Part shown: piece by piece, positions 1 to 64,000 of the stretch
How positions within the stretch are numbered: the stretch's first letter is position 1
Layout of the letters: each line of letters opens with the position of its first letter
NCBI GenBank assembly: GCA_900543555.1
Contig: UQRL01000004.1
Coordinates: forward strand, 9,612 to 73,611
Direction: 5' to 3'
Length of the DNA: 64,000 nt
From: an uncultured Oscillospiraceae bacterium
GTDB lineage: Bacteria; Bacillota; Clostridia; Oscillospirales; Acutalibacteraceae
The notes under the pieces: model-generated
What the model was told of the DNA's origin: nothing
The model's database searches: none
What the model saw: the letters and a program-made list of their open reading frames with translations, nothing else
Program-made: the position numbers and the translations under genes

Positions 1-1343
1 AACCGCACCTCCATTTGGCCGTTCTCCTTGTCGTACACCAGGGACCACAGGGTCTTCCCATTCTGGAACAACCCGGGAATGGCGGTAACACTGCTCCAAT
101 CCGCCTGGCCCAGTTGGACCATATCCCTGTCGTCGAAGGGCAGGGTCCAGCGGAGGGAGCGGAAGCTCTGACGGTAATCGCCAGCGTAGGAGAGCCCCTC
201 CTCCTGGTAGGTCTGGGAGGGAGATGCCTCTCCGGTGGACAGGTCGATGGTGGCCTCGGCCAGCACCCGCACCTCCACCGCTTCCCCGCCGCCGGGATAG
301 AACATGGGCGCCTGGCCCGAGCCAGGCTGCCACTCGGGGCACTGCTCGTCAAAGAACCGCAGGATGACTTGCTGGGTCCCGTTGGGCAGGCCGTCGAACC
401 AGGCAGTGGTGGTCACGGTGTCCTGAGGGGAAACCTCGCCGGGGGCAAATCCCTCTAAACTCCCCTGGATACGGGTGCCGTCCGGCAGGAACAGGGCGGG
501 GTAGTCCACTTGACCGCCGCTCTGCCCCCAGTTGGGAATGGTGTAGTTGATTTGGGTATAGGAAGGGGTGGCCTCCACCCAATTGACCTGGACCTCTCCG
601 TTGCTGGTGAAGTCCTCCACCCTTTGATTGTGGCTGGTATCCACCGTGACCGTGATTTGGCCGGAAAAAGCCCCGTCCACGCCTTCCTCCTGCTGGTAGT
701 CATTGTAAGAACGGGTCAGGTCCCCCACCCGGTAGGAAAGCTCCAGTTTTCCCCCTTCCGCAGCATCCGCTTGCAGGGCCAGGGACACTGTGCCGGCAAG
801 GGTTTCCCCCTGGGGGTAGAGGCTCAGATAGGCTTCCTCCAGGGAGGCGCCGTTCACCTGGGCTTCCATCCGGCCGCTGAGGCAGTCCAAATCTTCGCTC
901 ACCTGCCGGGGGACATCCTCCAGCACAAAGGAAAGGTGGATGAATTCCCCATCGCTGTACGCCTCCGCCAACGTCAGAACCATGCCGCTCTCCTCCGCCA
1001 CAGCCTGGGCGTTGGGCTGGTCCACGTGGGGGTAGGTTCCCACATAGCTGCCCACCGCCAGCTTGGACTGGCTGTTATAGAGCTGGAAGGCCCGCCCCAC
1101 CAAGGGGAGGCTTTCGGCAAAGGCGGGGTTGACAGCGTTTGTGCCGCACAGCACCAGAAAGGCCGCCGCTACACTGCTGGCAGAAACCGCCAGGCGCTTC
1201 CAGGGGAAGCGGCGCTTTTCAGGCTGGGGCCGGGGCTCCAGGGCGCGGCAGGTCTCTAAAAGGCGCCGGTGGACCGGCTCCGGCACAGGCTCCTCCGCAA
1301 AATACGCGCGGATCTCCGCCGCCTGTTTCCGATCATTTTTCAT
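1..1343 (-). CDS. DUF4179-type membrane protein, probable anti-sigma partner (3' end outside window)
   Basis: The reading frame starts at the ATG at 1343, overlaps the last 11 bases of the sigma-factor gene and runs off the window start, so the C-terminus is missing. The first ~50 residues are charged and cytoplasmic. One membrane helix follows (~57-75), and then a large extracytoplasmic part begins with the stretch NPAFAESLPLVGRAFQ, the hallmark of DUF4179 proteins coded next to ECF sigma factors. The overlapping start suggests translational coupling. By gene position it probably tethers or inhibits the sigma factor. No catalytic motif was seen. The family call is from recognised sequence; the anti-sigma role is inference. 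Confidence 0.8.
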   Translation of the reverse strand, partial: MKNDRKQAAEIRAYFAEEPVPEPVHRRLLETCRALEPRPQPEKRRFPWKRLAVSASSVAAAFLVLCGTNAVNPAFAESLPLVGRAFQLYNSQSKLAVGSYVGTYPHVDQPNAQAVAEESGMVLTLAEAYSDGEFIHLSFVLEDVPRQVSEDLDCLSGRMEAQVNGASLEEAYLSLYPQGETLAGTVSLALQADAAEGGKLELSYRVGDLTRSYNDYQQEEGVDGAFSGQITVTVDTSHNQRVEDFTSNGEVQVNWVEATPSYTQINYTIPNWGQSGGQVDYPALFLPDGTRIQGSLEGFAPGEVSPQDTVTTTAWFDGLPNGTQQVILRFFDEQCPEWQPGSGQAPMFYPGGGEAVEVRVLAEATIDLSTGEASPSQTYQEEGLSYAGDYRQSFRSLRWTLPFDDRDMVQLGQADWSSVTAIPGLFQNGKTLWSLVYDKENGQMEVR

Positions 1344-1869
1344 GGCAAAGCTCCTCCTTCTCTAAATAGGCGGTTTGAAACCGCTTTCTTCCCCGGTGCA
1401 GCCGCTGGCGGACGCAAGCCTCGCTGACTTCCAGGGCCTGGGCAATCTCCCGAACAGACAAGCCATCGCAGTAGAACAGCCCCAGCAGCATCCTGTCCTG
1501 CTCCGCCAAGCTGTCCAGCGCGGCGTTCACATCCAACATCCGGTCCCAATCGGGGGATTCCTCTCCACGGAGGGCTTCCTCCAGCTGGGTGTGGCTGTGC
1601 TTATTGCGCAGGGCGCCGATGCGGTAGCACTTGTTCCGCAGGATGCGCACCAGCCAAGTTTTGAAATATCGGGGTTGACGCAGCTGCCCCAGGCTTTCCC
1701 AGGCCGCCAGAACAGCGTCCTGCACGGCGTCGGCGGCATCCTCCGGATCTTGCAGAATGGCCATTGCCACCCGGGAGAGCATCTGCTCGCACTCCAGCAG
1801 CAGCTGGGTGAACGCCTCCCGGTCTCCCTTTTGGGATTTTCGCACCAGGCGCGGCAGCTCTTGTTCCAT
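1333..1869 (-). CDS. ECF-type RNA polymerase sigma factor
   Basis: The product is a 178-residue sigma-70 family protein. Region 2 is seen at ~20-85 (EDAADAVQDAVLAAW, then FKTWLVRILRNKCY). A C-terminal region-4 helix-turn-helix lies at ~120-170 (LSVREIAQALEVSEACVRQR). The ATG at 1869 is chosen because AAAGGAGGT lies 7 bases upstream; the frame is open a little further upstream but without a ribosome site. It overlaps the DUF4179 gene by 11 bases, the usual sigma/anti-sigma arrangement. A candidate ECF-type promoter lies at 1911-1941, which would make the pair self-regulated. The inducing signal cannot be read from the sequence. Confidence 0.9.
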   Translation of the reverse strand: MEQELPRLVRKSQKGDREAFTQLLLECEQMLSRVAMAILQDPEDAADAVQDAVLAAWESLGQLRQPRYFKTWLVRILRNKCYRIGALRNKHSHTQLEEALRGEESPDWDRMLDVNAALDSLAEQDRMLLGLFYCDGLSVREIAQALEVSEACVRQRLHRGRKRFQTAYLEKEELCHEK

Positions 1870-1910
1870 TCCGCCACCTCCTTTTTCTCTTCCTTTGTAC
1901 CGGTACACCT

Positions 1911-1941
1911 GTTAGAGCTGCCCCAGGTGGAAAAGGTGACA
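1911..1941 (-). promoter_or_regulatory. Candidate ECF-type autoregulatory promoter
   Basis: On the minus strand TGTCACCTTTT is followed, about 18 bases after its first six bases, by CTCTAAC, roughly 40 bases before the sigma-factor start. This resembles the TGTAACCTTTT/CGTCTAA elements that ECF factors with DUF4179 partners often recognise. No good sigma-A promoter was seen here. The assignment rests on resemblance only. Confidence 0.4.
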
Positions 1942-1994
1942 GCCGAAAAATTTTTCTATCTTTCGCCTCTCCCCATTCCCGAAGGGGGAAACAC

Positions 1995-2022
1995 AAAAAG
2001 CCCCCCAAAAGGAGGGCTTTTT
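1995..2022 (-). terminator. Intrinsic terminator, usable in both directions
   Basis: AAAAAGCCC and GGGCTTTTT pair around a short loop. On the minus strand it lies between the sigma-factor promoter and the end of the aldo/keto reductase gene. Confidence 0.7.
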
Positions 2023-2040
2023 CATGGGCTTGGGCACTTG

Positions 2041-2958
2041 TCACGGCAGCTTCTTCCCCGCCGCCAGGTAGAGGCCGTACCACTCTGTGCGGGTGAGCTG
2101 AATCTCTGCGGCTTTACAGATGCCCGCCAGGCGCTGGGCGTTGGTGGTGCCCACAATGGCCTGGATCTTGGCGGGATGCCGCAGAATCCAGGCGATGGCA
2201 ATGGCGTTGGGGGTGGCCCCATACTTCTCCGCCAACTGGCCGATCGCGGCGTTGAGCTCTGGGAATTTTTCACTGCCCAGGAAGGTGCCCTGGAACATGC
2301 CGTACTGGAAGGGGGACCATGCCTGGATGGTGACGCCGCGCAGGCGGCAGTAGTTTAAAACGTCCCCGTCCCGGTCCAAGGCCCGGTCGTTCTCGATGTT
2401 CACATTCAGTCCGGCGTCGATCATGGGACAGTGGGCAATGCTCAACTGCAGCTGGTTGATGAGCAGCTTTTCCCCACAGGCCTGTTCCAGCAGGGCCATC
2501 TGCCCCGGGCTGTGGTTGCTGACGCCGAAATGCCGCACCTTGCCGGACTCCTTCAAAACGCGGAATGCCTCGGCCACCTCCTCCGGTTCCACCAGGGCAT
2601 CGGGCCGGTGGAGCAGCAGCACATCCAGATACTCGGTGTTCAAACGGGTCAAGCTGCCCTCCACCGCCTTCAGGATATGCTCCTTGGAGCAATCATAGGC
2701 CACGCCGGGCAGAATGGAACACTTGGACTGGATAAGCACCTTCTCCCGCAGGGAGGGGGTCATGGGAAGGGCTTGGGCGAAAAAGCGCTCCGCTTCCCCG
2801 CCGCCGTAAATATCGGCGTGGTCGAAAAAGTTCACCCCGTTTTCCAGGGCGGTGTTCAAAAGATGGTTGGCCTGGCTTTTCTCCAAAGAATTGATGCGCA
2901 TGCAGCCCAAAGCGATGGCCGGGGCCTGCAACACGCCTCCCAATGAAAGCTGTTTCAC
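2041..2958 (-). CDS. Aldo/keto reductase (YdhF-like)
   Basis: The product is 305 residues and is predicted to be a cytosolic NAD(P)H-dependent carbonyl reductase. The AKR catalytic tetrad is visible: Asp46 and Tyr51 in FFDHADIYGG, Lys in IQSKCSIL (~80) and His in LLLHRPDAL (~114). The C-terminal half carries the cofactor region (AWSPFQYG, IVGTTNAQR). It resembles E. coli YdhF. The start is the GTG at 2958, preceded by AAGGAGGAG; the frame continues upstream into the previous gene but without a start signal. It lies 13 bases after the URO-D family gene in one operon. The substrate is unknown. Confidence 0.88.
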   Translation of the reverse strand: MKQLSLGGVLQAPAIALGCMRINSLEKSQANHLLNTALENGVNFFDHADIYGGGEAERFFAQALPMTPSLREKVLIQSKCSILPGVAYDCSKEHILKAVEGSLTRLNTEYLDVLLLHRPDALVEPEEVAEAFRVLKESGKVRHFGVSNHSPGQMALLEQACGEKLLINQLQLSIAHCPMIDAGLNVNIENDRALDRDGDVLNYCRLRGVTIQAWSPFQYGMFQGTFLGSEKFPELNAAIGQLAEKYGATPNAIAIAWILRHPAKIQAIVGTTNAQRLAGICKAAEIQLTRTEWYGLYLAAGKKLP

Positions 2959-2971
2959 GATGATCTCCTCC

Positions 2972-3934
2972 TTATACTTCCGCGGCGGCTTCCACGGCTG
3001 CCCGCAGGCGGGCCCAGTCGATCTCTCCTGGGACAGTGCAATCCGCCCCCAGCATGAAGCCGCGCTTTCCCATTGCCTCGATGATTTTCTGGGTTTCCTG
3101 GCGGATCGCTTCCAGGCTGCCTTCCACCAGCACTCCGTGGTTGTCCAGGCCGCCCAGGATGGGCTTTTGGAAGAGCTCCCGCCCCTCCTCCAAGGACAGG
3201 CCCGCGCGGTGGACGTCCCAGTTGAACAGGTCCCCAGGATACCCCGCATACCGCCGGGGGGAGGACTGGAAGCCAAACTCCATCTCACCACAGATATGGA
3301 CGATGTTGTACTTGCCAGGGATTTCCTTGGTCACTTCCAGCACCGCCAGATCCGACGGCTTGACCAGCCGGGCCCACTCCTCTTCAGAAAACCGCTGGGG
3401 CTCGCTGAACTGGCCGGAATAGTACAAGCCGCTGCTGCCCAGCTCCAGATAGTCCCGCGCCCACTCCTGCAGCGTTTCCGTCAGGGCACGAACCCCCTCC
3501 AGCACAGAAGCCGGATCTTCCTTGCAATGGGCCATGAACTGCTGGTCTGTGCCTCCCCCATCGGTATAGGTGAAAGAGGCGATCTTAAAGGGGCTCCACA
3601 TGGTGGGGAACACCATGGCCTCTCCCCCGGACTTGTCCAAAATGCGCTGGATCAGCCCAGTCATATGCCGGTAGTGGGCGCAGTCCTTCCCCGGCAGGCG
3701 GATATGCCTCCAATCCGACGCCTTCTCGATGCGGATGTCCTGGGTGAAGAACCGGCCGAAGTTGTCATCCATGATTTTGATTATATCTGTCCCCACACTG
3801 CGGCACAAATCCACATGGGCCTGGGCACGCTCCTCCAGGGAGAGCCCCTGGGGGTAATGGAACCAAAACCCCGCGGGGACCCGGTCCGGTTCCTGGCCTG
3901 CAAAAACAGCCTGCATCCGTTCCACTTTGTTCAT
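2972..3934 (-). CDS. Uroporphyrinogen decarboxylase (URO-D) family protein
   Basis: The product is 320 residues with the URO-D fold signature, including an N-terminal MNKVERMQAVFAGQEPDRVP and a C-terminal CTVPGEIDWARLRAAVEAA. No other heme-pathway gene is nearby. Such stand-alone clostridial members are often corrinoid methyltransferases (MtaA/CmuA type) rather than heme enzymes, so the substrate is left open. The ATG at 3934 follows GAGAGG. It is first in a two-gene operon with the aldo/keto reductase, driven by the promoter at 4065-4093. Confidence 0.8.
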   Translation of the reverse strand: MNKVERMQAVFAGQEPDRVPAGFWFHYPQGLSLEERAQAHVDLCRSVGTDIIKIMDDNFGRFFTQDIRIEKASDWRHIRLPGKDCAHYRHMTGLIQRILDKSGGEAMVFPTMWSPFKIASFTYTDGGGTDQQFMAHCKEDPASVLEGVRALTETLQEWARDYLELGSSGLYYSGQFSEPQRFSEEEWARLVKPSDLAVLEVTKEIPGKYNIVHICGEMEFGFQSSPRRYAGYPGDLFNWDVHRAGLSLEEGRELFQKPILGGLDNHGVLVEGSLEAIRQETQKIIEAMGKRGFMLGADCTVPGEIDWARLRAAVEAAAEV

Positions 3935-4064
3935 ACACACCTCTCCATTTCCTGACGCTTTTCAACGGCCGGGCCTTCTGCCCTTCACCACTGCTTCCGG
4001 CTTTCCCCAAAATATTCCCTGGGAACCGCCTTACAAAGGGAGGCCCGCAAGTCCTCTCTATCCA

Positions 4065-4093
4065 ACTATACCGGCAGATTGCAGGAGAGTCAA
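4065..4093 (-). promoter_or_regulatory. Sigma-A promoter of the URO-D/aldo-keto reductase operon
   Basis: TTGACT and TATAGT are separated by exactly 17 bases on the minus strand, about 130 bases before the URO-D start. Confidence 0.7.
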
Positions 4094-4143
4094 GAGGGGA
4101 TTTTGCTTTTCGGCCCGGACGGTAAAATGCAGGGCCGGTCCAC

Positions 4144-4172
4144 TTGACAGTCCCCCGCTTTTCCCGTATAAT
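4144..4172 (+). promoter_or_regulatory. Consensus sigma-A promoter of the MATE gene
   Basis: A perfect TTGACA and TATAAT are separated by 17 bases. Transcription should start near 4179, giving a leader of about 134 bases before the MATE start codon. The leader contains a short ORF and a terminator hairpin. Confidence 0.88.
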
Positions 4173-4206
4173 ATCACCTTGTAAAACTTTGGGTGGATTT
4201 TTCCAG

Positions 4207-4245
4207 ATGCAGTCTTCTTTTCGCCACACAGCTATTTCGTCATAG
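4207..4245 (+). CDS. 12-residue leader peptide ORF upstream of the MATE gene
   Basis: ATG to TAG encodes MQSSFRHTAISS. GGGTGGA, a weak ribosome site, ends 9 bases upstream. Codons 6 to 13 lie inside the terminator hairpin at 4223-4254, and the stop codon is in the 3' arm. A ribosome paused in the second half would therefore cover the 5' arm and block termination. This is the arrangement of ribosome-mediated attenuators upstream of antibiotic-resistance exporters. Translation is inferred. Confidence 0.5.
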   Translation: MQSSFRHTAISS

Positions 4246-4261
4246 CTGTGTGGCTTTTTTT
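4223..4261 (+). terminator. Leader terminator / attenuator of the MATE gene
   Basis: A perfect 12-bp stem (4223-4234 with 4243-4254) with an 8-base loop is followed by seven Ts. It lies between the consensus promoter and the MATE ribosome site, so most transcripts should stop here unless the hairpin is prevented. Separately, 4187-4197 (CTTTGGGTGGA) can pair with 4290-4302 next to the MATE ribosome site, giving a possible alternative fold. Confidence 0.8.
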
Positions 4262-4312
4262 GGGCCCGCATCCGGGCCGGAGGAAGAAGTCCACCCCCAA
4301 AGGAGACGACAC

Positions 4313-5644
4313 ATGAACGAAGCCTTTATGAAAGAGCGGCCTGTACTGCCGCTGCTCCTCTCCATGGCCCTGCCCATGGTGCTCTCCATGCTGGTGAACT
4401 CCCTGTACAATATCGTGGACAGCCTCTTTGTAGCGCAGATCAGCGAAGACGCCATGACAGCCCTATCTCTGGTCTATCCCATCCAAAACCTTATCAACGC
4501 GGTGGGCATTGGCTTTGGGGTGGGCATTAACGCGGTGATCGCCTTCCACCTGGGGGCAGGAGAGCAGGACAAGGCCGACATGGCCGCCACCCAGGGCTTG
4601 GTATTCTCTCTGGTACACGCTGCCGTGCTGACCGTAGGGGCCATTGCCCTGATGCCCACCTTTCTGCGGATGTTCACCTCATCAAAAGAGGTCATCTCCC
4701 TGGGCACACGGTATTCCACTGTGGCCTTTGCCTTTACTCCCATGGTCATGGTAGGGCTGGTTTTCGAGAAGCTCTTCCAGTCTGTGGGAAGCATGAAAAT
4801 CACCATGGCCAGCATGATGTGCGGCTGTGTGGCCAACATTGTTCTGGACCCAATCCTCATTTTCGGGCTGGGCCCCTTCTCCCCCATGGGCATGGAAGGG
4901 GCTGCCCTGGCCACTGGCCTAGGGCAGACCTTGACCCTTGCCATCTACCTGGCGGTCTATTTCGCCCGGCCTATCCGGGTCCGAATCCGAAGGCGCTTTC
5001 TGCTGCCCCAAAGGGGCATGGCCCTGCGGTTGTATTCCATCGGCATTCCGGCCACGCTGAACCTGGCCCTTCCCTCGGTGCTCATCTCCGCCCTAAACGC
5101 CATTCTGGCAGGCTACTCCCAGGTGTACATTCTGGTGTTGGGTATCTATTACAAGCTGCAGACCTTTCTCTATCTGCCTGCCAATGGCATTATCCAGGGG
5201 ATGCGGCCTGTCATTGGCTATAACTATGGCGCCGGGGAGCACAAGCGGGTCAGCCAGATTTACAGAATCGTGCTGTGCATGTGCGCCGTCATCATGGCAC
5301 TGGGCACGCTGCTCTGCCTGGCAGTTCCCGGCTGGCTGATGGGGCTCTTTACCCACACCCCAGAGGCCCTTCAGGCTGGGGAGGCCGCCCTGCGCATCAT
5401 CAGCGCGGGCTTTCTGGTCTCCTCTGTCTCCGTCGTCTCCTGCGGCGCCTTAGAGGGGCTGGGGAAGGGAACGCCCTCGCTGGTAATCTCCCTGTGCCGG
5501 TATATTGTCCTCATCCTTCCTGCCGCTTTCCTGCTGAGCCGTGCCTTCGGCCCGGAGGGGGTGTGGAACGCCTTCTGGCTGGCAGAGCTCCTTACGGCGG
5601 GGGTGTCCTGGTTTGTCTATCGCCGGGCTCTAAGCCGCACATGA
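4313..5644 (+). CDS. MATE family multidrug/sodium antiporter
   Basis: The product is 443 residues with about 12 hydrophobic segments in two homologous halves, typical of MATE exporters such as NorM/MepA. It begins MKERPVLPLLLSMALPMVLSM after a short leader. The C-terminal half has GMRPVIGYNYGAGEHKR, the conserved PxxGYNxGA motif. The ATG at 4313 follows AAAGGAG; the frame is open upstream through the attenuator, but that part is leader RNA. The substrate is unknown; cationic drugs are usual for the family. The leader suggests induction by translation inhibitors (see findings). The TetR gene downstream is convergent. Confidence 0.93.
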   Translation: MNEAFMKERPVLPLLLSMALPMVLSMLVNSLYNIVDSLFVAQISEDAMTALSLVYPIQNLINAVGIGFGVGINAVIAFHLGAGEQDKADMAATQGLVFSLVHAAVLTVGAIALMPTFLRMFTSSKEVISLGTRYSTVAFAFTPMVMVGLVFEKLFQSVGSMKITMASMMCGCVANIVLDPILIFGLGPFSPMGMEGAALATGLGQTLTLAIYLAVYFARPIRVRIRRRFLLPQRGMALRLYSIGIPATLNLALPSVLISALNAILAGYSQVYILVLGIYYKLQTFLYLPANGIIQGMRPVIGYNYGAGEHKRVSQIYRIVLCMCAVIMALGTLLCLAVPGWLMGLFTHTPEALQAGEAALRIISAGFLVSSVSVVSCGALEGLGKGTPSLVISLCRYIVLILPAAFLLSRAFGPEGVWNAFWLAELLTAGVSWFVYRRALSRT

Positions 5645-5667
5645 CAGGCCCCTGCAATTCCACCTTC

Positions 5668-6219
5668 TTAAAAGGAGGGCTCTGCATCCATCTCTCGGGA
5701 AAGAGCCTGCACGCCCCGGACAATTTCCTCCGCCACGGCACTGTCGCCAAAGCGCTCTCTGTTCTCAAAAAAGCTGTAATAGCCCCCCTGGACCTCATAG
5801 GTCAGCAGGGTGCTAAAGCGGACATTCCCTTCCAGCTCGGGCTGGGTTTCAAAAATGTGAGAGCGCAGCTCCGCTTCAATGCTTTTGGGAAGCACCGATT
5901 CCTGGGTTCCGGAAAAGAGAATGTCAATCAAAGGCTTTTGGGACTGAAAGGCGGCAAAAAGCTCTCGGGTAAAATCCGCCGGGGAGCTGACGGCCCAATC
6001 CGGGTGGCTGATGCTGTGGTAAATGGCTGCCACCGCCTCCTTTTGCAGCCGCTCTGACAGGTCATATAGATCCCGGTAGTGGATATAAAAAGTGGCCTTG
6101 CTGATCTCTGCCAGCTCGCACAGCTCTTTAACGGTGATTTTTTCCAAGGGCCTTTGGCCCCGCAGCTGCAAAAACGCGGTGCGGATGGCCCGCAGTGTTT
6201 TTTTCTCGCGCAGATCCAT
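5668..6219 (-). CDS. TetR/AcrR family transcriptional regulator
   Basis: The product is 183 residues. An N-terminal TetR helix-turn-helix lies at ~5-55 (ITVKELCELAEISKATFYIHY), followed by a helical ligand-binding part without recognisable specificity. It is divergent from glgB and convergent with the MATE gene, so either could be a target. A near-perfect inverted repeat overlapping its own promoter at 6321-6344 is the best operator candidate and also lies just downstream of the glgB promoter. AAAGGAC precedes the ATG. Confidence 0.9.
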   Translation of the reverse strand: MDLREKKTLRAIRTAFLQLRGQRPLEKITVKELCELAEISKATFYIHYRDLYDLSERLQKEAVAAIYHSISHPDWAVSSPADFTRELFAAFQSQKPLIDILFSGTQESVLPKSIEAELRSHIFETQPELEGNVRFSTLLTYEVQGGYYSFFENRERFGDSAVAEEIVRGVQALSREMDAEPSF

Positions 6220-6278
6220 ATGGCAGTTGTCCTTTCTCTCAAAAAGTCAAATAGTGGACATTTCCTGAAAATTGAAAA

Positions 6279-6307
6279 TTGACGGGGCCCTTCCCCCTGT
6301 TTACAAT
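6279..6307 (+). promoter_or_regulatory. Probable glgB promoter
   Basis: TTGACG and TACAAT are separated by 17 bases, giving a start near 6314 and a leader of ~48 bases that contains the inverted repeat at 6321-6344. Confidence 0.6.
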
Positions 6308-6310
6308 GAA

Positions 6311-6339
6311 ATCATAGCAAAATAATAGACGATAGTCAA
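6311..6339 (-). promoter_or_regulatory. Promoter of the TetR gene
   Basis: TTGACT and TATGAT are separated by 17 bases on the minus strand. The -35 and spacer are covered by the inverted repeat at 6321-6344. Confidence 0.65.
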
Positions 6340-6344
6340 TTATT
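6321..6344. promoter_or_regulatory. Candidate TetR operator between tetR and glgB
   Basis: AATAATAGAC and GTCAATTATT form an inverted repeat (9 of 10 matches) around a 4-base centre. It covers the -35 region of the TetR promoter and the early transcribed region of glgB, so one bound repressor could control both. Binding is inference. Confidence 0.5.
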
Positions 6345-6361
6345 TGTAAGGGGGTCATTTT

Positions 6362-8152
6362 TTGGAGCTGTATGATTTCTATACGGGCAAAGCCTTTGAC
6401 GCCTACCAGTGGCTGGGGGGACATGTGACAGAGGAGGGGGCTGTGTTCCGCACCTTTGCTCCCAGCGCTCAAGGCATAAGCCTGCTGATTCAGGGGAAAG
6501 AGCTGCCCATGGAGAAAATTGCCGATGGGAACTTTTACCAGCTGGCCCTTCCGGGGATTCAGGCGGGAGAGGCGTATGAGTACAGAGTTTACACCCAAAA
6601 CGGCGGCTTTCAGGACCACTGCGACCCCTTCGGCTTTGGCATGGAGCTGCGGCCAAACCACCGGTCCATCCTTCGGGACCTGGGAGAGTACTCTTTTTCC
6701 GACCAGGAATGGATGGCACAGCGGAGCGCTTCCTATGATAAGCCAGTGAACATCTATGAGATACACCTGGGCTCTTGGAAAAAGCCGGGCCCAGAAAATG
6801 AGGACTGGTACCGCTACGATGAAGTGGGAGAGCTGCTGGCCCCTTACCTGAAAGAGGCGGGCTACAACTATGTGGAACTGCTGCCCCTCAGCGAGCACCC
6901 CTGTGACGAAAGCTGGGGGTATCAAAACACGGGCTTTTACGCGCCTACCAGCCGGTATGGAACCGCACGGGAACTGAAGGAGATGATAAACCATCTCCAC
7001 CGGGAGGGCATTGGCGTACTTTTAGATTTTGTTCCGGTGCATTTCGCGGTGGACGCTTACGGCCTGGGCCTTTTTGACGGCACCCCTCTGTATGAGTATC
7101 CCCATCCCGCTGTGGGCGTCAGTGAATGGGGCAGCTACAACTTCATGCACTCCCGGGGGGAGGTGCGCAGCTTTTTGCAATCCTGCGCCCGCTATTGGCT
7201 GGAGGAATACCACCTGGACGGCCTGCGGATGGACGCCATCAGCCGCCTCCTCTACTGGCAGGGCGAGGAGGCCCGGGGCGTCAACGGGAACGGGGCAGCA
7301 TTTCTCCGGGAGATGAACCGGGGGCTGAGGGAGCACTGCCCCGGCTGCATGCTCATCGCCGAAGACTCCACCTCCTATCCGGACGTCACAAAGCCCGTGG
7401 AGGAGGGCGGACTGGGCTTCGACTACAAATGGGACCTGGGCTGGATGCACGATACCCTGGAATACTTCCAGACTGGGCCGGAGTATCGGAGCCGGGATTA
7501 TCACAAGCTCACTTTCTCCATGATGTATTTCTACAACGAGCGGTATCTTCTGCCCCTCTCCCATGATGAGGTCGTCCACGGCAAAGCTACCATCCTGCAA
7601 AAGATGAACGGGGGCTATGCGGGCAAATTTCCCCAGGCCCGGGCCATGTATCTGTACATGATGGTCCACCCCGGGAAAAAGCTGAACTTTATGGGGAATG
7701 AATTTGGCCAGCTGCGGGAGTGGGACGAGCGGCGGGAGCAGGACTGGGGGCTGCGGAAGTATCCCATCCATGACGCTTTCTACCGCTTTATGAAGGAGCT
7801 GCAGCAGCTCTACCTGTCCCATCCGGAGCTCTCGCAGGAGGACTTCCAGCCGGAGGGATTTCAATGGCTGGACTGCCACCAGGAGGCGCGGTGCCTTTAT
7901 GCCCTGGAACGGCGGGCACAGGGAAAACGGCTGGCAGCAGTGTTCAACTTCAGCAGCCAGCGCCAAGAGGAGTACGAGCTGGACATCCCTGGCGCCGCCC
8001 GCCTGACCCTGCTGCTCCACACAGATTGGGAGCGTTACGGCGGCAGCACCCCGGAGGCCGAACCAGCCTTTTCCAAAGAAGGCGGGAAATTCCGGTTCAG
8101 CCTACCTCCCTTCTCCGGGATGCTCTTGAAAATTGAGCCCCATGAGCCATAG
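6362..8152 (+). CDS. glgB: 1,4-alpha-glucan branching enzyme (glycogen branching)
   Basis: The product is 596 residues. It transfers alpha-1,4 segments to alpha-1,6 branch points in glycogen. An N-terminal CBM48 module (~15-110) is followed by the GH13 barrel. The four conserved regions are DFVPVHF, DGLRMDAISR (nucleophile Asp), LIAEDS (acid Glu) and LSHDEVVHGK. A beta-sandwich ends the protein. It is shorter than E. coli GlgB (~730) because the first N-terminal module is absent, which is common in Firmicutes. The start appears to be TTG at 6362, with AAGGGGG about 8 bases upstream and the family-typical ELYDFYTG. No other glycogen genes are nearby. Confidence 0.93.
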   Translation: MELYDFYTGKAFDAYQWLGGHVTEEGAVFRTFAPSAQGISLLIQGKELPMEKIADGNFYQLALPGIQAGEAYEYRVYTQNGGFQDHCDPFGFGMELRPNHRSILRDLGEYSFSDQEWMAQRSASYDKPVNIYEIHLGSWKKPGPENEDWYRYDEVGELLAPYLKEAGYNYVELLPLSEHPCDESWGYQNTGFYAPTSRYGTARELKEMINHLHREGIGVLLDFVPVHFAVDAYGLGLFDGTPLYEYPHPAVGVSEWGSYNFMHSRGEVRSFLQSCARYWLEEYHLDGLRMDAISRLLYWQGEEARGVNGNGAAFLREMNRGLREHCPGCMLIAEDSTSYPDVTKPVEEGGLGFDYKWDLGWMHDTLEYFQTGPEYRSRDYHKLTFSMMYFYNERYLLPLSHDEVVHGKATILQKMNGGYAGKFPQARAMYLYMMVHPGKKLNFMGNEFGQLREWDERREQDWGLRKYPIHDAFYRFMKELQQLYLSHPELSQEDFQPEGFQWLDCHQEARCLYALERRAQGKRLAAVFNFSSQRQEEYELDIPGAARLTLLLHTDWERYGGSTPEAEPAFSKEGGKFRFSLPPFSGMLLKIEPHEP

Positions 8153-8163
8153 AACCCATTGAG

Positions 8164-8200
8164 AAAGCCCCTCTCCGCTTCCAGGGAGAGGGGCTTTTTC
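8164..8200. terminator. Bidirectional terminator between glgB and the M23 peptidase gene
   Basis: A GC-rich 13-bp stem (AAAGCCCCTCTCC with GGGAGAGGGGCTTT) is flanked by As and Ts and serves both convergent genes. Confidence 0.85.
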
Positions 8201-8214
8201 ATTCTGATGCAGTG

Positions 8215-9480
8215 TTAAATGCCCAAATAGGGGTCAGGGTCCACACGGCTTCCGCCATAATACACCTCAAAATGCAGGTGGTTACCAAAGGACTCGCCTG
8301 TGCTGCCCACATAGCCGATGATCTGGCCCTGCTCCACATACTGTCCAGCGGACACGGCAATGGAGCTCATGTGGGCGTAGCGGGTGGAGAAGGTCTCGTT
8401 GTGCCAGATGAGCACGTTGTTGCCCCAGGACCAGTGGTACTGGGCGGAGATGACCTCTCCCGCCTGGGCTGCCACGATGGGGGTGCCGTAGCCGGCGCCG
8501 ATATCCAGGCCGTTGTGGGGACCGTTGAAGTACATATCCCCAAAGTGGCCGGTAATGCTCCCCACCCCCACGCCGGGCAGGGGCCAAATGGGCGAAAAGC
8601 CGCTTTGCAGGCCGGGAGTGACAGGCTCCACACCGGTGCCGCCGGAGGGCTGTGTGGCGCCCTCTCCCCCGTCAGAGCCCCCGTTCTGGACCTGCTGGTT
8701 TTGCAACGCCTGCTGGCGCTTCTCCTCCTCCTGCCGGTTGCGCTCGGCAATGAGGGCCTCCAGCTGGGCCTGGAGCTCCGCGTCCTCGGCCTCGTTGGCA
8801 GCGATCTGCTCTTGGGCCTGGGCCTGCTGGCCTTCCAGGCTGGCCACCAAGAGGTCGTTCTCCTCATAGAGAACCTCCAGCTCGTCCTGGGCGGCCTCAA
8901 TGGCCTTTTTAGAGTCAGCCACCTCCTGTTGGGCGACCACCAGCTCCTCCCGGTCGCTCTGGGTCTCCGCCATATAGGCGTCCAGCTGGTCCAGCATGGA
9001 CTGATCCCGCTGGGCCATCACCTCCACCAGCTCCTGGCGGGTGAAAAACTCGGAAAGGCTCTCAGAATCCAGCAGGATCTCCAGCGTGCCCAAAGAGCTG
9101 CCGCCGCTGACATACAGGGCCTTCAGCCGCTCCTTAAACGCGTCGATGGTGCCCTGGTACTTCTCCTCGGAAAGGTCCAGGCGGGCCTGCAGCTCTTGGA
9201 TCTTACCGTTCATCTCCTCGATGGTGGCCCGGGCCTGGTCGATCTTCTGCTCGTTCTCGTCGATCTTCCCGGTCAGCTCCTCCTGGTAGGCCAAAGCGGC
9301 CTCCTCATCCTCCTTCAAGGCGTCGATCTTGGCCTGCAGGTCCTCATTCTCCTGCTTCAGTTCTTCCTGCCGGTTCTGCACCTCGTCAATCGTAGTGGCC
9401 AAGGTGCGCACAGGAAGCATCAACAGCACGGCCAGAGCAAGAGCCACTCCCCGGGCCAGGCGCCGCTTTTTAGAAGACAT
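8215..9480 (-). CDS. Secreted M23 family peptidoglycan hydrolase with coiled coil
   Basis: The product is 421 residues. A basic N-terminus and hydrophobic signal (~7-28, ending TLAT) direct it outside the membrane. Residues ~30-260 form a long Glu/Gln-rich coiled coil of the EnvC/PcsB type. A Ser/Gly linker precedes a C-terminal LytM/M23 zinc peptidase domain. The zinc ligands are visible in HNGLDIGAGYG and HLHFEV. It probably cleaves cell-wall cross-links during growth or division, perhaps controlled through the coiled coil by FtsEX, which is not in this window. It is a single-gene unit with its own promoter. Confidence 0.92.
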   Translation of the reverse strand: MSSKKRRLARGVALALAVLLMLPVRTLATTIDEVQNRQEELKQENEDLQAKIDALKEDEEAALAYQEELTGKIDENEQKIDQARATIEEMNGKIQELQARLDLSEEKYQGTIDAFKERLKALYVSGGSSLGTLEILLDSESLSEFFTRQELVEVMAQRDQSMLDQLDAYMAETQSDREELVVAQQEVADSKKAIEAAQDELEVLYEENDLLVASLEGQQAQAQEQIAANEAEDAELQAQLEALIAERNRQEEEKRQQALQNQQVQNGGSDGGEGATQPSGGTGVEPVTPGLQSGFSPIWPLPGVGVGSITGHFGDMYFNGPHNGLDIGAGYGTPIVAAQAGEVISAQYHWSWGNNVLIWHNETFSTRYAHMSSIAVSAGQYVEQGQIIGYVGSTGESFGNHLHFEVYYGGSRVDPDPYLGI

Positions 9481-9548
9481 ACGCCTTCCTCTCCTTTCTC
9501 TGACAGGGACTTTCCCATCCTGCCCATAGCAGGGTATAATACATTTTT

Positions 9549-9577
9549 ACATTAGCACGCATTCAAAAAAATGTCAA
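9549..9577 (-). promoter_or_regulatory. Promoter of the M23 peptidase gene
   Basis: TTGACA and TAATGT are separated by 17 bases on the minus strand, about 70 bases before the start codon. Confidence 0.6.
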
Positions 9578-9689
9578 CCAACGCCGGGAAAAATGCGGGA
9601 TATTTTGTCCATTCCCGCAGGATTTTCCATCCCGCGCTGGCCGTTGCCGCAGGTTGTTGCCAGGAAATGCAGAAGTCCTATCTTTTTAA

Positions 9690-9718
9690 TTGACATATGT
9701 GCAAAACAAGGGTAAGAT
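9690..9718 (+). promoter_or_regulatory. Promoter of the DUF134/CoA-disulfide reductase operon
   Basis: A perfect TTGACA is followed by 17 bases and TAAGAT, about 33 bases before the TTG start of the first gene. Confidence 0.7.
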
Positions 9719-9750
9719 AGGGACAAAGGGACCCGAAAGGAGGAGTGCGC

Positions 9751-10104
9751 TTGGCCCGGCCCAGTAAATGCCGCTGCATCTGCTCTCTGCCCCCTGTGAC
9801 GGAATTCTTTCCCCAGGGGCGCTCAGAAGGCCAAGAGCCGGTGATCCTGAAGTTGGACGCCTATGAGGTGATCCGCCTTTTGGATTACCGCCACTTTACC
9901 CAAGAGCAGTGCGCGGCCCGGATGAATCTTTCACGCAGCACCGTCACACGCATCTACGAGGAGGGCCGCCGCCAGGTGGCCCGGGCCCTGGTAGAGGGCC
10001 GCCCGCTGGTCATTCAGGGCGGCGACGTCATGGTCTGCACAGCCCCCCGGCCGGAGTGCGCCGGGGAACCCCATTGCTGCCACAGGCAGGGAAAGGATGA
10101 ATGA
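9751..10104 (+). CDS. DUF134 (UPF0251) family DNA-binding protein
   Basis: The product is 117 residues. It begins MARPSKCRCICSLPP with clustered cysteines and has a central sigma-region-4-like helix-turn-helix (LDYRHFTQEQCAARMNLSRS). TTG at 9751 is preferred over GTG at 9745 because AAAGGAGG is 7 bases upstream and the family starts M-A/P-R-P. More cysteines and a His pair occur near the end (CTAPRPECAGEPHCCH), suggesting metal or Fe-S binding. It overlaps the next gene by 8 bases, so it may sense redox or sulfur state and regulate that reductase. The function of the family is not established. Confidence 0.85.
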   Translation: MARPSKCRCICSLPPVTEFFPQGRSEGQEPVILKLDAYEVIRLLDYRHFTQEQCAARMNLSRSTVTRIYEEGRRQVARALVEGRPLVIQGGDVMVCTAPRPECAGEPHCCHRQGKDE

Positions 10105-12682
10105 AATGAAAGTTTTAGTCATTGGCGGCGTGGCCGCAGGCACCAAGGCCGCCGCCAAATGGAAGCGGGAGAACCGGGGGGACCAGGTGCTGGTTCTCAC
10201 CAAAAGCGCGGACATCTCCTACGCGGGATGCGGTCTGCCCTATTATGTGGGCGGCTCCATTGAGAACCGGGAGGAGCTCATCGTCAACACCCCCCAGAAG
10301 TACCGGGGCCTTACAGGCGTGGAGGTGCGCACCCTGCGGGAGGCCACCCATGTGGACCCTGCCGCCAAGGTGGTGACCGCCCAGAACCTGGAAAACGGCC
10401 AGGAGGAAACCTACAGCTACGATAAGCTGATTCTGGCCACCGGCGCCTCCGCGGTGAAGCTGCCCATTCCCGGGGCGGACTTAAACGGCGTGTTCCCCAT
10501 GCGCGCCCCGGAAGACGCCATCACCATGCGGGACTATTTGGACGCCAACGGCGTGAAGAAGGCCGTGGTCATCGGCGGCGGCTTCATCGGCCTGGAGCTG
10601 GCGGAGAACCTCTTTGACCGGGGCGTGTCCGTCACTGTGGTGGAGGCAGCCTCTCAAATCCTCTCCGGCGTGCTGGACCCGGAGATGGCGGGGTATGTCC
10701 AGCGCCACCTGGCCCAGAAGGGCATCCGGGTGCTCACCGGCACAAAGGCCACGGCCCTTGTGGGCAACGGCAAGGTAGAAGGCGTGCAGACCGGCGGGGG
10801 CCTGCTGCCCTGCGGTGTGGTGGTGGTGTCCGCGGGCATCCGGCCCAACACCGCCTTTTTAGAGGGCACCGGCATCCGGATGGAAAAGGGCGCCATTGTG
10901 GTGGACGAATGTCTTGCCACCAGCGTGGCGGATATCTACGCCGCCGGGGACTGTGCCTTGGTGAAGAACCGCCTGACCGGCAAGGCACAGTACTCACCCA
11001 TGGGCTCCTCCGCCAACCTGGAGGGCCGTACCTTGGCCCAGAACCTCAACGGGGAAAACAAGACATATCCCGGCGTGCTGGGCACCGGCGTGGTGAAGCT
11101 GCCCGGCCTGAACGTGGGACGCACCGGCCTGACGGAATCCGCCGCCAAAGAGGCCGGCTACGACGTGGAGACCGTGGTGGCTGTCACCGATGACAAGGCC
11201 CACTACTATCCCGGCGCGGCGTTCTTCATCACCAAGCTCATTGCCGACCGGAACACCCACCAGCTGCTGGGCGTCCAGGTGCTGGGCCCCGGCGCGGTGG
11301 ACAAGATGGTGGATATCGCCGTAGTGGGCCTCTCCATGGGCTTGAAGCTGGAGGACTTTGAAAACCTGGATTTGGCCTACGCACCGCCCTTCTCCACGGC
11401 CATCCACCCCTTTGTGCAGGCGGTGTATGTGCTGGAGAACAAGCTCTCCGGCGCCATGCAGAGCATGACCCCCGCCCAGTACGCCGCCGGGGCGGCCGAG
11501 GGCTACACCGTCATCGACGTGAACCCCCAGCCCACCATCCGGGGCGCCAAGTTCGTGGACCTCTCCAAAGTGGATGGGCCCATCGAAGGCATTGGCAAGG
11601 AGGAGAAGCTGCTGCTGGTGTGCGGCCGGGGCAAGCGGGCCTACTTCCTGCAGAACCGGCTGAAGTTCTACGGCTATGAGAACACCTTGGTGCTGGAGGG
11701 CGCCACCACCTTCAACCAGGTGCGGGTGGCTGCTCCCGGCGCCACGGTACCCCCTGAGGAAATCACCCGGGTGAAGGGCCTGGGTTTCCTGCGGGACAAG
11801 AACACCCCCGACTGCTTCAACGGCCGGGTCATCACCCGCAACGGCAAACTCACCGCGGAAGAGCTGTCCGCTGTCACCGAAGCGGCGGAGAAGTTCGGCA
11901 ACGGCCAGGTGACCATGACCACCCGGCTGACCCTGGAAATCCAGCACATCCCCTTTGACAACATCGAGCCCCTGCGGGAGTTCCTGGCCCAGCGCGGCCT
12001 GGAGACCGGCGGCACCGGCTCTAAAGTGCGGCCGGTGGTCAGCTGCAAAGGCACCACCTGCCAGTACGGACTCATCGACACCTTCGCCCTCAGCGAGGAG
12101 ATTCACGAGCGGTTCTATCACGGCTATCACGAGGTGAAGCTGCCTCACAAGTTCAAGATTGCTGTGGGGGGCTGCCCCAACAACTGCGTGAAGCCCGATT
12201 TGAACGACCTGGGCATCATCGGACAGAAGGTTCCCCTCATCAACCTGGACAAGTGCCGGGGCTGCAAAGTGTGCCAGGTGGTAAACGCCTGCCCCATCCA
12301 GGTGCCGGTGGTGCAGGACGGCAAGGTGGTCATCGACGACAATGCCTGCAACCACTGTGGCCGCTGCGTGGGCAAGTGCCCCTTCGGCGCTTTGGAGGGC
12401 TCTACCAGCGGTTACCGGGTCTACATCGGCGGGCGCTGGGGCAAGAAGGTGGCCCGGGGCCGCTATCTGGAGAAGGTCTTTACCGACAAGGACGAGGTGC
12501 TCAGCGTGATCGAGAAGGCCATCCTGCTGTTCCGGGAGCAGGGCCTGACCGGCGAGCGCTTTGCCGACACCGTGGAGCGCATCGGCTTTGAGAACGTCCA
12601 GGAGCAGCTGTTGTCTGACGGCCTGCTCCAGCGGAAGGAAGACAACCTCAAGCTGGATGTGAAGGGCGGGGCTACCTGTTAA
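10097..12682 (+). CDS. Fused CoA-disulfide-reductase-like, rhodanese and siroheme/Fe-S reductase-like protein
   Basis: The product is 861 residues, predicted cytosolic. Residues ~1-445 are an FAD/NAD(P)H pyridine-nucleotide disulfide reductase with GGVAAG at the N-terminus and the single redox Cys45 in SYAGCGLPYY, as in CoA-disulfide/NADH:polysulfide reductases. Residues ~465-560 are rhodanese-like, with Cys ~509 in VCGRGKR. From ~575 it resembles sulfite/nitrite reductases (CKGTTC at ~650, GGCPNNC at ~691). Two ferredoxin-type 4Fe-4S motifs follow (CRGCKVCQVVNACP ~720, CNHCGRCVGKCP ~751). All modules suggest electron transfer to sulfur compounds. The exact substrate is unknown. It is coupled to the DUF134 gene. 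Confidence 0.85.
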   Translation: MNEMKVLVIGGVAAGTKAAAKWKRENRGDQVLVLTKSADISYAGCGLPYYVGGSIENREELIVNTPQKYRGLTGVEVRTLREATHVDPAAKVVTAQNLENGQEETYSYDKLILATGASAVKLPIPGADLNGVFPMRAPEDAITMRDYLDANGVKKAVVIGGGFIGLELAENLFDRGVSVTVVEAASQILSGVLDPEMAGYVQRHLAQKGIRVLTGTKATALVGNGKVEGVQTGGGLLPCGVVVVSAGIRPNTAFLEGTGIRMEKGAIVVDECLATSVADIYAAGDCALVKNRLTGKAQYSPMGSSANLEGRTLAQNLNGENKTYPGVLGTGVVKLPGLNVGRTGLTESAAKEAGYDVETVVAVTDDKAHYYPGAAFFITKLIADRNTHQLLGVQVLGPGAVDKMVDIAVVGLSMGLKLEDFENLDLAYAPPFSTAIHPFVQAVYVLENKLSGAMQSMTPAQYAAGAAEGYTVIDVNPQPTIRGAKFVDLSKVDGPIEGIGKEEKLLLVCGRGKRAYFLQNRLKFYGYENTLVLEGATTFNQVRVAAPGATVPPEEITRVKGLGFLRDKNTPDCFNGRVITRNGKLTAEELSAVTEAAEKFGNGQVTMTTRLTLEIQHIPFDNIEPLREFLAQRGLETGGTGSKVRPVVSCKGTTCQYGLIDTFALSEEIHERFYHGYHEVKLPHKFKIAVGGCPNNCVKPDLNDLGIIGQKVPLINLDKCRGCKVCQVVNACPIQVPVVQDGKVVIDDNACNHCGRCVGKCPFGALEGSTSGYRVYIGGRWGKKVARGRYLEKVFTDKDEVLSVIEKAILLFREQGLTGERFADTVERIGFENVQEQLLSDGLLQRKEDNLKLDVKGGATC

Positions 12683-12727
12683 GCCGCGAAGCGGCGCAGA
12701 GGTTTCACCAGCCAAACGCACAACAAA

Positions 12728-12762
12728 CAAAGAGAGGGCCGGGGGACCGGTCCTCTTTTTTT
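12728..12762 (+). terminator. Terminator after the reductase fusion gene
   Basis: AAAGAG/GGCCGG pairs with CCGGTC/CTCTTT around a short loop and is followed by a T run. Confidence 0.75.
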
Positions 12763-12777
12763 CTTGCAAACTCCCTT

Positions 12778-13224
12778 TTATCGGAATAGCACGCCTTCCA
12801 CGGCGTTGAAAGGGAAGTCCTCCATTTTCAGCGCGTGGGACGTGCCCTGATAAAACACCGAGGTTTCATTGATCCCTATGGTAAACTGGCTTCCGTCCTT
12901 TAGGGAATATTCCAGCGTGTAGGCAGGCTCCCCCTCCCCCCGGGAAAAGGGCTGATAGGAAAGGCAGCCCAGCAGATTGGCAGTAAACTCGAACTCCATG
13001 TCTCCGGTAGAGGCGTCTACCTGTACCGTCTCCCCCGTGGAGGAGTTCGTCGCGGTCACACACTGAATGTCCTCTATCTCCGGATGGGTGAAAAACAGGG
13101 GCCAGCCATTCAGGGCAACATGGACCGCCAGCAAAAGGATTGCCGTCACCAAAGCATGAAGCCCCCATTTGAACAGCCATTTTCCCGCTCTCCTGGGGGT
13201 GGGCTTTTTCGCTGTGTTCTCCAT
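12778..13224 (-). CDS. Membrane-anchored hypothetical protein
   Basis: The product is 148 residues. A basic, proline-containing cytoplasmic stretch (1-17) precedes one membrane helix (~18-40), and the rest is outside the cell and probably beta-rich. No family was recognised and no catalytic motif is visible. The ATG at 13224 follows GGGAGGGG. It is a single-gene unit, divergent from the thioesterase gene, with its own promoter at 13245-13272. Confidence 0.7.
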   Translation of the reverse strand: MENTAKKPTPRRAGKWLFKWGLHALVTAILLLAVHVALNGWPLFFTHPEIEDIQCVTATNSSTGETVQVDASTGDMEFEFTANLLGCLSYQPFSRGEGEPAYTLEYSLKDGSQFTIGINETSVFYQGTSHALKMEDFPFNAVEGVLFR

Positions 13225-13244
13225 ACAATCCCCTCCCTGGCTTT

Positions 13245-13272
13245 AGTATAGCACACCCTGGCCCGTTTGCAA
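13245..13272 (-). promoter_or_regulatory. Promoter of the membrane-anchored hypothetical gene
   Basis: TTGCAA and TATACT are separated by 16 bases on the minus strand. Confidence 0.55.
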
Positions 13273-13282
13273 GATGGCCCCG

Positions 13283-13311
13283 TTGAATCCTGCATGGCCA
13301 TGGGGTATAAT
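13283..13311 (+). promoter_or_regulatory. Promoter of the acyl-CoA thioesterase gene
   Basis: TTGAAT, 17 bases, then a perfect TATAAT, about 45 bases before the start codon. Confidence 0.7.
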
Positions 13312-13356
13312 AAAGGCCTGAGATACGGGAACGAATGGAAGAAAGGAGATGCCGAA

Positions 13357-13836
13357 ATGGAAAAATATGTGCGGGACTCCTACACCGAGCAGGTGCAGAT
13401 TTTGTCTCAGTCCAGCTTGAACGGCTACAAGCGGCTGTTCGGCGGGCGGCTGATGGAGTGGATTGACGTGGTGGCCGGGGTAGTGGCCCGGCGCCACTCC
13501 AACCGGAACGTGACCACCGCCGCTGTGGACAACCTGCGCTTTGAGGGCCCGGCCTATGGCAACGAGACCATTGTACTGTGCGGGTACATCACCTACACCG
13601 GCCGCACCTCTATGGAGGTGTGCGTGCGCACCTATGTAGAGGAGCTCAACGGCCACAAACGGCTCATCAACGTGGCCTACCTGGTGATGGTGGCCCTGGA
13701 CGAAAACGAGCGTCCGGTGGAGGTGCCCCGGCTGGTGCTGACCACCGAGGAGGAGCGCCGGGAATGGGAAGCCGCCCAGGAGCGCACCCGTATCCGCAAG
13801 GAACGGCGGAAAGCGGAAAAAGCCCTGCGTTTCTGA
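13357..13836 (+). CDS. Acyl-CoA thioesterase (hotdog fold, YciA/BFIT type)
   Basis: The product is 159 residues. It hydrolyses acyl-CoA thioesters in the cytosol. The hotdog core is recognisable from GGRLMEWIDVVAGVVARRH, where the acidic residue in the first helix is the usual catalytic one, followed by NVTTAAVDNLRFEGPA. The C-terminus is a basic helix (RIRKERRKAEKA). The ATG at 13357 has GAAAGGAG upstream; the frame is open before it without a start signal. It is a single-gene unit ending at a strong terminator. Chain-length preference cannot be told. Confidence 0.88.
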   Translation: MEKYVRDSYTEQVQILSQSSLNGYKRLFGGRLMEWIDVVAGVVARRHSNRNVTTAAVDNLRFEGPAYGNETIVLCGYITYTGRTSMEVCVRTYVEELNGHKRLINVAYLVMVALDENERPVEVPRLVLTTEEERREWEAAQERTRIRKERRKAEKALRF

Positions 13837-13844
13837 AATGCGTC

Positions 13845-13878
13845 AAAAAGTGCCCCGTCCTACGGCGGGGCACTTTTT
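13845..13878. terminator. Bidirectional terminator between thioesterase and lipoprotein genes
   Basis: AAAAAGTGCCCCG pairs with CGGGGCACTTTTT. The minus-strand lipoprotein gene's stop codon touches the stem edge. Confidence 0.85.
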
Positions 13879-14408
13879 CATGGGTTTACCGCGTTCAAAA
13901 GGTCTTCCAGCTGATCGGCCTTGAAAAAGGCGATCTTCTCCTCTTCATCCAGCTGCACTCTGCCCTCCACCTCCACGGTGGCTGCCTCCCCTTCCAGGGA
14001 CACCTCCAGCTGGGCGGTGTAACCGTACACACGGCTCTCTTCCGCGGTTAGGGAGACCTGGACCTCTTGGGGCTGGATGGTGGCGCCGCTGGCAGCGCAG
14101 AAGCCGGGGAAGCCCATGCTCCCCAGAATCCCCCGGGGCAGCTCTTCATAGCACTCTGGGGTAAAGTCCCCGGCGGGGAGCCTTTCCCACAAGTAGTCAT
14201 AGTAGGCCTGCTCCAGCTCTGGGTTGGTGAGAGCTTCTTGGGAATAGCAGGCCTGCAGCAGCTCCATCTGCTCCCCCTCTTGGATGGTGAAAACCGTCTC
14301 CACCACCCCTTGGATTTTCCCCTCCATTGTGTCTTCCTGCTGGGATTGGCAGCCTGACAGCAAAAGCAGGCACAGGGCTAAGGCCAAAACTACCATCTTG
14401 TTTGACAT
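13878..14408 (-). CDS. Secreted lipoprotein, hypothetical
   Basis: The product is 176 residues. A short signal (MSNKMVVLALALCLLLLSGC) ends in a lipobox, so Cys20 would be lipidated and the protein anchored outside the membrane. The mature part is acidic, with an NTF2-like feel (helices, then alternating strands), but no family is recognised. The ATG at 14408 has GAGGTGG upstream. The stop codon falls at the edge of the terminator stem. It is a single-gene unit with the promoter at 14515-14542. Confidence 0.75.
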   Translation of the reverse strand: MSNKMVVLALALCLLLLSGCQSQQEDTMEGKIQGVVETVFTIQEGEQMELLQACYSQEALTNPELEQAYYDYLWERLPAGDFTPECYEELPRGILGSMGFPGFCAASGATIQPQEVQVSLTAEESRVYGYTAQLEVSLEGEAATVEVEGRVQLDEEEKIAFFKADQLEDLLNAVNP

Positions 14409-14514
14409 GGAATCCACCTCAATCGCAGCGCACAGAACTCCTGTCGGACAACTTTTCTGAAAGACGGGCAAAACTTTGCTTGGAGCTCACCACGTTTTCA
14501 ATCGTTATAGTTTA

Positions 14515-14542
14515 GTTATAGCAAATATTCTATTTCTGTCAA
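14515..14542 (-). promoter_or_regulatory. Promoter of the lipoprotein gene
   Basis: TTGACA and TATAAC are separated by 16 bases on the minus strand. Confidence 0.65.
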
Positions 14543-14549
14543 GAATTTT

Positions 14550-14606
14550 ATAGAAAAAACAACAAAATCACCCCCAAGGAAACCCGCATCGCTCCTTAGG
14601 GGTGAT
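14550..14606 (-). terminator. Terminator of the htpG-CPBP-tadA operon
   Basis: A 13-bp stem (14567-14579 with 14594-14606, one G-U pair) is followed on the minus strand by a T-rich tract. Confidence 0.8.
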
Positions 14607-14609
14607 CTT

Positions 14610-15077
14610 TTATTTGCGCAGTTTTTGAAAGAACTCTTGCAGCAGGGCCTTGGCCTCCGCCTCATAGAAGCCCCGGTAAATATCCGGCCGGTGGCTGTAA
14701 GGCAGGGCGAACAGATCCAGAGCGGTGCCGCAGCAGCCCGCCCGCTCGTCGTCCGCGCCATAGACCACCCGGTCCATGTGGGAGTTGATAATGGCCCCGG
14801 TACACATGGGACAGGGCTCTAAGGTAACGTACAAGTCGCAGCCGGTAAGCCGCCAAGTGCCCAACGTCTGGCAAGCCCGGTGAATCGCCTCGACCTCGGC
14901 GTGGGCCAGGGCGGTCTTATCCGCCTCCCGGCGGTTGCGGCCCTCCCCGATAATCCGCCCTGCTTTCACCACCACCGCCCCCACGGGGACCTCCCCAGCG
15001 GCGGCGGCTTCCCGGGCCAGCTCTAAAGCCCGGAGCATCCATTCCCTCTTGGGCAGGAACGCCCTCTCCAGCATCAT
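14610..15077 (-). CDS. tadA: tRNA-specific adenosine deaminase
   Basis: The product is 155 residues. It converts the wobble A34 of tRNA-Arg(ACG) to inosine. The cytidine-deaminase zinc site is complete: HAEVEA with the catalytic Glu, and PCPMC. The C-terminal FYEAEAKALLQEFFQKLR is typical of TadA. ATG at 15077 overlaps the stop of the CPBP protease gene as ATGA, suggesting translational coupling; a second ATG follows directly at 15074. It is the last gene of the htpG operon. Confidence 0.95.
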   Translation of the reverse strand: MMLERAFLPKREWMLRALELAREAAAAGEVPVGAVVVKAGRIIGEGRNRREADKTALAHAEVEAIHRACQTLGTWRLTGCDLYVTLEPCPMCTGAIINSHMDRVVYGADDERAGCCGTALDLFALPYSHRPDIYRGFYEAEAKALLQEFFQKLRK

Positions 15078-16558
15078 GCCACAAAAAACAGGCTGAGGGT
15101 GTACAGGGCCATCAGCCCTGCCGCCACCCAGAAGGCCGGCGCGCGGACAATGGCGGAAGCGCTCTCACCCGCTTTCAGGGGATAGGCCGGGCCGTCATAG
15201 CGGGGAGAGCCCACCGAAATGAACATGCCCCGCTTGAAAATCAGCAGAAGCAGCAGGGACAAAAGCCCCAGCAGGATGGGGACGAACACAATCAGATTGC
15301 TGATTAGAATGCTCATATCCCCAAAAAGGAAATCCGCATGGCTGCCCAGCACAGCGATAAGGTTATTCAAGCCGTGGATGAGCACCACCAGCCACAAATT
15401 GTTTGTCCTAGCGTAGAGAAAGCCCAGCGCCAGCCCGGAAATCGTGGCAAACACCACCGTGGAAAAATCCAAATGGGCCATTCCAAACACCAGTGCCGAG
15501 GCCACAACGGAAAAGCCCAGGCCATATCTGCGCAGCGAGGAGAGGATTACCCCCCGGAAGGCAAACTCTTCCATAAAGGGAACCAGCACCGCCACCACAG
15601 CGATTTCCAGCAGGATGGACGGCCAGGCTTCCGCCTGTGTGGTATAGCCCCCAGAGGAACTGTACCCAAAGAGGCCGAAAAACTCCTGTACAAACAGGGC
15701 GGGGTAATTCCCCAGCAGGGAGATGGCCAGGCCAGCCAGCACACAGAGCAGCCCCCCTGTAAAGCCCACCCGCTCAAACTTCAGATAATGTGCGGGGTCT
15801 TCCTTCCGGAAGAGCAGGTATGCCGCGAAGGGCAGCGCCGTGGCCAAGGGCACCAACACGGCGGAAAGCCATTGATATCCCATGGCGTTGGTGAGGATAT
15901 CCACTCCCAGCACAGACAGCAGGAGCATCAGGGGAACCTGCCACACAAAGGAAAGCCCCGTCTGCGCTAAGGAGAGCAGGCACATATGGTTCAGCGTATG
16001 GGAGGCACCCCTGCGCCGGGGGTCCTCCTGCTGCAGGCTGAAGGGAGGCGCATAGCTGGGAGCGCTTTGCCAAGGCGCAGGGAAGCCTTGCGCCGGGGCC
16101 TGGGGCGGCGCGCCTTGGGGCCAACCTTGAGCAGGAGCCTGGGGCGGCACGCCCTGGGACCAGCCCTGAGCCGGGGCCTGGGGCGGCGCGCCCTGGGGCC
16201 AGCCTTGCACCGGGGCCTGGGGCGGCACACCCTGGGGACAGACTTGCACCGGAGCCTGGGGCGGCGCGCCCTGGGGCCAGCCTTGCGCCGGGGCCTGGGG
16301 CGGCACGCCCTGAGGCCAGCCCTGCGCCGGAGTCTGGGGCGGCACACCCTGGGACCAGCCCTGAGCCGGGACCTGGGGCGGCGCGCCTTGGGGCCAACCT
16401 TGAGCAAGAGCCTGGGGCGGCACGCCCTGGGGCCAGCCTTGCACCGGGGCCTGGGGCGGCACGCCCTGGGGCCAGCTTTGTGCCGGGGCCTGGGGCGGCG
16501 CACCCTGGGGCCAGCCTTGGGCCGGGGGTTCTGTGGGAGGAAGGTTGTAATCGTTCAC
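15074..16558 (-). CDS. CPBP family intramembrane protease with N-terminal 13-residue repeats
   Basis: The product is 494 residues. The N-terminus (~17-159) is 11 tandem copies of a 13-residue Pro/Gln/Gly unit (consensus PQGxPPQAPxQGW), cytosolic and probably disordered. A membrane part with about eight helices follows. It carries the CPBP/Abi (CAAX prenyl protease-like) motifs [14 protein letters not shown] and HGLNN, which supply the metal-binding Glu/His residues. GTG at 16558 has AAAGGAGG 8 bases upstream; the open frame before it lies in the intergenic gap. It is 23 bases after htpG and overlaps tadA. The substrate is unknown; family members process peptides or bacteriocin precursors. Confidence 0.88.
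16082..16510 (-). repeat. 39-bp tandem repeat, 11 copies, in frame in the CPBP protease gene
   Basis: Eleven consecutive 39-base units each encode PQG(A/V)PPQAP(A/V)QGW with few changes. The unit length is a multiple of three, so copy-number change by slippage would keep the frame. Confidence 0.9.
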
Positions 16559-16581
16559 GGAGTCAGCCTCCTTTCTATGGG

Positions 16582-18474
16582 TTATAGGAGCTGGCACAGC
16601 TTCTGGGAAAAATCAGAGGGGTCTTCCAGGGAGATGCCCTCGATGAGCAGGGCCTGGTCATACAGCACCTCCGCGTAGAGCTTCAGCCGGTCCTTGTCCT
16701 TGGCGTACAGCTCCTGCAGCCGCTGGAAGATGGGGTGCTCCCCGTTTATCTCCAACACCCGCTGTGCTTTGATCTTCTCCTGGGCGGGCATGGCATTGAT
16801 GACCTTCTCCATTTCCGTGGAGATCATGCCGTCGGTGGTGATGCACACAGGATGGCTCTTCAGCTTGCCGGAGACCCGCACGTCCTTCACCTTGTCCCCC
16901 AGGGCGTCCTTCACGAAGGCCAGCAGGTCCTTGTTTTCCTCCGCAAGCGCCTGGGTCTTCTCCTTTTCCTCGGCGGACTCCAGCTCCAGGTCATCGGCGG
17001 AGATATTGCGGAACTCCTTGTCGTCGTACTTCATCAGCATGCGCAGAGCGAACTCATCCACGTTGTCCGTCAGGCACAGAATCTCATAGCCTTTTTCTTG
17101 AAGAGCCTCCGCCTGGGGCAGGCCCAGGATGCGCTCCACGGTCTCCCCGCAGCCGTAGTAGATGTACTTCTGCTCCGGCTTCATCCGGGAGACGTACTCC
17201 TTTAAGGTGGTGAGCTTCTTCTCCGCGGAGGAGGTGAACAGCACCAAGTCCTTCAATTCGTCCTTTTTCGCGCCGTAGTTGTCGTACATGCCGTACTTCA
17301 GCTGCAGGCCAAAGGCCTTCCAGAACTGCTCGTACTTCTCCCGGTCGTTGTTCAGCATGGATTGCAGCTCAGAGGCGATCTTCTTCTCCAGCCGGCTGGC
17401 AATGAGCTTCAGCTGCCTATCGTGCTGGAGCATTTCCCGGGAAATGTTTAGGGACAGGTCCTGAGAGTCCACCAGGCCCTTCACAAAGCTGAAGCAGTCC
17501 GGCAGCAGGTCGGCGCACTTGTCCATGATGAGCACGCCGCTGGCGTAGAGCTGCAAGCCCTTCTCATACTCCCGGGTATAGTAGTCCATGGGAGCATGGG
17601 AAGGGAGGAACAGCAGGGCCGTGTAGGTGGCGGCGCCCTCGGTGGAAGAGCGGATGACCTTTAAGGGGTCCTGCCAGTCGTAGAACTTCTCCTTGTAGAA
17701 GGCGTTCAGCTCATCCTCGCTGACCTCGCTCCGGGACTTCTTCCAGAGGGGGGTCATGCTGTTGAGGGTTTCCACCTCGGTGTGGGTCTCATATTCCGGC
17801 TCTTTGCCATCCACGCCGGTGCCCTCCTTCACATGGGTGTGGGAGACCTCCATGCGGATGGGATAGCGGATGTAATCAGAGTACTTCTTCACCAGCTGCT
17901 GGATGCGGAACTGGTCCAAAAACTCGCTGTAATTCTCGTCCTCGGTGTCGGCTTTCAGGTGCAGGGTGATAGTGGTGCCCCGGTCCGCTTTTGTCCCGGG
18001 GGTGATCTCATACCCTGCAAGCCCCTCGGACTCCCAGTGCCAAGCCTCGTCTGCGCCAAAAGCCCTGGTGTCCACGGTGACCCGGTCGCTGACCATGAAG
18101 GCGGAGTAGAACCCCACGCCGAACTGGCCGATGATGTCCACATCCTCCTTCTGCTCCGCCTCCTGCTTGAACTGGAGGGAGCCGCTGCGGGCGATGACGC
18201 CCAGGTTGTTGTCCAGCTCCTCCTGGGTCATGCCGATGCCGTTGTCGGTGATGGAGAGGGTGCGGGCCTCCTTGTCCACATCCAGGCGGATGAAAAAGTC
18301 CTCCCGGGAAAGGCCGGTGGCCCCATCCTCCAAGGTACGGTAATAGAGCTTGTCAATGGCATCGCTGGCGTTGGAGATCAGCTCCCGCAGGAAGATCTCC
18401 TTGTGGGTGTAGATAGAGTTGATCATCAAGTCCAGCAAACGCTTGGATTCTGCCTGAAATTCTTTCATTGCCAT
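16582..18474 (-). CDS. htpG: Hsp90-family chaperone HtpG
   Basis: The product is 630 residues, the normal HtpG length. The GHKL ATPase domain is at the N-terminus with [19 protein letters not shown] and [13 protein letters not shown]. The middle domain contains the catalytic-loop Arg in [10 protein letters not shown], and the C-terminal dimerisation domain ends QKLCQLL. It assists folding of client proteins in the cytosol. It is first of an operon with the CPBP protease and tadA. A hairpin at 18510-18524 lies just upstream. No HrcA (CIRCE) or CtsR site was seen. Confidence 0.97.
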
Positions 18475-18539
18475 GGTTTCAAATTACTTCCTTTCCAATA
18501 TAGAACAGACAGCCCAAAGGGCTGAGTGCAAGCAAAAAA

Positions 18540-18908
18540 TCAGCGGCCCACCTGGAAGGGGCGCTCATCGTGGAAGCGGAGGTTGTTCAGCTGCTCCTTC
18601 TCCCGGATGGCCTCTTCCATGTCGATGCCGTAGGCCTCCGCCAGGCAAAGGGTGTAGTAGAGCACGTCCCACAGCTCCTCGTCCAAAGTGCCTTTCACCG
18701 GCTCCCCTGGGCCCCGAAACTGACCGTGAAAGATGGCGCGGGAGACCTCCCCCACCTCTTCCACCAACTTGAGGAAAAAATTGTGCTTCAACCGTTCCTC
18801 CTGGGCCTCCCGCTGGGGGCCTGGGGGCAGGCTGTCCAGGGCCAAAAAGCCCAAATCCTTCTGGCGCAGGTAGTTTTGCAGGTATTTCACCGTGGTGTTG
18901 CCATCCAT
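18540..18908 (-). CDS. MazG-like nucleotide pyrophosphohydrolase
   Basis: The product is 122 residues. The all-alpha NTP pyrophosphatase metal site is visible as KLVEEVGEVSRA (EExxE) followed by DEELWDVLYY (ExxxD). Such proteins hydrolyse non-canonical or excess NTPs in the cytosol. It follows the methyltransferase gene by 13 bases and is probably cotranscribed with it. The specific substrate cannot be told. Confidence 0.85.
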   Translation of the reverse strand: MDGNTTVKYLQNYLRQKDLGFLALDSLPPGPQREAQEERLKHNFFLKLVEEVGEVSRAIFHGQFRGPGEPVKGTLDEELWDVLYYTLCLAEAYGIDMEEAIREKEQLNNLRFHDERPFQVGR

Positions 18909-18921
18909 AAAAAGGCCCTCC

Positions 18922-19518
18922 TCACTGCTTTACGGCCGCCACCAGCAGCATCATGGGGCGCCGCAGCTCGTCCTTCATGCCGGGGAGGTCCATCATCCGC
19001 TGGGGCGGTTTAGGCTCCACCACCCGCCGCAGGGAAAAGCCCCCGGTGAGCAGGGTGTCCAGATAGGTGGTGAGGGTGCGGTGGTACTTCACCACATCCT
19101 CCCCCAGGAACACGGCCTGGCGCTGCCCCTCGTAAAAATAGCGGTCCACGGGGAAGTGAAGGATGTTGCCCTGCTCATCGTAGTACCAATCTTGATTGCC
19201 GTAGGCGGTGAAGATGGGGTGTTCCACTGAGAAAACGAAGTCCCCTCCTGGCTTCAGCCAACCCCGGACCTTTTCCACAAAGGCAGGGAAATCCGTTAAA
19301 TAGTGAATGGCCAAAGAACTAAACACCAAATCGAAGCTCTTTGGGGGAAAGTCCACTTCCTCTATGGAGGCGTGGACATACTCCACTTGGGGGAAATGGG
19401 TCTTGCCCCGGGCCACTTCCAGCATCTTTTCGGACAGATCCACCCCGGTGACGCGGGCAGCCCCGTGCTCCGCAGCATAGACGCAGTGCCAGCCGTAGCC
19501 GCAGCCTAGATCCAGCAC
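18922..19518 (-). CDS. Class I SAM-dependent methyltransferase, 5' part lost to a frameshift
   Basis: This frame (198 residues from the GTG at 19518) contains the SAM-binding motif I LDLGCGYG at its very start, motif II TGVDLSEKMLE, and a C-terminus typical of Methyltransf_11/25 enzymes (FSVEHPIF, WYYDEQGNILHF). The preceding ~45 residues expected in the family are present in another frame at 19506-19652. Adding one G in the AAGGAAAG run near 19524-19529 would join them as KGKTVLDLGCGYG. Either the gene is broken or the base is a sequencing error. The methylated substrate is unknown. Confidence 0.75.
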   Translation of the reverse strand: MLDLGCGYGWHCVYAAEHGAARVTGVDLSEKMLEVARGKTHFPQVEYVHASIEEVDFPPKSFDLVFSSLAIHYLTDFPAFVEKVRGWLKPGGDFVFSVEHPIFTAYGNQDWYYDEQGNILHFPVDRYFYEGQRQAVFLGEDVVKYHRTLTTYLDTLLTGGFSLRRVVEPKPPQRMMDLPGMKDELRRPMMLLVAAVKQ

Positions 19519-19652
19519 CGTCTTTCCTTAAAATCCGGCAGGAGCTTCTGTAGGTCTTCCCACTCTCCAGCGCCGGCCAGGCCTTGCTGGGAACGGCTCA
19601 TCTGGCTGTACTTCTCAAAAAAGACCGGGTCGTCGTAGCGATTCTCTTTCAT
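19506..19652 (-). pseudogene. N-terminal fragment of the frameshifted methyltransferase
   Basis: The ATG at 19652 follows GAGGTG and encodes 48 residues starting MKENRYDDPVFFEKYSQMS, the typical N-terminus of this methyltransferase family. It then runs to a TAG at 19506-19508 because one base is missing. Together with 18922-19518 it would make a normal ~243-residue enzyme. Confidence 0.7.
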
Positions 19653-19698
19653 ACAGGGCACCTCAAAACCTCTTGTTCATCAAGATAGATTCAAATTT

Positions 19699-19727
19699 TA
19701 TTGTAATACAAAACCGCCCCTGTTGCA
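19699..19727 (-). promoter_or_regulatory. Promoter of the methyltransferase/MazG pair
   Basis: TTGCAA and TACAAT are separated by 17 bases on the minus strand, overlapping the mutS2 terminator. Confidence 0.55.
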
Positions 19728-19734
19728 AGGGCGG
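19704..19734 (-). terminator. Terminator after mutS2
   Basis: ACCGCCC pairs with GGGCGGT, followed by TTTTGTATT on the minus strand. Confidence 0.7.
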
Positions 19735-19765
19735 TCCTGGTTTCTTTACAATTTGGAAATATTCC

Positions 19766-22120
19766 CTATTTCAGCTCGGCAATGGTGACGCCGCTTTCCC
19801 CTTCGCCATAGGTGCCAAGGCGGAAGCTCTTCACCTGGGCGCACCGGCGCAGGTGCTGCTGCACAGCCGCCCGCAGGGCCCCCGTACCCTTGCCGTGGAT
19901 GATGGTCACCTGGGAGAGGTGCATCCGAGCGGCCCGGTCCAGGAAGCTGTCCACCTCCATCAGGGCCTCCTCCACGGTCTGGCCCCGCAGGTCCAAGCTG
20001 GAAGAAGCCTCTGGCGTGGAGACGCTCTTGGTCACAGTGCGGCCAGGATTCTTCTTTTTCAGCTGCCGTTTGCTCATCAGGCGGATGTTGTGCAGGGGCA
20101 CCCGGGTTTTGATGATGCCCGCCTGCACCAGCACCATGCCGTCCTTAGGCTCCTCCAGCACAGTGGCCTCTTTGTCGATATCGTAGAGGAGCACATCGTC
20201 CCCCACCACCAGGGGCCGGGGCAGCACATAGTTGTCATCCCGCCGCTGGTGCACCGGGTCGGAAGAGCTTTCCAACTCTTTCATACCGGAACGCAGGCGG
20301 GCTTTCTGCTCGGCAGAGAGCTGCTTGTTCTTCTGGCGGCGCAGCTCCTCCAGCTCATTGACCAGGGCGTCTGCCCGCTGGCGCGTCTTTTGGACGATCT
20401 GGGCGGCCTCCTGACGGGCGCGCTCCACCTCTTTCTTGGCCTGGGCCTCCGCCTCTTCCTTCAGGCGATCCGCCTCTTGGGCGCTTTGCTGGGCCTGGGC
20501 CGCGGAGGCACGCAGGGTTTCCAACTGGTCCTCCATTTTACGGCGGTCTTCCTCCAGACGGCCCACTACCTGCTCAAAGGCGTTGCTCTCCCGGCTGACC
20601 AGCTCCCGGGCCTGGTCTACGATGCGGGGGTCCATGCCCAGCCGCTGGGTGATGGCAAAGGCGTTGGACTTGCCCGGCACGCCGATCAGCAGCCGGTAGG
20701 TGGGCTGCAGGGTGGCCACGTCAAACTCGCAGCTGCCGTTCTCTACGCCGGGGGTCTGAATGGCATAGGCCTTCAGCTCTGCATAGTGGGTGGTACAGGC
20801 CAGGCGTACTCCCTTGCCCCGCAGCTCTTGGATGATGGCCTGGGCCAGGGCGGCGCCCTCCACCGGGTCGGTGCCGGCGCCCAGCTCATCCAGAAGGATC
20901 AAACTGCTGCTGTCCGCCACTTGCAGGATGCGGATGATATTCACCATGTGGGAGGAAAATGTGGAAAGAGACTGCTCGATGCTCTGTTCGTCGCCGATAT
21001 CCGCCAGGATATGCCGGAACACGGACACCCGGCTGCCCTCCCCGGCGGGGATCATCAAGCCGCACATAGCCATGAGCGTCAGCAGACCGATGGTCTTTAA
21101 AGCCACGGTCTTGCCGCCGGTATTGGGGCCGGTGATGATGAGGGCATCGAAGGTGTCCCCCAGGGTAATCTCTGTGGGCACCACCTTCTCCTTGGCGATC
21201 AGGGGGTGCCGGGCGGCGTGGAGAATGGTTTTCCCATCCTCCCCAATCTGGGGCACCACAGCCTTCATCTTGTAGGCCACCTGGGCCTTGGCGAAGATCA
21301 GGTCCAGCTGCACCGCGTAGTTGTAGCTTTCAATGATGGAATCGGCAAAGGAGCCCGCTTCGCCGGAGAGCTCCAGCAAAATGCGGGAGATCTCCTCCTG
21401 CTCATCGGAGCGGAGGACCCGGATCTCGTTGTTCAGCTCCACCACGCTCATGGGCTCCACGAACACCGTGGCCCCGCTGGCGGAGGTGTCGTGGACCAGG
21501 CCGGGCACCTCCCCCCGGAACTCCGCCTTCACCGGGACCACATAGCGTCCGCCCCGCTGGGTGACAATGTTCTCCTGCAGGTGCTTCTGGTGGGCGGGGG
21601 AACGGATGAGCTTGTCCAGCTGGTCCCGCACCCGCTGAGAGGCCGCACGAATCTTCCGCCGGATGGACGCCAGCGCCGGAGAGGCGTTGTCCGCCACCTC
21701 TTCCTCGCTGACGATGCAGGTGAAGATCTTCTCCTCCAGATACTTGTTGGGGGCCAGCACCTGGAACCGGCCGGTCAGGGCCGTGCGGACGCTCTCGCTC
21801 TTGCTCCACCACTGGGTCAACCCCCGAATGGTCCGCAGGGTGGCGCCGATATCCAGCAGCTCCCGCAGACCCAAACCGCCCCCCGCCTGGGCCCGGCGCA
21901 GGGGATTGGTGACGTTCTTCATGCCGTAGAAAGAGGGCGCGCCAAATTTGGCCATGGCCACAAAGGCGGCGTCGGTCTCCTGCAGGAGCCACTGGGCCTC
22001 TCCGGCGGTGTGGACCGGCTCCAGCTTTCGGGCCAGCTCCGCCGCATCGGCGCTGGAGCACTCTCCAGCCACCATTTCTAAAATTTTGTCAAGCTCTAAG
22101 GCTTTGGTATGCTTGTCCAT
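19766..22120 (-). CDS. mutS2: Endonuclease MutS2
   Basis: The product is 784 residues, the usual MutS2 size. It has the core/lever regions of MutS without the mismatch-recognition domain, an ABC-type ATPase (Walker A GPNTGGKTVALKT; Walker B LILLDELGAGTDP), a long coiled coil (~530-630) and a C-terminal Smr nuclease domain (LDLRGQTVEEAL, HGKGTGALR). It acts in suppression of recombination and in ribosome-collision rescue in other Firmicutes. ATG at 22120 with AAGGATC upstream gives the standard start. It is the last gene of the recO/era cluster. Confidence 0.95.
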   Translation of the reverse strand: MDKHTKALELDKILEMVAGECSSADAAELARKLEPVHTAGEAQWLLQETDAAFVAMAKFGAPSFYGMKNVTNPLRRAQAGGGLGLRELLDIGATLRTIRGLTQWWSKSESVRTALTGRFQVLAPNKYLEEKIFTCIVSEEEVADNASPALASIRRKIRAASQRVRDQLDKLIRSPAHQKHLQENIVTQRGGRYVVPVKAEFRGEVPGLVHDTSASGATVFVEPMSVVELNNEIRVLRSDEQEEISRILLELSGEAGSFADSIIESYNYAVQLDLIFAKAQVAYKMKAVVPQIGEDGKTILHAARHPLIAKEKVVPTEITLGDTFDALIITGPNTGGKTVALKTIGLLTLMAMCGLMIPAGEGSRVSVFRHILADIGDEQSIEQSLSTFSSHMVNIIRILQVADSSSLILLDELGAGTDPVEGAALAQAIIQELRGKGVRLACTTHYAELKAYAIQTPGVENGSCEFDVATLQPTYRLLIGVPGKSNAFAITQRLGMDPRIVDQARELVSRESNAFEQVVGRLEEDRRKMEDQLETLRASAAQAQQSAQEADRLKEEAEAQAKKEVERARQEAAQIVQKTRQRADALVNELEELRRQKNKQLSAEQKARLRSGMKELESSSDPVHQRRDDNYVLPRPLVVGDDVLLYDIDKEATVLEEPKDGMVLVQAGIIKTRVPLHNIRLMSKRQLKKKNPGRTVTKSVSTPEASSSLDLRGQTVEEALMEVDSFLDRAARMHLSQVTIIHGKGTGALRAAVQQHLRRCAQVKSFRLGTYGEGESGVTIAELK

Positions 22121-22190
22121 AATCTCGATCCTTACAGCAATGCCCCGGGAGAGGTCCCGGCCCATTGCCCGATAATATTTTTACAATAGG

Positions 22191-22268
22191 TTACGCTTCG
22201 TCCAGCAGCTCCAGCGGGCAATCCAGCCCAAAGGACGGCAGGCAGCTTCGTCCGCCGCAGCAATTCAC
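22191..22268 (-). CDS. Possible small cysteine-rich protein (25 residues)
   Basis: In the 180-base gap between recO and mutS2, AGGAGG is followed four bases later by a GTG. It opens a 25-codon frame (MNCCGGRSCLPSFGLDCPLE...) with four cysteines and an acidic end. The ribosome site and the cysteine pattern suggest a real small gene, but the spacing is short and no family is recognised. Confidence 0.3.
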   Translation of the reverse strand: MNCCGGRSCLPSFGLDCPLELLDEA

Positions 22269-22302
22269 AGCGCCTCCTGCCGGCTTTCCCTGAACGCCCC
22301 GC

Positions 22303-23046
22303 TTACAGCAGGCTGTAGTAAAAGTCCAAGGTCTTGGGCCGGTGCTGCAGGATCTGCATGGTATAGGCCTCTGCCGCAGCAGCCAGCTCCTGCCGGGCAC
22401 CGGAGGAAAGGTCAAAGGAGAAGATTTTTTCAAAGTCTGAAAAAACAATGTGGCGCATGGCTGTGAGAGCCGCCGGGGACAAGGGGGCGCAGGGGTCCCC
22501 ATTGTCGAGATAGCAGCTTTTACAATAGATTTCTCCCCGGTTGACTTTAAAGTACATGCGCTCGCTTTCATAGGCGCCGCAATGGGCGCAATAGGCAATG
22601 CTGGGCATATAGCCCGCCTCGCTGAGCATACGCAGCTCTACAATGGCTTTCAACACCGCTTGGGGCCGTGTCCCCCTGCACAGAAAGTGCAGGGCATTGA
22701 GCACCAGCCGCAGGAAATCGGCGGACTCCACCCCTTCGGGCACCAGCTCCACCGCCAGCTGGCAGAAATACTGGGCCAGGGCCAGGGCAGTGATATCCCT
22801 GCGCAGGTCGAAGAACACCTCGATGGGGAAGGCCTCGTTTACATTGTATGTATCCCGCCCCCGGGAGAGCTTCAGGCGGGAGTAGCACAAAAGGCCGGTT
22901 CCGGCGTTTTTGCTGTCCTTTAAATTTTTGGCCCGGCGGGCAAATGCCCGCACAACGCCCTCATCCCTGGTAAGGATGGTCACCAGGCGGTCGCTCTCCC
23001 CCACAGTCTGCTCCTTGATGATGAGCCCCTGGGTCTTCAGCTGCAT
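22303..23046 (-). CDS. recO: DNA repair protein RecO
   Basis: The product is 247 residues. An N-terminal OB fold begins MQLKTQGLIIKEQTVGESDRLVTILT. A helical region follows, with a zinc finger (CAHCGAY then CKSCY, ~150-180). It loads RecA at SSB-coated gaps together with RecR. The 5' end lies inside the 3' end of the yqzL-like gene. It is part of the conserved era-yqzL-recO order. Confidence 0.95.
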   Translation of the reverse strand: MQLKTQGLIIKEQTVGESDRLVTILTRDEGVVRAFARRAKNLKDSKNAGTGLLCYSRLKLSRGRDTYNVNEAFPIEVFFDLRRDITALALAQYFCQLAVELVPEGVESADFLRLVLNALHFLCRGTRPQAVLKAIVELRMLSEAGYMPSIAYCAHCGAYESERMYFKVNRGEIYCKSCYLDNGDPCAPLSPAALTAMRHIVFSDFEKIFSFDLSSGARQELAAAAEAYTMQILQHRPKTLDFYYSLL

Positions 23047-23167
23047 GCGGTGCCTCCCCGGCTGGACCTTTGCGCGCGTCCAGCCGATTTTTCATCTGCG
23101 AGTAATGGATGTAGTCCTCCACCCTGCCTGTCCGGCAAAAAAGCTCCCATGCTTGTTTCACATCCAC
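22961..23167 (-). CDS. YqzL-like small protein between era and recO
   Basis: The product is 68 residues. The first ~33 residues (MDVKQAWELFCRTGRVEDYI...) resemble the short YqzL family, which lies at this place between era and recO in Bacillus. The frame is longer than the family (~45 residues) and overlaps recO by 86 bases. GTG at 23167 is chosen because GGGGGA lies 7 bases upstream. The function is unknown. It is well supported by synteny. Confidence 0.65.
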   Translation of the reverse strand: MDVKQAWELFCRTGRVEDYIHYSQMKNRLDARKGPAGEAPHAAEDPGAHHQGADCGGERPPGDHPYQG

Positions 23168-23320
23168 AAAGACTTCCCCCTTCCAAAAGGGCAAGCAGCC
23201 CCTTCTACAAGAAGAGTATTTGCGGAAGTTCCCCGGCTATGACAGGAAAAGATTTGTTTGTTCGACAGGCTGCGCCATCATTCGCGGCCTGTTTGTGCTT
23301 ACCGCCCCCGTTGGCCGCCC

Positions 23321-24241
23321 TCAAAGCTCCAGATCCCTTTCTGAAAAGCCCAGGCTCTGCAGCGTCTCTGGGCGCTGGCGCCAGTCCTCCTTCACTTTTA
23401 CCCAAAGCTGCAGGTTCACCTTGCAGCCAAAGAACCGCTCCAAGTCCTGCCGGGCGGCCGTGCCGATCTTTTTCAGCATAGCGCCGCCTTTGCCAATCAG
23501 AATGCCCTTGTGGCCGGGCTTTTCGCAATAGAGCGTCACGTCGATATCCAGAATGCCGTCCCGGTCCTTCATGCGCTCGGTGACGGCCGCCACCCCGTGG
23601 GGGACCTCCTTGTCCAGCAGGCGAAGGGTCTTTTCCCGCACCAGTTCCCCGGCGATGACCCGCTCTGGCTGATCGGTGAGGGTGTCCTCTGGGAACAGGT
23701 GGCCGCCAGGCATGCACAAGCCTTTCAACTCAGAGAGAAGGTCCTCCATGCCGCTGCCATCCCGGGCGGAGACGGGCACAACCGCCTGGAAATCATACCG
23801 CCCTGCATACTGGGCGATCTGCTCCATGAGGACGCTCTTGTCCTCCAGCAGGTCGATCTTATTGATGGCCAGCACCGCAGGGATCTTCCCGCCCTGAAAG
23901 CGGCGGATGAGTTCCTCATCCGCTTTGGAGAGGGGGGCTCCCGCCTCTGTGACCAGCAGGCAGGCATCCACGCCGTCCACCGTGCGGGTAACCGACTTGA
24001 CCATGTACTCCCCCAGGGAGTTTTTCGCCTTGATAAGCCCTGGAGTATCCAGGAACACCAGCTGGTCCTCCCCTTGGGTGAGCACTCCCATAATGCGGGT
24101 GCGGGTGGTCTGGGGCTTGCGGGAAACAATGGCGATTTTCTCTCCCACCAGCCGGTTCAAAAGGGAGGACTTTCCCACATTGGGGCGGCCCACAATGGCG
24201 ATAAACGCCGAGCGCTCCTCTGGCAAATCCTTATGTTCCAT
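23321..24241 (-). CDS. era: GTPase Era, ribosome assembly factor
   Basis: The product is 306 residues. The G motifs are complete: GRPNVGKSSLLN (G1), TTRTRIMG (G2), LDTPG (G3), NKIDLL (G4) and SARDGSG (G5). The C-terminal KH domain (GILIGKGGAMLKKIG) binds the 3' end of 16S rRNA. It acts in 30S maturation. ATG at 24241 is the family-typical start (MEHKDLPEERSAFIAIVGRPN). It is in the phoH-ybeY-dgkA-era-recO series. Confidence 0.97.
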   Translation of the reverse strand: MEHKDLPEERSAFIAIVGRPNVGKSSLLNRLVGEKIAIVSRKPQTTRTRIMGVLTQGEDQLVFLDTPGLIKAKNSLGEYMVKSVTRTVDGVDACLLVTEAGAPLSKADEELIRRFQGGKIPAVLAINKIDLLEDKSVLMEQIAQYAGRYDFQAVVPVSARDGSGMEDLLSELKGLCMPGGHLFPEDTLTDQPERVIAGELVREKTLRLLDKEVPHGVAAVTERMKDRDGILDIDVTLYCEKPGHKGILIGKGGAMLKKIGTAARQDLERFFGCKVNLQLWVKVKEDWRQRPETLQSLGFSERDLEL

Positions 24242-24327
24242 AGTTTTATTCCCTTTCTGTACAGCACAAGGGGGCACCGCGGCAACCGCGGCGCCTCCCA
24301 AAGCTCACGATAATAACTCTACTTATT

Positions 24328-24837
24328 TTATTTCCCATGGCGGAGCCTGTCAAGGCGCTCTTCCACCCAAGCGGGCCCTAAAAAGACAAAACCCGCCGCC
24401 AACGCCAGGGACAGTGCCAAAAGCCCCAGCGAAAAGGGGTGGCCCAAAATACCCCAGAGAAGGCGCCAAAGCTCTGGGCGGAACAGGATGAACACCCCCG
24501 CCAGCAGCGCCCCCACGGCGCTGAGAAGTACCGCCCCTGCCGCCACATCCTTGACGAAGCGGATATAGCGGTTTTGATTTTTCTGCGCGAAATCACAAAG
24601 TTTTTCCACGGCGGTGTTCAGCGCTTCCGCCGCCATCACCGCGCCGATGGCCAGCACCAGGCAGGCCATCTCCCCCCGGCTCAAGGAGAGCTGAGAGGCA
24701 AAAAACAGCACATACACCGCCATTACCAAATGGATGCGCATGTTCCGCTCTGATTTAAGGCAGGCGCCAATGCCCCGAAAGGCATCGGCAAAGCTCTGCC
24801 ACACCCGCCGCTTGCCGGAAGGGCCGGTATTACTCAC
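24328..24837 (-). CDS. dgkA: Diacylglycerol/undecaprenol kinase (DagK type)
   Basis: The product is 169 residues. It phosphorylates a lipid alcohol, undecaprenol or diacylglycerol, in the membrane. The core has SFADAFRGIGACLKSERNMR, then three helices with the conserved EALNTAVEKLCD and VKDVAAGAVL. A further helix pair extends beyond the usual ~120-residue family. GTG at 24837 overlaps the end of ybeY by 8 bases, so the two genes are coupled. Confidence 0.9.
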   Translation of the reverse strand: MSNTGPSGKRRVWQSFADAFRGIGACLKSERNMRIHLVMAVYVLFFASQLSLSRGEMACLVLAIGAVMAAEALNTAVEKLCDFAQKNQNRYIRFVKDVAAGAVLLSAVGALLAGVFILFRPELWRLLWGILGHPFSLGLLALSLALAAGFVFLGPAWVEERLDRLRHGK

Positions 24838-25336
24838 GGTTATAGGTGGCGTAGCTGGCGCTGGCAGGCAGGCCCAGCTCCCGCATGACCTGCTCTTCCT
24901 TCTCCCGCATGCGCACCCGGGCCAGGCCGCCGGCCTCGTGGTCATACCCCAGCAGGTGCAGCATAGAATGGGCTGTCAAAAAGCCCATTTCCCGCTCGAA
25001 GCTGTGGCCATAGGTTTTGGCCTGCTCCATGGCCTTGGGCACCGAGATGACGATGTCCCCCAGAATTTTGGCGCCGGTCTCGTGGTTGGTGTCATACTGG
25101 CCGTTCTCTCCCATGGGGAAAGAGAGCACATCCGTGGGGGCGTCGATATTCCTGTACTGCCGGTTCATCTCTTGGATCTGGTCGTTATCTACAAAGGAGA
25201 CGCTGATCTCCGCAGAATCCTTAAATCCCTCCAGTTGGAGCACCGCGTGGCAGCAGCGCCGGATGAGCATGCGGATGCCCGTGGGGATTTTCACCGCTTT
25301 TTGCTGATTTGAAATGATGACTCTGATTTTTTCCAT
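24830..25336 (-). CDS. ybeY: Endoribonuclease YbeY, rRNA maturation
   Basis: The product is 168 residues. The zinc-binding HSMLHLLGYDH motif (H-x3-H-x5-H) and the family core APTDVLSFPM and GDIVIS are present. It processes 16S rRNA 3' ends and takes part in ribosome quality control. ATG at 25336 is taken as the start; a GTG nine bases upstream is closer to the AAAGGA site and cannot be excluded. It lies between phoH and dgkA. Confidence 0.95.
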   Translation of the reverse strand: MEKIRVIISNQQKAVKIPTGIRMLIRRCCHAVLQLEGFKDSAEISVSFVDNDQIQEMNRQYRNIDAPTDVLSFPMGENGQYDTNHETGAKILGDIVISVPKAMEQAKTYGHSFEREMGFLTAHSMLHLLGYDHEAGGLARVRMREKEEQVMRELGLPASASYATYNRE

Positions 25337-25419
25337 TCTCTGCACCGTTCCTTTCTCTGGGGCTGTTCCCGAAAAAATTTTTTACAACTCTTCTCCCATG
25401 CTTACGGGGAAACTTCCTC

Positions 25420-26379
25420 TCATTTGGCGGAGCGGTTGGCCCGCTCGTAGGCGCGGATGATATCCTGCACCAGCTTGTGGCGCACCACGTCCTTCTCTGT
25501 AAAGCGGAAAATGGCGATATCCTCCACACCTTTCAGGATGCGCACGGCCTCCTTTAAGCCAGAGCGCTTGCCGTCCGGCAGGTCGATCTGGGTCACGTCG
25601 CCGGTGATGACCATTTTGGAGTTGAAGCCCAGCCGGGTGAGGAACATCTTCATCTGTTCCCCGGTGGTGTTCTGAGCCTCGTCCAAGATGATAAAGCTGT
25701 CATCCAAGGTGCGGCCGCGCATATAGGCCAAGGGCGCCACCTCAATACTGCCCCGCTCCACATAGCGCTGGTAGGTCTCTGCCCCCAGCATATCGAAAAG
25801 GGCATCGTACAAGGGGCGCAGGTAGGGGTCCACCTTCTGCTGCAGGTCGCCGGGCAGAAAGCCCAGCTTTTCCCCCGCCTCCACCGCCGGGCGGGTGAGG
25901 ATGATGCGGTCCACCTGCTGGGCCCGGAAGGCGTTAACTGCCATGGCCACCGCCAGATACGTTTTACCGGTGCCGGCAGGCCCCACCCCAATGGTGATGG
26001 TGTTGTTCTTGATATCATCGCAATAGGTGCGCTGGCCCAGGGTCTTGGGCTTGATGGGCTTCCCCTTGCTGGTAACGCAGATGCAGTCCCCCGCCAGGCG
26101 GGCCACCTTGTCCTCGCTGTCCTCCCCCACCATACGGATGCAATACCGCACATTCTGTTCAGTGAGGGTCTCCCCGCTGCCGATGAGGGTGATCAGGCTT
26201 TTTACCGTGCGGGCGGCTTTATCCACCGCCTCTGGATCCTCTCCGGCGATTTTCAGCTCGGAGTCCCGCACCACCAGCGCCACGCCAAATTCCTTTTCAA
26301 TCAGGCGGATATTCTCATCAAAGCTGCCAAACAGCTCTTCTGCCTGCTCCAGCCTGTCTAAATTGATCTTTTGCTCCAA
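25420..26379 (-). CDS. phoH: PhoH family ATPase (YbeZ/PhoL)
   Basis: The product is 319 residues. An N-terminal KH-like part is followed by the PhoH ATPase: GPAGTGKTYLAV (Walker A) and FIILDEAQNTT (Walker B), with GDVTQIDLP. Members work with YbeY in rRNA metabolism, and ybeY is the next gene. The start appears to be TTG at 26379 with AGGAG 10 bases upstream. Confidence 0.94.
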   Translation of the reverse strand: MEQKINLDRLEQAEELFGSFDENIRLIEKEFGVALVVRDSELKIAGEDPEAVDKAARTVKSLITLIGSGETLTEQNVRYCIRMVGEDSEDKVARLAGDCICVTSKGKPIKPKTLGQRTYCDDIKNNTITIGVGPAGTGKTYLAVAMAVNAFRAQQVDRIILTRPAVEAGEKLGFLPGDLQQKVDPYLRPLYDALFDMLGAETYQRYVERGSIEVAPLAYMRGRTLDDSFIILDEAQNTTGEQMKMFLTRLGFNSKMVITGDVTQIDLPDGKRSGLKEAVRILKGVEDIAIFRFTEKDVVRHKLVQDIIRAYERANRSAK

Positions 26380-26533
26380 CTAAGCATATCTCCTGTTTTC
26401 TTGGGATTTTTTAGTTCTGGCAGACGCAAAAACTGACGTGCTCTGCCTTTATGAGCTATTATAACACAGGAAAGGAGAATACTTCAAGGGAAAACACTAT
26501 GAATTTCCACCAAAATTTATTACCACAGTTGTG

Positions 26534-27739
26534 TCATTCAAACGAAATCTTTTTCACCACACCGATCTCCTCCTCGCAGCGGCACTTGGCCTGCAGCACA
26601 CACATGCCGTTTTCCATCCGATAGGTGAGCTCCTCCTCTACCACCCGGCTTCCCTGGGGAAGTTCCTCCCGCTGCGCCCAGCGCAGCGCCAGCAAAGCCG
26701 CCTGACGCAGTTCTTCCTCCTCCCGCTGGAAGACAACTTCCTGCAGCGGCTGCACCACGCTCTCTTCCCATGCCAGAGGCAGTTCGCGGCCCAGAGGGCT
26801 CCAGGCTGTGCTGTGGTGCCAGGCGCGGGTATTCCCCGCCTGCTCCTGGTACAGTCCCAAGGGGATGCGCACGCCGAAAAGCAAGAGGGACCTCTCTCGC
26901 ACAGCGCTGCCCACCGGGACCAGCTGGGAGACTTCCTGGGGCACCTCCACCGTGAATTCCCGATAGGTCAGGGCCCGCACACTGCCTCGGGCGGCCCCCA
27001 AGGTCCTGGGGGGATCTTCCTGCTCCGGCCCATAGGGGTGGGCGCTCTCCACTGGGTACAGGCCCGCGATGAGCAGCTGCCCTCCCTGCACGGTGTCCCC
27101 CGGAGAGACCTCTGGACGCCCCCACTCCGCTTGGATGGAGAGGATGGTCCCCGCCCGGGAGGCCACCATGTTGGACCACTCCCGGTCATTGACCACCTGC
27201 GGAGCGGGATCCGCCTCGTTGACAGCCACCTCTAAAAAGCAGCCATCCTCGTTGACAGAGAGCCAAGCCGCCTCTTCCAAGTCATTTCGGATCGCCATTC
27301 CCGCGGCCTTGGCATCTAAGCCATAGAGAGAACACCCCAGGTAAACGCCGTTCTCCCGGGCGGCCTGCAGCACCTGGGCCTGGGTCAGGCGCTGGTCTCC
27401 CGTCACAGTCACACCCCAGCAAAAGCCGCTTAGGTACACATAGACGCCCACGCCCACCAGGGCGCCCAGGAGCAGCCCTTTCTGCTTGTGGAGACGGGCT
27501 GTAAAAAAAGGCAGCCCTCCCCGCTTGCGCAGGCGGGGGTGGGCACGGCACCGCCTGGCCAGGTCCCGGAGGGTCCTGTACTCCCGGGGCCTTCCCCGCA
27601 CCATCAGCCGCCCGTTTTCCCTCTGGAAGCCCCAGAACTCCACGCCCATCTTGGCCGCGGCGTTGAGAAAGCGGGCTCCATCTCCCTGAATCTCCATCTC
27701 GATCCAGCCAGTCAGCCAATGGGCTGCCATTTCAAGCAT
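26534..27739 (-). CDS. yqfD: Sporulation protein YqfD
   Basis: The product is 401 residues. A cytosolic N-terminal part is followed by one membrane helix (~90-110, GLLLGALVGVGVYVYLSGF) and a large extracytoplasmic region (VTVTGDQRLTQAQVLQAARENGVYLG) of the YqfD family, which is expressed in the mother cell during sporulation. ATG at 27739 follows AAAGGAGGTGG. It overlaps yqfC by 8 bases. Its presence supports a spore-former. Confidence 0.93.
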   Translation of the reverse strand: MLEMAAHWLTGWIEMEIQGDGARFLNAAAKMGVEFWGFQRENGRLMVRGRPREYRTLRDLARRCRAHPRLRKRGGLPFFTARLHKQKGLLLGALVGVGVYVYLSGFCWGVTVTGDQRLTQAQVLQAARENGVYLGCSLYGLDAKAAGMAIRNDLEEAAWLSVNEDGCFLEVAVNEADPAPQVVNDREWSNMVASRAGTILSIQAEWGRPEVSPGDTVQGGQLLIAGLYPVESAHPYGPEQEDPPRTLGAARGSVRALTYREFTVEVPQEVSQLVPVGSAVRERSLLLFGVRIPLGLYQEQAGNTRAWHHSTAWSPLGRELPLAWEESVVQPLQEVVFQREEEELRQAALLALRWAQREELPQGSRVVEEELTYRMENGMCVLQAKCRCEEEIGVVKKISFE

Positions 27740-28031
27740 GGTTTCCACCTCCTTTTGGGCTGGATTCCCCCTTTTGCCGAAGGGGCATGCCCCCCATTCC
27801 GCTTTCGCCATAGGCGTATTCCACCTGATGGATGGCGCCTTCAACAATCGCGGAACTCTCCGTCAGGCGCACCAGCCGCAGGCCTCTTCCACTGAACCGC
27901 AAAATCAGCCTACCGCCCCGCAGGATCACCCGCTCGCTATCGTAGTCCACAATCCCATCGCAGCCATCCACCACAGCCCTGCGATTTCCGTGGAGCTCTA
28001 CCACCGGGCTGCCCGCTCCCCGCGTTTCCAT
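27732..28031 (-). CDS. yqfC: Sporulation protein YqfC
   Basis: The product is 99 residues. It is a YabP/YqfC-family protein recognised from VVELHGNRRAVVDGCDGIVDY and the following strand pattern (RVILRGGRLILRFSGRGLRL). A glycine-rich tail overlaps the yqfD start. First gene of the yqfC-yqfD-phoH cluster. Confidence 0.9.
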   Translation of the reverse strand: METRGAGSPVVELHGNRRAVVDGCDGIVDYDSERVILRGGRLILRFSGRGLRLVRLTESSAIVEGAIHQVEYAYGESGMGGMPLRQKGESSPKGGGNHA

Positions 28032-28147
28032 AGCCTGCCCCCTCTCTCCGTTTGAACACTACAAAATATATGTGGTCCGGCGGGAATGTATCCCACCAGG
28101 GGGGCATAGGGATGAAGGGGGCGGCAGGCCCCGGAAAGGAGCACGCC

Positions 28148-29281
28148 ATGAAGCTGATCTCTCCCGCCAGGCCAGAAAGGGCCCTTTCCTGGAGAGCGTT
28201 GGGAAGCGCCCTGGCCCTAGTGAGCTTTGGAACAGCGCTGCTGGCCTACCCGGCCCAGGTGCGGGACAGCGTAGCCCAAAGCGCCCTGTATTGCCTGGTG
28301 TCCCTCACGCCCTCTCTGTTCCCCTTTATGGTCGCAGCCAGCTATGGGGTACGCTCTCAGGCAGGGATGCTGTTCGGGCGGGCATTGGGGCCGGCCGTGC
28401 GGCATCTGTTCCGTTTGCCCGCCTGCGCCGGGGCCACCCTGCTCTTGAGCTTTTTGGGCGGCTACCCCGCTGGGGCCCGGGGCATATCCCTCCTGCTGGA
28501 ACAGGGGCGGCTCACCCGGGAGCAGGCCGGCCGGATGATGCTCTTCTGCGTGGCGCCGGGAGCGGCCTTTGTGGTGACCTTTCTAGGCTGCGGCGCTTTG
28601 GGAAGCCTGCGTTTGGGGTGGCTTCTCTTTATCGCGGTGACCCTCTCTGGGCTGCTGCTGGGACTTCTCACAGGGCTGGGGAAGCCCCTTCCGGAAAAGG
28701 AGCCGCCGCAGCCAGGAGAGCCGGGAGGGCCGGCGCTGGTCCGTTCTGTATCCGATGCCTCTTCCGCTGTGGTAAAAATGTGCGGCTGCATTCTGCTGTT
28801 TGCCGGATTTACCGCCATTTTGCAGGGGAGCGGGGCTTTCCAGGCCCTGAGCCGCCTGCTGGCCCTTTCCGGGCTGGTCTCCCAAAAGGAGGCCGGGGTG
28901 CTGCTCTCCTTCCTGCTGGAAGTCACCGGAGGCACGGGAGAGGCCTCCCGCCAAGGGGCCGCGCCCCTGCTTTACGCCTTTGGTCTGGCCTTTGGCGGGC
29001 TGTGCGTACACTTGCAGCTTTTTTCCCTTTTCCCAGAATTCCCCCTTTCTAAGGGGAAATTCTTCCTATTCCGCCTTCTTCACGGTTTTTTGGCGGCGGG
29101 CATCTTTTTGCTGCTGGCGCGGCTGTTCCCCCCTCCTCCTCAGCTGGTGTGGGCCTCTTCGGAGGCGGAACTGGCCTTGGGGGGGTCCGCCTCTACGGCG
29201 GCCGGGGGTCTCTCTCTGTTTCTCATGTGCCTGGCATTTCTCGCTGCCCTGCCACAGAGGGAGAAAGGTTCCAAAGAGTAG
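28148..29281 (+). CDS. ylbJ: Sporulation integral membrane protein YlbJ (nucleoside-recognition domain)
   Basis: The product is 377 residues with about eight to ten membrane helices. YlbJ features include SLTPSLFPFMVAASYG, SFLGGYPAGARGISLLLEQG and FCVAPGAAFVVTFLG; the GGYPxGA motif is diagnostic. It is needed for normal spores in Bacillus. The ATG at 28148 follows GGAAAGGAG; the frame upstream lacks a start signal. It is divergent from yqfC, forming a small sporulation cluster. Confidence 0.9.
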   Translation: MKLISPARPERALSWRALGSALALVSFGTALLAYPAQVRDSVAQSALYCLVSLTPSLFPFMVAASYGVRSQAGMLFGRALGPAVRHLFRLPACAGATLLLSFLGGYPAGARGISLLLEQGRLTREQAGRMMLFCVAPGAAFVVTFLGCGALGSLRLGWLLFIAVTLSGLLLGLLTGLGKPLPEKEPPQPGEPGGPALVRSVSDASSAVVKMCGCILLFAGFTAILQGSGAFQALSRLLALSGLVSQKEAGVLLSFLLEVTGGTGEASRQGAAPLLYAFGLAFGGLCVHLQLFSLFPEFPLSKGKFFLFRLLHGFLAAGIFLLLARLFPPPPQLVWASSEAELALGGSASTAAGGLSLFLMCLAFLAALPQREKGSKE

Positions 29282-29285
29282 CCCG

Positions 29286-29314
29286 TTGCACCGGGAACGG
29301 ACTTGTGCTATAAT
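29286..29314 (+). promoter_or_regulatory. Promoter of the 77-residue protein gene
   Basis: TTGCAC and a perfect TATAAT are separated by 17 bases. Confidence 0.65.
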
Positions 29315-29376
29315 ACCTCTGGAATAGAAAGGCGCCGGTTCTTTTTTCGGCGCTTTGGAAAAGAGGGTTTCTTCCC

Positions 29377-29610
29377 ATGGGCCTGTTTCAGAGAAAGAAA
29401 AAGCACCCGCTGTTTGGGGGGAGCATTCCTCCCAGCTGCGCCTATTGCCAGCACAACAGCGGAGGGGAGGGCCAGGTGGCCTGCGCCCTGCGCCGCCAGC
29501 CAGAGGGGGAGGCTTGCAAAAAATACCGGTACGACCCCCTTCTGCGGGAGCCCCGGGTGGCGCCCTCCCTGCGCACCTCCCAATACCGCCCAGAGGATTT
29601 TCAGCTGTAA
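29377..29610 (+). CDS. Small conserved cysteine-containing protein
   Basis: The product is 77 residues. It starts with a basic MGLFQRKKKHPLFGG, then four cysteines in CAYC, VAC and EACKKYRYDPL suggest a small metal site. The ending (RYDPLLREPRVAP) is recognisable from short clostridial proteins of unknown function. It is a single-gene unit with its own promoter and terminator. No function is assigned. Confidence 0.75.
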   Translation: MGLFQRKKKHPLFGGSIPPSCAYCQHNSGGEGQVACALRRQPEGEACKKYRYDPLLREPRVAPSLRTSQYRPEDFQL

Positions 29611-29612
29611 CC

Positions 29613-29651
29613 AAAAAGCCTTCGAGGTTTCCCTCGAAGGCTTTCCTTTTT
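29613..29651. terminator. Bidirectional terminator between the small-protein gene and trmB
   Basis: AAAGCCTTCGAGG pairs with CCTCGAAGGCTTT, with A and T tracts on both sides. Confidence 0.85.
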
Positions 29652-29671
29652 CAGCGCTTCCTGCGTTGCAC

Positions 29672-30328
29672 TCAGGGTTGGAGCAGCCGGGCCTTTAAGG
29701 CCTTGGTGGGGATGCCCTCCTGGGTGAACCGGAGCTCGTGCTCGGTGAGGATGTTCTCTGGGTCCCCGGCGGCGTGCAGGTCCCGGGTGTCAAAGTAGAT
29801 TGCAAAGCCCGCCTCGGTGAGATAGCGCCGGGTGGCCAGGTACAGGTCGTCGTTGTCGGTCTTGAACCAGATCTCCCCGCCGGGGGCCAGCAGGGGTTTG
29901 TAGTGAAGCAGCTGGCGGGTGTGGGTCAGGCGGCGCTTGTGGCCCCGGGCGGTAGGCCAGGGGTTGCAGAAATTGATGTACAGGCGCTGGACCTTCTCCT
30001 CGGGAGAAAAGAGCTCTCCCAGCCGCTCAATATTATAAGCGCACAGGGCCACGTTGTCCGGCTGCTCTTCCCCGTAGGCCTGGGCAATGTTCCGCCGGCC
30101 CACGCCCAGAATGTCGTAGCTGATGTCGATTCCCAGGAAATTCACATCCCGGTGGGTGTGGGCGGCTTCGGCCAAAAAGACGCACTTGCCGCAGCCCAAG
30201 TCCAGGTGAAGGGGGCGCTTTTCCCCAAACACCGCCTCCCAGCTGCCCCGCTGCTGCTGGGGCTGTGCCACAAAATAGGGGCAGGCGGCAAGCTCCGGCC
30301 TGGCCCAAGTCTTTCTTCGTATGCGCAT
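29672..30328 (-). CDS. trmB: tRNA (guanine-N7-)-methyltransferase
   Basis: The product is 218 residues. It methylates G46 of tRNA using SAM. It has DLGCGKCVFLAEAA (SAM motif), FLGIDISYDIL, and the TrmB-specific INFCNPWPTARGHKRRLTH, then FKTDNDDLY. ATG at 30328 has AAGGAG upstream; the open frame before it extends past the promoter. It is a single-gene unit. Confidence 0.95.
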   Translation of the reverse strand: MRIRRKTWARPELAACPYFVAQPQQQRGSWEAVFGEKRPLHLDLGCGKCVFLAEAAHTHRDVNFLGIDISYDILGVGRRNIAQAYGEEQPDNVALCAYNIERLGELFSPEEKVQRLYINFCNPWPTARGHKRRLTHTRQLLHYKPLLAPGGEIWFKTDNDDLYLATRRYLTEAGFAIYFDTRDLHAAGDPENILTEHELRFTQEGIPTKALKARLLQP

Positions 30329-30358
30329 AGGTTCGCTCCTTGTGATAATGTACGCCTT

Positions 30359-30387
30359 ATTATACCTGGGCCGGAAAAGGAAATCAA
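30359..30387 (-). promoter_or_regulatory. trmB promoter
   Basis: TTGATT and a perfect TATAAT are separated by 17 bases on the minus strand. Confidence 0.7.
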
Positions 30388-30396
30388 GCGGGGGCG

Positions 30397-30425
30397 TTGA
30401 ATCCTGGAGAAACTTGATGTAAAAT
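30397..30425 (+). promoter_or_regulatory. Promoter of the patatin gene
   Basis: TTGAAT and TAAAAT are separated by 17 bases, ~30 bases before the start codon. Confidence 0.6.
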
Positions 30426-30455
30426 GGAGGTATTCGGAAAGGAGAAGAGCGTGCT

Positions 30456-31310
30456 ATGAAAAAGTGGGCTTTAGCCTTAGAGGGCGGCTCCCTGCGGTGT
30501 ATGTTTTCCGCCGGAGCTGTAGACGTCATGATGGAACAGGGGCTCTGGTCCGATGGGGTCTTCGGCGTGTCCGCCGGGGCGCTGACGGGGGTAAACTACG
30601 TCTCCCGCCAGGTGGGCCGCACCGCCCAGGTGAACCTGGACTACGTCAATGACAAGCGGTACCTGGGCCTGGGGAACCTGATCTTCAAAAAGAGCATTTT
30701 CAATTTCGACTTCCTCTTCGGGGAAATTTCCGACAAGCTGATCCCCCTGGACCGGGAAGCCTTTGCCGCTTCTCCCACGCGCTTTACCGCTGTGGCTACG
30801 GACTGCCGCACCGGCCAGCCGGTCTTTTGGGAGAAACACAGCTGCCAGGATATCTATGGGGCCATCCGGGCCAGCGCCAGCATGCCCCTTCTGGCCCCCA
30901 CTGTGGAGGTGGAGGGCATCCCCTGCGTGGACGGGGGCGCCTCCTTGTCCATCCCCTATGCCCGCGCCTTGGAGGAAGGCTATGATAAGGTGGTAGTCAT
31001 CACCACCCGGGAGCACGGCTACCGAAAACCCCAGACCCCTCGGGCGTTGGCCCGCCTTTACGCCAAGCACTACAAGGAGTATCCCCAGCTGGTGCGCGCC
31101 CTGCTGGAAACACCCCGGCGCTATGCCCGGGAGCTGGATGCGCTGGACCGCCTGGAGGCCCAGGGGAAAGTGTTCGTGCTGCGGCCGCCGGAGCCGGTGA
31201 CCGTCTCCCGCACAGAACGGGACCTGATAAAGCTGCGGGCCCTGTACGCCCAAGGGCGGCAAGTCTGCCAGGAACAGTTGGAAGCACTGGCCGGCTATTT
31301 GGAAGGCTGA
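30456..31310 (+). CDS. Patatin-like phospholipase
   Basis: The product is 284 residues, a cytosolic lipid acyl hydrolase of the RssA/YjjU type. The oxyanion loop is ALEGGSLRCMF, the nucleophile Ser is in GVSAGAL, and the catalytic Asp is in CVDGGASLSIPY. The C-terminus resembles DUF6363-type tails of clostridial patatins. The ATG at 30456 follows AAAGGAG. Single-gene unit with its own promoter and terminator. Confidence 0.92.
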   Translation: MKKWALALEGGSLRCMFSAGAVDVMMEQGLWSDGVFGVSAGALTGVNYVSRQVGRTAQVNLDYVNDKRYLGLGNLIFKKSIFNFDFLFGEISDKLIPLDREAFAASPTRFTAVATDCRTGQPVFWEKHSCQDIYGAIRASASMPLLAPTVEVEGIPCVDGGASLSIPYARALEEGYDKVVVITTREHGYRKPQTPRALARLYAKHYKEYPQLVRALLETPRRYARELDALDRLEAQGKVFVLRPPEPVTVSRTERDLIKLRALYAQGRQVCQEQLEALAGYLEG

Positions 31311-31342
31311 AAAAAGAGGCTCCCCCAGGGGAGCCTCTTTTT
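31311..31342. terminator. Bidirectional terminator between the patatin gene and the asnA operon
   Basis: AAAGAGGCTCCCC pairs with GGGAGCCTCTTT. Confidence 0.85.
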
Positions 31343-31782
31343 CATTTTATTTTTCCGATATTGCCCAAGATCTTGGCCGCCACAAAGCCGATGAACACGA
31401 TAGGCACCACCAGCAGCTCGACAAGCAGCACAACAGCGATCTTCACCGCCACACCCCATGCCGCCAGCATGATGCAGACCTCTAGGGAAAGGCATACAAC
31501 CGCCAAAACGGCCGGAAGCAGCCGCTCCATCCCGGAAAACGTGGGGGCCAGAGCGGGGAGCTTCTCCAGGCAGCGGCCAATCCACCAGTGGAACAGATAG
31601 CACACCAGCAGCTGCACCACGGGGATGAGAAACAGCGCCGCCTTGGGCATGGTGGCCACCACCTGCCCGTTGTTCCACTGCCGGGGAATGCTTCCCGGCA
31701 GGAATGGGAACGCGAAGGCCGCGCCCACCAGTCCCAAAGCAAAAAAGAGAAGCTCCAGCCAATAGGTTTTCAGCATTTTCAT
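31342..31782 (-). CDS. DUF1648-like membrane protein (copy A)
   Basis: The product is 146 residues with four membrane helices. After the first helix the motif FLPGSIPRQWNNGQ matches the P-x(2)-I/V-P-x-H/W-W-N signature of DUF1648. It resembles the upstream neighbour (YWLELLFF/YWLELVLF, PFLPxxxP), so the pair arose by duplication. It is the last gene of the asnA operon. The function is unknown; DUF1648 proteins are often transporter- or toxin-linked accessory membrane proteins. Confidence 0.75.
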   Translation of the reverse strand: MKMLKTYWLELLFFALGLVGAAFAFPFLPGSIPRQWNNGQVVATMPKAALFLIPVVQLLVCYLFHWWIGRCLEKLPALAPTFSGMERLLPAVLAVVCLSLEVCIMLAAWGVAVKIAVVLLVELLVVPIVFIGFVAAKILGNIGKIK

Positions 31783-31836
31783 GAGTATTACCCCTTTTAC
31801 AACGTAGTGAGGTTATCTCGACCTACCCCTGCCGGT

Positions 31837-32256
31837 TCAGCCCCTATGTTTGGATACAGCAAGGCTAATACAAAGGAGAACTAGAAACACCAGCTCCGCT
31901 AACAGGACATACAGCACAGGAAAGAACAGGCCAAAGGCCCCCAGAACTGAACTGAGCTGGCAGACAAGAAGCGCCACTGAAAAGAGCAGGGGAACCAAGC
32001 GTTCTAAGCAGCCAAAGAAGAACGCCCGCGCGGGATACCGCTCAAAATAGACATGCAGGCCGGAACGCGCCAGACAGGCGCCCGGGAACTGCACCACAGC
32101 CAAAAACAGGAGCGTCCACTTGGACGCCGGACGGGCGGGAAGGTTCCACAGAACGGGAACCTGCTCCGGCAGAAAGGGCAGAACCATCAAATCCCCCACC
32201 AGAGCCACAGCAAACAGCACCAGCTCCAGCCAGTATGTTCTGGCAAATGCTTTCAT
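31837..32256 (-). CDS. DUF1648-like membrane protein (copy B)
   Basis: The product is 139 residues with four predicted helices. N-terminal YWLELVLFAVALVGDLMVLP and FLPEQVPVLWN align with copy A downstream. ATG at 32256 has AAGGAG 8 bases upstream. It begins 12 bases after asnA, so it is cotranscribed. No known role. Confidence 0.72.
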   Translation of the reverse strand: MKAFARTYWLELVLFAVALVGDLMVLPFLPEQVPVLWNLPARPASKWTLLFLAVVQFPGACLARSGLHVYFERYPARAFFFGCLERLVPLLFSVALLVCQLSSVLGAFGLFFPVLYVLLAELVFLVLLCISLAVSKHRG

Positions 32257-32268
32257 AAAAGCCACTCC

Positions 32269-33270
32269 TTACAGCAGGACGATACCCGCTTCCTTGCAGA
32301 AGCGTTTTGTCTCCTCGTCCCACAGGGAGGCCTGTACCTCGCCGATGTGGGCCTTGCCCAGCAGCAGCATGCACAGGCGGCTTTGGCCGATACCCCCGCC
32401 GATAGTCAGGGGAAGCTCGCCGTTTAGGAGCATCCTGTGGAAGGGCAGCTCCCGGCGGTTGTCGCAGCCAGCTTCCGCAAGCTGCCTATCCAGGCTTTCC
32501 GGGTTCACCCGGATGCCCATGCTGCTGATTTCCAAGGCGCACTGCAGGGGCTCGTGCCAGAAGAGCAGGTCGCCGTTCAAGCTCCAGTCGTCGTAGTCGG
32601 GGGCGCGGCCGTCGTGGGGCTTGCCGCTTCTCAGCTTGCCGCCGATCTGCTGGATGAACACGGTCTTGTGCTTTTTGGTGATGACCCCCTCCCGCTCCTT
32701 GGGGGTGAGCTGGGGGTACATGTCCTCCAGCTCCTGGGCGGTGAGGAAGAACACATCCCGGCACAGGTCGGTGTCCAGGCTGGAAAACTGCCACTTCAGC
32801 TCGTCCAAAGTGCCGCAGATGGCGCTGACAATCCGGCGGACGGTGTCCTTTAAGTAGGCCTCGTTGCGGGTGGATTCGTCGATGACCTTCTCCCAGTCCC
32901 ACTGGTCCACATAGATGGAGTGGAGGTTGTCCAGCTCCTCATCCCGGCGAATGGCGTTCATGTCCGCCACCAGGCCGTTGCCCACAAAGAAATTGTAGTC
33001 GTGGAGGGCCAGGCGCTTCCACTTGGCCAGGGAGTGCACCACCTGGCCCTCGATGCCCACGGCGGGGATGTCGAAGCCCACCGGGCGCTCCACGCCGTTG
33101 AGGTCATCGTTGAGGCCGGTGGCCGGGTCCACGAACAGGGGCGCGGTGACACGCTTTAAGTGCAGGGCCGCACAGAGCTTAACCTGGAAGATATTCTTAA
33201 TCAGCCCAATGGCCTTTTGGGTTTCGTACAGGCCCAGGGCGGGCTGGTAGCGTTCCGGCAGGATGGTCAT
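32269..33270 (-). CDS. asnA: Aspartate--ammonia ligase (asparagine synthetase A)
   Basis: The product is 333 residues. It makes asparagine from aspartate, ammonia and ATP, with a class II tRNA-synthetase-like fold. Family blocks are GLNDDLNGVERPVGFD, LHDYNFFVGNGLVADMNAIRRDE, YVDQWDWE, and the C-terminal ELPFHRMLLNGELPLTIGGGIGQSR. ATG at 33270 has AAGGGGG upstream. First gene of an operon with the two DUF1648 genes. A promoter with TATAAT lies at 33302-33330. Confidence 0.96.
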   Translation of the reverse strand: MTILPERYQPALGLYETQKAIGLIKNIFQVKLCAALHLKRVTAPLFVDPATGLNDDLNGVERPVGFDIPAVGIEGQVVHSLAKWKRLALHDYNFFVGNGLVADMNAIRRDEELDNLHSIYVDQWDWEKVIDESTRNEAYLKDTVRRIVSAICGTLDELKWQFSSLDTDLCRDVFFLTAQELEDMYPQLTPKEREGVITKKHKTVFIQQIGGKLRSGKPHDGRAPDYDDWSLNGDLLFWHEPLQCALEISSMGIRVNPESLDRQLAEAGCDNRRELPFHRMLLNGELPLTIGGGIGQSRLCMLLLGKAHIGEVQASLWDEETKRFCKEAGIVLL

Positions 33271-33301
33271 AGTGGTTCCCCCTTGTTTCAAAATCCTTTT
33301 T

Positions 33302-33330
33302 ATTATAGCAGGTTTTGACGGGGATGGGAA
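33302..33330 (-). promoter_or_regulatory. Probable asnA promoter
   Basis: A perfect TATAAT has a poor -35 (TTCCCA) 17 bases upstream, ~32 bases before the start codon. Confidence 0.45.
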
Positions 33331-33367
33331 GGGATTTTTGCAGGAGGCGGCGCCGCCGGCTGCAAGT

Positions 33368-33814
33368 TCAATCCTCGTCCCCGGCGGGGCGATGCTTTTC
33401 CCGGAAGCTCTTTGCCAGGTACACCGCCAGGATGCTGGCCATCAGGCAGCCGGTGAGGGTGATAGCCCCAGCAGAGGTGAGCATGCCCTCCTCCAGCAGC
33501 GGCCCGCGGCCTGCCGCCAGAGAGGCCAGCTCCATCACCACCATGCTCAGGCCGCACAGCCCCATGGCGAAAAAGAAGGTCTTCTGGCTCCTCCCCATGG
33601 GGTTGATATCCCGCAGGATGAACTCCCACCAGCACAGGGCAACGCTGGCCCAGATGAGCAGGATCGCCTCCCAAGGCCCCTGGGCCCAGGTGACGCCAAA
33701 GGCCTTGCACAGGGCCTCCAGGGCCAGGGCGGCAATTAAAAACACAAAGGCGTGCTTAAACACGTTGCCCCGCTGCCACAGCTGGCGTTCGTCTAACTCG
33801 GTTCGTTTTTTCAC
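33368..33814 (-). CDS. Membrane protein, partner of the XRE regulator
   Basis: The product is 148 residues with about four membrane helices and charged ends. It resembles DUF6773-type proteins that sit beside short XRE regulators in Firmicutes. GTG at 33814 is chosen because GAGAGGAG lies upstream at proper spacing. It begins 15 bases after the XRE gene. The role is unknown. Confidence 0.72.
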   Translation of the reverse strand: MKKRTELDERQLWQRGNVFKHAFVFLIAALALEALCKAFGVTWAQGPWEAILLIWASVALCWWEFILRDINPMGRSQKTFFFAMGLCGLSMVVMELASLAAGRGPLLEEGMLTSAGAITLTGCLMASILAVYLAKSFREKHRPAGDED

Positions 33815-33829
33815 GGCGCACAACTCCTC

Positions 33830-34027
33830 TCACGGTTCCCAGAACAGCTGGTCCAAGGTCTTACCCAGGGCCTTGCAGATTTCCACGCAGAGCTTGATGG
33901 TGGGGTTGTAGTCCCCCCGCTCGATGGCCACAATGGTCTGGCGGGTGACGCCCACCGCCTCTGCCAAATCCTGCTGGGTCAGGCCCAGGGCCGCCCGGGC
34001 GGCTTTCATTTTCAAATTTTTCCCCAT
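33830..34027 (-). CDS. Short XRE-family (YozG/HipB-like) regulator
   Basis: The product is 65 residues, nearly all helix-turn-helix: AALGLTQQDLAEAVGVTRQTIVAIERGDYNPTI. ATG at 34027 follows GAGAGGTGAG. First gene of a two-gene operon with the membrane protein, a common pairing in which the small regulator controls its own operon. The promoter is at 34047-34075. Confidence 0.9.
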   Translation of the reverse strand: MGKNLKMKAARAALGLTQQDLAEAVGVTRQTIVAIERGDYNPTIKLCVEICKALGKTLDQLFWEP

Positions 34028-34046
34028 GGGCTCACCTCTCCAGATT

Positions 34047-34075
34047 ATTGTATGCTTTAGCAGTCTAAAAGTCAA
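34047..34075 (-). promoter_or_regulatory. Promoter of the XRE/membrane-protein operon
   Basis: TTGACT and TACAAT are separated by 17 bases. The spacer holds the inverted half-sites AGACTGCTAAAGC, but no clear operator palindrome. Confidence 0.65.
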
Positions 34076-34095
34076 GTATATTTTACTTTTGCCTC

Positions 34096-34127
34096 ACAAA
34101 AAAGGACGGGATAGAGCCCGTCCTTTT
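34096..34127 (-). terminator. Terminator of the oadB operon
   Basis: AAAGGACGGG pairs with CCCGTCCTTT; the minus-strand side ends in a T run. Confidence 0.85.
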
Positions 34128-34141
34128 CCTTTTCAATGCTG

Positions 34142-34273
34142 TTAAGACTTTTTCTTGGAAGTGATCTTGGTCAGCCCGTAGACCAGCAGGGCGATGACCA
34201 CGATCACCACAAAGATGCCCAGCATCCCTTTGCCCATGATACCCAGGGCTTCCATGACAGTTTCCATATTCAT
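34142..34273 (-). CDS. Small OadG-like membrane subunit (43 residues)
   Basis: MNMETVMEALGIMGKGMLGI starts a 43-residue protein with one membrane helix (~17-36, GMLGIFVVIVVIALLVYGLT) and a lysine-rich end. It matches the N-terminal helix of the gamma chain of Na+-pumping decarboxylases (GMxGIFxVIxxI) but lacks the long soluble tail. It is coded 39 bases after oadB, so it should be its partner. The ATG at 34273 follows AAGGAG at 12 bases; a second ATG lies two codons on. Confidence 0.75.
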   Translation of the reverse strand: MNMETVMEALGIMGKGMLGIFVVIVVIALLVYGLTKITSKKKS

Positions 34274-34312
34274 ATTCAGTCACTTCTCCTTGCGAAAAAC
34301 CAGGATTTTATC

Positions 34313-35449
34313 TTACATAAAGAAGCCCAGCACGATGCCGCCCGCCACAGCGGAAGCGATCTGGCCGGAGACGTTGGCGCCCACGGCGTGCATCAGCAGG
34401 TGGTTCTGGTTGTTGGCGGCAATGCCCATTTTCTCCACAATGCGGGCGGACATGGGGAACGCGGAGATGCCGGCGGCGCCCACCATGGGGTTGATCTTGG
34501 TCTTGCTGAAGATGTTCAGGATCTTGGCGAACACAACACCCGCCACGGTGTCGAACACGAAAGCCACCAGGCCCAGGGCCATAATCTTGATGGTATCCAG
34601 CTGGACAAAGCGGTCTGCCTGCATAGAGAAAGCGATGGTGATGCCCAGCAGCAGGGTGATCAAATTGGCCAGGTCGTTCTGAGCTGTCTCAGACAGGCGG
34701 TTGAGCACGCCGCACTCGCGGATCAGGTTGCCGAACATCAGGAAGCCCACCAGGGAGACAGAGGCGGGAGCCACCAGGCCGGCCACAAAGGTGACCATGA
34801 TGGGGAACAGGATGCGGGTGGTCTTGGTGACGGAATTGGGGCGGTATTCCATCTTGATGGCCCGCTCCTTCTTGGTGGTGACCAGCTTGATGGCCGCGGG
34901 CTGGATGATGGGCACCAGGGCCATGTAGGAGTAGGCAGCCACGGCGATGGGCCCAATGTAATCGGACTTGAGCACCTGGCTCACCAGGATGGAGGTGGGG
35001 CCGTCGGCGGCGCCGATGATGCCGATGGAGGCGGCGTTCTTCAGCTCAAAGCCCAGCAGGGCCGCCAGGACGATGGTCATGAAGATGCCGAACTGCGAGG
35101 CCGCGCCGAAGAGGAACATCTTCGGGTTGGAGAGCAGGGGGCCAAAGTCAATCATGGCGCCGATGCCGATAAACAGCAAAAGCGGGAACGCCTCGGATGC
35201 GTTGATACCTATCTCAAACAGCCACTCGATAATGCCGTGGGTCTGGATCGCTCCTTGCGTCTGATTGAGCACGCCAGAGCTGGGCAGGTTCACCAAGATG
35301 GCGCCAAAGCCCATGGGCAGCAGCAGCGTGGGCTCATACTCCTTTTTGATGGCCAGCCAGATGAGCACTGCGCCCACCACATACATGACCGCCTGCTGCC
35401 AAGTGATGGATAGCAGGCCTTCCCACAAGAATTCCATTGTTTTCTTCAT
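34313..35449 (-). CDS. oadB: OadB-type sodium-ion-translocating decarboxylase beta subunit
   Basis: The product is 378 residues with about nine to ten membrane helices. OadB/GcdB/MmdB features are GIGAMIDFGPLLSNP, GIIGAADGPTSILVSQ (the Na+-site Asp/Gly loop), LVPIIQPAAIKLVTTKKERAI and NHLLMHAVGANVSGQIASAVAGG. In known complexes it couples decarboxylation of a carboxybiotin to Na+ export. No alpha (carboxyltransferase) or biotin-carrier gene is nearby. ATG at 35449 follows AAGGAAGG. Its leader holds a structured RNA resembling a manganese riboswitch. Confidence 0.93.
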   Translation of the reverse strand: MKKTMEFLWEGLLSITWQQAVMYVVGAVLIWLAIKKEYEPTLLLPMGFGAILVNLPSSGVLNQTQGAIQTHGIIEWLFEIGINASEAFPLLLFIGIGAMIDFGPLLSNPKMFLFGAASQFGIFMTIVLAALLGFELKNAASIGIIGAADGPTSILVSQVLKSDYIGPIAVAAYSYMALVPIIQPAAIKLVTTKKERAIKMEYRPNSVTKTTRILFPIMVTFVAGLVAPASVSLVGFLMFGNLIRECGVLNRLSETAQNDLANLITLLLGITIAFSMQADRFVQLDTIKIMALGLVAFVFDTVAGVVFAKILNIFSKTKINPMVGAAGISAFPMSARIVEKMGIAANNQNHLLMHAVGANVSGQIASAVAGGIVLGFFM

Positions 35450-35495
35450 CCTTCCTTCTGTGTTTAAACAAATCTCTCCCGTTTTTGGGGGATAT

Positions 35496-35527
35496 AAAAA
35501 GAGACCCATGCCGCAAAGCACAGGTCT
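35496..35527 (-). terminator. Riboswitch-associated terminator in the oadB leader
   Basis: AGACCTGTGC (35518-35527) pairs with GCATGGGTCT (35502-35511), followed by CTTTTT. The 5' arm overlaps the AAGACC 3' strand of the aptamer, so ligand binding and termination are mutually exclusive. Confidence 0.75.
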
Positions 35528-35618
35528 TGTCGTTTCAAGCTAAACCAGGGTGCGGGAACACCCAAGATGTTGACTTAGCTGCATGGGGCACCATGCCGAC
35601 TACTCCCCCATATCGCTT
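35512..35618 (-). ncRNA. Candidate yybP-ykoY-like (manganese) riboswitch upstream of oadB
   Basis: The ~107-base leader has features of the yybP-ykoY family in the right order: GGGGGAGTAG near the 5' end, a small hairpin (GCATGG/CCATGC), GTCAACAT opening a second stem (AGCTAA with TTAGCT, capped by GGGTG/CACCC), and ACAAGACC at the 3' end. The 3' strand feeds directly into the terminator at 35496-35527. This is the ON-switch layout known for Mn2+ riboswitches. The GTCAACAT is followed by CTT rather than the usual ACTC, so this may be a variant. Confidence 0.6.
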
Positions 35619-35621
35619 GAT

Positions 35622-35651
35622 AGTGTACCATGATTTCCGGGAGCTTGTCAA
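35622..35651 (-). promoter_or_regulatory. Promoter of the oadB riboswitch transcript
   Basis: A perfect TTGACA and TACACT are separated by 18 bases. Transcription would begin near 35615, exactly at the start of the aptamer. Confidence 0.7.
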
Positions 35652-35835
35652 GAGCGGGAAACGGGCTTTCCTTCCAGGGAAAGCGAAGCATTGTAACCGG
35701 ACGTTTAGGGAACTTTCCGGGAATCTTCAAAAAACCTTCACATTTCCTTGCTATCCTATAACCGTGGTCAAGAAAAGGCCACAGGACAAAATCTTTTTCA
35801 TTACATCCTCATTTTAACTCCTTACTTCCTCTTCA

Positions 35836-35875
35836 GGGGCCGCCTCCTCCCATGGGCGGCCCCTAACCCTTTTTT
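35836..35875 (+). terminator. Terminator-like hairpin downstream of the acetyltransferase gene
   Basis: AGGGGCCGCC pairs with GGCGGCCCCT; the T run (CCCTTTTTT) is on the plus strand, although the adjacent gene is on the minus strand. The ~185 bases between the oadB promoter and this hairpin (35652-35835) hold no gene that I can support. Confidence 0.55.
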
Positions 35876-35903
35876 CACGCCTTTTTGTGGGCGGACGAGG
35901 GGG

Positions 35904-36563
35904 TCAGAACAGGCCTTCAAAGCTCTCCGGGACAGCGAAGTCCGCCAGGATTTCCGGCTTATGCCGCATGCTGTCCGCCTCTGTGATCTCCCGGATGACC
36001 CGGCAGGGATTCCCCGCGGCAAAGGTGCGGGGCGGGATATCCCGGGTGACCACAGCCCCCGCGCCGATGACGCAGCCGTCCCCAATGGTGACGCCGGGGC
36101 ACACCACCACGTTAGCCCCCAGCCACACATTGTCTCCAATGTGGACAGGTTTGGCCCAGCACAGGCGCTTGGGCTTCCCATCGGGGCCCAAAAGGGCATT
36201 GCGCTCCTCTGGAACCATGGGATGCACAGGGGTGACAATGGTGACGTTGGGGCCGAAATTGCAGTTGTTCCCAATGGTCACCTCCCCATCATCCTGGATG
36301 GTGAGATTGAAATTGCCAAAAAAATTTTTGCCGATTTTGGTGTGCTTTCCGTAGTGAAAAGCAATGGGCCCCTGAATCCGCACGCCCTCTCCCATTTCGC
36401 CCAGGATTTCCTGGAGGATTGCGTCCCGTTTCTCAAATTCATCCTCATGGGTTTGGTTGTAATCCACGTCTAAATTGTGGGTCTTGCGCTTAATCGCCAC
36501 CAGCTCTGGGTCCCCAGGGCAGAACACAATGCCTTTGTATATCCTCTCTTCTTCTTTGACCAT
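35904..36563 (-). CDS. Sugar O-acetyltransferase (maltose/galactoside type)
   Basis: The product is 219 residues. A Mac domain at the N-terminus (ERIYKGIVFCPGDPELVAIK) is followed by a left-handed beta-helix of hexapeptide repeats. The catalytic His is in IVTPVHPM, and the CoA-binding end is GAGAVVTRDIPP...AGNPCRVIREI. It acetylates sugars with acetyl-CoA. ATG at 36563 is the family start. It is divergent from a TetR gene and may be regulated by it. Confidence 0.93.
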   Translation of the reverse strand: MVKEEERIYKGIVFCPGDPELVAIKRKTHNLDVDYNQTHEDEFEKRDAILQEILGEMGEGVRIQGPIAFHYGKHTKIGKNFFGNFNLTIQDDGEVTIGNNCNFGPNVTIVTPVHPMVPEERNALLGPDGKPKRLCWAKPVHIGDNVWLGANVVVCPGVTIGDGCVIGAGAVVTRDIPPRTFAAGNPCRVIREITEADSMRHKPEILADFAVPESFEGLF

Positions 36564-36603
36564 TGCAGCGGCCGCCTTTCCACAAAATTTGAACTGCAAG
36601 CTC

Positions 36604-36632
36604 AGTATAGCACTCCCCCTCCGCTGGTACAA
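36604..36632 (-). promoter_or_regulatory. Promoter of the acetyltransferase gene
   Basis: TTGTAC and TATACT are separated by 17 bases on the minus strand. Confidence 0.6.
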
Positions 36633-36648
36633 GGGGGCAAATGGCGCA

Positions 36649-36677
36649 TTGCGCTTTTTCCTTTTCCATATTATAAT
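36649..36677 (+). promoter_or_regulatory. Promoter of the second TetR gene
   Basis: TTGCGC, 17 bases, then a perfect TATAAT, ~50 bases before the TTG start. Confidence 0.65.
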
Positions 36678-36727
36678 GAAAGCAAAGATCCGGCAGGGCC
36701 TTGTTCTGCCGGAAGGGGGAACCGATT

Positions 36728-37318
36728 TTGAAGGAACTGGAAAACGACCGGCGCACCCGGCTGACAAAGGCGCTCATCCGGCAGGCCTTTACCAGCCTGC
36801 TGGAGGAAAAACCCATTCAACGCATTGCCGTAACCGAGCTTTGCCAAAGGGCGGGCATCAACCGCAGCACGTTTTACGCCCACTATGACGATATCTATGA
36901 CCTGCTGCAGCAGATTGAGGAGGACATGCTCCGGGATTTCCAGCAGGCCCTGGCCCCCTTGCTGGAGGCGGACCTGGAGATGCTTTCCCCCTTGCAGATT
37001 ACCACGGGCATCTACCGCTGCCTGAAGGACAATGCCGACCTGTGCACCGTCACCCTGGGGGAGCACGGGGACAAGGATTTCGCCCTGCGGCTTGTGAGCA
37101 TTGGCCGGGAGAGCTATCTGCGGGCCTACTCCCGGCAGTTTCCGGCGGCCACACGCCGCCAGCTGGAGTATTTCTACGCCTTTGCCAGCGGGGGCCATAT
37201 GGGGCTGCTGCGCCAGTGGGTAGAGGAGGGGATGGCGGCCTCTCCGGAGGAGATGGCCCTGGCGGCTGAAAACATCATGCGCTATGGCATGGAGTTTTTG
37301 CAGGCCGCCCAGAGCTGA
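36728..37318 (+). CDS. TetR/AcrR family transcriptional regulator
   Basis: The product is 196 residues. The helix-turn-helix is IAVTELCQRAGINRSTFYAHY at ~25-50, and the C-terminal part resembles TetR_C_7/DUF1836-free clostridial regulators of the YhgE-like group. TTG at 36728 is chosen because AAGGGGGA lies 7 bases upstream. It is divergent from the acetyltransferase gene. No clear palindrome was found between the two promoters, so the target is uncertain. Confidence 0.88.
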   Translation: MKELENDRRTRLTKALIRQAFTSLLEEKPIQRIAVTELCQRAGINRSTFYAHYDDIYDLLQQIEEDMLRDFQQALAPLLEADLEMLSPLQITTGIYRCLKDNADLCTVTLGEHGDKDFALRLVSIGRESYLRAYSRQFPAATRRQLEYFYAFASGGHMGLLRQWVEEGMAASPEEMALAAENIMRYGMEFLQAAQS

Positions 37319-37403
37319 CTGACCCGGGCACGCAGGAGAAGAAAAAAGCCCCGCCGCCAAAAAGCACCCGGGGAAGCTTTCACAAAAAAAGCCTCTTCCT
37401 GTT

Positions 37404-37432
37404 TTGCTTTTTCCAGGGGACTGTGCTATAAT
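37404..37432 (+). promoter_or_regulatory. Promoter of the sugar-phosphate isomerase-like gene
   Basis: TTGCTT, 17 bases, then a perfect TATAAT. Confidence 0.65.
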
Positions 37433-37482
37433 GAAGATACCATTCAGGATGTAATTCTATGGAAAGGATAGGCGGTATTGCT

Positions 37483-38340
37483 ATGGCATTGAAAGTTGGC
37501 ATTCAGCTGTATTCCGTGCGCACGGAAATGGAAAAGGACCCCTTTGAGGCCATCCGCAAAGTGGCGGAGATTGGCTACAAAAATCTGGAGGTGGCAAACT
37601 CTCGGGCGGACGAGGACCCCGGCGTAGGCTTCGATGTGCCCGCAGACAAGCTTTTGGAGATTCTGGGCGGTTTTGGAGCCCATGTGGTCAGCAGCCACCT
37701 GCGTCCTATTGATGAGAAAACCCTGCCGGGCATCATTGCATACCACGGCAAGATCGGCAACAAATATATTGGACAGTCCGCGGACTTCTTCCCGGATTAT
37801 GACACCCTGATGAAGCGGTGCGAATACTACAACCGCATGGGCAAGGCGCTGGCTCCCCACGGTATGAAGTTCCTCTATCACAACCATTATCACGAGTTCC
37901 AGAAGCTTCAGGATAAATACGTCCTGTACCACATCATGGAAAACACGGACCCCCAGTATGTGGACTTTGAGCTGGACACCTTCTGGGCCATGCGTGGCGG
38001 GGCGGACCCGGTGGAGGTCATCCGCCATCTGGGCAGCCGGATGAAGCTGGTGCACCAGAAGGACTTCTCCAAGACCACGGACTCCCCCATCAACATTTTC
38101 TCTGTCAAAGATCCCACAGTGCCCATCGGCCGGGAGAACTTTGGCGGCGTGCACAAGCCGGAGGATTTCTGCGAGGTGGGCACGGGCATCATGCCCATTC
38201 AGGATATTTTGGACGCTGCCAACGGAGTGGGCGCGGAGTACGTCATTTTGGAGCAGGACTTCACCCAGCTGCCCCCCATGGAGAGCATTCAGGTGAGCAT
38301 GGACAGCTTCCGCAAATACAACGGCATTGAGTGGAACTAA
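37483..38340 (+). CDS. Sugar phosphate isomerase/epimerase (AP-endonuclease-2 fold)
   Basis: The product is 285 residues, a TIM barrel of the xylose-isomerase-like superfamily (IolE/IolI relatives). Metal ligands are likely in HNHYHEF, FELDTFWA and LVHQKD. The start MALKVGIQLYSVRTEM is the family norm, hence ATG at 37483. The closest recognised relatives are sugar or inositol catabolic isomerases. With no pathway genes beside it, the substrate stays open. Single-gene unit. Confidence 0.88.
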   Translation: MALKVGIQLYSVRTEMEKDPFEAIRKVAEIGYKNLEVANSRADEDPGVGFDVPADKLLEILGGFGAHVVSSHLRPIDEKTLPGIIAYHGKIGNKYIGQSADFFPDYDTLMKRCEYYNRMGKALAPHGMKFLYHNHYHEFQKLQDKYVLYHIMENTDPQYVDFELDTFWAMRGGADPVEVIRHLGSRMKLVHQKDFSKTTDSPINIFSVKDPTVPIGRENFGGVHKPEDFCEVGTGIMPIQDILDAANGVGAEYVILEQDFTQLPPMESIQVSMDSFRKYNGIEWN

Positions 38341-38482
38341 CGGATTACAACATTCCCTCCTTTTTGCAGGCCGCCGGGCGGGGCAAGCGTTCCTGTCCGG
38401 CGGTTTTTCTGTTTCAAAGCGGGGATAGGAAAGCCGGCAGCGGCATAGACTGAAGTTGAATTGCGAGAAAGGATGGTGCCAT

Positions 38483-38986
38483 ATGGCGTTTCGGGAAATT
38501 TCGGTGGAGGAGCTAAAGGACAATCCCTTCACCCTGATTAACAAGGACTGGATGCTTATTACCGCTGGAAACAGGGAGAAGCACAACACCATGACTGCCA
38601 GCTGGGGCGGCGTGGGGGAACTGTGGGGCAGATATGTCTCCACCATCTACATCCGGCCCCAGCGCTACACCCTGGAGTTTGTAGAGCGGGAAGACTATTA
38701 TTCCCTCTGCTTCTTCGGGCCGGAGTACCGGCAGGCCCTAAACCTGTGCGGCAGCAAATCCGGCCGGGAGGTAGACAAGGACGCCGCCACCGGCCTGACG
38801 CCTTGCTTTGATGAGGCAGCCCCCTACTACGAGCAGGCCCGGCTTGTCTTTCTCTGCCGCAAGCTGTACCGCCAGGATTTGGAGGAAGGCTGCTTCCTGG
38901 ACAAGGGCCTTTTGGAAAAGTGGTACGACAACGACCTGCACCGCATGTTTATTGGGGAAATTGTGAAGGTGCTGGAGAAGGAGTAA
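38483..38986 (+). CDS. Flavin reductase family protein
   Basis: The product is 167 residues. It is an FMN-binding split-barrel protein of the flavin-reductase-like (DIM6/NTAB) group. The flavin-binding block is NTMTASWGGVGELWGRYVSTIYIRPQR with TLEFVERE. Such proteins reduce flavin or act as flavin-dependent oxidoreductases in anaerobes. ATG at 38483 has GAAAGGA upstream. Terminator at 39014-39052. Confidence 0.88.
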   Translation: MAFREISVEELKDNPFTLINKDWMLITAGNREKHNTMTASWGGVGELWGRYVSTIYIRPQRYTLEFVEREDYYSLCFFGPEYRQALNLCGSKSGREVDKDAATGLTPCFDEAAPYYEQARLVFLCRKLYRQDLEEGCFLDKGLLEKWYDNDLHRMFIGEIVKVLEKE

Positions 38987-39013
38987 GCCCTTATTCCGCC
39001 AGCCAAAGGCACG

Positions 39014-39052
39014 CAAAAAGGACATCCTGGCAAAACCGGGATGTCCTTTTTT
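39014..39052. terminator. Bidirectional terminator between the flavin reductase and AAA+ genes
   Basis: AAAAAGGACATCC pairs with GGGATGTCCTTTTTT. Confidence 0.85.
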
Positions 39053-39088
39053 GATGCTGGATTGTGCCTCTTTCGGATAGAAAGGCGC

Positions 39089-41179
39089 TTACACGCCAAA
39101 GTCCTCTGGCAGCAGCAGTTCCAAATCCCGCTGCTCTTCCGGGGCGCGGACGTTCCGCCGGGAACATGCGATGACCGCCTCCTCCACCTTGTTGCGGGCC
39201 ATGCGGCCGTTGCCGTTGGTGCGGGAGTCCCCGCTGCACTGCTGCTCTTCGTAATAGGCGGTCAGCGGCGCCTCGCAGGAGGGCGCCAGACGGTAGCCCT
39301 TCCCCCGCACGATGCTCTTGGTGATCTCCCACAGCTCCTGGGCGGTGTAGTCCGGGAACTCGATGATATTGGGGAAACGGGACTTCAGCCCGGAGTTGGC
39401 TTGAAGGAACTCCTCCATTTCCCGGGAGTAGCCCGCCAGGATGACAATGAGGTCGCTGCGGTGGTCCTCCATGCCTTTGACTAGAGTGTCAATGGCCTCC
39501 AGGCCAAAGCTGTCATCCTTGCCCCGGTAGAGGGAGTAAGCCTCGTCGATAAACAGGACCCCTCCCAAGGCGGACTGGATCGCCTTCTGGGTCAGGGGGG
39601 CGGTATGGCCCACATACTGGCCCACCAAGTCCGCGCGGGTGACCTCCACCAGCTGGCCGCCCTGCAGCACGCCGATGGCCTTTAAGTATCGGGAGACAAT
39701 GCGGGCCACGGTGGTCTTCCCCGTGCCCGGATTGCCGGTGAAAATCATGTGCATGGAGGGGGAATCCGCCTTCAGGCCCCGCTCCCGCCGGAGCTGCTGG
39801 ATCTTGAAGTTGTCCTCCAGAGAGAGGATGTAATCCTTTACCGGCTGCAAACCCACAATTTGGGAAAGCTCCTCCTTGACGGCAGCCACAGCGGCCTCTC
39901 GGGCTCCGGAGGCGTCCTTCTCCCCCACCTGCACGGTGAGCCCCGCCTGGGTGTACTCCGCCCGAAGGGCATCCCCTTCCGCGAAAAGCCGTCCCTCCAC
40001 CGGCCCCAGCGCCTTGTGGAGCTTCTCCTCGCTGAGGGCACGGTAGAGCCGGTCCGCCCCCTCCTTCAGGGCATAGGCCCCCTGGTCCGGGGTGAAGCGG
40101 TCCGCCAGGGCCCCCACCTCCGCCTCTCCGAAGGAGAGCTTCATCTGCAGCTGCTTTTGGCAGCGCTCCTGCAAGCTGGTCAGCTCCCGCCGGGCGATCT
40201 CCTCTAAGGACTCCCGGGTAAAGGGCTTGGTCTGGCACTGGTCATCCAGGGCCGCCAGGAAAGGGGCCCCGAAGGCGTCCGCCAGCTTGGAGGCGGGCTG
40301 GTCCGTCAACAGGAACAGGTACTTCCCCGCCGCGGACAGGGTGGACACCGCCCCCGGCACCAGGGCCGTACCGATCTCCACCAGCATGCCCTTTTGCTCG
40401 GCGTAACGGCTGGGCAGAGGGATGGAACCCTGCCGGAACAGATCCCCCACCATGGAGAGCACCGAGGTATGGCAGCGCTCCCAATGCTCCAGCAGCAACG
40501 CGGAGGCCCCGCTTTTCACGGCAGCGTAAAAATCCTGGATAAACAGCTTTTCCGAGCCGGGGGCGGCGTAGCGGGACAGGTCCAGCAGCGCTGTCTTGGG
40601 GCTTTTCAGCACCCCCTGCCGCCCCAGCGACGCGGTGACGCACCGCAAGGCGCTGTGCCGCCCGGTGCCGTGGGGTCCCAGCACCGCCGCCCGGCACAGG
40701 GGCGCCCCCTCTTGGCTGCCTGCCACAAAGGGGCGTTTATAGGCGATGAGCAGGCTGTCCAAAAACTCCTCCTGGCCCAGCACCAGGGCGCCGGCCTCCT
40801 GACGGGCCACCTGAAAGGCCATATCCATGTCCACCGGCGCGCCGCTGTTCCGGACCACGGCTTGGGTGTCGATACCGTCGGCCTGGAGATGGCGCTCCAG
40901 ATCCGCCATATCCGCCTTGGCCTCCCGGGTCAGCCGTTCCAGGCTTTCCTGCAGGGAACCGGCCAAGCTGTCTCCCACGCTCTCCACCGCGTCCAAAGCC
41001 TGCTGCGCCTGCTGGGCATTGACAGCCGCCTGAGACAGCGGCCCAGCCCCCTCAGCGGGCTTGGGGGCTGGCCGCGGATCTTTCTTCTCCTTTTGGGAAT
41101 CCTGGGGCAGAGAGCTTTTAAAATGCAGCCTGCCGCCCCGGAACATAGACTCCAAAATGGAATCAATATCGTTTTTCAT
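39089..41179 (-). CDS. AAA+ ATPase with two modules (SpoVK/CbbX-type C-terminus)
   Basis: The product is 696 residues. The N-terminus (~1-110) is a charged, helical region. A first AAA-like module (~150-400) has a degenerate P-loop (GPHGTGRHS) and resembles ClpA/B-type folds. The C-terminal module (~435-690) is a complete CbbX/SpoVK ATPase: FTGNPGTGKTTVARIV, LFIDEAYSLY, and a sensor Arg in LKSRFPN. The C-terminal class remodels protein complexes, for example in spores or as a Rubisco activase. The target is unknown. It is 21 bases downstream of aroD, in one operon. Confidence 0.82.
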   Translation of the reverse strand: MKNDIDSILESMFRGGRLHFKSSLPQDSQKEKKDPRPAPKPAEGAGPLSQAAVNAQQAQQALDAVESVGDSLAGSLQESLERLTREAKADMADLERHLQADGIDTQAVVRNSGAPVDMDMAFQVARQEAGALVLGQEEFLDSLLIAYKRPFVAGSQEGAPLCRAAVLGPHGTGRHSALRCVTASLGRQGVLKSPKTALLDLSRYAAPGSEKLFIQDFYAAVKSGASALLLEHWERCHTSVLSMVGDLFRQGSIPLPSRYAEQKGMLVEIGTALVPGAVSTLSAAGKYLFLLTDQPASKLADAFGAPFLAALDDQCQTKPFTRESLEEIARRELTSLQERCQKQLQMKLSFGEAEVGALADRFTPDQGAYALKEGADRLYRALSEEKLHKALGPVEGRLFAEGDALRAEYTQAGLTVQVGEKDASGAREAAVAAVKEELSQIVGLQPVKDYILSLEDNFKIQQLRRERGLKADSPSMHMIFTGNPGTGKTTVARIVSRYLKAIGVLQGGQLVEVTRADLVGQYVGHTAPLTQKAIQSALGGVLFIDEAYSLYRGKDDSFGLEAIDTLVKGMEDHRSDLIVILAGYSREMEEFLQANSGLKSRFPNIIEFPDYTAQELWEITKSIVRGKGYRLAPSCEAPLTAYYEEQQCSGDSRTNGNGRMARNKVEEAVIACSRRNVRAPEEQRDLELLLPEDFGV

Positions 41180-41200
41180 AGGGACACGATCCTTTCCAAA

Positions 41201-41986
41201 TTACACGCCCTCTTCCCCAGCCGCTTCAGCGTTCCGGCTGTTGTGGGGCTGCAGATCCTCTAAAATAGCCCGCAGGTCCTCGGCGCCAATCTGCCCGGGG
41301 GCTGAGGCGCTCTGCCCGGCCCCAAAGGTCAGGCAGCAGCCGAACACCCCGCCGCAGGCGCGGGTCAGCTTGCCCAGCTCCCCCATGGACATGGTGATAA
41401 CCGGGCCGATTTCCCGGCTGGCCTGCCGGGTGGCGGAAAGCAATGCCAGCACATCCTCTGGTGTATGGGGCATCACCGCATACTTCGGCAGGTCGGCCCC
41501 CAGGGCCTTCATCTTCCTCAACGTGGCGGCGATCTCCTCTGAAGGCGGAGTTTTCGCAAAATCATGCTTGGAAATAACCACCCCGATCCCCTGGCGCTTG
41601 GCCAGGGACGCCAGCCGGGAGACTCTCTCCTCCCCACAGGCCAGCTCGATATCCACAAGCCCAAACCCGCCCTTCTCAAGCAGGGCGGTGAGCCGCTGTT
41701 CATACTCCTCCGGGGAAAGGCGGGCCTGTCCCCCCTCCCCTTGGGTCCGCAGGGTACACAGCAGGGGCCTGCCGCCCAGTTCCCGCACCACCGTAGGAAG
41801 GGTGGGAAGGGGGTCCCCAAAGAAGCAGTCCAGCCGCCACTCATAGAGGTCGGCAGGCAGGGCCGAGACAGCCTGCATCTCGCTGAGCAGGGCTGGAACA
41901 CCTTGGCCGGTCAGCGGCACACACACCTTGGGAAGGCCCTCTCCAAAACGAAGTCCCTGTATTTCCACACTCTTCCACTGCTCCAC
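41201..41986 (-). CDS. aroD: 3-dehydroquinate dehydratase, type I
   Basis: The product is 261 residues. It is the third step of the shikimate pathway, using a Schiff base. Catalytic residues are visible as EWRLDCF (Glu), ISKHDF (His) and LPKYAVMP (Lys), with MSMGELG near the end. GTG at 41986 has AGGGAGGG 9 bases upstream; another GTG at 42010 would add eight residues. It stands apart from other aro genes, cotranscribed with the AAA+ ATPase. Confidence 0.94.
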   Translation of the reverse strand: MEQWKSVEIQGLRFGEGLPKVCVPLTGQGVPALLSEMQAVSALPADLYEWRLDCFFGDPLPTLPTVVRELGGRPLLCTLRTQGEGGQARLSPEEYEQRLTALLEKGGFGLVDIELACGEERVSRLASLAKRQGIGVVISKHDFAKTPPSEEIAATLRKMKALGADLPKYAVMPHTPEDVLALLSATRQASREIGPVITMSMGELGKLTRACGGVFGCCLTFGAGQSASAPGQIGAEDLRAILEDLQPHNSRNAEAAGEEGV

Positions 41987-42030
41987 TCTTGGGAACCCTC
42001 CCTTTTTCACAACATTTTATAGATAATAAA

Positions 42031-42059
42031 AGTATACCGGCGCAGCAGGCAATTGTCAA
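42031..42059 (-). promoter_or_regulatory. aroD/AAA+ operon promoter
   Basis: A perfect TTGACA and TATACT are separated by 17 bases. Confidence 0.75.
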
Positions 42060-42095
42060 TTTACGGGATTTTAAAATTTTATTATGTGCCGCCCG

Positions 42096-42125
42096 TTGCG
42101 AACTGAACACCAGATATTGTATAAT
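42096..42125 (+). promoter_or_regulatory. Promoter of the dehydratase/KDPG aldolase operon
   Basis: TTGCGA, 18 bases, then a perfect TATAAT. Confidence 0.6.
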
Positions 42126-42204
42126 AAAATAAGTTCTCTCCCCTTATTTTAGAGGATTCCCCGAACGATTCAAAAAAGCCCCCTGGGCTTTAGGAGGAAA
42201 CAGT

Positions 42205-43923
42205 ATGCTGAAAAGCCAACAGACCCGCAGCGTGGCCCCGGAAATGGACCCGCTGCGCATGGGAATGGGGTGGACTCCAGAAGATTTGGAGCGCCCCCAG
42301 GTACTGATTGAGAGCACCTATGGTCAAAGCCATCCCGGCAGCGCCCATCTGCTGCAGTTTGCCCAAGAGGCAGCCAAGGCAGCCGACGCGGCAGGGGCAA
42401 AATCCGCGCTGTACTTTGCCACGGACATGTGCGACGGCATGAGCCAGGGCCACGACGGCGGCAACTACTCCTTGGTAAGCCGGGACACCATCGCCAACCT
42501 GATTGAAATTCACGCAAACGCCACCACCTTTGACGCGGGCGTGTTCATTTCCAGCTGTGACAAATCCGTGCCAGCCCAGCTGATGGCCATTGGGCGGGTA
42601 AACATCCCCTCTATCGTGGTCACTGGCGGGGTGATGGAGGCCGGGCCCGACCTATTGACCCTGGAACAGATCGGCAAATACAGCGCCATGTTCCAGCGGG
42701 GGGAGATCGCAGAGGAACAGTTCACCTTTTACAAACATCACGCCTGCCCCTCCTGCGGGGCCTGCTCCTTTATGGGGACCGCCTCCACCATGCAGATCAT
42801 GGCGGAGGCCCTGGGGCTGATGCTGCCCGGCAGCGCCCTGATGCCCGCCACCTGTGAAGACCTGGTGGAGGTGGCCCGCAAGGCGGGGGCCCGGGCCGCC
42901 CAAATGGCGGTGGAGGGCCTCACCGCCCGGGATATTGTCACGGAGAAGAGCTTTGAAAACGCCGTGATGGTCCATGCGGCCATTTCCGGCTCCACCAACA
43001 CCCTGCTCCACCTGCCCGCCATTGCCCGGGAGTTTGGCGTGGAGCTGGACGCGGATTCCTTTGACCGGATGCACCGGGGCGCCCACTACCTGCTGGATAT
43101 CCGCCCGGCCGGGCGCTGGCCCGCGGAATACTTCTATTATGCCGGGGGCGTGCCCCGCATCATGGAGGAAATCAAGTCCATGCTGCACCTGGACGTGATG
43201 ACCGTCACTGGCAAGACCCTGGGCGAGAACCTGGAGGACTGCAAGAAAAACGGCTTCTACGACCGCTGCGACGCGCTGCTGCAAAAGACCGGCCTGCGGC
43301 GCACGGACATCATCCGCACCTTTGAGGAGCCCATCGGCACAAACGGCACCATCGCCGTGCTGAAGGGCAACCTGGCCCCCCAGGGCAGCGTGGTCAAGCA
43401 CAGCGCCGTGCCCAAGGAGATGCACCAAGCCGTTCTGAAGGCCCGTCCCTTTGACTGCGAGGAGGAGGCCATCGACGCCATCCTCCACCACCGCATCCAG
43501 CCGGGGGACGCGGTGCTCATCCGGTACGAGGGCCCCAAGGGCAGCGGCATGCCGGAGATGTTCTACACCACAGAGGCTATCTCCTCTGACCCAGAGCTCT
43601 CCGCCTCTATCGCACTCATCACCGATGGGCGCTTCTCCGGGGCAAGCAAGGGACCGGCCATCGGCCATGTGTCTCCCGAGGCCGCGGAGGGCGGGCCCAT
43701 CGCCCTGGTGGAGGAGGGCGACCTGATCCAGGTGGACATCCCCGGCCGGGTGCTGCGCATCTGCGGGCTGCACGGCCAGGAGGCCACCGAAGAGGAGATC
43801 ACCACAGAGCTGGCCCGCCGGAAAGAGCGCTGGCACCCCCGGCCGTCTAAGTACACCACCGGCGCCCTGGGTTTATTCACAAAAAACGCCGCCTCTCCCA
43901 TGAAGGGCGGCTATATGGATTAA
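42205..43923 (+). CDS. IlvD/Edd family dehydratase
   Basis: The product is 572 residues. It is an Fe-S dehydratase of the dihydroxy-acid/6-phosphogluconate dehydratase family. Cluster and Mg2+ motifs are SSCDKSVPAQLM, ACPSCGACSFMGTASTMQ and ISGSTNTLLHLPA, and the C-terminal domain has TDGRFSGASKGPAIGH. Because a KDPG aldolase gene follows 26 bases later, the substrate is more likely a sugar acid or 6-phosphogluconate than a branched-chain precursor. ATG at 42205 follows AGGAGG. Confidence 0.9.
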   Translation: MLKSQQTRSVAPEMDPLRMGMGWTPEDLERPQVLIESTYGQSHPGSAHLLQFAQEAAKAADAAGAKSALYFATDMCDGMSQGHDGGNYSLVSRDTIANLIEIHANATTFDAGVFISSCDKSVPAQLMAIGRVNIPSIVVTGGVMEAGPDLLTLEQIGKYSAMFQRGEIAEEQFTFYKHHACPSCGACSFMGTASTMQIMAEALGLMLPGSALMPATCEDLVEVARKAGARAAQMAVEGLTARDIVTEKSFENAVMVHAAISGSTNTLLHLPAIAREFGVELDADSFDRMHRGAHYLLDIRPAGRWPAEYFYYAGGVPRIMEEIKSMLHLDVMTVTGKTLGENLEDCKKNGFYDRCDALLQKTGLRRTDIIRTFEEPIGTNGTIAVLKGNLAPQGSVVKHSAVPKEMHQAVLKARPFDCEEEAIDAILHHRIQPGDAVLIRYEGPKGSGMPEMFYTTEAISSDPELSASIALITDGRFSGASKGPAIGHVSPEAAEGGPIALVEEGDLIQVDIPGRVLRICGLHGQEATEEEITTELARRKERWHPRPSKYTTGALGLFTKNAASPMKGGYMD

Positions 43924-43949
43924 CCACTGCAAGAAAGGAAGGAATCTCT

Positions 43950-44594
43950 ATGGAAAACGTGGAACAGGTTTTGCGAAACACCGGTGTCATCCCAGTGATC
44001 CAGCTGGAGGATGAAATGAAGGCTGTGCCCCTGGGCCAGGCCCTGCTGGATGGGGGCATCCCCGCGGCGGAGGTCACCTTCCGCACCCCAGCGGCCGCCA
44101 AGTCCATCGAGAAGATCGCTGCCGCCCTGCCGGAGATGTTCGTCTGCGCGGGCACCGTGCTCAGTGTGGAACAGGCCAAGCTGGCCGTGGACTGCGGCGC
44201 TAAGGCGGTCATCTCCCCCGGCACCAACCGGGAAGTGGTGGAATGGTGCCTGAAGAACCAGGTGCCCGTGTACCCCGGCTGCGCCACCCCCACCGAGGTG
44301 GAGGCCGCCCTGGGCCTGGGCCTCACCACGGTGAAGCTCTTCCCCGCGGAAGTGGTGGGGGGCGTGAAGATGCTCAAGGCTCTGTACGGCCCCTACCGGG
44401 GTGTGAAGTTCATGCCTACCGGCGGCATCAGCCCCAGCAATGTGAAGGACTACCTCTCCCAGCCCAACGTCATCGCCTGCGGCGGCAGCTGGCTCTGCCC
44501 CGCCGGGGACATCAACGAGGGCAGCTGGGCGGCCATCACCCAGCGGGCCAAGGAGTGCATGGCTTTGGTGCAGGAAGTGCGGGCAGGCCAGTGA
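43950..44594 (+). CDS. eda: 2-dehydro-3-deoxyphosphogluconate (KDPG) aldolase
   Basis: The product is 214 residues. It splits KDPG into pyruvate and glyceraldehyde 3-phosphate. The class I aldolase residues are Glu in AEVTFRT and the Schiff-base Lys in TTVKLFPAE, with GCATPTEVE and MPTGGISPSN. It completes an Entner-Doudoroff-type branch with the upstream dehydratase. Whether KDPG or KDPGal is used cannot be told. Terminator at 44610-44639. Confidence 0.94.
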   Translation: MENVEQVLRNTGVIPVIQLEDEMKAVPLGQALLDGGIPAAEVTFRTPAAAKSIEKIAAALPEMFVCAGTVLSVEQAKLAVDCGAKAVISPGTNREVVEWCLKNQVPVYPGCATPTEVEAALGLGLTTVKLFPAEVVGGVKMLKALYGPYRGVKFMPTGGISPSNVKDYLSQPNVIACGGSWLCPAGDINEGSWAAITQRAKECMALVQEVRAGQ

Positions 44595-44609
44595 CCAAAA
44601 AATACGCGC

Positions 44610-44639
44610 AAAAAAGGGAGCGGAAACCGCTCCCTTTTT
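44610..44639. terminator. Bidirectional terminator after eda
   Basis: AAAAAGGGAGCGG pairs with CCGCTCCCTTTTT. Confidence 0.85.
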
Positions 44640-44654
44640 CTATGCTCTCCCTGC

Positions 44655-45338
44655 TCACAGGACAAACGGGTCCAACGCCTGGACGTCCAGGCTGTTCACA
44701 AAGTCCAGCGCCTCCTGATAGGAAGCGAAGCCCCCTTGGATGGGCTGGTAACTGTCCGGCGCAAACAGCTGGTCCATGTCTTGCGAGGCCACCTTCCACT
44801 GGCCGTCCTCCTGCTTCATTTGGACGGTGTAGGTGCACTGGCTGAACAGCACCTCCACTGTGTAGCGGGGCGCCCCCTCCAGGAGATAGGAATAGATGGT
44901 GCTGAGCCAGGTATCCGCCCGGAAACGCACCTGGACCTCTGTGCTGGAGAGGGACTTCCAACCCAGCAGCTTGGGGTTTGTAAAGCCGCGGTCCACGGAA
45001 AAGCCCCACTCCAGGGGCGCCTCCAGTCCCTCCTGGCAGTTTTGGGAAAAGCGCTCCTCCAGGCTGCCTGTAAAGTGGGGCTCCAGCTCAGGGGACGCGC
45101 TCCGGCGGACCTGCTCCGCCGCGTCCAAGATCTCCTCTGTGGAAAGGGCCTCTTCCCCCTCCAACGCTTGGGAAAGCTCCTCTGCGGACACCACGCCGGC
45201 GCTCTGATAGGCCTCCTCAGCGGCGAGGGCCCGCTCCATCAGCGAGACCCCCTGGGCGTAGTGAGAGCCCGCTGCCGTGCCGCACACCAGCAGGCAGCAG
45301 AGGATTGCCGGCAGCAAAAAACGAATCTTCTTTTTCAC
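44655..45338 (-). CDS. Secreted or membrane-anchored hypothetical protein
   Basis: The product is 227 residues. A basic N-terminus and hydrophobic segment (KKKIRFLLPAILCCLLVCGTAAGS) form a signal or anchor; there is no clear lipobox. The rest is acidic, with two regions that look like an NTF2-like fold near the end (GAPRYTVEVLFSQCTYTVQMKQEDGQWKV). No family is assigned. GTG at 45338 is preferred because GGGGGAG is upstream; a second GTG lies one codon before it. Confidence 0.68.
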   Translation of the reverse strand: MKKKIRFLLPAILCCLLVCGTAAGSHYAQGVSLMERALAAEEAYQSAGVVSAEELSQALEGEEALSTEEILDAAEQVRRSASPELEPHFTGSLEERFSQNCQEGLEAPLEWGFSVDRGFTNPKLLGWKSLSSTEVQVRFRADTWLSTIYSYLLEGAPRYTVEVLFSQCTYTVQMKQEDGQWKVASQDMDQLFAPDSYQPIQGGFASYQEALDFVNSLDVQALDPFVL

Positions 45339-45382
45339 CACAGTCTCCCCCTTTCAAAAGAGAAAAGCCAGCCTCTAAGCCC

Positions 45383-45411
45383 ATCATAGCACTTGACATA
45401 ATTCCTGTCAA
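45383..45411 (-). promoter_or_regulatory. Promoter with inverted repeat, upstream of the secreted hypothetical gene
   Basis: A perfect TTGACA, 17 bases, then TATGAT. The -35 is part of a perfect inverted repeat CTTGACA-N7-TGTCAAG (45392-45412), which could be an operator. Confidence 0.65.
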
Positions 45412-45419
45412 GAGAGGTA

Positions 45420-45456
45420 CAAAAAAGCCCTCCCGAACTGGGAGGGCCTCTTTATT
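45420..45456 (-). terminator. Terminator of the yqeG-pepP-efp-CD1247 gene series
   Basis: GGCCCTCCC pairs with GGGAGGGCT; the minus-strand side ends TTTTTT. Confidence 0.8.
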
Positions 45457-45469
45457 GCGCTTGAGCGGC

Positions 45470-45916
45470 TTACTCTTCCGGCTTGTCCTCGGGCTCTTCC
45501 TCGTCGTCGTCGAAGTCGAACTCCAAAGTCTCGCCGCAGCCGGGGCAGACGATGCTGCCCTCTTCCAGCATCTCGTCGTTGAGCTGGATGGTGTCGCCGC
45601 AGCTGGGGCAGGTCACTTCGAACTCGGCGTCGTCAAAGTCGTCGCCGTGGTGGTGATGATGACCGCAGCCACAGCCGCACTCATCCTCGTCCTCCAGCTC
45701 GTAGTAGTCCTCTTCCAGCTCGCCCAGGTCGTAGTCGATCTCATCCACCTGCTCAGCCAGCTCGTCCAGGCCCTCGTCCAGCTCTTCCACAGACAGGCAC
45801 AGGTCGTCCAGCAGCTCTACGATGGCGTTGAGGACCTTGGTCTCCTTGGCGCTGGGGTCCAGCTCCAGGCCGTCCATCAGGCCGCGGATATAAGAAGCTC
45901 TCTCAGAATTGGTCAT
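45470..45916 (-). CDS. Acidic zinc-ribbon protein (CD1247-type N-terminus)
   Basis: The product is 148 residues, with Glu/Asp making up nearly half. The first ~75 residues form an acidic helical domain (MTNSERASYIRGLMDGLELDPS) found in clostridial CD1247-type proteins. A Cys/His cluster follows (CGCGCGHHHHHGDD, ~80-95). A zinc ribbon (CPSCGDT...CPGCGETL) and an acidic tail end the protein. It is probably a metal-binding or ribosome-linked factor; it lies in the same direction after efp (63-base gap). Function unknown. Confidence 0.8.
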   Translation of the reverse strand: MTNSERASYIRGLMDGLELDPSAKETKVLNAIVELLDDLCLSVEELDEGLDELAEQVDEIDYDLGELEEDYYELEDEDECGCGCGHHHHHGDDFDDAEFEVTCPSCGDTIQLNDEMLEEGSIVCPGCGETLEFDFDDDEEEPEDKPEE

Positions 45917-45979
45917 GGTCAGTTCCTCCCTTGTTCCGTCTGGGGCAGCGCCCCGCGGTGTATTTGGGCAAATGGGCGC

Positions 45980-46537
45980 TTAGGCGCGCTCCATGTACTC
46001 CCCGGTACGGGTGTCGATGCGGATCATCTCGCCCTCGTTGATGAACAGGGGCACGCGAATCTCCGCGCCGGTCTCCAGGGTAGCGGGCTTCAGGGTGTTG
46101 GTGGCGGTGTCGCCGCGGACGCCGGGCTCGGTCTTGGTGACCTCCAGCTCCACAAAGTTGGGGGGCTCCACGCCGAAGACGTTGTCCTTGTAGGAGAGCA
46201 CCTTGCAGTCCATGTTCTCCTTGACGAACTTGAAGTTGTCAGAGAGGACGCTCTTGTTGATCGGGATCTGCTCGTAGGTCTCGTTGTCCATGAAATAGTA
46301 CAGGTCGCCGTCGCTGTACAGGTACTGCATGTCCTTGCGCTCGATGTAAGCGGTGGGGTACTTGTCGTTGGGGTTAAAAGTCTTTTCTGTCACAGCGCCG
46401 GTGATCACGTTGCGGATCTTGGTGCGCACAAAGGCAGCGCCCTTGCCGGGCTTGACGTGCTGGAACTCGATGATGGAATAGACGCCGCCGTCCATCTCAA
46501 AGGTCACGCCGTTTCTGAAATCGCCTGCGGTTACCAT
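45980..46537 (-). CDS. efp: Translation elongation factor P
   Basis: The product is 185 residues with three beta-barrel domains. It relieves ribosome stalling at polyproline. The functional loop [11 protein letters not shown] carries the conserved Lys at the tip. The C-terminal signature region is [19 protein letters not shown] with [14 protein letters not shown]. Its own promoter (46570-46598) lies between pepP and efp. Proline-rich clients nearby include the CPBP protease repeats. Confidence 0.97.
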
Positions 46538-46569
46538 ATTTTAACAACCTCCAATGTATTTCTCTTTCT

Positions 46570-46598
46570 ATTGTACCGTATTTACAGCGGGATTGCAA
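46570..46598 (-). promoter_or_regulatory. efp promoter
   Basis: TTGCAA and TACAAT are separated by 17 bases on the minus strand. Confidence 0.6.
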
Positions 46599-46628
46599 GC
46601 CGTTTCCCACCCTTTGCCGCAAAAAGCC

Positions 46629-47708
46629 TTACAGGCAGATGAGCTCCTTGGGAGACTTGGTCAGGCTGCGGCAGCCATCCTCTGTGATGAGGAGCATATC
46701 CTCGATGCGCACGCCGTATTTGGCCGGGATATAGATGCCGGGCTCATCGGTAACCACCATTCCAGGCGCGCACACCGTCTGATCCCCGCGGCCGAACCGG
46801 GGCCACTCGTGGATTTCAAAGCCCACCCCATGGCCCAGCCCATGGCCAAAGGTGCCGGGATAGTCCTTCTCGATGATATCCCGGGCAATCTTGTCCACAT
46901 CACAGCAGACCATGCCGGGCTTCACCCCGTCGATGACTGCCAGGTGGGCCTTCAGCACCGTGTCGTACACGGCCTTCTGCTCCTGGCTGACCTGGCCCAG
47001 GGCCACCGTGCGGGTCATGTCAGAGTGGTAGCCGTCCAACAGGGCGCCGGTATCCATGGTGATGAAGTCGCCCTTCTGCACGGTGTTGTCAGAGGGGACC
47101 GCATGGCACTGGGAGCCGTTCTTGCCCGCGGCCACAATCAGGTCGAAGGCCACATTTTCCGCGCCCTGCTTGCGCATGAAGAACTCAATCTCCAAAGCCA
47201 GGTCCCGCTCGGTGACGCCCTCTTTGATATAGGGCAGGATGTGCTGGAAGGCCGCGTCGGTGATCTCCTGAGAGGCCTCGATCTTCTTGACCTCCTCGGG
47301 GGATTTAATCATCCGCTGCTCCCGAATGGCGCTGTCCAGCGTTTCATCCAGAACAGCCTGGGCGCCAAACCGCTGGAAGGCGGCCTCAAAGCGGCGGGCC
47401 TGAGCCACAGAGAGCTGCTCGCACTCCATGTAAATCTCCTTGATGCCGTGCTTCTGGATCAGTTCCCCCAGCTTTTCCATCAGGGAATCAAAACCCAGCA
47501 CCGTGCAGTACTTGGCCTGGTAATGGGCGGCCTCCTCATAGCGGAAGTCCATCAGCAGGTAGGCTTCCTCCGCTGTGACAAGCAGGGCCCCGTCTGTGGC
47601 GGGGAACTGGGTGAAATACCGGCGGTTCTTTTCAGAAAACACCAGGGCGGCTTTCTGGCTGTCGCCGTGGATAAGCCGCTCAGTCAGACGTTCCACAGGG
47701 TTTTTCAT
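46629..47708 (-). CDS. Xaa-Pro aminopeptidase/dipeptidase (M24 family)
   Basis: The product is 359 residues. A creatinase-like N-terminal domain precedes the pita-bread metallopeptidase. The dinuclear metal ligands are Asp in MDTGALLDGYHSDMTRT, His in GHGLGHGVGFEIHE, and Glu in TDEPGIYI and GVRIEDMLL. It removes residues next to proline. It overlaps yqeG by 4 bases (ATGA) and precedes efp, a common order in Firmicutes. Confidence 0.94.
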   Translation of the reverse strand: MKNPVERLTERLIHGDSQKAALVFSEKNRRYFTQFPATDGALLVTAEEAYLLMDFRYEEAAHYQAKYCTVLGFDSLMEKLGELIQKHGIKEIYMECEQLSVAQARRFEAAFQRFGAQAVLDETLDSAIREQRMIKSPEEVKKIEASQEITDAAFQHILPYIKEGVTERDLALEIEFFMRKQGAENVAFDLIVAAGKNGSQCHAVPSDNTVQKGDFITMDTGALLDGYHSDMTRTVALGQVSQEQKAVYDTVLKAHLAVIDGVKPGMVCCDVDKIARDIIEKDYPGTFGHGLGHGVGFEIHEWPRFGRGDQTVCAPGMVVTDEPGIYIPAKYGVRIEDMLLITEDGCRSLTKSPKELICL

Positions 47709-48211
47709 CGCAAAACATCCTTTCTTCTCTGGAATTTTTCCCGCAGGCCCCGTTCAAAATACCTGCGTACTCTAAAGGTGAAGCCTTCCTCCGGCTCGAT
47801 GGGCGCCAGCAGCACAGATTTCATGCCGCACAGGTTGGCCCCCACGATGTCCGTAAAGATCTGGTCCCCTACGATGACGCACTCACGGCACCTCACCCCC
47901 AGGCGCCGGGCCGCCCGAAGGTAACCCACCGGCAGGGGCTTGATGGCGAAGCTCAAGGTATCCAGGCCGAACATGGCCCCGAAGCGCTTCACCCGTTTTT
48001 TATAATTATTGGAAATAATGATCATCTGGAAACCGGCCGCCTCCATGGCCCGCACCCACTCCACCGCGCCCGGCATAGGAGTATGGGAGGTGTAGGTTGA
48101 CAGGGTGTTGTCCACATCCAGCAGCAGGGCCCGCACCCCCAGGCCCCTCAAAAATTCCGGGGTGATTTCTGTAACCCGATTTTTCAGGGCGGTTGGCCGA
48201 AAGATGCCCAT
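47705..48211 (-). CDS. yqeG: YqeG family HAD IIIA-type phosphatase
   Basis: The product is 168 residues. The HAD motifs are LLLDVDNTLSTY (DxDNT), IIISNN, a Lys in IKPLP and VGDQIFTDIVGAN. Members are phosphatases (phosphatidylglycerophosphate phosphatase in plants and cyanobacteria; bacterial role partly known). ATG at 48211 follows AAGGAGG. The ATGA overlap with pepP suggests coupling. Confidence 0.93.
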   Translation of the reverse strand: MGIFRPTALKNRVTEITPEFLRGLGVRALLLDVDNTLSTYTSHTPMPGAVEWVRAMEAAGFQMIIISNNYKKRVKRFGAMFGLDTLSFAIKPLPVGYLRAARRLGVRCRECVIVGDQIFTDIVGANLCGMKSVLLAPIEPEEGFTFRVRRYFERGLREKFQRRKDVLR

Positions 48212-48243
48212 TTCTTTCCTCCTTGCGGCTTGCTTTTTCTCAA

Positions 48244-48272
48244 ACAAAAAAGCGGGCGAACCGCCCGCTTTC
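48244..48272 (-). terminator. rpsU terminator
   Basis: AAAGCGGGCG pairs with CGCCCGCTTT, followed by TTTT on the minus strand. Confidence 0.85.
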
Positions 48273-48291
48273 AAGGTACCTCTGAGCAGCC

Positions 48292-48468
48292 TTATTTGTA
48301 CTTGCGCTTGCGAGCTGCTTCTGACTTTTTCTTACGCTTGACAGAGGGCTTTTCATAAGCCTCTCTCTTCCGGACCTCCTGGATGACGCCTGCTCTGGCG
48401 CACTGCTTTTTAAAGCGGCGGAGCGCGCTATCCAAAGATTCGTTTTCCTTAAGCCGGATCTCAGCCAT
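48292..48468 (-). CDS. rpsU: 30S ribosomal protein S21
   Basis: The product is 58 residues, [20 protein letters not shown] followed by a very basic C-terminus ([15 protein letters not shown]), the standard S21 pattern. It binds the 30S subunit near the mRNA exit. AGGGATATAA precedes the ATG. Own promoter (48538-48566) and terminator, so it is a single-gene unit here rather than followed by yqeY. Confidence 0.96.
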
Positions 48469-48537
48469 TTATATCCCTCCCATCCGCCACAAGGCAGGGG
48501 TTGTTTCGTCGTAGGCATTACCAGTACAACAGAAATA

Positions 48538-48566
48538 ATTATACTTTCCTAAGGCTGGATTGTCAA
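48538..48566 (-). promoter_or_regulatory. rpsU promoter
   Basis: A perfect TTGACA and a perfect TATAAT are separated by 17 bases on the minus strand. Confidence 0.85.
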
Positions 48567-48605
48567 GCCCTGTTTCTCTCATTTTTCCAAAGGCCCCTTC
48601 CCGCC

Positions 48606-49157
48606 CTAGACCAGGCGGGTGTAAAGGCCCTCCTCCCGGCGGAGGATACCCTCGCTAATCATGTCCCGGCGCAGGGTACAGTAGTCCTGGTGGAAGCGCA
48701 GCAGCACCTGGTTGAGCTCCCGCTCGGGATAGGGGCGGCCCAGCTCCAGCTCCTTGGCGATTTCCTCCAGGCAGATGCGCTCCTTCTTCCGCTGGGCGGG
48801 GATGGCCTTAAGGCGGCCGTACTCAAAAAAGCTGTCCAGCACCCGCTGGCGGTAGCGGGCCTCCCGCTCCTGCTGGCGCTGGGCGTCGGAGGACTTCTCC
48901 CCCAGGATGTCCAAAATGCGGCACTGGAACACCTCTTTATTGATAGAGTACATGGTGTAGTACTGCTCCCGGCGGGAGGAGACCGCCCCGGCGTCCATCA
49001 GCTTCTTTAAATGGAAAGACACCGTGGCCGGGGTGAGCTCCAGCCGCTGGGCCAGGCGCTCCACGTACATATCCTCCTCCAGCAGGGATTTGAGGATTTG
49101 CAGCCGGGAGCGGTCCGCCAAGCCTTTGAATAGTTTTAACGCCTGTTCCTCTGTCAT
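48606..49157 (-). CDS. ArsR-type regulator with C-terminal DUF2087 domain
   Basis: The product is 183 residues. An N-terminal winged helix of the ArsR type (LFKGLADRSRLQILKSLLEED...LTPATVSFHLKKLMDAG, ~5-75) is followed by a C-terminal DUF2087 domain (~110-175, YPERELNQVLLRFHQDYCTLRRDMISEGILR). There is no obvious metal-binding CVC. It lies 3 bases after the 114-residue gene, so it is coregulated from the promoter at 49558-49586, near palindromes it probably binds. The signal is unknown. Confidence 0.88.
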   Translation of the reverse strand: MTEEQALKLFKGLADRSRLQILKSLLEEDMYVERLAQRLELTPATVSFHLKKLMDAGAVSSRREQYYTMYSINKEVFQCRILDILGEKSSDAQRQQEREARYRQRVLDSFFEYGRLKAIPAQRKKERICLEEIAKELELGRPYPERELNQVLLRFHQDYCTLRRDMISEGILRREEGLYTRLV

Positions 49158-49160
49158 AGG

Positions 49161-49505
49161 TTACGCCTCCTTTCCCAGTTGGTCCCAGGCCTGCTGCCAG
49201 GCCTCCAGCTTCCACTCCTCCACGGCGGCCCGGGCCATATCCCCGTGGGCTTGGGCCAAATCCCGGGCGGCCCGCCAATTCTCCGGCAAAGCTTCCAGCT
49301 TCCGGCGGTAGGCGGCCTCCAGCTCCTGAGGCGGCAGGTGGGCTTCCAAGGCCTGGTACACCGTGGCGCAAATCTGGAAGATATTCCCCTGGATTTTCGC
49401 CCGGCGGGCCTCATCCTCCCGGCAGTCCTGGGAGAGGGCCTCCCCCTCCTGGCGGCAGCGCTCCACCTGGCTTTCTAAATAGTTGAGCCAAATCTCCTTT
49501 TTCAA
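49161..49505 (-). CDS. Hypothetical protein coupled to the ArsR-DUF2087 regulator
   Basis: The product is 114 residues, helical and charged (EIWLNYLESQVERCRQEGEALSQDCREDEARRAKI). A C-terminal helical part has conserved aromatic and small residues (LPENWRAARDLAQAHGDMARAAVEEWKLEAWQQAWD). No family is assigned with confidence. TTG at 49505 has AAGGAAGG 8 bases upstream. The start region resembles the 55-residue gene upstream, which has a similar promoter. Confidence 0.72.
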   Translation of the reverse strand: MKKEIWLNYLESQVERCRQEGEALSQDCREDEARRAKIQGNIFQICATVYQALEAHLPPQELEAAYRRKLEALPENWRAARDLAQAHGDMARAAVEEWKLEAWQQAWDQLGKEA

Positions 49506-49557
49506 CGTGTTCGCCTTCCTTCGCAAGATTTATTTTTGCATGTATCGAACTGGATCA

Positions 49558-49586
49558 AGCATACCAGCTCGGCAGGGGTTTGTCAA
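49558..49586 (-). promoter_or_regulatory. Promoter of the ArsR-DUF2087 operon
   Basis: A perfect TTGACA, 17 bases, then TATGCT. The same -35/-10 pair and flanking sequence recur at 49824-49852. The palindrome TTTGATATTTATCAAA lies just upstream at 49594-49609. Confidence 0.75.
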
Positions 49587-49593
49587 GATTTAA

Positions 49594-49609
49594 TTTGATA
49601 TTTATCAAA
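49594..49609. promoter_or_regulatory. Candidate ArsR operator, site A
   Basis: TTTGATATTTATCAAA is a perfect 7-2-7 palindrome next to the -35 of the ArsR operon promoter; it also overlaps the last codons of the 55-residue gene. Confidence 0.55.
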
Positions 49610-49772
49610 GTATTTTTCTTCCCCGCCGGATTGCTTTCCAGGCGTTGGCCTGGTCTGTTTGGCGCTGGGTACGGGAGGCCCGTTCCTCCCGGCAGTCCCA
49701 GGCGGGCGCCCGGGCGACAGCGCGGCCATGCCGCCAACGCTTCCATTTCTTTTTCAGAATCTCCCATTTCAC
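49605..49772 (-). CDS. Short basic protein, probable truncated paralogue of the 114-residue gene
   Basis: The product is 55 residues. GTG at 49772 with a perfect AAAGGAGGT 6 bases upstream. It is rich in Trp, Arg and Lys (MKWEILKKKWKRWRHGRAV). At residues ~26-33 it has WDCREERA, where the 114-residue protein has QDCREDEA at a similar position. With the repeated promoter and operator this suggests duplication followed by truncation. Its stop codon lies inside operator A. Function unknown. Confidence 0.5.
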   Translation of the reverse strand: MKWEILKKKWKRWRHGRAVARAPAWDCREERASRTQRQTDQANAWKAIRRGRKIL

Positions 49773-49799
49773 GGTTGCACCTCCTTTCTGTAATTTTAA

Positions 49800-49815
49800 T
49801 TCGATATTTATCGAA
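49800..49815. promoter_or_regulatory. Candidate ArsR operator, site B
   Basis: TTCGATATTTATCGAA is a perfect 7-2-7 palindrome just downstream of the -10 at 49824-49829, in the position where repressor would block transcription start of the 55-residue gene. Confidence 0.6.
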
Positions 49816-49823
49816 GCAATTTT

Positions 49824-49852
49824 AGCATAACAGAAAGGTGCGGCGGTGTCAA
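49824..49852 (-). promoter_or_regulatory. Promoter of the 55-residue gene
   Basis: A perfect TTGACA, 17 bases, then TATGCT. The third, degenerate operator-like repeat (49860-49875) lies upstream of the -35 in the same place as site A relative to the other promoter. Confidence 0.75.
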
Positions 49853-49984
49853 GATTTAATTTGATATTCATCGAAGCATTTGAAGGCAAGCATAAAAAAG
49901 AGCCGCCGCAACATGGGGCAGCCCGTTGGCTGATACGGGACGCGCGGCTTTTGGGGCGGCGCGTCCTTTTTGTTTCCGGCGGGG

Positions 49985-50635
49985 TTAAGCTTGCAGGCCT
50001 CGCAAAAACGCCGGCACTTGGGAGAGGCTCTCCAGCACGGGGACGCCGGCGGTTTCCAGGCGGGCGCGGCTTTGGTGACCCTGAGCCAGCAGCACGCAGG
50101 GGCAGCCGGCCTCTTGTGCCACCTCCCAGTCATGGAGGGTATCCCCTATAAAGAGGACCCGGCGGGCGTCCACAGCATGAGCGCTAAAGTATTGCAGCGC
50201 CAAGCCGGACTTGCTGCGGGCAAAGCTGTCCTCCAATCCCAGAAGGGCTTCAAAAAAGCCCCGCACGCCCGCATGGCCCACCTGCTCTTCCAGGGCCTTC
50301 TGCTTGGAGGCAGAGACGATGAGCTGCCGCAGCCCCTGCGCTTCCAACGCTTCCAGCACCTCTGCCGCACCGGCATGCAGCGGGCAGTCCAAAGCTCTCC
50401 GGTCATATTCCTCAATGTATTCCAGGGCCAGCTTCTCAAAGGGCTCTCGGCCAAAGTCGAAGCCTGCCGCCCGATAGTATTCCTGCACAGGAAAGGTGAA
50501 TATCTCCCGGTAGCGCGCCTCCCCTCCCAAAGAGGGCAGCCCCCGCCGTTGGAGCATCCCGTCCATCACCGCCACGCACAGGGATACATCATCCAGCAGG
50601 GTGCCGTTCCAATCCCAACAAATATAGTCCAGCAT
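49985..50635 (-). CDS. HAD-family hydrolase (phosphoglycolate phosphatase-like)
   Basis: The product is 216 residues. HAD motif I is CWDWNGTLLDD, with Asn in place of the second Asp of the usual DxD, a change seen in some HAD members. Motif II is LIVSASK, motif III has a Lys near SKSGLALQYF, and motif IV is FIGDTLHDWEVA. The helical cap is between motifs I and II. ATG at 50635 has GGAAGGGG upstream. Substrate unknown. Gene-free sequence at 49890-49984 holds hairpins that may be its terminator. Confidence 0.87.
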   Translation of the reverse strand: MLDYICWDWNGTLLDDVSLCVAVMDGMLQRRGLPSLGGEARYREIFTFPVQEYYRAAGFDFGREPFEKLALEYIEEYDRRALDCPLHAGAAEVLEALEAQGLRQLIVSASKQKALEEQVGHAGVRGFFEALLGLEDSFARSKSGLALQYFSAHAVDARRVLFIGDTLHDWEVAQEAGCPCVLLAQGHQSRARLETAGVPVLESLSQVPAFLRGLQA

Positions 50636-50717
50636 GGCGCCCACCCCTTCCTGATTTATTCCCATCATAACACAGGGCTCCCGCCGCCGCAACCCCGCCT
50701 TCTCTCCAGAGCGCAGC

Positions 50718-50748
50718 AAAAAAAGGGGCAGATTCCTCTGCCCCTTCT
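50718..50748 (-). terminator. Rubrerythrin terminator
   Basis: AGGGGCAGA pairs with TCTGCCCCT; minus-strand T run of seven. Confidence 0.85.
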
Positions 50749-50777
50749 CTGTTACTCTGCTATGAACTTCACGGGAA

Positions 50778-51323
50778 TTACTCGCCGAAGTAGCGCTTCA
50801 GCAGGCCAGCGAAAGCCTTGCCATGGCGGGCCTCGTCGCGGGCCATCTCGTGAACGGTGTCGTGGATGGCATCCAGGTTCAGCTCCTTGGCCTTCTTGGC
50901 CAGGTCGGTCTTGCCCTGGGTAGCGCCGTTCTCAGCCTCTACACGCATCTGCAGGTTCTTCTTGGTGGAGTCGGTGACCACCTCGCCCAGCAGCTCGGCG
51001 AACTTGGCGGCGTGCTCGGCCTCTTCGTAAGCAGCCTTCTCCCAGTACAGGCCGATCTCGGGATAGCCCTCGCGATGGGCCACGCGGGCCATGGCCAGGT
51101 ACATGCCCACCTCGGTGCACTCGCCCTGGAAGTTCTCCCGCAGGCCCTGCAGGATCTCTTCGGGAGCGCCCTTGGCAACGCCCACCACATGCTCGGAAGC
51201 CCAGGTCATATCACCGGCCTGCTCCACAAACTTCTCAGCGGGGGCACCGCAGACAGGGCACTTCTCAGGGGCAGCCTCGCCCTCGTACACATAGCCGCAA
51301 ACAGTACATACGAACTTTTTCAT
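50778..51323 (-). CDS. Reverse rubrerythrin (NADH/rubredoxin-dependent peroxidase)
   Basis: The product is 181 residues. An N-terminal rubredoxin ([21 protein letters not shown], residues 6-26) precedes the ferritin-like diiron domain ([28 protein letters not shown]), the domain order of clostridial reverse rubrerythrins. It reduces H2O2 and O2 in anaerobes. A PerR-type gene lies just upstream on the same strand; no clear PerR box was found in the 198-base gap between them. Confidence 0.95.
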
Positions 51324-51521
51324 GAGTAAATTCCTCCATTTTAATAAATTTTTCTACAGAGATCTATCCAATAGAACATTTCTTGTGGAACTGCTTGATT
51401 TACTTTGCGCCCCTGTACCCACGCCGGGCGCAAAACAAGGAATATAACTTTACACCCTTGCTTTTTTCGGGAAAAACCCGGATCCACAGGACGCAAATTT
51501 GCAAAGCTCGCGCCCTTTACA

Positions 51522-51920
51522 TCACTGTTCTTTCCTTTCACACTGGGGGCACACTCCCTCGAACACCACCCTGGCGCTTTCCAGCCGGATGTGAAACCGG
51601 GCCGAGAGCTTTTCCAGCTCATCCCGGCGGAAAAACTCCTCGGGGATATCCAGTACAGCGCCGCAGCGCTTGCAGACCAGATGGGCATGGGGTTCTACGC
51701 GGGCATCGAAATGCTCCTGTCCATTGATAACCCCCACGCTGACCGCCTTTCCTGTTTCACAGAACTTTTTCAAATTCCGGTACACAGTGCCCAAGCTCAA
51801 ATCGGGATAACGTGGCTTCAGCCTGGCATAAACCCAATCAGCGGTGGGATGTACGGTGGTTTCCTGCAGTGTATTCAGAATCGCCATCCGCTTTCTGCTG
51901 AAATTCTCACGTTTTTCCAA
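51522..51920 (-). CDS. perR: Fur-family regulator, PerR-like
   Basis: The product is 132 residues. A winged helix at ~1-75 (TADWVYARLKPRYPDLSLGTVYRNLKKF) and dimerisation domain with HFDARVEPHAHLVCKRCG and CPQC, giving two Cys pairs for structural zinc and His/Asp residues for Fe/Mn. Its place before the reverse rubrerythrin gene suggests PerR rather than Fur, but this is inference. The start appears to be TTG at 51920 with GGGAAG upstream. Confidence 0.88.
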   Translation of the reverse strand: MEKRENFSRKRMAILNTLQETTVHPTADWVYARLKPRYPDLSLGTVYRNLKKFCETGKAVSVGVINGQEHFDARVEPHAHLVCKRCGAVLDIPEEFFRRDELEKLSARFHIRLESARVVFEGVCPQCERKEQ

Positions 51921-51977
51921 AATTCCGCTCTTCCCTTTCTATACGGTCTTCCAGGCTTCCTTACTGCCTGTGAACAC

Positions 51978-52006
51978 AGTATAGCACAGGTTCCGCAATT
52001 TGTAAA
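51978..52006 (-). promoter_or_regulatory. Promoter of the PerR-like gene
   Basis: TTTACA and TATACT are separated by 17 bases on the minus strand. AAATAATAACAATT just upstream is only weakly like a PerR/Fur box. Confidence 0.55.
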
Positions 52007-52053
52007 GTAGGAATTGTTATTATTTTTGAATTTTTTCTTTTCGCCCGCAATCC

Positions 52054-52719
52054 TTAGGGCAGCGTAGCGGAAAGCGCCCGCATCAGCGCCTTCTGGCTCC
52101 GGTCCTCACTGACCGCCACCAGCTCATCCCCTGCCTGCAGAATTGTAGAGCCGTTGGGGATGGTGAGCACTCCCCGGCGGATCAGAGAGATGACCAGTGT
52201 GCCCCCTGGAAGGTCAATATCTTTTAAAGCCACTCCATCCAAAGCCGTATCCGTGGGCAAGGTCATGGAGCAGATCCCCGCCTTGCCCTGGTTCAGGGTG
52301 GCAATCAAATGCATATGGGCCAAATCGGCCTCCTGCTCAATCATCTTAGTGAGGATCTCCGTGCTGCAGGCGGTGTTCCGAATGCCCAGCACCCGGAATG
52401 TCTCAATATTCCGCGGGTCATTCACACGGGAGATCACCTTTTTGGCATGGAAGTGGTCCCGAGCTACTTGGCAGGCCACCAGGTTGTCCTGGTCGCTGCC
52501 TGTGACGGTCATAAACACATCCGCGTCCTGGGTGCCGGCGGCTTCCAGCACAGTCACATTGGTCCCGTCCCCCCGGTAAATCGCCGCGTCCAAATCGTCC
52601 GCCAGCCTCTCACACCGCTGGCGGTCCCGTTCTACAAGGCTGACTGTGTGCCGGCGCTCCAGCATGATACGGGCCAGATTATAGCCCACCTTGCCGCCGC
52701 CGATAATCACCATTTTCAT
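52054..52719 (-). CDS. TrkA/KtrA-type potassium uptake regulator, NAD-binding (copy 1)
   Basis: The product is 221 residues. An RCK_N Rossmann fold (MKMVIIGGGKVGYNLARIML, then Asp/Glu of the NAD site) at ~1-120 is followed by RCK_C (~140-220). It gates a membrane K+ transporter (TrkH/KtrB), not present in this window. ATG at 52719 is chosen. It follows the second TrkA gene by 16 bases, so they are cotranscribed and may form a hetero-ring. Confidence 0.9.
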   Translation of the reverse strand: MKMVIIGGGKVGYNLARIMLERRHTVSLVERDRQRCERLADDLDAAIYRGDGTNVTVLEAAGTQDADVFMTVTGSDQDNLVACQVARDHFHAKKVISRVNDPRNIETFRVLGIRNTACSTEILTKMIEQEADLAHMHLIATLNQGKAGICSMTLPTDTALDGVALKDIDLPGGTLVISLIRRGVLTIPNGSTILQAGDELVAVSEDRSQKALMRALSATLP

Positions 52720-52735
52720 TGCTCGCACTCCCCTT

Positions 52736-53359
52736 TCAATCAATCTTGCAGCTGACAACCAGGGAGTCCCCTGCCTCCAGCGGGATCTCTTCCCGCTGGC
52801 TCTTCAGCAGGAACGCACCGTCATCCTTGATGACACCGAACAGGCCGTCTCCTGGCCGCAGCTCCACGCTGGCCGTGGTGTGGCCAAAATAGCGCCGTTC
52901 CACTGGAACCACTTCCAGCGAGACCGTTGTGCTGCCAAACGAGACCTGCCGGCTCTGCCACGGGCTGGTAAGGGCTGTGACCAGCTTGTCCCCCGCCATA
53001 TTGGTGGGGCACACGGTCTGCAGGCCAAAGCGCTCGAAAATATTCTCCCGGTAGGGATCGGAGATCCGCGCGATCACCTTGGGAATGCCAAAAAAGTTCT
53101 TGGCAATCTGCCCCACCGTAATATTTAAGTTGTCGTCCGGAGTAGCCACAGCCACCGCATCACAGCCTTCAATCCCCGCGGCCCGCAGGCTCTTGATATC
53201 CATGGGGAAGCCCACCGCAGTGACACCGCTGAAATCCGGGCTCAGCTGGGCGATGTTTTCCGCGCTGGCGTCAATCAGCACCACGTCATGCCCCAGCTCA
53301 TCCAAGGATTCCGCGGTCTTGCGGCCCAGAAGCCCACCGCCTACGATCATAATGTTCAT
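52736..53359 (-). CDS. TrkA/KtrA-type potassium uptake regulator, NAD-binding (copy 2)
   Basis: The product is 207 residues. It starts MNIMIVGGGLLGRKTAESLD with the same RCK_N plus RCK_C layout as its downstream neighbour, but the two proteins differ clearly in sequence. A paired set may replace the double-RCK TrkA of proteobacteria. ATG at 53359, with AAAGGAC upstream. The frame extends further upstream but without a start signal. Confidence 0.9.
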   Translation of the reverse strand: MNIMIVGGGLLGRKTAESLDELGHDVVLIDASAENIAQLSPDFSGVTAVGFPMDIKSLRAAGIEGCDAVAVATPDDNLNITVGQIAKNFFGIPKVIARISDPYRENIFERFGLQTVCPTNMAGDKLVTALTSPWQSRQVSFGSTTVSLEVVPVERRYFGHTTASVELRPGDGLFGVIKDDGAFLLKSQREEIPLEAGDSLVVSCKID

Positions 53360-53435
53360 AGCTCTGCATTGTCCTTTCTTTACCTGTAAAGCCGGGCTTT
53401 CCCGGCGAAAGTATTTCCCGGAAACCTCCGGGCAG

Positions 53436-53466
53436 GAAAAGAGAACGGCGTTATTCGCCGTCCTCT
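53436..53466 (-). terminator. Terminator overlapping the end of the SH3 lipoprotein gene
   Basis: AGGACGGCG pairs with CGCCGTTCT, followed by a CTTTTCC tract on the minus strand. Confidence 0.6.
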
Positions 53467-53972
53467 GCATCCACTGAACTGGAAGACGTGGAAGACTCAC
53501 TCTGGGAGGAGCTTTCTGATTGCGAGGAACTCTCCGACGATGCAGAGGAGGGCGCCGGCGTAGAGGTGGCCTCCCCTGCTGTTTCCCCGCTGCGAAGCCG
53601 GTTGTACTCCTCCACGGTAACCTCAATGACCTCGGCATAATCGGAAGAGACATAAGCAGTCTCCCCCTCGTACTGAATTTGATACCAGCCGTTTTGAGGA
53701 TCCTCCACCAGCAAGGCTAAGCGCTCCCCATTCTCTGCCAGGCCCAGAATCTCACTGTCCGTTGAAGCCTCCGCACGGATATTCAAACCGGAATCCGCCG
53801 TGACCCGCAGGGCTTTGGCCGTCTCTGCCACCTCTGGCACAGAGACTGCCGAGGAGACCTGTGGGGAAGGGGCGGGCGCACTGGATGTCTCATCATCCTT
53901 TTTTCCGCCACAGCCGGCCAGCGCGGTTGTCATCAGGCAGGCCGCCAACAGGATGCAAACCAACTTTTTCAT
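53451..53972 (-). CDS. Secreted SH3b-domain lipoprotein
   Basis: The product is 173 residues. The signal ends in the lipobox ALAGC (Cys21). A Ser/Pro linker precedes one bacterial SH3 domain (~55-115, LRVTADSGLNIRAEAS...GWYQIQYEGETAYVSSDYAEV), which usually binds cell wall. A Ser/Glu-rich C-terminal tail (SSSQSESSSQSESSTSSSS) follows. Probably a wall-binding lipoprotein; no enzyme domain seen. Own promoter at 54014-54042. Confidence 0.9.
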   Translation of the reverse strand: MKKLVCILLAACLMTTALAGCGGKKDDETSSAPAPSPQVSSAVSVPEVAETAKALRVTADSGLNIRAEASTDSEILGLAENGERLALLVEDPQNGWYQIQYEGETAYVSSDYAEVIEVTVEEYNRLRSGETAGEATSTPAPSSASSESSSQSESSSQSESSTSSSSVDAEDGE

Positions 53973-54013
53973 ACAAAATCCACTCCTTTTCCCAATAGAT
54001 TTCTTGTAATCCT

Positions 54014-54042
54014 ATTGTAGCATAATCCCGGGAAAAGTCCAC
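54014..54042 (-). promoter_or_regulatory. Promoter of the SH3 lipoprotein gene
   Basis: GTGGAC and TACAAT are separated by 17 bases on the minus strand. Confidence 0.45.
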
Positions 54043-54158
54043 TGGTTTTTTCTCTATTTTTCAAGATGCCCGCCCCCCGCCGCAGTCCCCCCTTTTTCCC
54101 CAAGCGCCCCCTTCTTTGGGGCGGATATAAAAAAATAAAAATGTTCGTAAATTCCCCC

Positions 54159-54187
54159 TTGACTTTTACGGACATCCAGGATATAAT
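54159..54187 (+). promoter_or_regulatory. tRNA operon promoter
   Basis: TTGACT and a perfect TATAAT are separated by 17 bases, about 20 bases before the tRNA-Thr gene. Confidence 0.8.
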
Positions 54188-54207
54188 AATCAAGCGCTAA
54201 AAAATCC

Positions 54208-54283
54208 GCTGGTGTAGCTCAGTTGGTAGAGCAGCTGATTTGTAATCAGCAGGTCAGGGGTTCGAGTCCGTTCACCAGCTCCA
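54208..54283 (+). tRNA. tRNA-Thr (TGT anticodon)
   Basis: The 76 bases fold as a complete cloverleaf: 7-bp acceptor (GCTGGTG/CACCAGC), D arm with AGCTCAGTTGGTAGAGC, anticodon stem CTGAT/ATCAG with loop TTGTA (anticodon TGT), and the T arm with TTCGAGTCC. The CCA end is encoded. Confidence 0.97.
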
Positions 54284-54338
54284 CTGGCAGACAAGCTAGC
54301 GCATCACATACCCGGCCGGTTTGGTCTGGGGCTTATAT

Positions 54339-54423
54339 GGGAGAGTTCCCGAGTGGCCAAAGGGGGCAGACTGTAAATCTGTTGTCGTCGACTTCAGTGG
54401 TTCGAATCCACTCTCTCCCACCA
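54339..54423 (+). tRNA. tRNA-Tyr (GTA anticodon)
   Basis: The 85 bases form a class II tRNA with long variable arm: acceptor GGGAGAG/CTCTCCC, anticodon stem CAGAC/GTCTG-like with loop CTGTAAA (anticodon GTA), T arm GTGGTTCGAATCCAC and an encoded CCA. Cotranscribed with tRNA-Thr. Confidence 0.97.
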
Positions 54424-54424
54424 T

Positions 54425-54464
54425 CTGGGGTGGACACTTTAGATGTCCACCCCATTTTTGTCAG
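54425..54464 (+). terminator. tRNA operon terminator
   Basis: TGGGGTGGACA pairs perfectly with TGTCCACCCCA, followed by TTTTTG. Confidence 0.9.
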
Positions 54465-54555
54465 TATTCATGCGGGTTTGCGGGCTTTTGGACGGAAAAT
54501 CCGGAAAACGTTTTTACCGTGGATGTCCAGAGCAAAATCCTCAGCGAAACCCCAC

Positions 54556-54602
54556 AAGCGGGGCTTCCGCCTGATTTTTCAGGTCGGAGGCCCCGCTTTT
54601 TT
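54556..54602 (+). terminator. Second long terminator-like hairpin at the edge of the mobile region
   Basis: AAGCGGGGC...CCTGA pairs with TCAGG...GCCCCGCTT (two small mismatched places) and is followed by TTTTTT. It has no evident gene of its own upstream, so it may insulate the mobile region from tRNA transcription. Confidence 0.7.
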
Positions 54603-54896
54603 GCGTTCTGCGGATCTTTTCCCCGTTGTCAAATGTGTAGAAGTTTCCGGCAGGTTCATAGATAGATTGACGAAAGCCCAAAACGGCACAAAATCAAGCC
54701 CTCAAAATACAAGGGGGTAGTGCGCCCTTTTTCAGGAACTCTCCGGCTGGCAGGCCGGGGCGGTTTTCTGCGCCTCCCCCCTCTCACACTCTCCCCCCTA
54801 AATACTTTACCAGCTGGGAAAGAACAAGATACGCTTCGCTCTGAACCAGCAGGAAACCAAGTTTTAGGCAACAGCCAAGAAAGGATGAACAAAACC
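54603..54896 (+). other. Gene-free stretch at the presumed left end of the mobile element
   Basis: About 290 bases without a supported gene. I looked for iterons, a direct repeat of the tRNA-Tyr 3' end and a promoter consensus and found none that is convincing. If the element ends here, the attachment site and a centromere for the ParM-like system should lie in this stretch or between 54465 and 54555. Confidence 0.4.
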
Positions 54897-55817
54897 ATGA
54901 ATATCGGCATCGACCATGGCTACTACGCCATCAAGACCCGGCATTTTTCTTTCCCAGCCGGTATCACCGCCTATTCCCATGAACCCTACACCCTGCAGAA
55001 CACGCTGGAGTACGGTGGAAAGTTCTTCGTGTGCGGGACCGGCAGACAGCCGATCCTGCGAAACAAGATGGAGAACGAGAACTACTACCTGCTGACCCTT
55101 GCGGCCATCGCCAAAGAAATCCAGCAGCGGGGCGCCAAGACGGAGTGTTCCGTTACCATCGCAGCCGGCCTTCCTCTGGCCGGGTTTGGCCGGGAGAAGA
55201 AGTCTTTCCGGGAGTACCTTCGTCCTTCTTCCCAGCCGGTAAGCTTCCAGTTCGAGGGCGTCCCCTACAAAGTGGCCATCGAGGATGTGAAGCTGTTCCC
55301 ACAGGGGTATTCCGCCCTGATGATCCACCCGGAACTCCTCCAGAACGAGCCCTCCGTCCTGCTCATGGACATCGGCGGCTGGACGGTGGACCTGATGCGT
55401 CTGGACAACAATGTTCCCAACGCCGCCACCTGCCGGAGCCTGGAACTGGGGATGATCCGCTGCATCGACGAGGCGAAAGAACAGGTCCGCCGGGATGTGG
55501 GGCTGTCCGTTACCGACGCCCAGGTGGAGCGAGTGCTGGCGGGAAAACCCTGCAGCATGGACGAGGACGCCCGCGACATCATCCAAAAGCAGGGCCGCCT
55601 CTACACCGAGCGCCTTCTCTCAGCGGCCATGGAAGCGGGGTTTGACCTCAAGGCTATCCCAGTGGTGATGCTGGGCGGCGGCGCAGCGGTAGTCAAGCGA
55701 AACGTCGCCCCTCAGGACGGCCTGTGCCGGGTTTTTGCCCTGCTGGATGACCGGGTAAACGCCGAAGGATTCGAGCGGATTTTGGGGCGTTTGTCGGGCG
55801 GTGTGGGCAAGGGATGA
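54897..55817 (+). CDS. ParM/StbA-like plasmid-segregation actin homologue
   Basis: The product is 306 residues. It has the actin-fold phosphate loops IGIDHGYYAIKTR at the start, LLMDIGGWTVDLMRLD in the middle and MLGGGAAVVKR near the end. Such proteins form ATP-driven filaments that move plasmids or excised conjugative elements. ATG at 54897 is taken as the start; an ATG four codons earlier sits directly against the ribosome site. It overlaps the next gene as ATGA, the ParM-ParR order. Confidence 0.88.
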   Translation: MNIGIDHGYYAIKTRHFSFPAGITAYSHEPYTLQNTLEYGGKFFVCGTGRQPILRNKMENENYYLLTLAAIAKEIQQRGAKTECSVTIAAGLPLAGFGREKKSFREYLRPSSQPVSFQFEGVPYKVAIEDVKLFPQGYSALMIHPELLQNEPSVLLMDIGGWTVDLMRLDNNVPNAATCRSLELGMIRCIDEAKEQVRRDVGLSVTDAQVERVLAGKPCSMDEDARDIIQKQGRLYTERLLSAAMEAGFDLKAIPVVMLGGGAAVVKRNVAPQDGLCRVFALLDDRVNAEGFERILGRLSGGVGKG

Positions 55818-56089
55818 GCAGGCCCCTTTTTATGTTCCGCCCAAACCTCCAGAATGAGGACCACCGCCGGGCATGGGCTCTGCTGCAGGCTGTGCCGGAA
55901 GGCCAGAAAAGCGCCTTCCTGGTGAAAGCGATTCTGGACAGTACCAGGCAGGACGCCTTGGAGTCCACCCTGCGCCGCATCCTGCGGGAAGAACTTCAGG
56001 CTGTCCCTTCCCAGCCAGTGCGGCAGCCGGAGGAAGCCATCCCACCGGAGATGCTCGGCTTTCTCAATACCCTCATGGGTGACGGGTAA
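55814..56089 (+). CDS. ParR-like small DNA-binding protein
   Basis: The product is 91 residues. The N-terminal FRPNLQNEDHRRAWALLQAVPEGQKSAFLVKAIL resembles the ribbon-helix-helix of ParR-type adaptors that link ParM filaments to a centromere. The C-terminal part is helical and proline-containing. The ATGA overlap with the ParM-like gene supports this partnership. The call is inference from position and pattern. Confidence 0.65.
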   Translation: MSRPLFMFRPNLQNEDHRRAWALLQAVPEGQKSAFLVKAILDSTRQDALESTLRRILREELQAVPSQPVRQPEEAIPPEMLGFLNTLMGDG

Positions 56090-56244
56090 AATCCCCCAAA
56101 GAAGCCCCCAACATAGCCGTTATTGCTTGTGACGTTTGTTGCCCCTGCTTTGGCTGAAAGGTTGTTGGTCTTGGTAATAGCTTTCTCTTCACTCTTCGGA
56201 TATGCTTGTGTTGCCCGAAAGGGAAAGAACCAAGCAAAGGAGCG

Positions 56245-56793
56245 ATGGCCGTGGAGACCAAGGGCGTAACCTGCAAAATCCCGCTGGACCTGCACAACAG
56301 GATCAGCGAGGAGATCCGGGAAATGGAAAGCACCATGAGCAAGTTTATTGAAATGATCATCCAAGAGCATTATGAGAAAGGGGCTGGCAAAGTCATGGCA
56401 AAGGGCAGAACACTGGCATTTCAGGTGAGCGAGGAATTGTTCCAGCGGGTCAAGGAATACCTGGAACGCTTTGAAAAAGTCCACCACCGCCGCCTGACGC
56501 AAAAGGAGTTCATCATCGGGCTCATCGAGCAGGCGCTGGAGGAAGCGGAGGAAGAGTTCGAGGCCGCCGAGGCCGCCGGGCGGGAGGAACAGGAAGAAAG
56601 CGCCTGGGTCGACGCCCAGGGCGAGGAAACCGGCGAGGATGAGGGTGACCCCAGCACGGGCCTTCCCAGCGAATTCGCCGCCTGGAGCGCCCCACAAGAG
56701 GATGGACAGGAAACGGCGGATGAGGACGAGGGAGAAGCCGAGACCGAAGATGCCGGTGAAACCGAGGAAGACGGAGAAGAAATCTACGCATAA
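56245..56793 (+). CDS. Ribbon-helix-helix-like protein with acidic tail
   Basis: The product is 182 residues. The first ~45 residues (GVTCKIPLDLHNRISEEIREMESTMSKFIEMIIQE) look like a ribbon-helix-helix. A second similar block follows (TLAFQVSEELFQRVKEYLERFE...QKEFIIGLIEQALEEA), then an acidic tail of ~75 residues rich in Glu/Asp. Typical of conjugative elements of gut Firmicutes, function not established. ATG at 56245 follows AAAGGAG. The frame upstream is open without a start signal. Confidence 0.7.
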   Translation: MAVETKGVTCKIPLDLHNRISEEIREMESTMSKFIEMIIQEHYEKGAGKVMAKGRTLAFQVSEELFQRVKEYLERFEKVHHRRLTQKEFIIGLIEQALEEAEEEFEAAEAAGREEQEESAWVDAQGEETGEDEGDPSTGLPSEFAAWSAPQEDGQETADEDEGEAETEDAGETEEDGEEIYA

Positions 56794-56805
56794 GAGGAAT
56801 AACAG

Positions 56806-56849
56806 CAGCCCGCAGGATTGGGTTCACCCCAGCCCCTGCGGGCTGTTTT
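56806..56849 (+). terminator. Terminator after the ribbon-helix-helix-like gene
   Basis: CAGCCCGCAGG pairs with CCTGCGGGCTG, followed by TTTTC. Confidence 0.8.
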
Positions 56850-56935
56850 CATATCATTTGACACTGCACCATGAAAGGGGTGATGCCGGTTGATTGTGTA
56901 GCAGCGTTTCACCAAATCCATGAAAAAGGAGCGTG

Positions 56936-58084
56936 ATGCCCAAAGCCATAACGTATATTGACCTGTTTTCCGGCATCGGCGGGTTCCGAGAAGGACTCAG
57001 CCGGGCCGGAGGTTTTGTCTGCGTAGGCCATTGTGAGATCGACAAATATGCCGACCAAAGCTACCGGGCGCTGTTCGATACGAAAGGAGAGTGGTTCCGT
57101 GAGGACATCCGAGAAGCCGACCCCGATGAAATGCCAGACTTCGACCTGCTGTGCGGGGGATTTCCCTGCCAATCTTTTTCTATTGCTGGACACCGTGGAG
57201 GGTTTGCCGACCCAAGAGGTACGCTGTTCTTTGAAATTGCCCGGCTGACTGCGGCAAAAAGACCTGCGTATCTGCTGCTTGAAAACGTACCCGGCCTGCT
57301 TAACCATGACGGAGGCCGGACATTTGCGGCCATCCTCCATACGCTGGATGGATTGGGGTATGGTGTGGAATGGCAGGTGCTTAACAGCAAAGATTTCGGC
57401 GTCCCTCAATCCCGAAAGAGGGTGTACCTTGTCGGATATCTTGATGAAAGATGCAGAGGAAAAATACTTCCTTTCACCGAAACAGCAGGAACGCCTCTTA
57501 AGCAAATCCGCCCCGGCGCACAGGGGGAGCGCGTCTACTCCACAGAAGGGGTAAGCTGTACCCTGACCTCCCAGGCAGGCGGGATGGGCGGGAAAACTGG
57601 GCTGTACTGCACAGGCGTCCCCATTAAGGAGAACACGAAAAAGGGATATAAAATGGCATATCCCGGTGACAGTGTGGATCTGGCATACCCCACCCTCAAT
57701 ACCCGCCGCGGCAGGGTGGGCAGGAAAATCGCCCACACCATCACCACCGGGAGCAGCCAAGGCACCCTTTGCTGTGTGGATATGAACGAGGAACCGGAGC
57801 TGACGGACTATGCCCGCTGCCTCACCGCCAAGCAGAACGGCGGGATCCGCAGCCATAAGCGGGAAGCCTCCGGCGTGTGGGACGGATGCCGCATCCGCCG
57901 CCTCACGCCACGGGAATGCCTGCGGCTCCAGGGCTGGACGGATGACCGCATCGACCTTGTCCTGCCGCTCCAATCCGACGCCCAGCTCTACAAGCAGGCT
58001 GGGAACGGCGTCACCGTCAATGTGGTGGAAGCCATCGGAAAGCGGCTGGCCGCCGCCCATCGGGAGGTGACCACCATCGGTTGA
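56936..58084 (+). CDS. C5-cytosine DNA methyltransferase
   Basis: The product is 382 residues. All main motifs of m5C methyltransferases are present: I (DLFSGIGGFREG), IV (GGFPCQSFSIAG, catalytic Cys), VI (LLLENVPGLL), VIII (QSRKRVYLVG), IX (RRLTPRECLRLQGW) and X (YKQAGNGVTVNVV). The target-recognition region is ~190-320. No restriction partner is nearby, so it is probably an orphan that protects the element from host restriction. ATG at 56936 follows AAGGAG. Confidence 0.95.
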   Translation: MPKAITYIDLFSGIGGFREGLSRAGGFVCVGHCEIDKYADQSYRALFDTKGEWFREDIREADPDEMPDFDLLCGGFPCQSFSIAGHRGGFADPRGTLFFEIARLTAAKRPAYLLLENVPGLLNHDGGRTFAAILHTLDGLGYGVEWQVLNSKDFGVPQSRKRVYLVGYLDERCRGKILPFTETAGTPLKQIRPGAQGERVYSTEGVSCTLTSQAGGMGGKTGLYCTGVPIKENTKKGYKMAYPGDSVDLAYPTLNTRRGRVGRKIAHTITTGSSQGTLCCVDMNEEPELTDYARCLTAKQNGGIRSHKREASGVWDGCRIRRLTPRECLRLQGWTDDRIDLVLPLQSDAQLYKQAGNGVTVNVVEAIGKRLAAAHREVTTIG

Positions 58085-58118
58085 TTTAAAAGATCAATAT
58101 TTCGGTTGCGAGATTGAG

Positions 58119-59033
58119 ATGACGGGGCTGTCCCGCCAACAGGCGGCAGAAGCAGTGGCCGCCTTGTTTGGCGCCACCGCCATCCACTCCCATTCCTCCC
58201 GCACCTATGACCCATGGGAGGTCACCGACAACGAGGGGAAAACATGGCGTTTTGTCTTTGACGCCAGCATCCGCGCCACCCATCGGAGTGGGCGCAGGCA
58301 GCTTTCCACAGGCGATGATACCTACAAAGTGGAGATGAACTCCCCCAAGCTGGAATACAGCGAGATGGGGAAGCTTCAAGATGTAGTACGCACCCTCCGC
58401 CATGCGGGGGCTGTGGTCAATTCATCCTGCGGGATGCACGTCCATGTGGACGCTTCCAAGCACACCCCGCAGAGTTTGAAGAACGCCCTGTCCATCATGT
58501 ACTCCAAGGAGGATATCCTGTTCAAAGCCCTCAACGTGGACGAGCGCCGGGTGGAACGCTGGTGCCAGAAGGTACGGGAACCCATGCTGGAGAAGATCCG
58601 CAAGCTGCCCACCAACACCACCATGGAGCGCCTAAAGCGGGAATGGTACGAGGGAGGCGATGGCAGCTACGAGCACTACAACTGGACCCGGTACTACGCT
58701 TTGAACCTTCATTCGGTGTTCTATCGCGGCACATTGGAGTGGCGCTGTTTTGAGAGCACCCTCCATGCCGGCAAGGTGCGCGCCAATATTACGCTGGCGC
58801 TGGCCATCTCCGCCCAGGCCATCAATCAGAAGCGGACGGTGATGCGGAAAACCGAGATCAGCGAGAACCCCGCCTTCACCTTCCGCACCTTTCTTTTGCG
58901 CCTTGGTCTCATCGGGCCGGAGTACAAAAATGTGCGGGAACACCTGCTCTCCAATCTTCCCGGCGACAGGGCCTGGCGGTATGACAAATCCCAGTACCCC
59001 AGCCTGCAGAACCGCAGCAATCAAGAACGATAG
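58119..59033 (+). CDS. Amidoligase family protein; true N-terminus probably upstream
   Basis: The product from the first ATG is 304 residues. It belongs to the Amidoligase_2 (COOH-NH2 ligase, glutamine-synthetase fold) family, with motifs CGMHVHVDAS, RYYALNLHSVFYRGTLEWRCFESTLHAGKV. The frame upstream to 58080 reads DLKDQYFGCEIEMTG, which carries the catalytic FGxEIE motif normally at the start. No ATG/GTG/TTG lies in that extension; the codon 9 bases after GGAGGTGA is GTT. So the start is non-canonical, or a base has changed. Makes peptide or amide bonds in unknown products. Confidence 0.8.
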   Translation: MTGLSRQQAAEAVAALFGATAIHSHSSRTYDPWEVTDNEGKTWRFVFDASIRATHRSGRRQLSTGDDTYKVEMNSPKLEYSEMGKLQDVVRTLRHAGAVVNSSCGMHVHVDASKHTPQSLKNALSIMYSKEDILFKALNVDERRVERWCQKVREPMLEKIRKLPTNTTMERLKREWYEGGDGSYEHYNWTRYYALNLHSVFYRGTLEWRCFESTLHAGKVRANITLALAISAQAINQKRTVMRKTEISENPAFTFRTFLLRLGLIGPEYKNVREHLLSNLPGDRAWRYDKSQYPSLQNRSNQER

Positions 59034-59082
59034 GAGATGATGAAAAACCAAAGGGAAACTTTACTTTGCCTACGGCTCCAAC

Positions 59083-59556
59083 ATGAACCTGAACCAGATG
59101 GCCTTCCGCTGCCCGGACGCCCAAGTGGTGGATACCGTCCGTCTGGAGGGATACCGCCTTGCTTTCTGCATGAATGGCGGCGGGCATGGCGTTGCCACCA
59201 TCCTGCCGGAGCCGGACAGCTTTGTGGATGGCGTCCTCTGGCGCATTTCGGAACGGGATGAACAAAGCCTGGACCACTATGAGGGATTCCCCCGGCTGTA
59301 TGGAAAGGAACCCGTCACTGTGGTAGACCCGGATGGACTGAAGCGGGAAGTCATGGCCTATACCATGAACAGCCCCTACAAGGACGCCCCCGCACTGCCC
59401 TCTCAATCGTACCTGTCCGGCATCCTTCACGGGTGCCGGCAGAACGGGATCGAAATCGAGTCTGTGCTGGACGCTGTCTGGCGCACCCAGCGGGATACGC
59501 ACCACAAGGTGCTCCCCCGGAAAAAGCCCCGCCAGAAAAATGGCGAGGAACGATAA
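59083..59556 (+). CDS. Gamma-glutamylcyclotransferase-like protein, N-terminus frameshifted
   Basis: The product from ATG 59083 is 157 residues, of the GGCT/AIG2-like fold (FRCPDAQVVDTVRLEGYRLAF..., catalytic Glu in LDHYEGFPRLYGKEPV). The expected N-terminus KLYFAYGSNM is in frame just upstream, but it is separated from the ATG at 59040 (after GGAG) by one extra A in a run of five. Four As would give MKTKGKLYFAYGSNM. As it stands the YGSN substrate loop is lost. It follows the amidoligase by 3 bases counted from its start region. Confidence 0.78.
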   Translation: MNLNQMAFRCPDAQVVDTVRLEGYRLAFCMNGGGHGVATILPEPDSFVDGVLWRISERDEQSLDHYEGFPRLYGKEPVTVVDPDGLKREVMAYTMNSPYKDAPALPSQSYLSGILHGCRQNGIEIESVLDAVWRTQRDTHHKVLPRKKPRQKNGEER

Positions 59557-59564
59557 TTCTGCTT

Positions 59565-59616
59565 TAGCCCCCGTGGGTTTGAGGATTTTCCTCAAATCTG
59601 CGGGGGCTTTTTTTAT
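59565..59616 (+). terminator. Terminator before the adhesin gene
   Basis: AGCCCCCG...GAGG pairs with CCTC...CGGGGGCT, followed by TTTTTT. Confidence 0.85.
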
Positions 59617-59637
59617 TTTGCCAAAAAGGAGACTGTT

Positions 59638-62600
59638 ATGAAAAATCTTAAAAGAGTGCTGTCCCTGATGATGGCGGTGCTGCTCTGCTTTGGGCTCTTC
59701 CCTGGCAGCGCCCTTGCCGCCGAGAATGATTATGACGGGTACCTCGCCATGATCGAATACAAAGACCGCCGTTATTCTCTCAGCGAAAACCTCCCTGCGC
59801 CTTTTGGCGGGCGTACAACCGAGGAATTCTTCGAGCTGCGGATCAATGATTTACGCACATACCGCACCGCCTACTGCATCCAGATGGGTGTACGGGCCAA
59901 CAGCGGCATCGGCTACGAGGCATCGGATGATTACGCCTCTTTCACAGAAGAACAAAAGGCGCTGATCAACACTACCCTCACCCTGGGCTACAACATGGAA
60001 ACCGGCACAAAGTACGGGGGCAGCGCCATCGATGAGTACATCGCCACCCAAATCCTCATCTGGCTCATTGCCCACAACCAGCTCGGCACAGGGTATGAGA
60101 GCCAGATCGTGGACGAGATCACCGCCAACAGCCCCGCAGCGAAGCCCATCTTCTATACGCTGCGGGAAAATGTGATGAACTACCGCACGATCCCGTCCTT
60201 TGCCACAGATGACCCCAGCGCGGTTGGGGCCTATACCCATGCCCTGCAGTACAATGAGAGCACTGGGAAAAATGAAACGACGCTGGTGGATGAGAACAAT
60301 GTGCTGGGTGATTTCACCTTCAGCTGCCCCGGCGTGGATTTTTCCGTGGACGGGAACCAGCTGCACGTTTCCACCAGTGAAACGGAATTTGGGACCATCA
60401 CCGCCGAAAAGAGCCTGCCCTCTTCCATCCCCGGTGTGGTCACCGGCGGCACGAAATACTGGCTGCGGGATACCTATCAGAATGTCGTCACCTTCGATGT
60501 GGAGGGCGAGGCCCAGCCGGTGAAGTGCTACTTCTCCCTCGAAATCAAATCCGGCGCCCTGCAGATCGTGAAGACCTCCGAGGATGGAGAGGTTTCCGGC
60601 ATCCCCTTCCACATCTCCGGCAATGGGGTGGAACGGGATGTGGTGACAGGCCCGGATGGGACCATCGGGGTGGACAATCTCCAGGCCGGCACTTACACCA
60701 TCACCGAGCAGTCACCGGATCGATACGTCCAGCCCGCTTCCCAGCAGGTGACCATTTACCCCGGCCAGACCGCCAGCGTTAGCTTTTCCAATGTACTGAA
60801 GAAGTTCACCGTTACCATGGAAAAGGTGGATTCCGTCACAGGGGAAGCCCAGGGCGACGCCTCCCTGGATGGCGCGGTGTACGGAATGTTCAAAGGAGAA
60901 ACCTTGCTGGACACCTATACCACTTCGGGCGGGGGAACATTCACCACCAAGGAGTACCCCTGCGGCACGGATTACTCCATTCGTGAGATCTCACCCAGCG
61001 AGGGGTACCTGCTGGATGAAACCGTCTATCCTGTGGGCGCAGAGCCGGGGAACTTCACGCTGGAGCACAACAGCGTCCCCATGACCGCAACAGAGGATGT
61101 GGTGCTTGGCTCCATTGCCATTACCAAGCACACTGACCAGCCCGCCATTCCAGAGCAGGACGTTCCTGCTCCTGAGACGGAGTCCCCCACTGAGGAAGAA
61201 GCTACCGTCCCTGAAGAACAGCAGACTGAAAGCGCAGAGGAAACTCCCGCCCCCAGCACACCTGAAAATGGCGCTGTTTCTGAAAGCGGCTCCGAGCCTT
61301 CCAGTCAGCCGGAGGAAAATGAAGCTGCCGACGAAGGCCAAGCCGGAGAAGGCAGCGCCGCCCCGGAAAACGACACTGTGCAGGAACCAGCCGACAGCTC
61401 CGAGCCGGCAGCCGATGTTGACCAGCCTGATGCATCCGATGCGGAAGCAGAAGCTGTGCCGCTGGCCGTTACCAGCGATGAGGTGCAGATCGAGCAGCCG
61501 GAGGCCGGGGCTGAATTTCAGGTCTACTTGGCCAGTGCGGGCAGTTACGAGAACGCCAAAGAGTCTGAACGGGATATCCTGCTGACGGATTCCTATGGTT
61601 TCGCCCAATCGAAGGACCTCCCTTACGGCCTGTATGTGGTGCATCAAACCGCTGGCGCCGAGGGGCAAAAATTCGTCCCGGATTTCTCCGTGTTCATTTC
61701 CGAGCATGGCAAAACCTATTACTTCATCCTGAACAACCCCACCTTTACCTCCCTCATCCGCTTTGAAAAGAGGGACGCCGAATCCGGCGAGATCATCCCG
61801 CTGGCCGGTACCTCCGTGAAGATCCGCAATGCGGATACCGGCGAATGGGTGGTGCAGCACATCAACTATCCCAGCCCCATGGACATCGATACCTTCGTGA
61901 CAGATTCCACAGGGACCCTCATGCTGCCGGAGGCCCTGGGCTTTGGAAGTTACGAGTTGTATGAACAGCAGAGCCCCTGGGGTTATGTTCTGGATGATGA
62001 GCCTGTACCCTTTGTGGTGGATGGCACCCAGGACGTTGTCACCGTGACCAAGTATAACACGGTGCAGAAAGGCACCATCACCGTCCGCAAGGAGGGCGAG
62101 GTATTCAGCCATGTGGCAGAAGCCGGCGGCCTCTACCAGCCGCAGTATGAGGTGCAGGGCCAGCTGGGCGCTGTTTACGACATCACCGCTCTGGAAGATA
62201 TCGTCACCCCGGATGGCATCGTTCACGCAAAGGCCGGAGAACTGGTGGCTACCCTGACCACAGGAAGCGATGGGACCGCCACATCGGAGCCCTTGTACCT
62301 GGGCCGCTACCAAGTTTCTGAACGGACAGCGCCCACAGGCATGGTGCTGGATTCCGAGCCGAAGGAAGTCACCCTCGCCTACGCTGGCCAGGAGGTGTCT
62401 GTCACCACCGCCGATGTTGGCTTCGTCAATGAGCGGCAGAAGGTGGAAATCAGCCTCAAAAAGCAGCTGGAGCAGGATGAGACCTTCTCCATCGGGATGA
62501 ATGAGGAATGGAAAAACATCACCTTCGGCCTGTTCGCCGCAGAGGAAATCGTCGCTGCCGATGGCAGTTCCATCCCCGCCGATGGCCTCATCGAGACCAC

Positions 62601-63858
62601 CGGCATCGATGAAAGCGGGAACGCCGCCTTCAAAACCGACCTCCCCTGCGGGGCCTCGCTGTATGTAAAAGAGATCGGTACAGATGAGCACTACCTGTTG
62701 AGCGACGAGAAATACCCTGTGGTGTTCGAGTACGCCGGGCAGGACGTCGCCACCGTGCAGCTGGAGGTCAATGACGGAGAAGCCATCGAAAACACACTGA
62801 AGTATGGCAAGGTATCCGGCTGGAAGGTGGACCAGGATGGATTCGAGTTGGGCGGCGCCGTGATTGGCCTGTTCCGCTTTGACGAAACCGAGTTCACAGA
62901 AGAAACCGCCCTCATGGTGACCGAGAGCAATCCCATCGGGTACTTTGAATTTGACCGGGTACCCGTTGGCAATTGGGTCATTCGTGAGATCGCAGCGCCG
63001 GAAGCCTTCGTACTGAGCGAGGAAACCTTCCCTGTGGAGATCACTGACGATGGGCAGACCATTGAGATCACCATGGAAAACCAAATCATCCGGGGTACTG
63101 CGGAAACCACCAAGGTAGACGCCGACTTCCCGGAGAACACGCTGTCTGGAGCCATCTTCGAGGTGTATGCCGATGTGGATCACAACGGGGAGTTCGACCC
63201 TGACATCGACAAGCTGGTGGGTGAAATGGCTGAGTCCGAGGGCGGTATCTATCAGCTGAAAGACTTGCAGTACGGAGATTACTTCCTGCACGAGAAGGAA
63301 GCCCCTGCATTTTTCCAGCGTGACGAGGGGTACTATCCCTTCTCCATCACGGAAAACGGCGCCATCGTGCGGGTGGAAACCGAAGCTGGCGTGGGCTTCC
63401 TCAACCATGCGCAGACCGGCTCTCTGAAGGTGGTAAAGACAGCCGATGACGACCAAATCGAAGGCCGCACCTTCAAGATCACCGGCACCGACTTCATGGG
63501 CAACGCCTATGAGCAGGAGTTCCAGACCGATGAGAACGGTGAGATCAATGTCAACCTCCGGGTGGGCGAGTACACCGTTTCCGAGGTGGCCGGTGAGGAT
63601 GCCAAACAGTATATCCTGCCGGATGATCAGACTGTGGAGATCCAGGCTGGCGAAACCGTCACCGTGGCGATGCACAACAAGCTGGTGCCGGAAGTTCCCA
63701 CCGTTCCTCAGACTGGGGACAGCCCCTGGATGCCCGCAGTTTTGATTGGCCTTTCCGCTCTTGCACTGCTGGCAGGCGGCGGGCTCCTCGCCATGCACCT
63801 TGTGGGCAAAAAGAAGAGATCCGCAGGCGGCCATGACAGGGGCCAGGATATCCGATGA
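59638..63858 (+). CDS. Giant sortase-anchored SpaA/thioester surface adhesin
   Basis: The product is 1406 residues. A signal peptide (~1-27) precedes a thioester-type domain (Cys in YCIQMG and ATQILIWLIA, ~60-150). Then several Cna-B/SpaA-type isopeptide domains follow, recognisable from KxTxDG, G-x-YxIxE and repeated GTYTITEQSP, GRYQVSERTAP, GDYFLHEKEAP ends. A Glu/Pro/Ser-rich linker lies at ~510-610. The C-terminus has VPQTGDS, a membrane helix and a basic tail, so a sortase should anchor it to the wall. Surface contact in conjugation is likely. AAAAGGAG precedes the ATG. Confidence 0.93.
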   Translation: MKNLKRVLSLMMAVLLCFGLFPGSALAAENDYDGYLAMIEYKDRRYSLSENLPAPFGGRTTEEFFELRINDLRTYRTAYCIQMGVRANSGIGYEASDDYASFTEEQKALINTTLTLGYNMETGTKYGGSAIDEYIATQILIWLIAHNQLGTGYESQIVDEITANSPAAKPIFYTLRENVMNYRTIPSFATDDPSAVGAYTHALQYNESTGKNETTLVDENNVLGDFTFSCPGVDFSVDGNQLHVSTSETEFGTITAEKSLPSSIPGVVTGGTKYWLRDTYQNVVTFDVEGEAQPVKCYFSLEIKSGALQIVKTSEDGEVSGIPFHISGNGVERDVVTGPDGTIGVDNLQAGTYTITEQSPDRYVQPASQQVTIYPGQTASVSFSNVLKKFTVTMEKVDSVTGEAQGDASLDGAVYGMFKGETLLDTYTTSGGGTFTTKEYPCGTDYSIREISPSEGYLLDETVYPVGAEPGNFTLEHNSVPMTATEDVVLGSIAITKHTDQPAIPEQDVPAPETESPTEEEATVPEEQQTESAEETPAPSTPENGAVSESGSEPSSQPEENEAADEGQAGEGSAAPENDTVQEPADSSEPAADVDQPDASDAEAEAVPLAVTSDEVQIEQPEAGAEFQVYLASAGSYENAKESERDILLTDSYGFAQSKDLPYGLYVVHQTAGAEGQKFVPDFSVFISEHGKTYYFILNNPTFTSLIRFEKRDAESGEIIPLAGTSVKIRNADTGEWVVQHINYPSPMDIDTFVTDSTGTLMLPEALGFGSYELYEQQSPWGYVLDDEPVPFVVDGTQDVVTVTKYNTVQKGTITVRKEGEVFSHVAEAGGLYQPQYEVQGQLGAVYDITALEDIVTPDGIVHAKAGELVATLTTGSDGTATSEPLYLGRYQVSERTAPTGMVLDSEPKEVTLAYAGQEVSVTTADVGFVNERQKVEISLKKQLEQDETFSIGMNEEWKNITFGLFAAEEIVAADGSSIPADGLIETTGIDESGNAAFKTDLPCGASLYVKEIGTDEHYLLSDEKYPVVFEYAGQDVATVQLEVNDGEAIENTLKYGKVSGWKVDQDGFELGGAVIGLFRFDETEFTEETALMVTESNPIGYFEFDRVPVGNWVIREIAAPEAFVLSEETFPVEITDDGQTIEITMENQIIRGTAETTKVDADFPENTLSGAIFEVYADVDHNGEFDPDIDKLVGEMAESEGGIYQLKDLQYGDYFLHEKEAPAFFQRDEGYYPFSITENGAIVRVETEAGVGFLNHAQTGSLKVVKTADDDQIEGRTFKITGTDFMGNAYEQEFQTDENGEINVNLRVGEYTVSEVAGEDAKQYILPDDQTVEIQAGETVTVAMHNKLVPEVPTVPQTGDSPWMPAVLIGLSALALLAGGGLLAMHLVGKKKRSAGGHDRGQDIR

Positions 63859-64000
63859 AAACCTTTCTGAAAGGTTTCTGCATCGGCCTGCTGTGCCTGA
63901 GCCTGTTGGGGCTTGCGTGGTTTTTGGTGCTCCAGCCGGGGCTGACCAATGGGGAAGCGCAGGCCCTAAAAGATGAATACACAGTACACCCCCTCCCCGG
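63855..64000 (+). CDS. Membrane or secreted protein, incomplete at window end
   Basis: ATG at 63855 overlaps the adhesin stop as ATGA. The visible 48 residues start MKTFLKGFCIGLLCLSLLGL and form a signal or membrane helix, followed by a polar stretch (NGEAQALKDEYTVHPLP). Too little is present to name it; a sortase or accessory secreted protein is expected here in such elements. Confidence 0.55.
   Translation, partial: MKTFLKGFCIGLLCLSLLGLAWFLVLQPGLTNGEAQALKDEYTVHPLP

Follow-up and report, generated by a model that had tools for sequence, protein, structure and literature searches.

A manganese riboswitch-type leader ahead of an orphan oadB and a mini-oadG gene in an uncultured member of the Oscillospiraceae

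The window, a stretch of 64,000 nucleotides from an uncultured Oscillospiraceae bacterium that is a relative of known gut species, carries on its minus strand, in 5'→3' order, a promoter-like site, a structured leader, oadB and a 43-codon ORF. Sequence comparison indicates with high confidence that the leader is a Mn2+ (or Mn2+/Ca2+) riboswitch of the yybP-ykoY class, and the arrangement is best explained by a role of the alpha-less OadB/mini-OadG pair in Mn2+ overload. Taken as a whole, our best explanation is a Mn2+-induced transcript for an alpha-less efflux carrier, to which we give marginally better than even credence. The first-pass annotation had placed OadB outside the known targets of this riboswitch class, and in the open-licence literature we likewise found no report of a manganese/yybP-ykoY riboswitch paired with OadB or oxaloacetate decarboxylase; as far as this search goes, OadB is a so far unreported target of the Mn2+ riboswitch. 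The features of the unit are as follows.

35622 to 35651, minus strand: sigma-70-like promoter, TTGACA-18 nt-TACACT with TG ahead of the -10 element, recognised by consensus match only.
35514 to 35616, minus strand: predicted Mn2+ riboswitch aptamer, a three-way junction of P1.1, L1, P1.2, the P2 hairpin and P3 with the L3 bulge (RF00080 31.0 bits; own covariance model R1 101.8 bits; covariation).
35612-35607 paired with 35524-35519, minus strand: helix P1.1, closing the aptamer.
35600 to 35609, minus strand: L1 5' strand, GGGGGAGTAG / GGGGGAGUAG; G8, G9 and A10 of the published Mn2+ site, as numbered in PMC6754395, correspond to 35606, 35605 and 35604.
35574-35567, minus strand: sequence motif GTCAACAT.
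35564 to 35570, minus strand: L3 bulge ACAUCUU; the equivalent of the Mn2+-sensing A48/A41, in the numbering of PMC6754395, is 35568.
35530-35523, minus strand: sequence motif ACAAGACC.
35496 to 35527, minus strand: intrinsic terminator AGACCUGUGC...GCAUGGGUCU with U run from a terminator scan; stem 35527-35502, then CTTTTT; -14.9 kcal/mol folded alone.
34313 to 35449, minus strand: orphan OadB, 378 amino acids (PF03977 510.8 bits; PDB 6iva E 1.1e-99).
34142 to 34273, minus strand: mini-OadG, 43 amino acids, OadG-like, with one hydrophobic helix and without the alpha-docking C-terminal tail.
34100 to 34127, minus strand: palindromic terminator-like hairpin 3' of mini-oadG, listed by the scan on the plus strand.

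Transcription from the predicted promoter would start near the 5' end of the aptamer. The leader folds 4.18 standard deviations better than dinucleotide shuffles, none of 200 being as good, and the equivalent of C44 (35572) pairs with that of G66. All three yybP-ykoY signatures that had been noted in the right order at first pass are present on the minus strand, at 35609-35600, 35574-35567 and 35530-35523. Also as first described, switch helix and terminator share a strand: the 3' strand of P1.1 is contained in the 5' arm of the terminator (35527-35502), the antiterminator logic of the Lactococcus lactis switch. The L. lactis yoaB Mn2+ riboswitch (RF00080) further has in common with our leader its L1, GGGGAGUAG with a 3' AGA, a 7-nt L3 that follows a C-G/A-U step and carries the Mn2+-sensing adenosine, and the ON logic that goes with P1.1-terminator sharing. 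As described in PMC11087558, Mn2+ stabilises P1.1 of the L. lactis RNA, so that the terminator is prevented. By analogy, the nascent window leader would form the terminator 35527-35502 and stop transcription when Mn2+ is scarce; at plentiful Mn2+, L1 would dock on L3, P1.1 would be stabilised and its 3' strand kept from the terminator, so that oadB and mini-oadG would be transcribed. This ON-switch mechanism has been shown for L. lactis, and we infer it here from matching sequence and structure. The window leader differs in being a three-way junction, whereas the L. lactis and X. oryzae crystals show a four-way junction; a pneumococcal three-way member is reported in PMC9495176. It also differs from RF00080 members in scoring under the Rfam cut-off and in controlling oadB/mini-oadG.

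At gathering threshold, no Rfam family matched the window leader, as would be expected if its resemblance to a riboswitch were fortuitous and it were a mere terminator. In permissive mode RF00080 was the best match, with 31.0 bits against a cut-off of 45 bits (E 8.5e-7 in 501 bases). The covariance search proposed in the first-pass annotation, with RF00080 and the sodium (DUF1646) riboswitch model, therefore gave a split result: the former matched but stayed under its cut-off, and the latter was absent from the seven Rfam matches at E up to 10. A Na+-I riboswitch identity of the leader was rejected on this ground.

A contig scan gave 80 loci with a related OadB, in 53 of which up to 330 upstream bases were inspected. 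The exact strings GGGAGTA, TCAACA and AGACC occurred together in 17 of these 53 regions, only the first and third in four (L004, L015, L028 and L040), and GGGAGTA was absent from 32. R1 was built from 19 aligned leaders including that of the window; L015, L028 and L040 were left out. On the three-way-junction structure 92.6 % of the cells of this alignment pair and both sides are changed in 15 of the 31 pairs; 500 shuffles failed to equal the alignment on any measure, and slid controls paired at 27 to 42 %. An alignment of 100 rows, fitted to the model, consists of the 110 loci described below minus 12 (two duplicates, L110 of L047 and L112 of L007, and ten then unassigned or of other classes) plus L028 and the window. 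Here both sides are changed in 29 of the 31 pairs and 93.7 % of the cells pair, again with 0/500 shuffles as high and slid controls far lower.

R1 scores the window leader, itself one of the 19 training rows, at 101.8 bits. Outside its training set it matched the leaders of L015 (58.0 bits) and L028 (55.7 bits) and gave no match in that of L040; the Christensenella, Erysipelothrix and spirochaete loci tested had no significant match. Across the order to which Neglectibacter timonensis (L047; Oscillospiraceae) belongs, 163 of 394 genomes have an R1 match at E up to 0.01. RF00080 exceeded its cut-off in none of 17 related genomes, which were reached through OadB hits and so are not a random sample, though R1 matches all 17. 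Of 20 loci whose leaders precede MntP, ATPase, exchanger or OadB genes, four gave an RF00080 match at E up to 0.01; the highest score was 34.1 bits, and all four stayed under the cut-off. Because these other leaders also score below it, failure at the RF00080 cut-off says little in this group. The Mn2+ riboswitches ahead of mntP and P-type ATPases in the order were under the gathering cut-off wherever tested, and standard annotation therefore likely misses such riboswitches.

The nucleotides of the published Mn2+ site are strictly conserved. Among 98 aligned RNAs with an assigned target (17 OadB, window and L028 included, 46 MntP, 29 ATPase and 6 exchanger), G7, G8, G9, A10, G11, U12, A13, C44, C47, A48 and G66 are identical throughout, as are A92, G93, A94 and C95 towards the 3' end; A45 varies in five and A46 in three of the 98, and positions 49-52 are more variable. 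This invariant set takes in G8, G9 and A10 of L1 and the Mn2+-sensing adenosine as numbered in PMC6754395, where the metal is described as contacted by adenosine N7 in the crystal structures, A48 in X. oryzae and A41 in L. lactis. Since the Mn2+-site core is invariant across four target classes and the RF00080 cut-off carries little weight here, we take the leader to be a Mn2+ riboswitch. The first-pass proposal of a Mn2+-sensing ON switch agrees with RF00080 as top family, the covariation and the identical L1/L3 core. A chance resemblance has a practically negligible probability given covariation beyond shuffled and slid controls and core nucleotides identical in 98/98 RNAs.

A relative of the yybP-ykoY class that binds another ligand (Ca2+, Na+ or another cation) is improbable, too. 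The sub-threshold RF00080 score would suit it, as would the pneumococcal yybP-ykoY member, the three-way-junction mgtA switch, which according to the summary in PMC9495176 also responds to Ca2+; Ca2+ is therefore possible as a co-ligand of the window leader. Some oxaloacetate decarboxylases are, moreover, preceded by Na+-I (DUF1646) riboswitches as described in PMC9337991, a parallel in that a cation riboswitch with ON logic stands before an OAD gene. The Na+-I riboswitch is, however, a different RNA, unmatched in the window leader at E up to 10, and the L1/L3 core of our leader is that of the MntP-linked RNAs of the order, which also miss the RF00080 cut-off when tested.

Genes of Mn2+ homeostasis dominate behind this RNA: MntP follows 50 and a P-type cation ATPase 29 of 110 R1 matches, with OadB after 17 and a Na/Ca-exchanger-like gene after 8. 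In the remaining six, a TetR-type regulator comes first (four), a CitMHS/ArsB-type permease follows (one) or none was assigned (L132). These 110 comprise 30 tool-chosen matches and 80 from the matches listed (60 by rank, 20 lower ones hand-picked), with some genomes repeated. Target identity was taken from a phmmer comparison of all forward frames with reference proteins, some of which are themselves among the 110, and six (L119, L122, L128, L165, L191 and L200) were checked with Pfam. The products of mntP and yoaB under Mn2+ riboswitches are described as implicated Mn2+ efflux transporters (PMC9495176). Riboswitch-led MntP of the same genomes shares with the window unit the RNA model and the L1/L3 core nucleotides; its membrane protein family is unrelated to OadB. 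The Na/Ca-exchanger-like genes (L119, L156, L191, L199, L205, L207, L209 and L215) and the single CitMHS/ArsB-type permease (L200) behind the RNA are further candidate Mn2+ exporters. The TetR-type regulators belong to L165, L178, L181 and L204, the Pfam check covering L165.

When the window ORFs were searched by phmmer with a single representative of OadA, biotin carrier, OadG, MntP, P-type ATPase and Na/Ca exchanger, nothing matched at E up to 1e-3. Of 21 related loci that carry this leader, 20 had no linked alpha subunit within their extent. The original remark that no alpha subunit lies nearby thus holds for the window and for nearly all of its leader-bearing relatives. In L015 (586-6719), a riboswitch-led orphan oadB lies near canonical oad genes on the opposite strand, the sole such case among the 21 loci checked; the second OadB copy of L015 is alpha-linked. 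PYC_OADA matched in each of the 17 related genomes and OAD_beta at least twice in each; in 16 of them an OAD_beta lies within a few kb of PYC_OADA on the same contig, some of these pairs being cut by contig ends. A genome search for an unlinked oadA had been suggested at first pass. An oadA is indeed present in 17/17 genomes, but as it adjoins another oadB in 16, it does not explain the riboswitch copy. Canonical operons run oadG, biotin carrier, oadB, oadA in L104 and biotin carrier, oadB, oadA in L097, as read from sequence and order. In the relatives, the riboswitch oadB is on these comparative grounds a paralogue alongside a complete pump and not a displaced subunit of that pump, and the window OadB is by the same comparison a member of an alpha-less lineage. 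The ubiquitous PYC_OADA would allow OadBG to form an alternative, Mn2+-induced decarboxylase in trans with an OadA and biotin carrier encoded elsewhere, an idea to which the other oadB next to oadA in 16/17 genomes runs counter.

R1 lies upstream of the orphan oadB in 15 of the 17 genomes, of mntP in 12 and of both in 10. The suggestion of an undescribed metal-homeostasis system loses ground here: with the RNA ahead of both genes in 10/17 genomes, the pair would extend a known Mn2+ response rather than form a separate system. OadB as a replacement for MntP was rejected, as mntP was found in 16 of the 17.

In a protein tree, the main riboswitch OadB clade comprises 32 rows with an SH-aLRT of 99. 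RNA-led OadB outside this clade occur in L028 (R1 55.7 bits), L210 (R1 53.2 bits) and L040, whose leader was recognised by eye and fold only; by eye, L3 of all three is like that of L. lactis (UCA), not AACA. The riboswitch was thus probably placed ahead of an alpha-less OadB more than once, in a quick tree with long branches (L064, L060, L098, L210 and others) in which the exact places of L028, L040 and L210 are unsure. Among the 30 OadB of the order closest to that of the window the RNA is present in 18 and absent in 12, and 13 OadB loci without it had no metal-linked Rfam family at gathering threshold. OadB matching the window protein at E up to 1e-120 occur in 163 of the 394 genomes of the order, with at least 63 % identity among the matches listed and counted irrespective of alpha linkage. 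The promoters of the riboswitch-less orphan oadB in L267 and L269 share ATGTTAA(G/A)TCACATTTAACTTGAATT, possibly a protein-binding site in place of the RNA.

The window OadB is a member of the beta-subunit family PF03977, 45 to 50 % identical to 12 alpha-linked OadB from related genomes and 93 % identical to L001. With the Salmonella Na+ pump OadABG (PDB 6iva, 6iww) the unit shares the OadB family, the Na+-site residues and an OadG-like transmembrane helix; it differs in having no linked OadA, an OadG without alpha-docking tail, a Mn2+ switch upstream and R304/N311 unfixed in its lineage. For residue comparisons we used 57 orphan and 47 alpha-linked OadB, omitting L064, whose row is long and atypical, and L062, for which no carrier was detected; 30 of the alpha-linked rows had a biotin carrier in their neighbourhood, with OadA not seen there. 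The Na+-site residues D203, S382 and N412 of the Salmonella comparison are retained in 57/57 orphans, in the window as D149, S329 and N359. R304 and N311 are invariant in 47/47 alpha-linked OadB and missing from 38 and 31 of the 57 orphans, respectively (13 and 11 of 32 in the main riboswitch clade). Glu40 is retained in all 57 orphans, and the window OadB keeps Arg and Asn at the R304/N311 equivalents, both of which would suit the decarboxylase in trans. In Salmonella, as described in PMC7274780, Glu40 is critical for carboxybiotin decarboxylation and R304A and N311A inhibit OAD moderately. Loss of R304/N311 suggests catalytic loss in orphan OadB and does not prove it, with Glu40 kept, the mutants moderate and both residues present in the window.

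Position 350 is His in 54 of 57 orphans, the window included, and in none of the 47 alpha-linked OadB, which carry Phe or Tyr. His354 occurs in 48/57 and 44/47, so that the HxxxH pair (350 and 354), shortly ahead of N359, is found in 45 orphans and no alpha-linked row; it is a possible, putative metal ligand pair. Changes flanking the cation site (G201A, V416Q and others) are also seen in four of the 47 alpha-linked rows, apparently including Erysipelothrix, whose oadB adjoins a biotin carrier gene. They were thereby weakened as a mark of Mn2+ specificity and, since some alpha-linked rows have them, do not alone mark a new substrate.

The 43-residue OadG-like helix of the first reading was confirmed as an ORF (34142-34273) with one hydrophobic helix. 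It is under every curated cut-off, PF04277 giving 14.4 against 27 bits and NF040909 (OadG-related small transporter subunit), a similarly short OadG-like helix, 15.4 against 25 bits. The alpha-docking tail of a gamma subunit is absent. In PMC7274780, the Salmonella beta-gamma structure shows gamma residues 2 to 43, and deletion of gamma 61-84 is described as leaving beta-gamma binding intact and severely reducing alpha co-purification. A motif search picked up a short OadG-like ORF in 32 of the 38 riboswitch loci listed (at least three of these 38 are repeats), and this ORF ends 25 to 34 residues after the motif start. The missing tail, together with the loss of R304 and N311 in many orphans, speaks against a decarboxylase formed in trans, which we regard as rather unlikely. 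In the riboswitch loci L007, L008, L009, L010, L011, L013, L015 and L249, the mini-OadG carries at its start, ahead of the helix, a further copy of the hairpin-tip motif of OadB (such as SIGVIGGADGPTAVFVT); the window mini-OadG is without it.

The pair probably functions without OadA. Direct efflux would be the simplest role, because the recognised partners of the switch are metal exporters. We infer complex formation, substrate and direction as follows: OadB and mini-OadG would form an alpha-less membrane complex, an elevator-type carrier with the cation site of OadB and no carboxybiotin-delivering subunit of its own, which would act alongside MntP in clearing surplus Mn2+ (or a similar cation) by exchange against Na+ or H+. 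That the pair exports Mn2+ or a similar divalent, most likely as a Na+- or H+-coupled efflux carrier, we consider an even call. Counting against efflux are the 12 of 30 closest orphan OadB that lack the RNA, the kept Glu40 and the R304/N311 equivalents of the window. More tentatively, and somewhat short of even, OadB and mini-OadG may be a new Mn2+ exporter family in which a biotin-dependent decarboxylase pump lost its enzyme, became a secondary, elevator-type Na+(H+)/Mn2+ antiporter and acquired the riboswitch more than once.

Alternatively, the riboswitch may sense Mn2+ and OadBG carry Na+, not Mn2+, setting the gradient or returning Na+ for Na+-coupled exporters during Mn2+ overload. The Na+-site residues invariant in 57/57 orphans, the Kd for Na+ of 3.7 mM described for the Salmonella beta-gamma complex (PMC7274780) and the Na/Ca-exchanger-like proteins among the other targets of the RNA are all consistent with such a Na+ carrier. 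Without a carboxybiotin donor it would, however, presumably have no energy source for Na+ export, and MntP and P-type ATPases, which lead the target counts in the order, handle the metal itself, leaving it unlikely, though somewhat less so than the decarboxylase in trans. The repeated association of this riboswitch with alpha-less OadB hints at a function for a widespread OadB group. The pair may represent a novel type of protein for coping with excess Mn2+, perhaps an exporter, and if true this would show a route from a primary pump to a secondary carrier.

A segment of about 20-25 OadB residues with GADGPT was also seen, in several of the related genomes, inside otherwise unrelated ORFs of about 220-290 residues (L277-L286); in L277, L278 and L284, Pfam gave OAD_beta as top match of this segment, below the cut-off.
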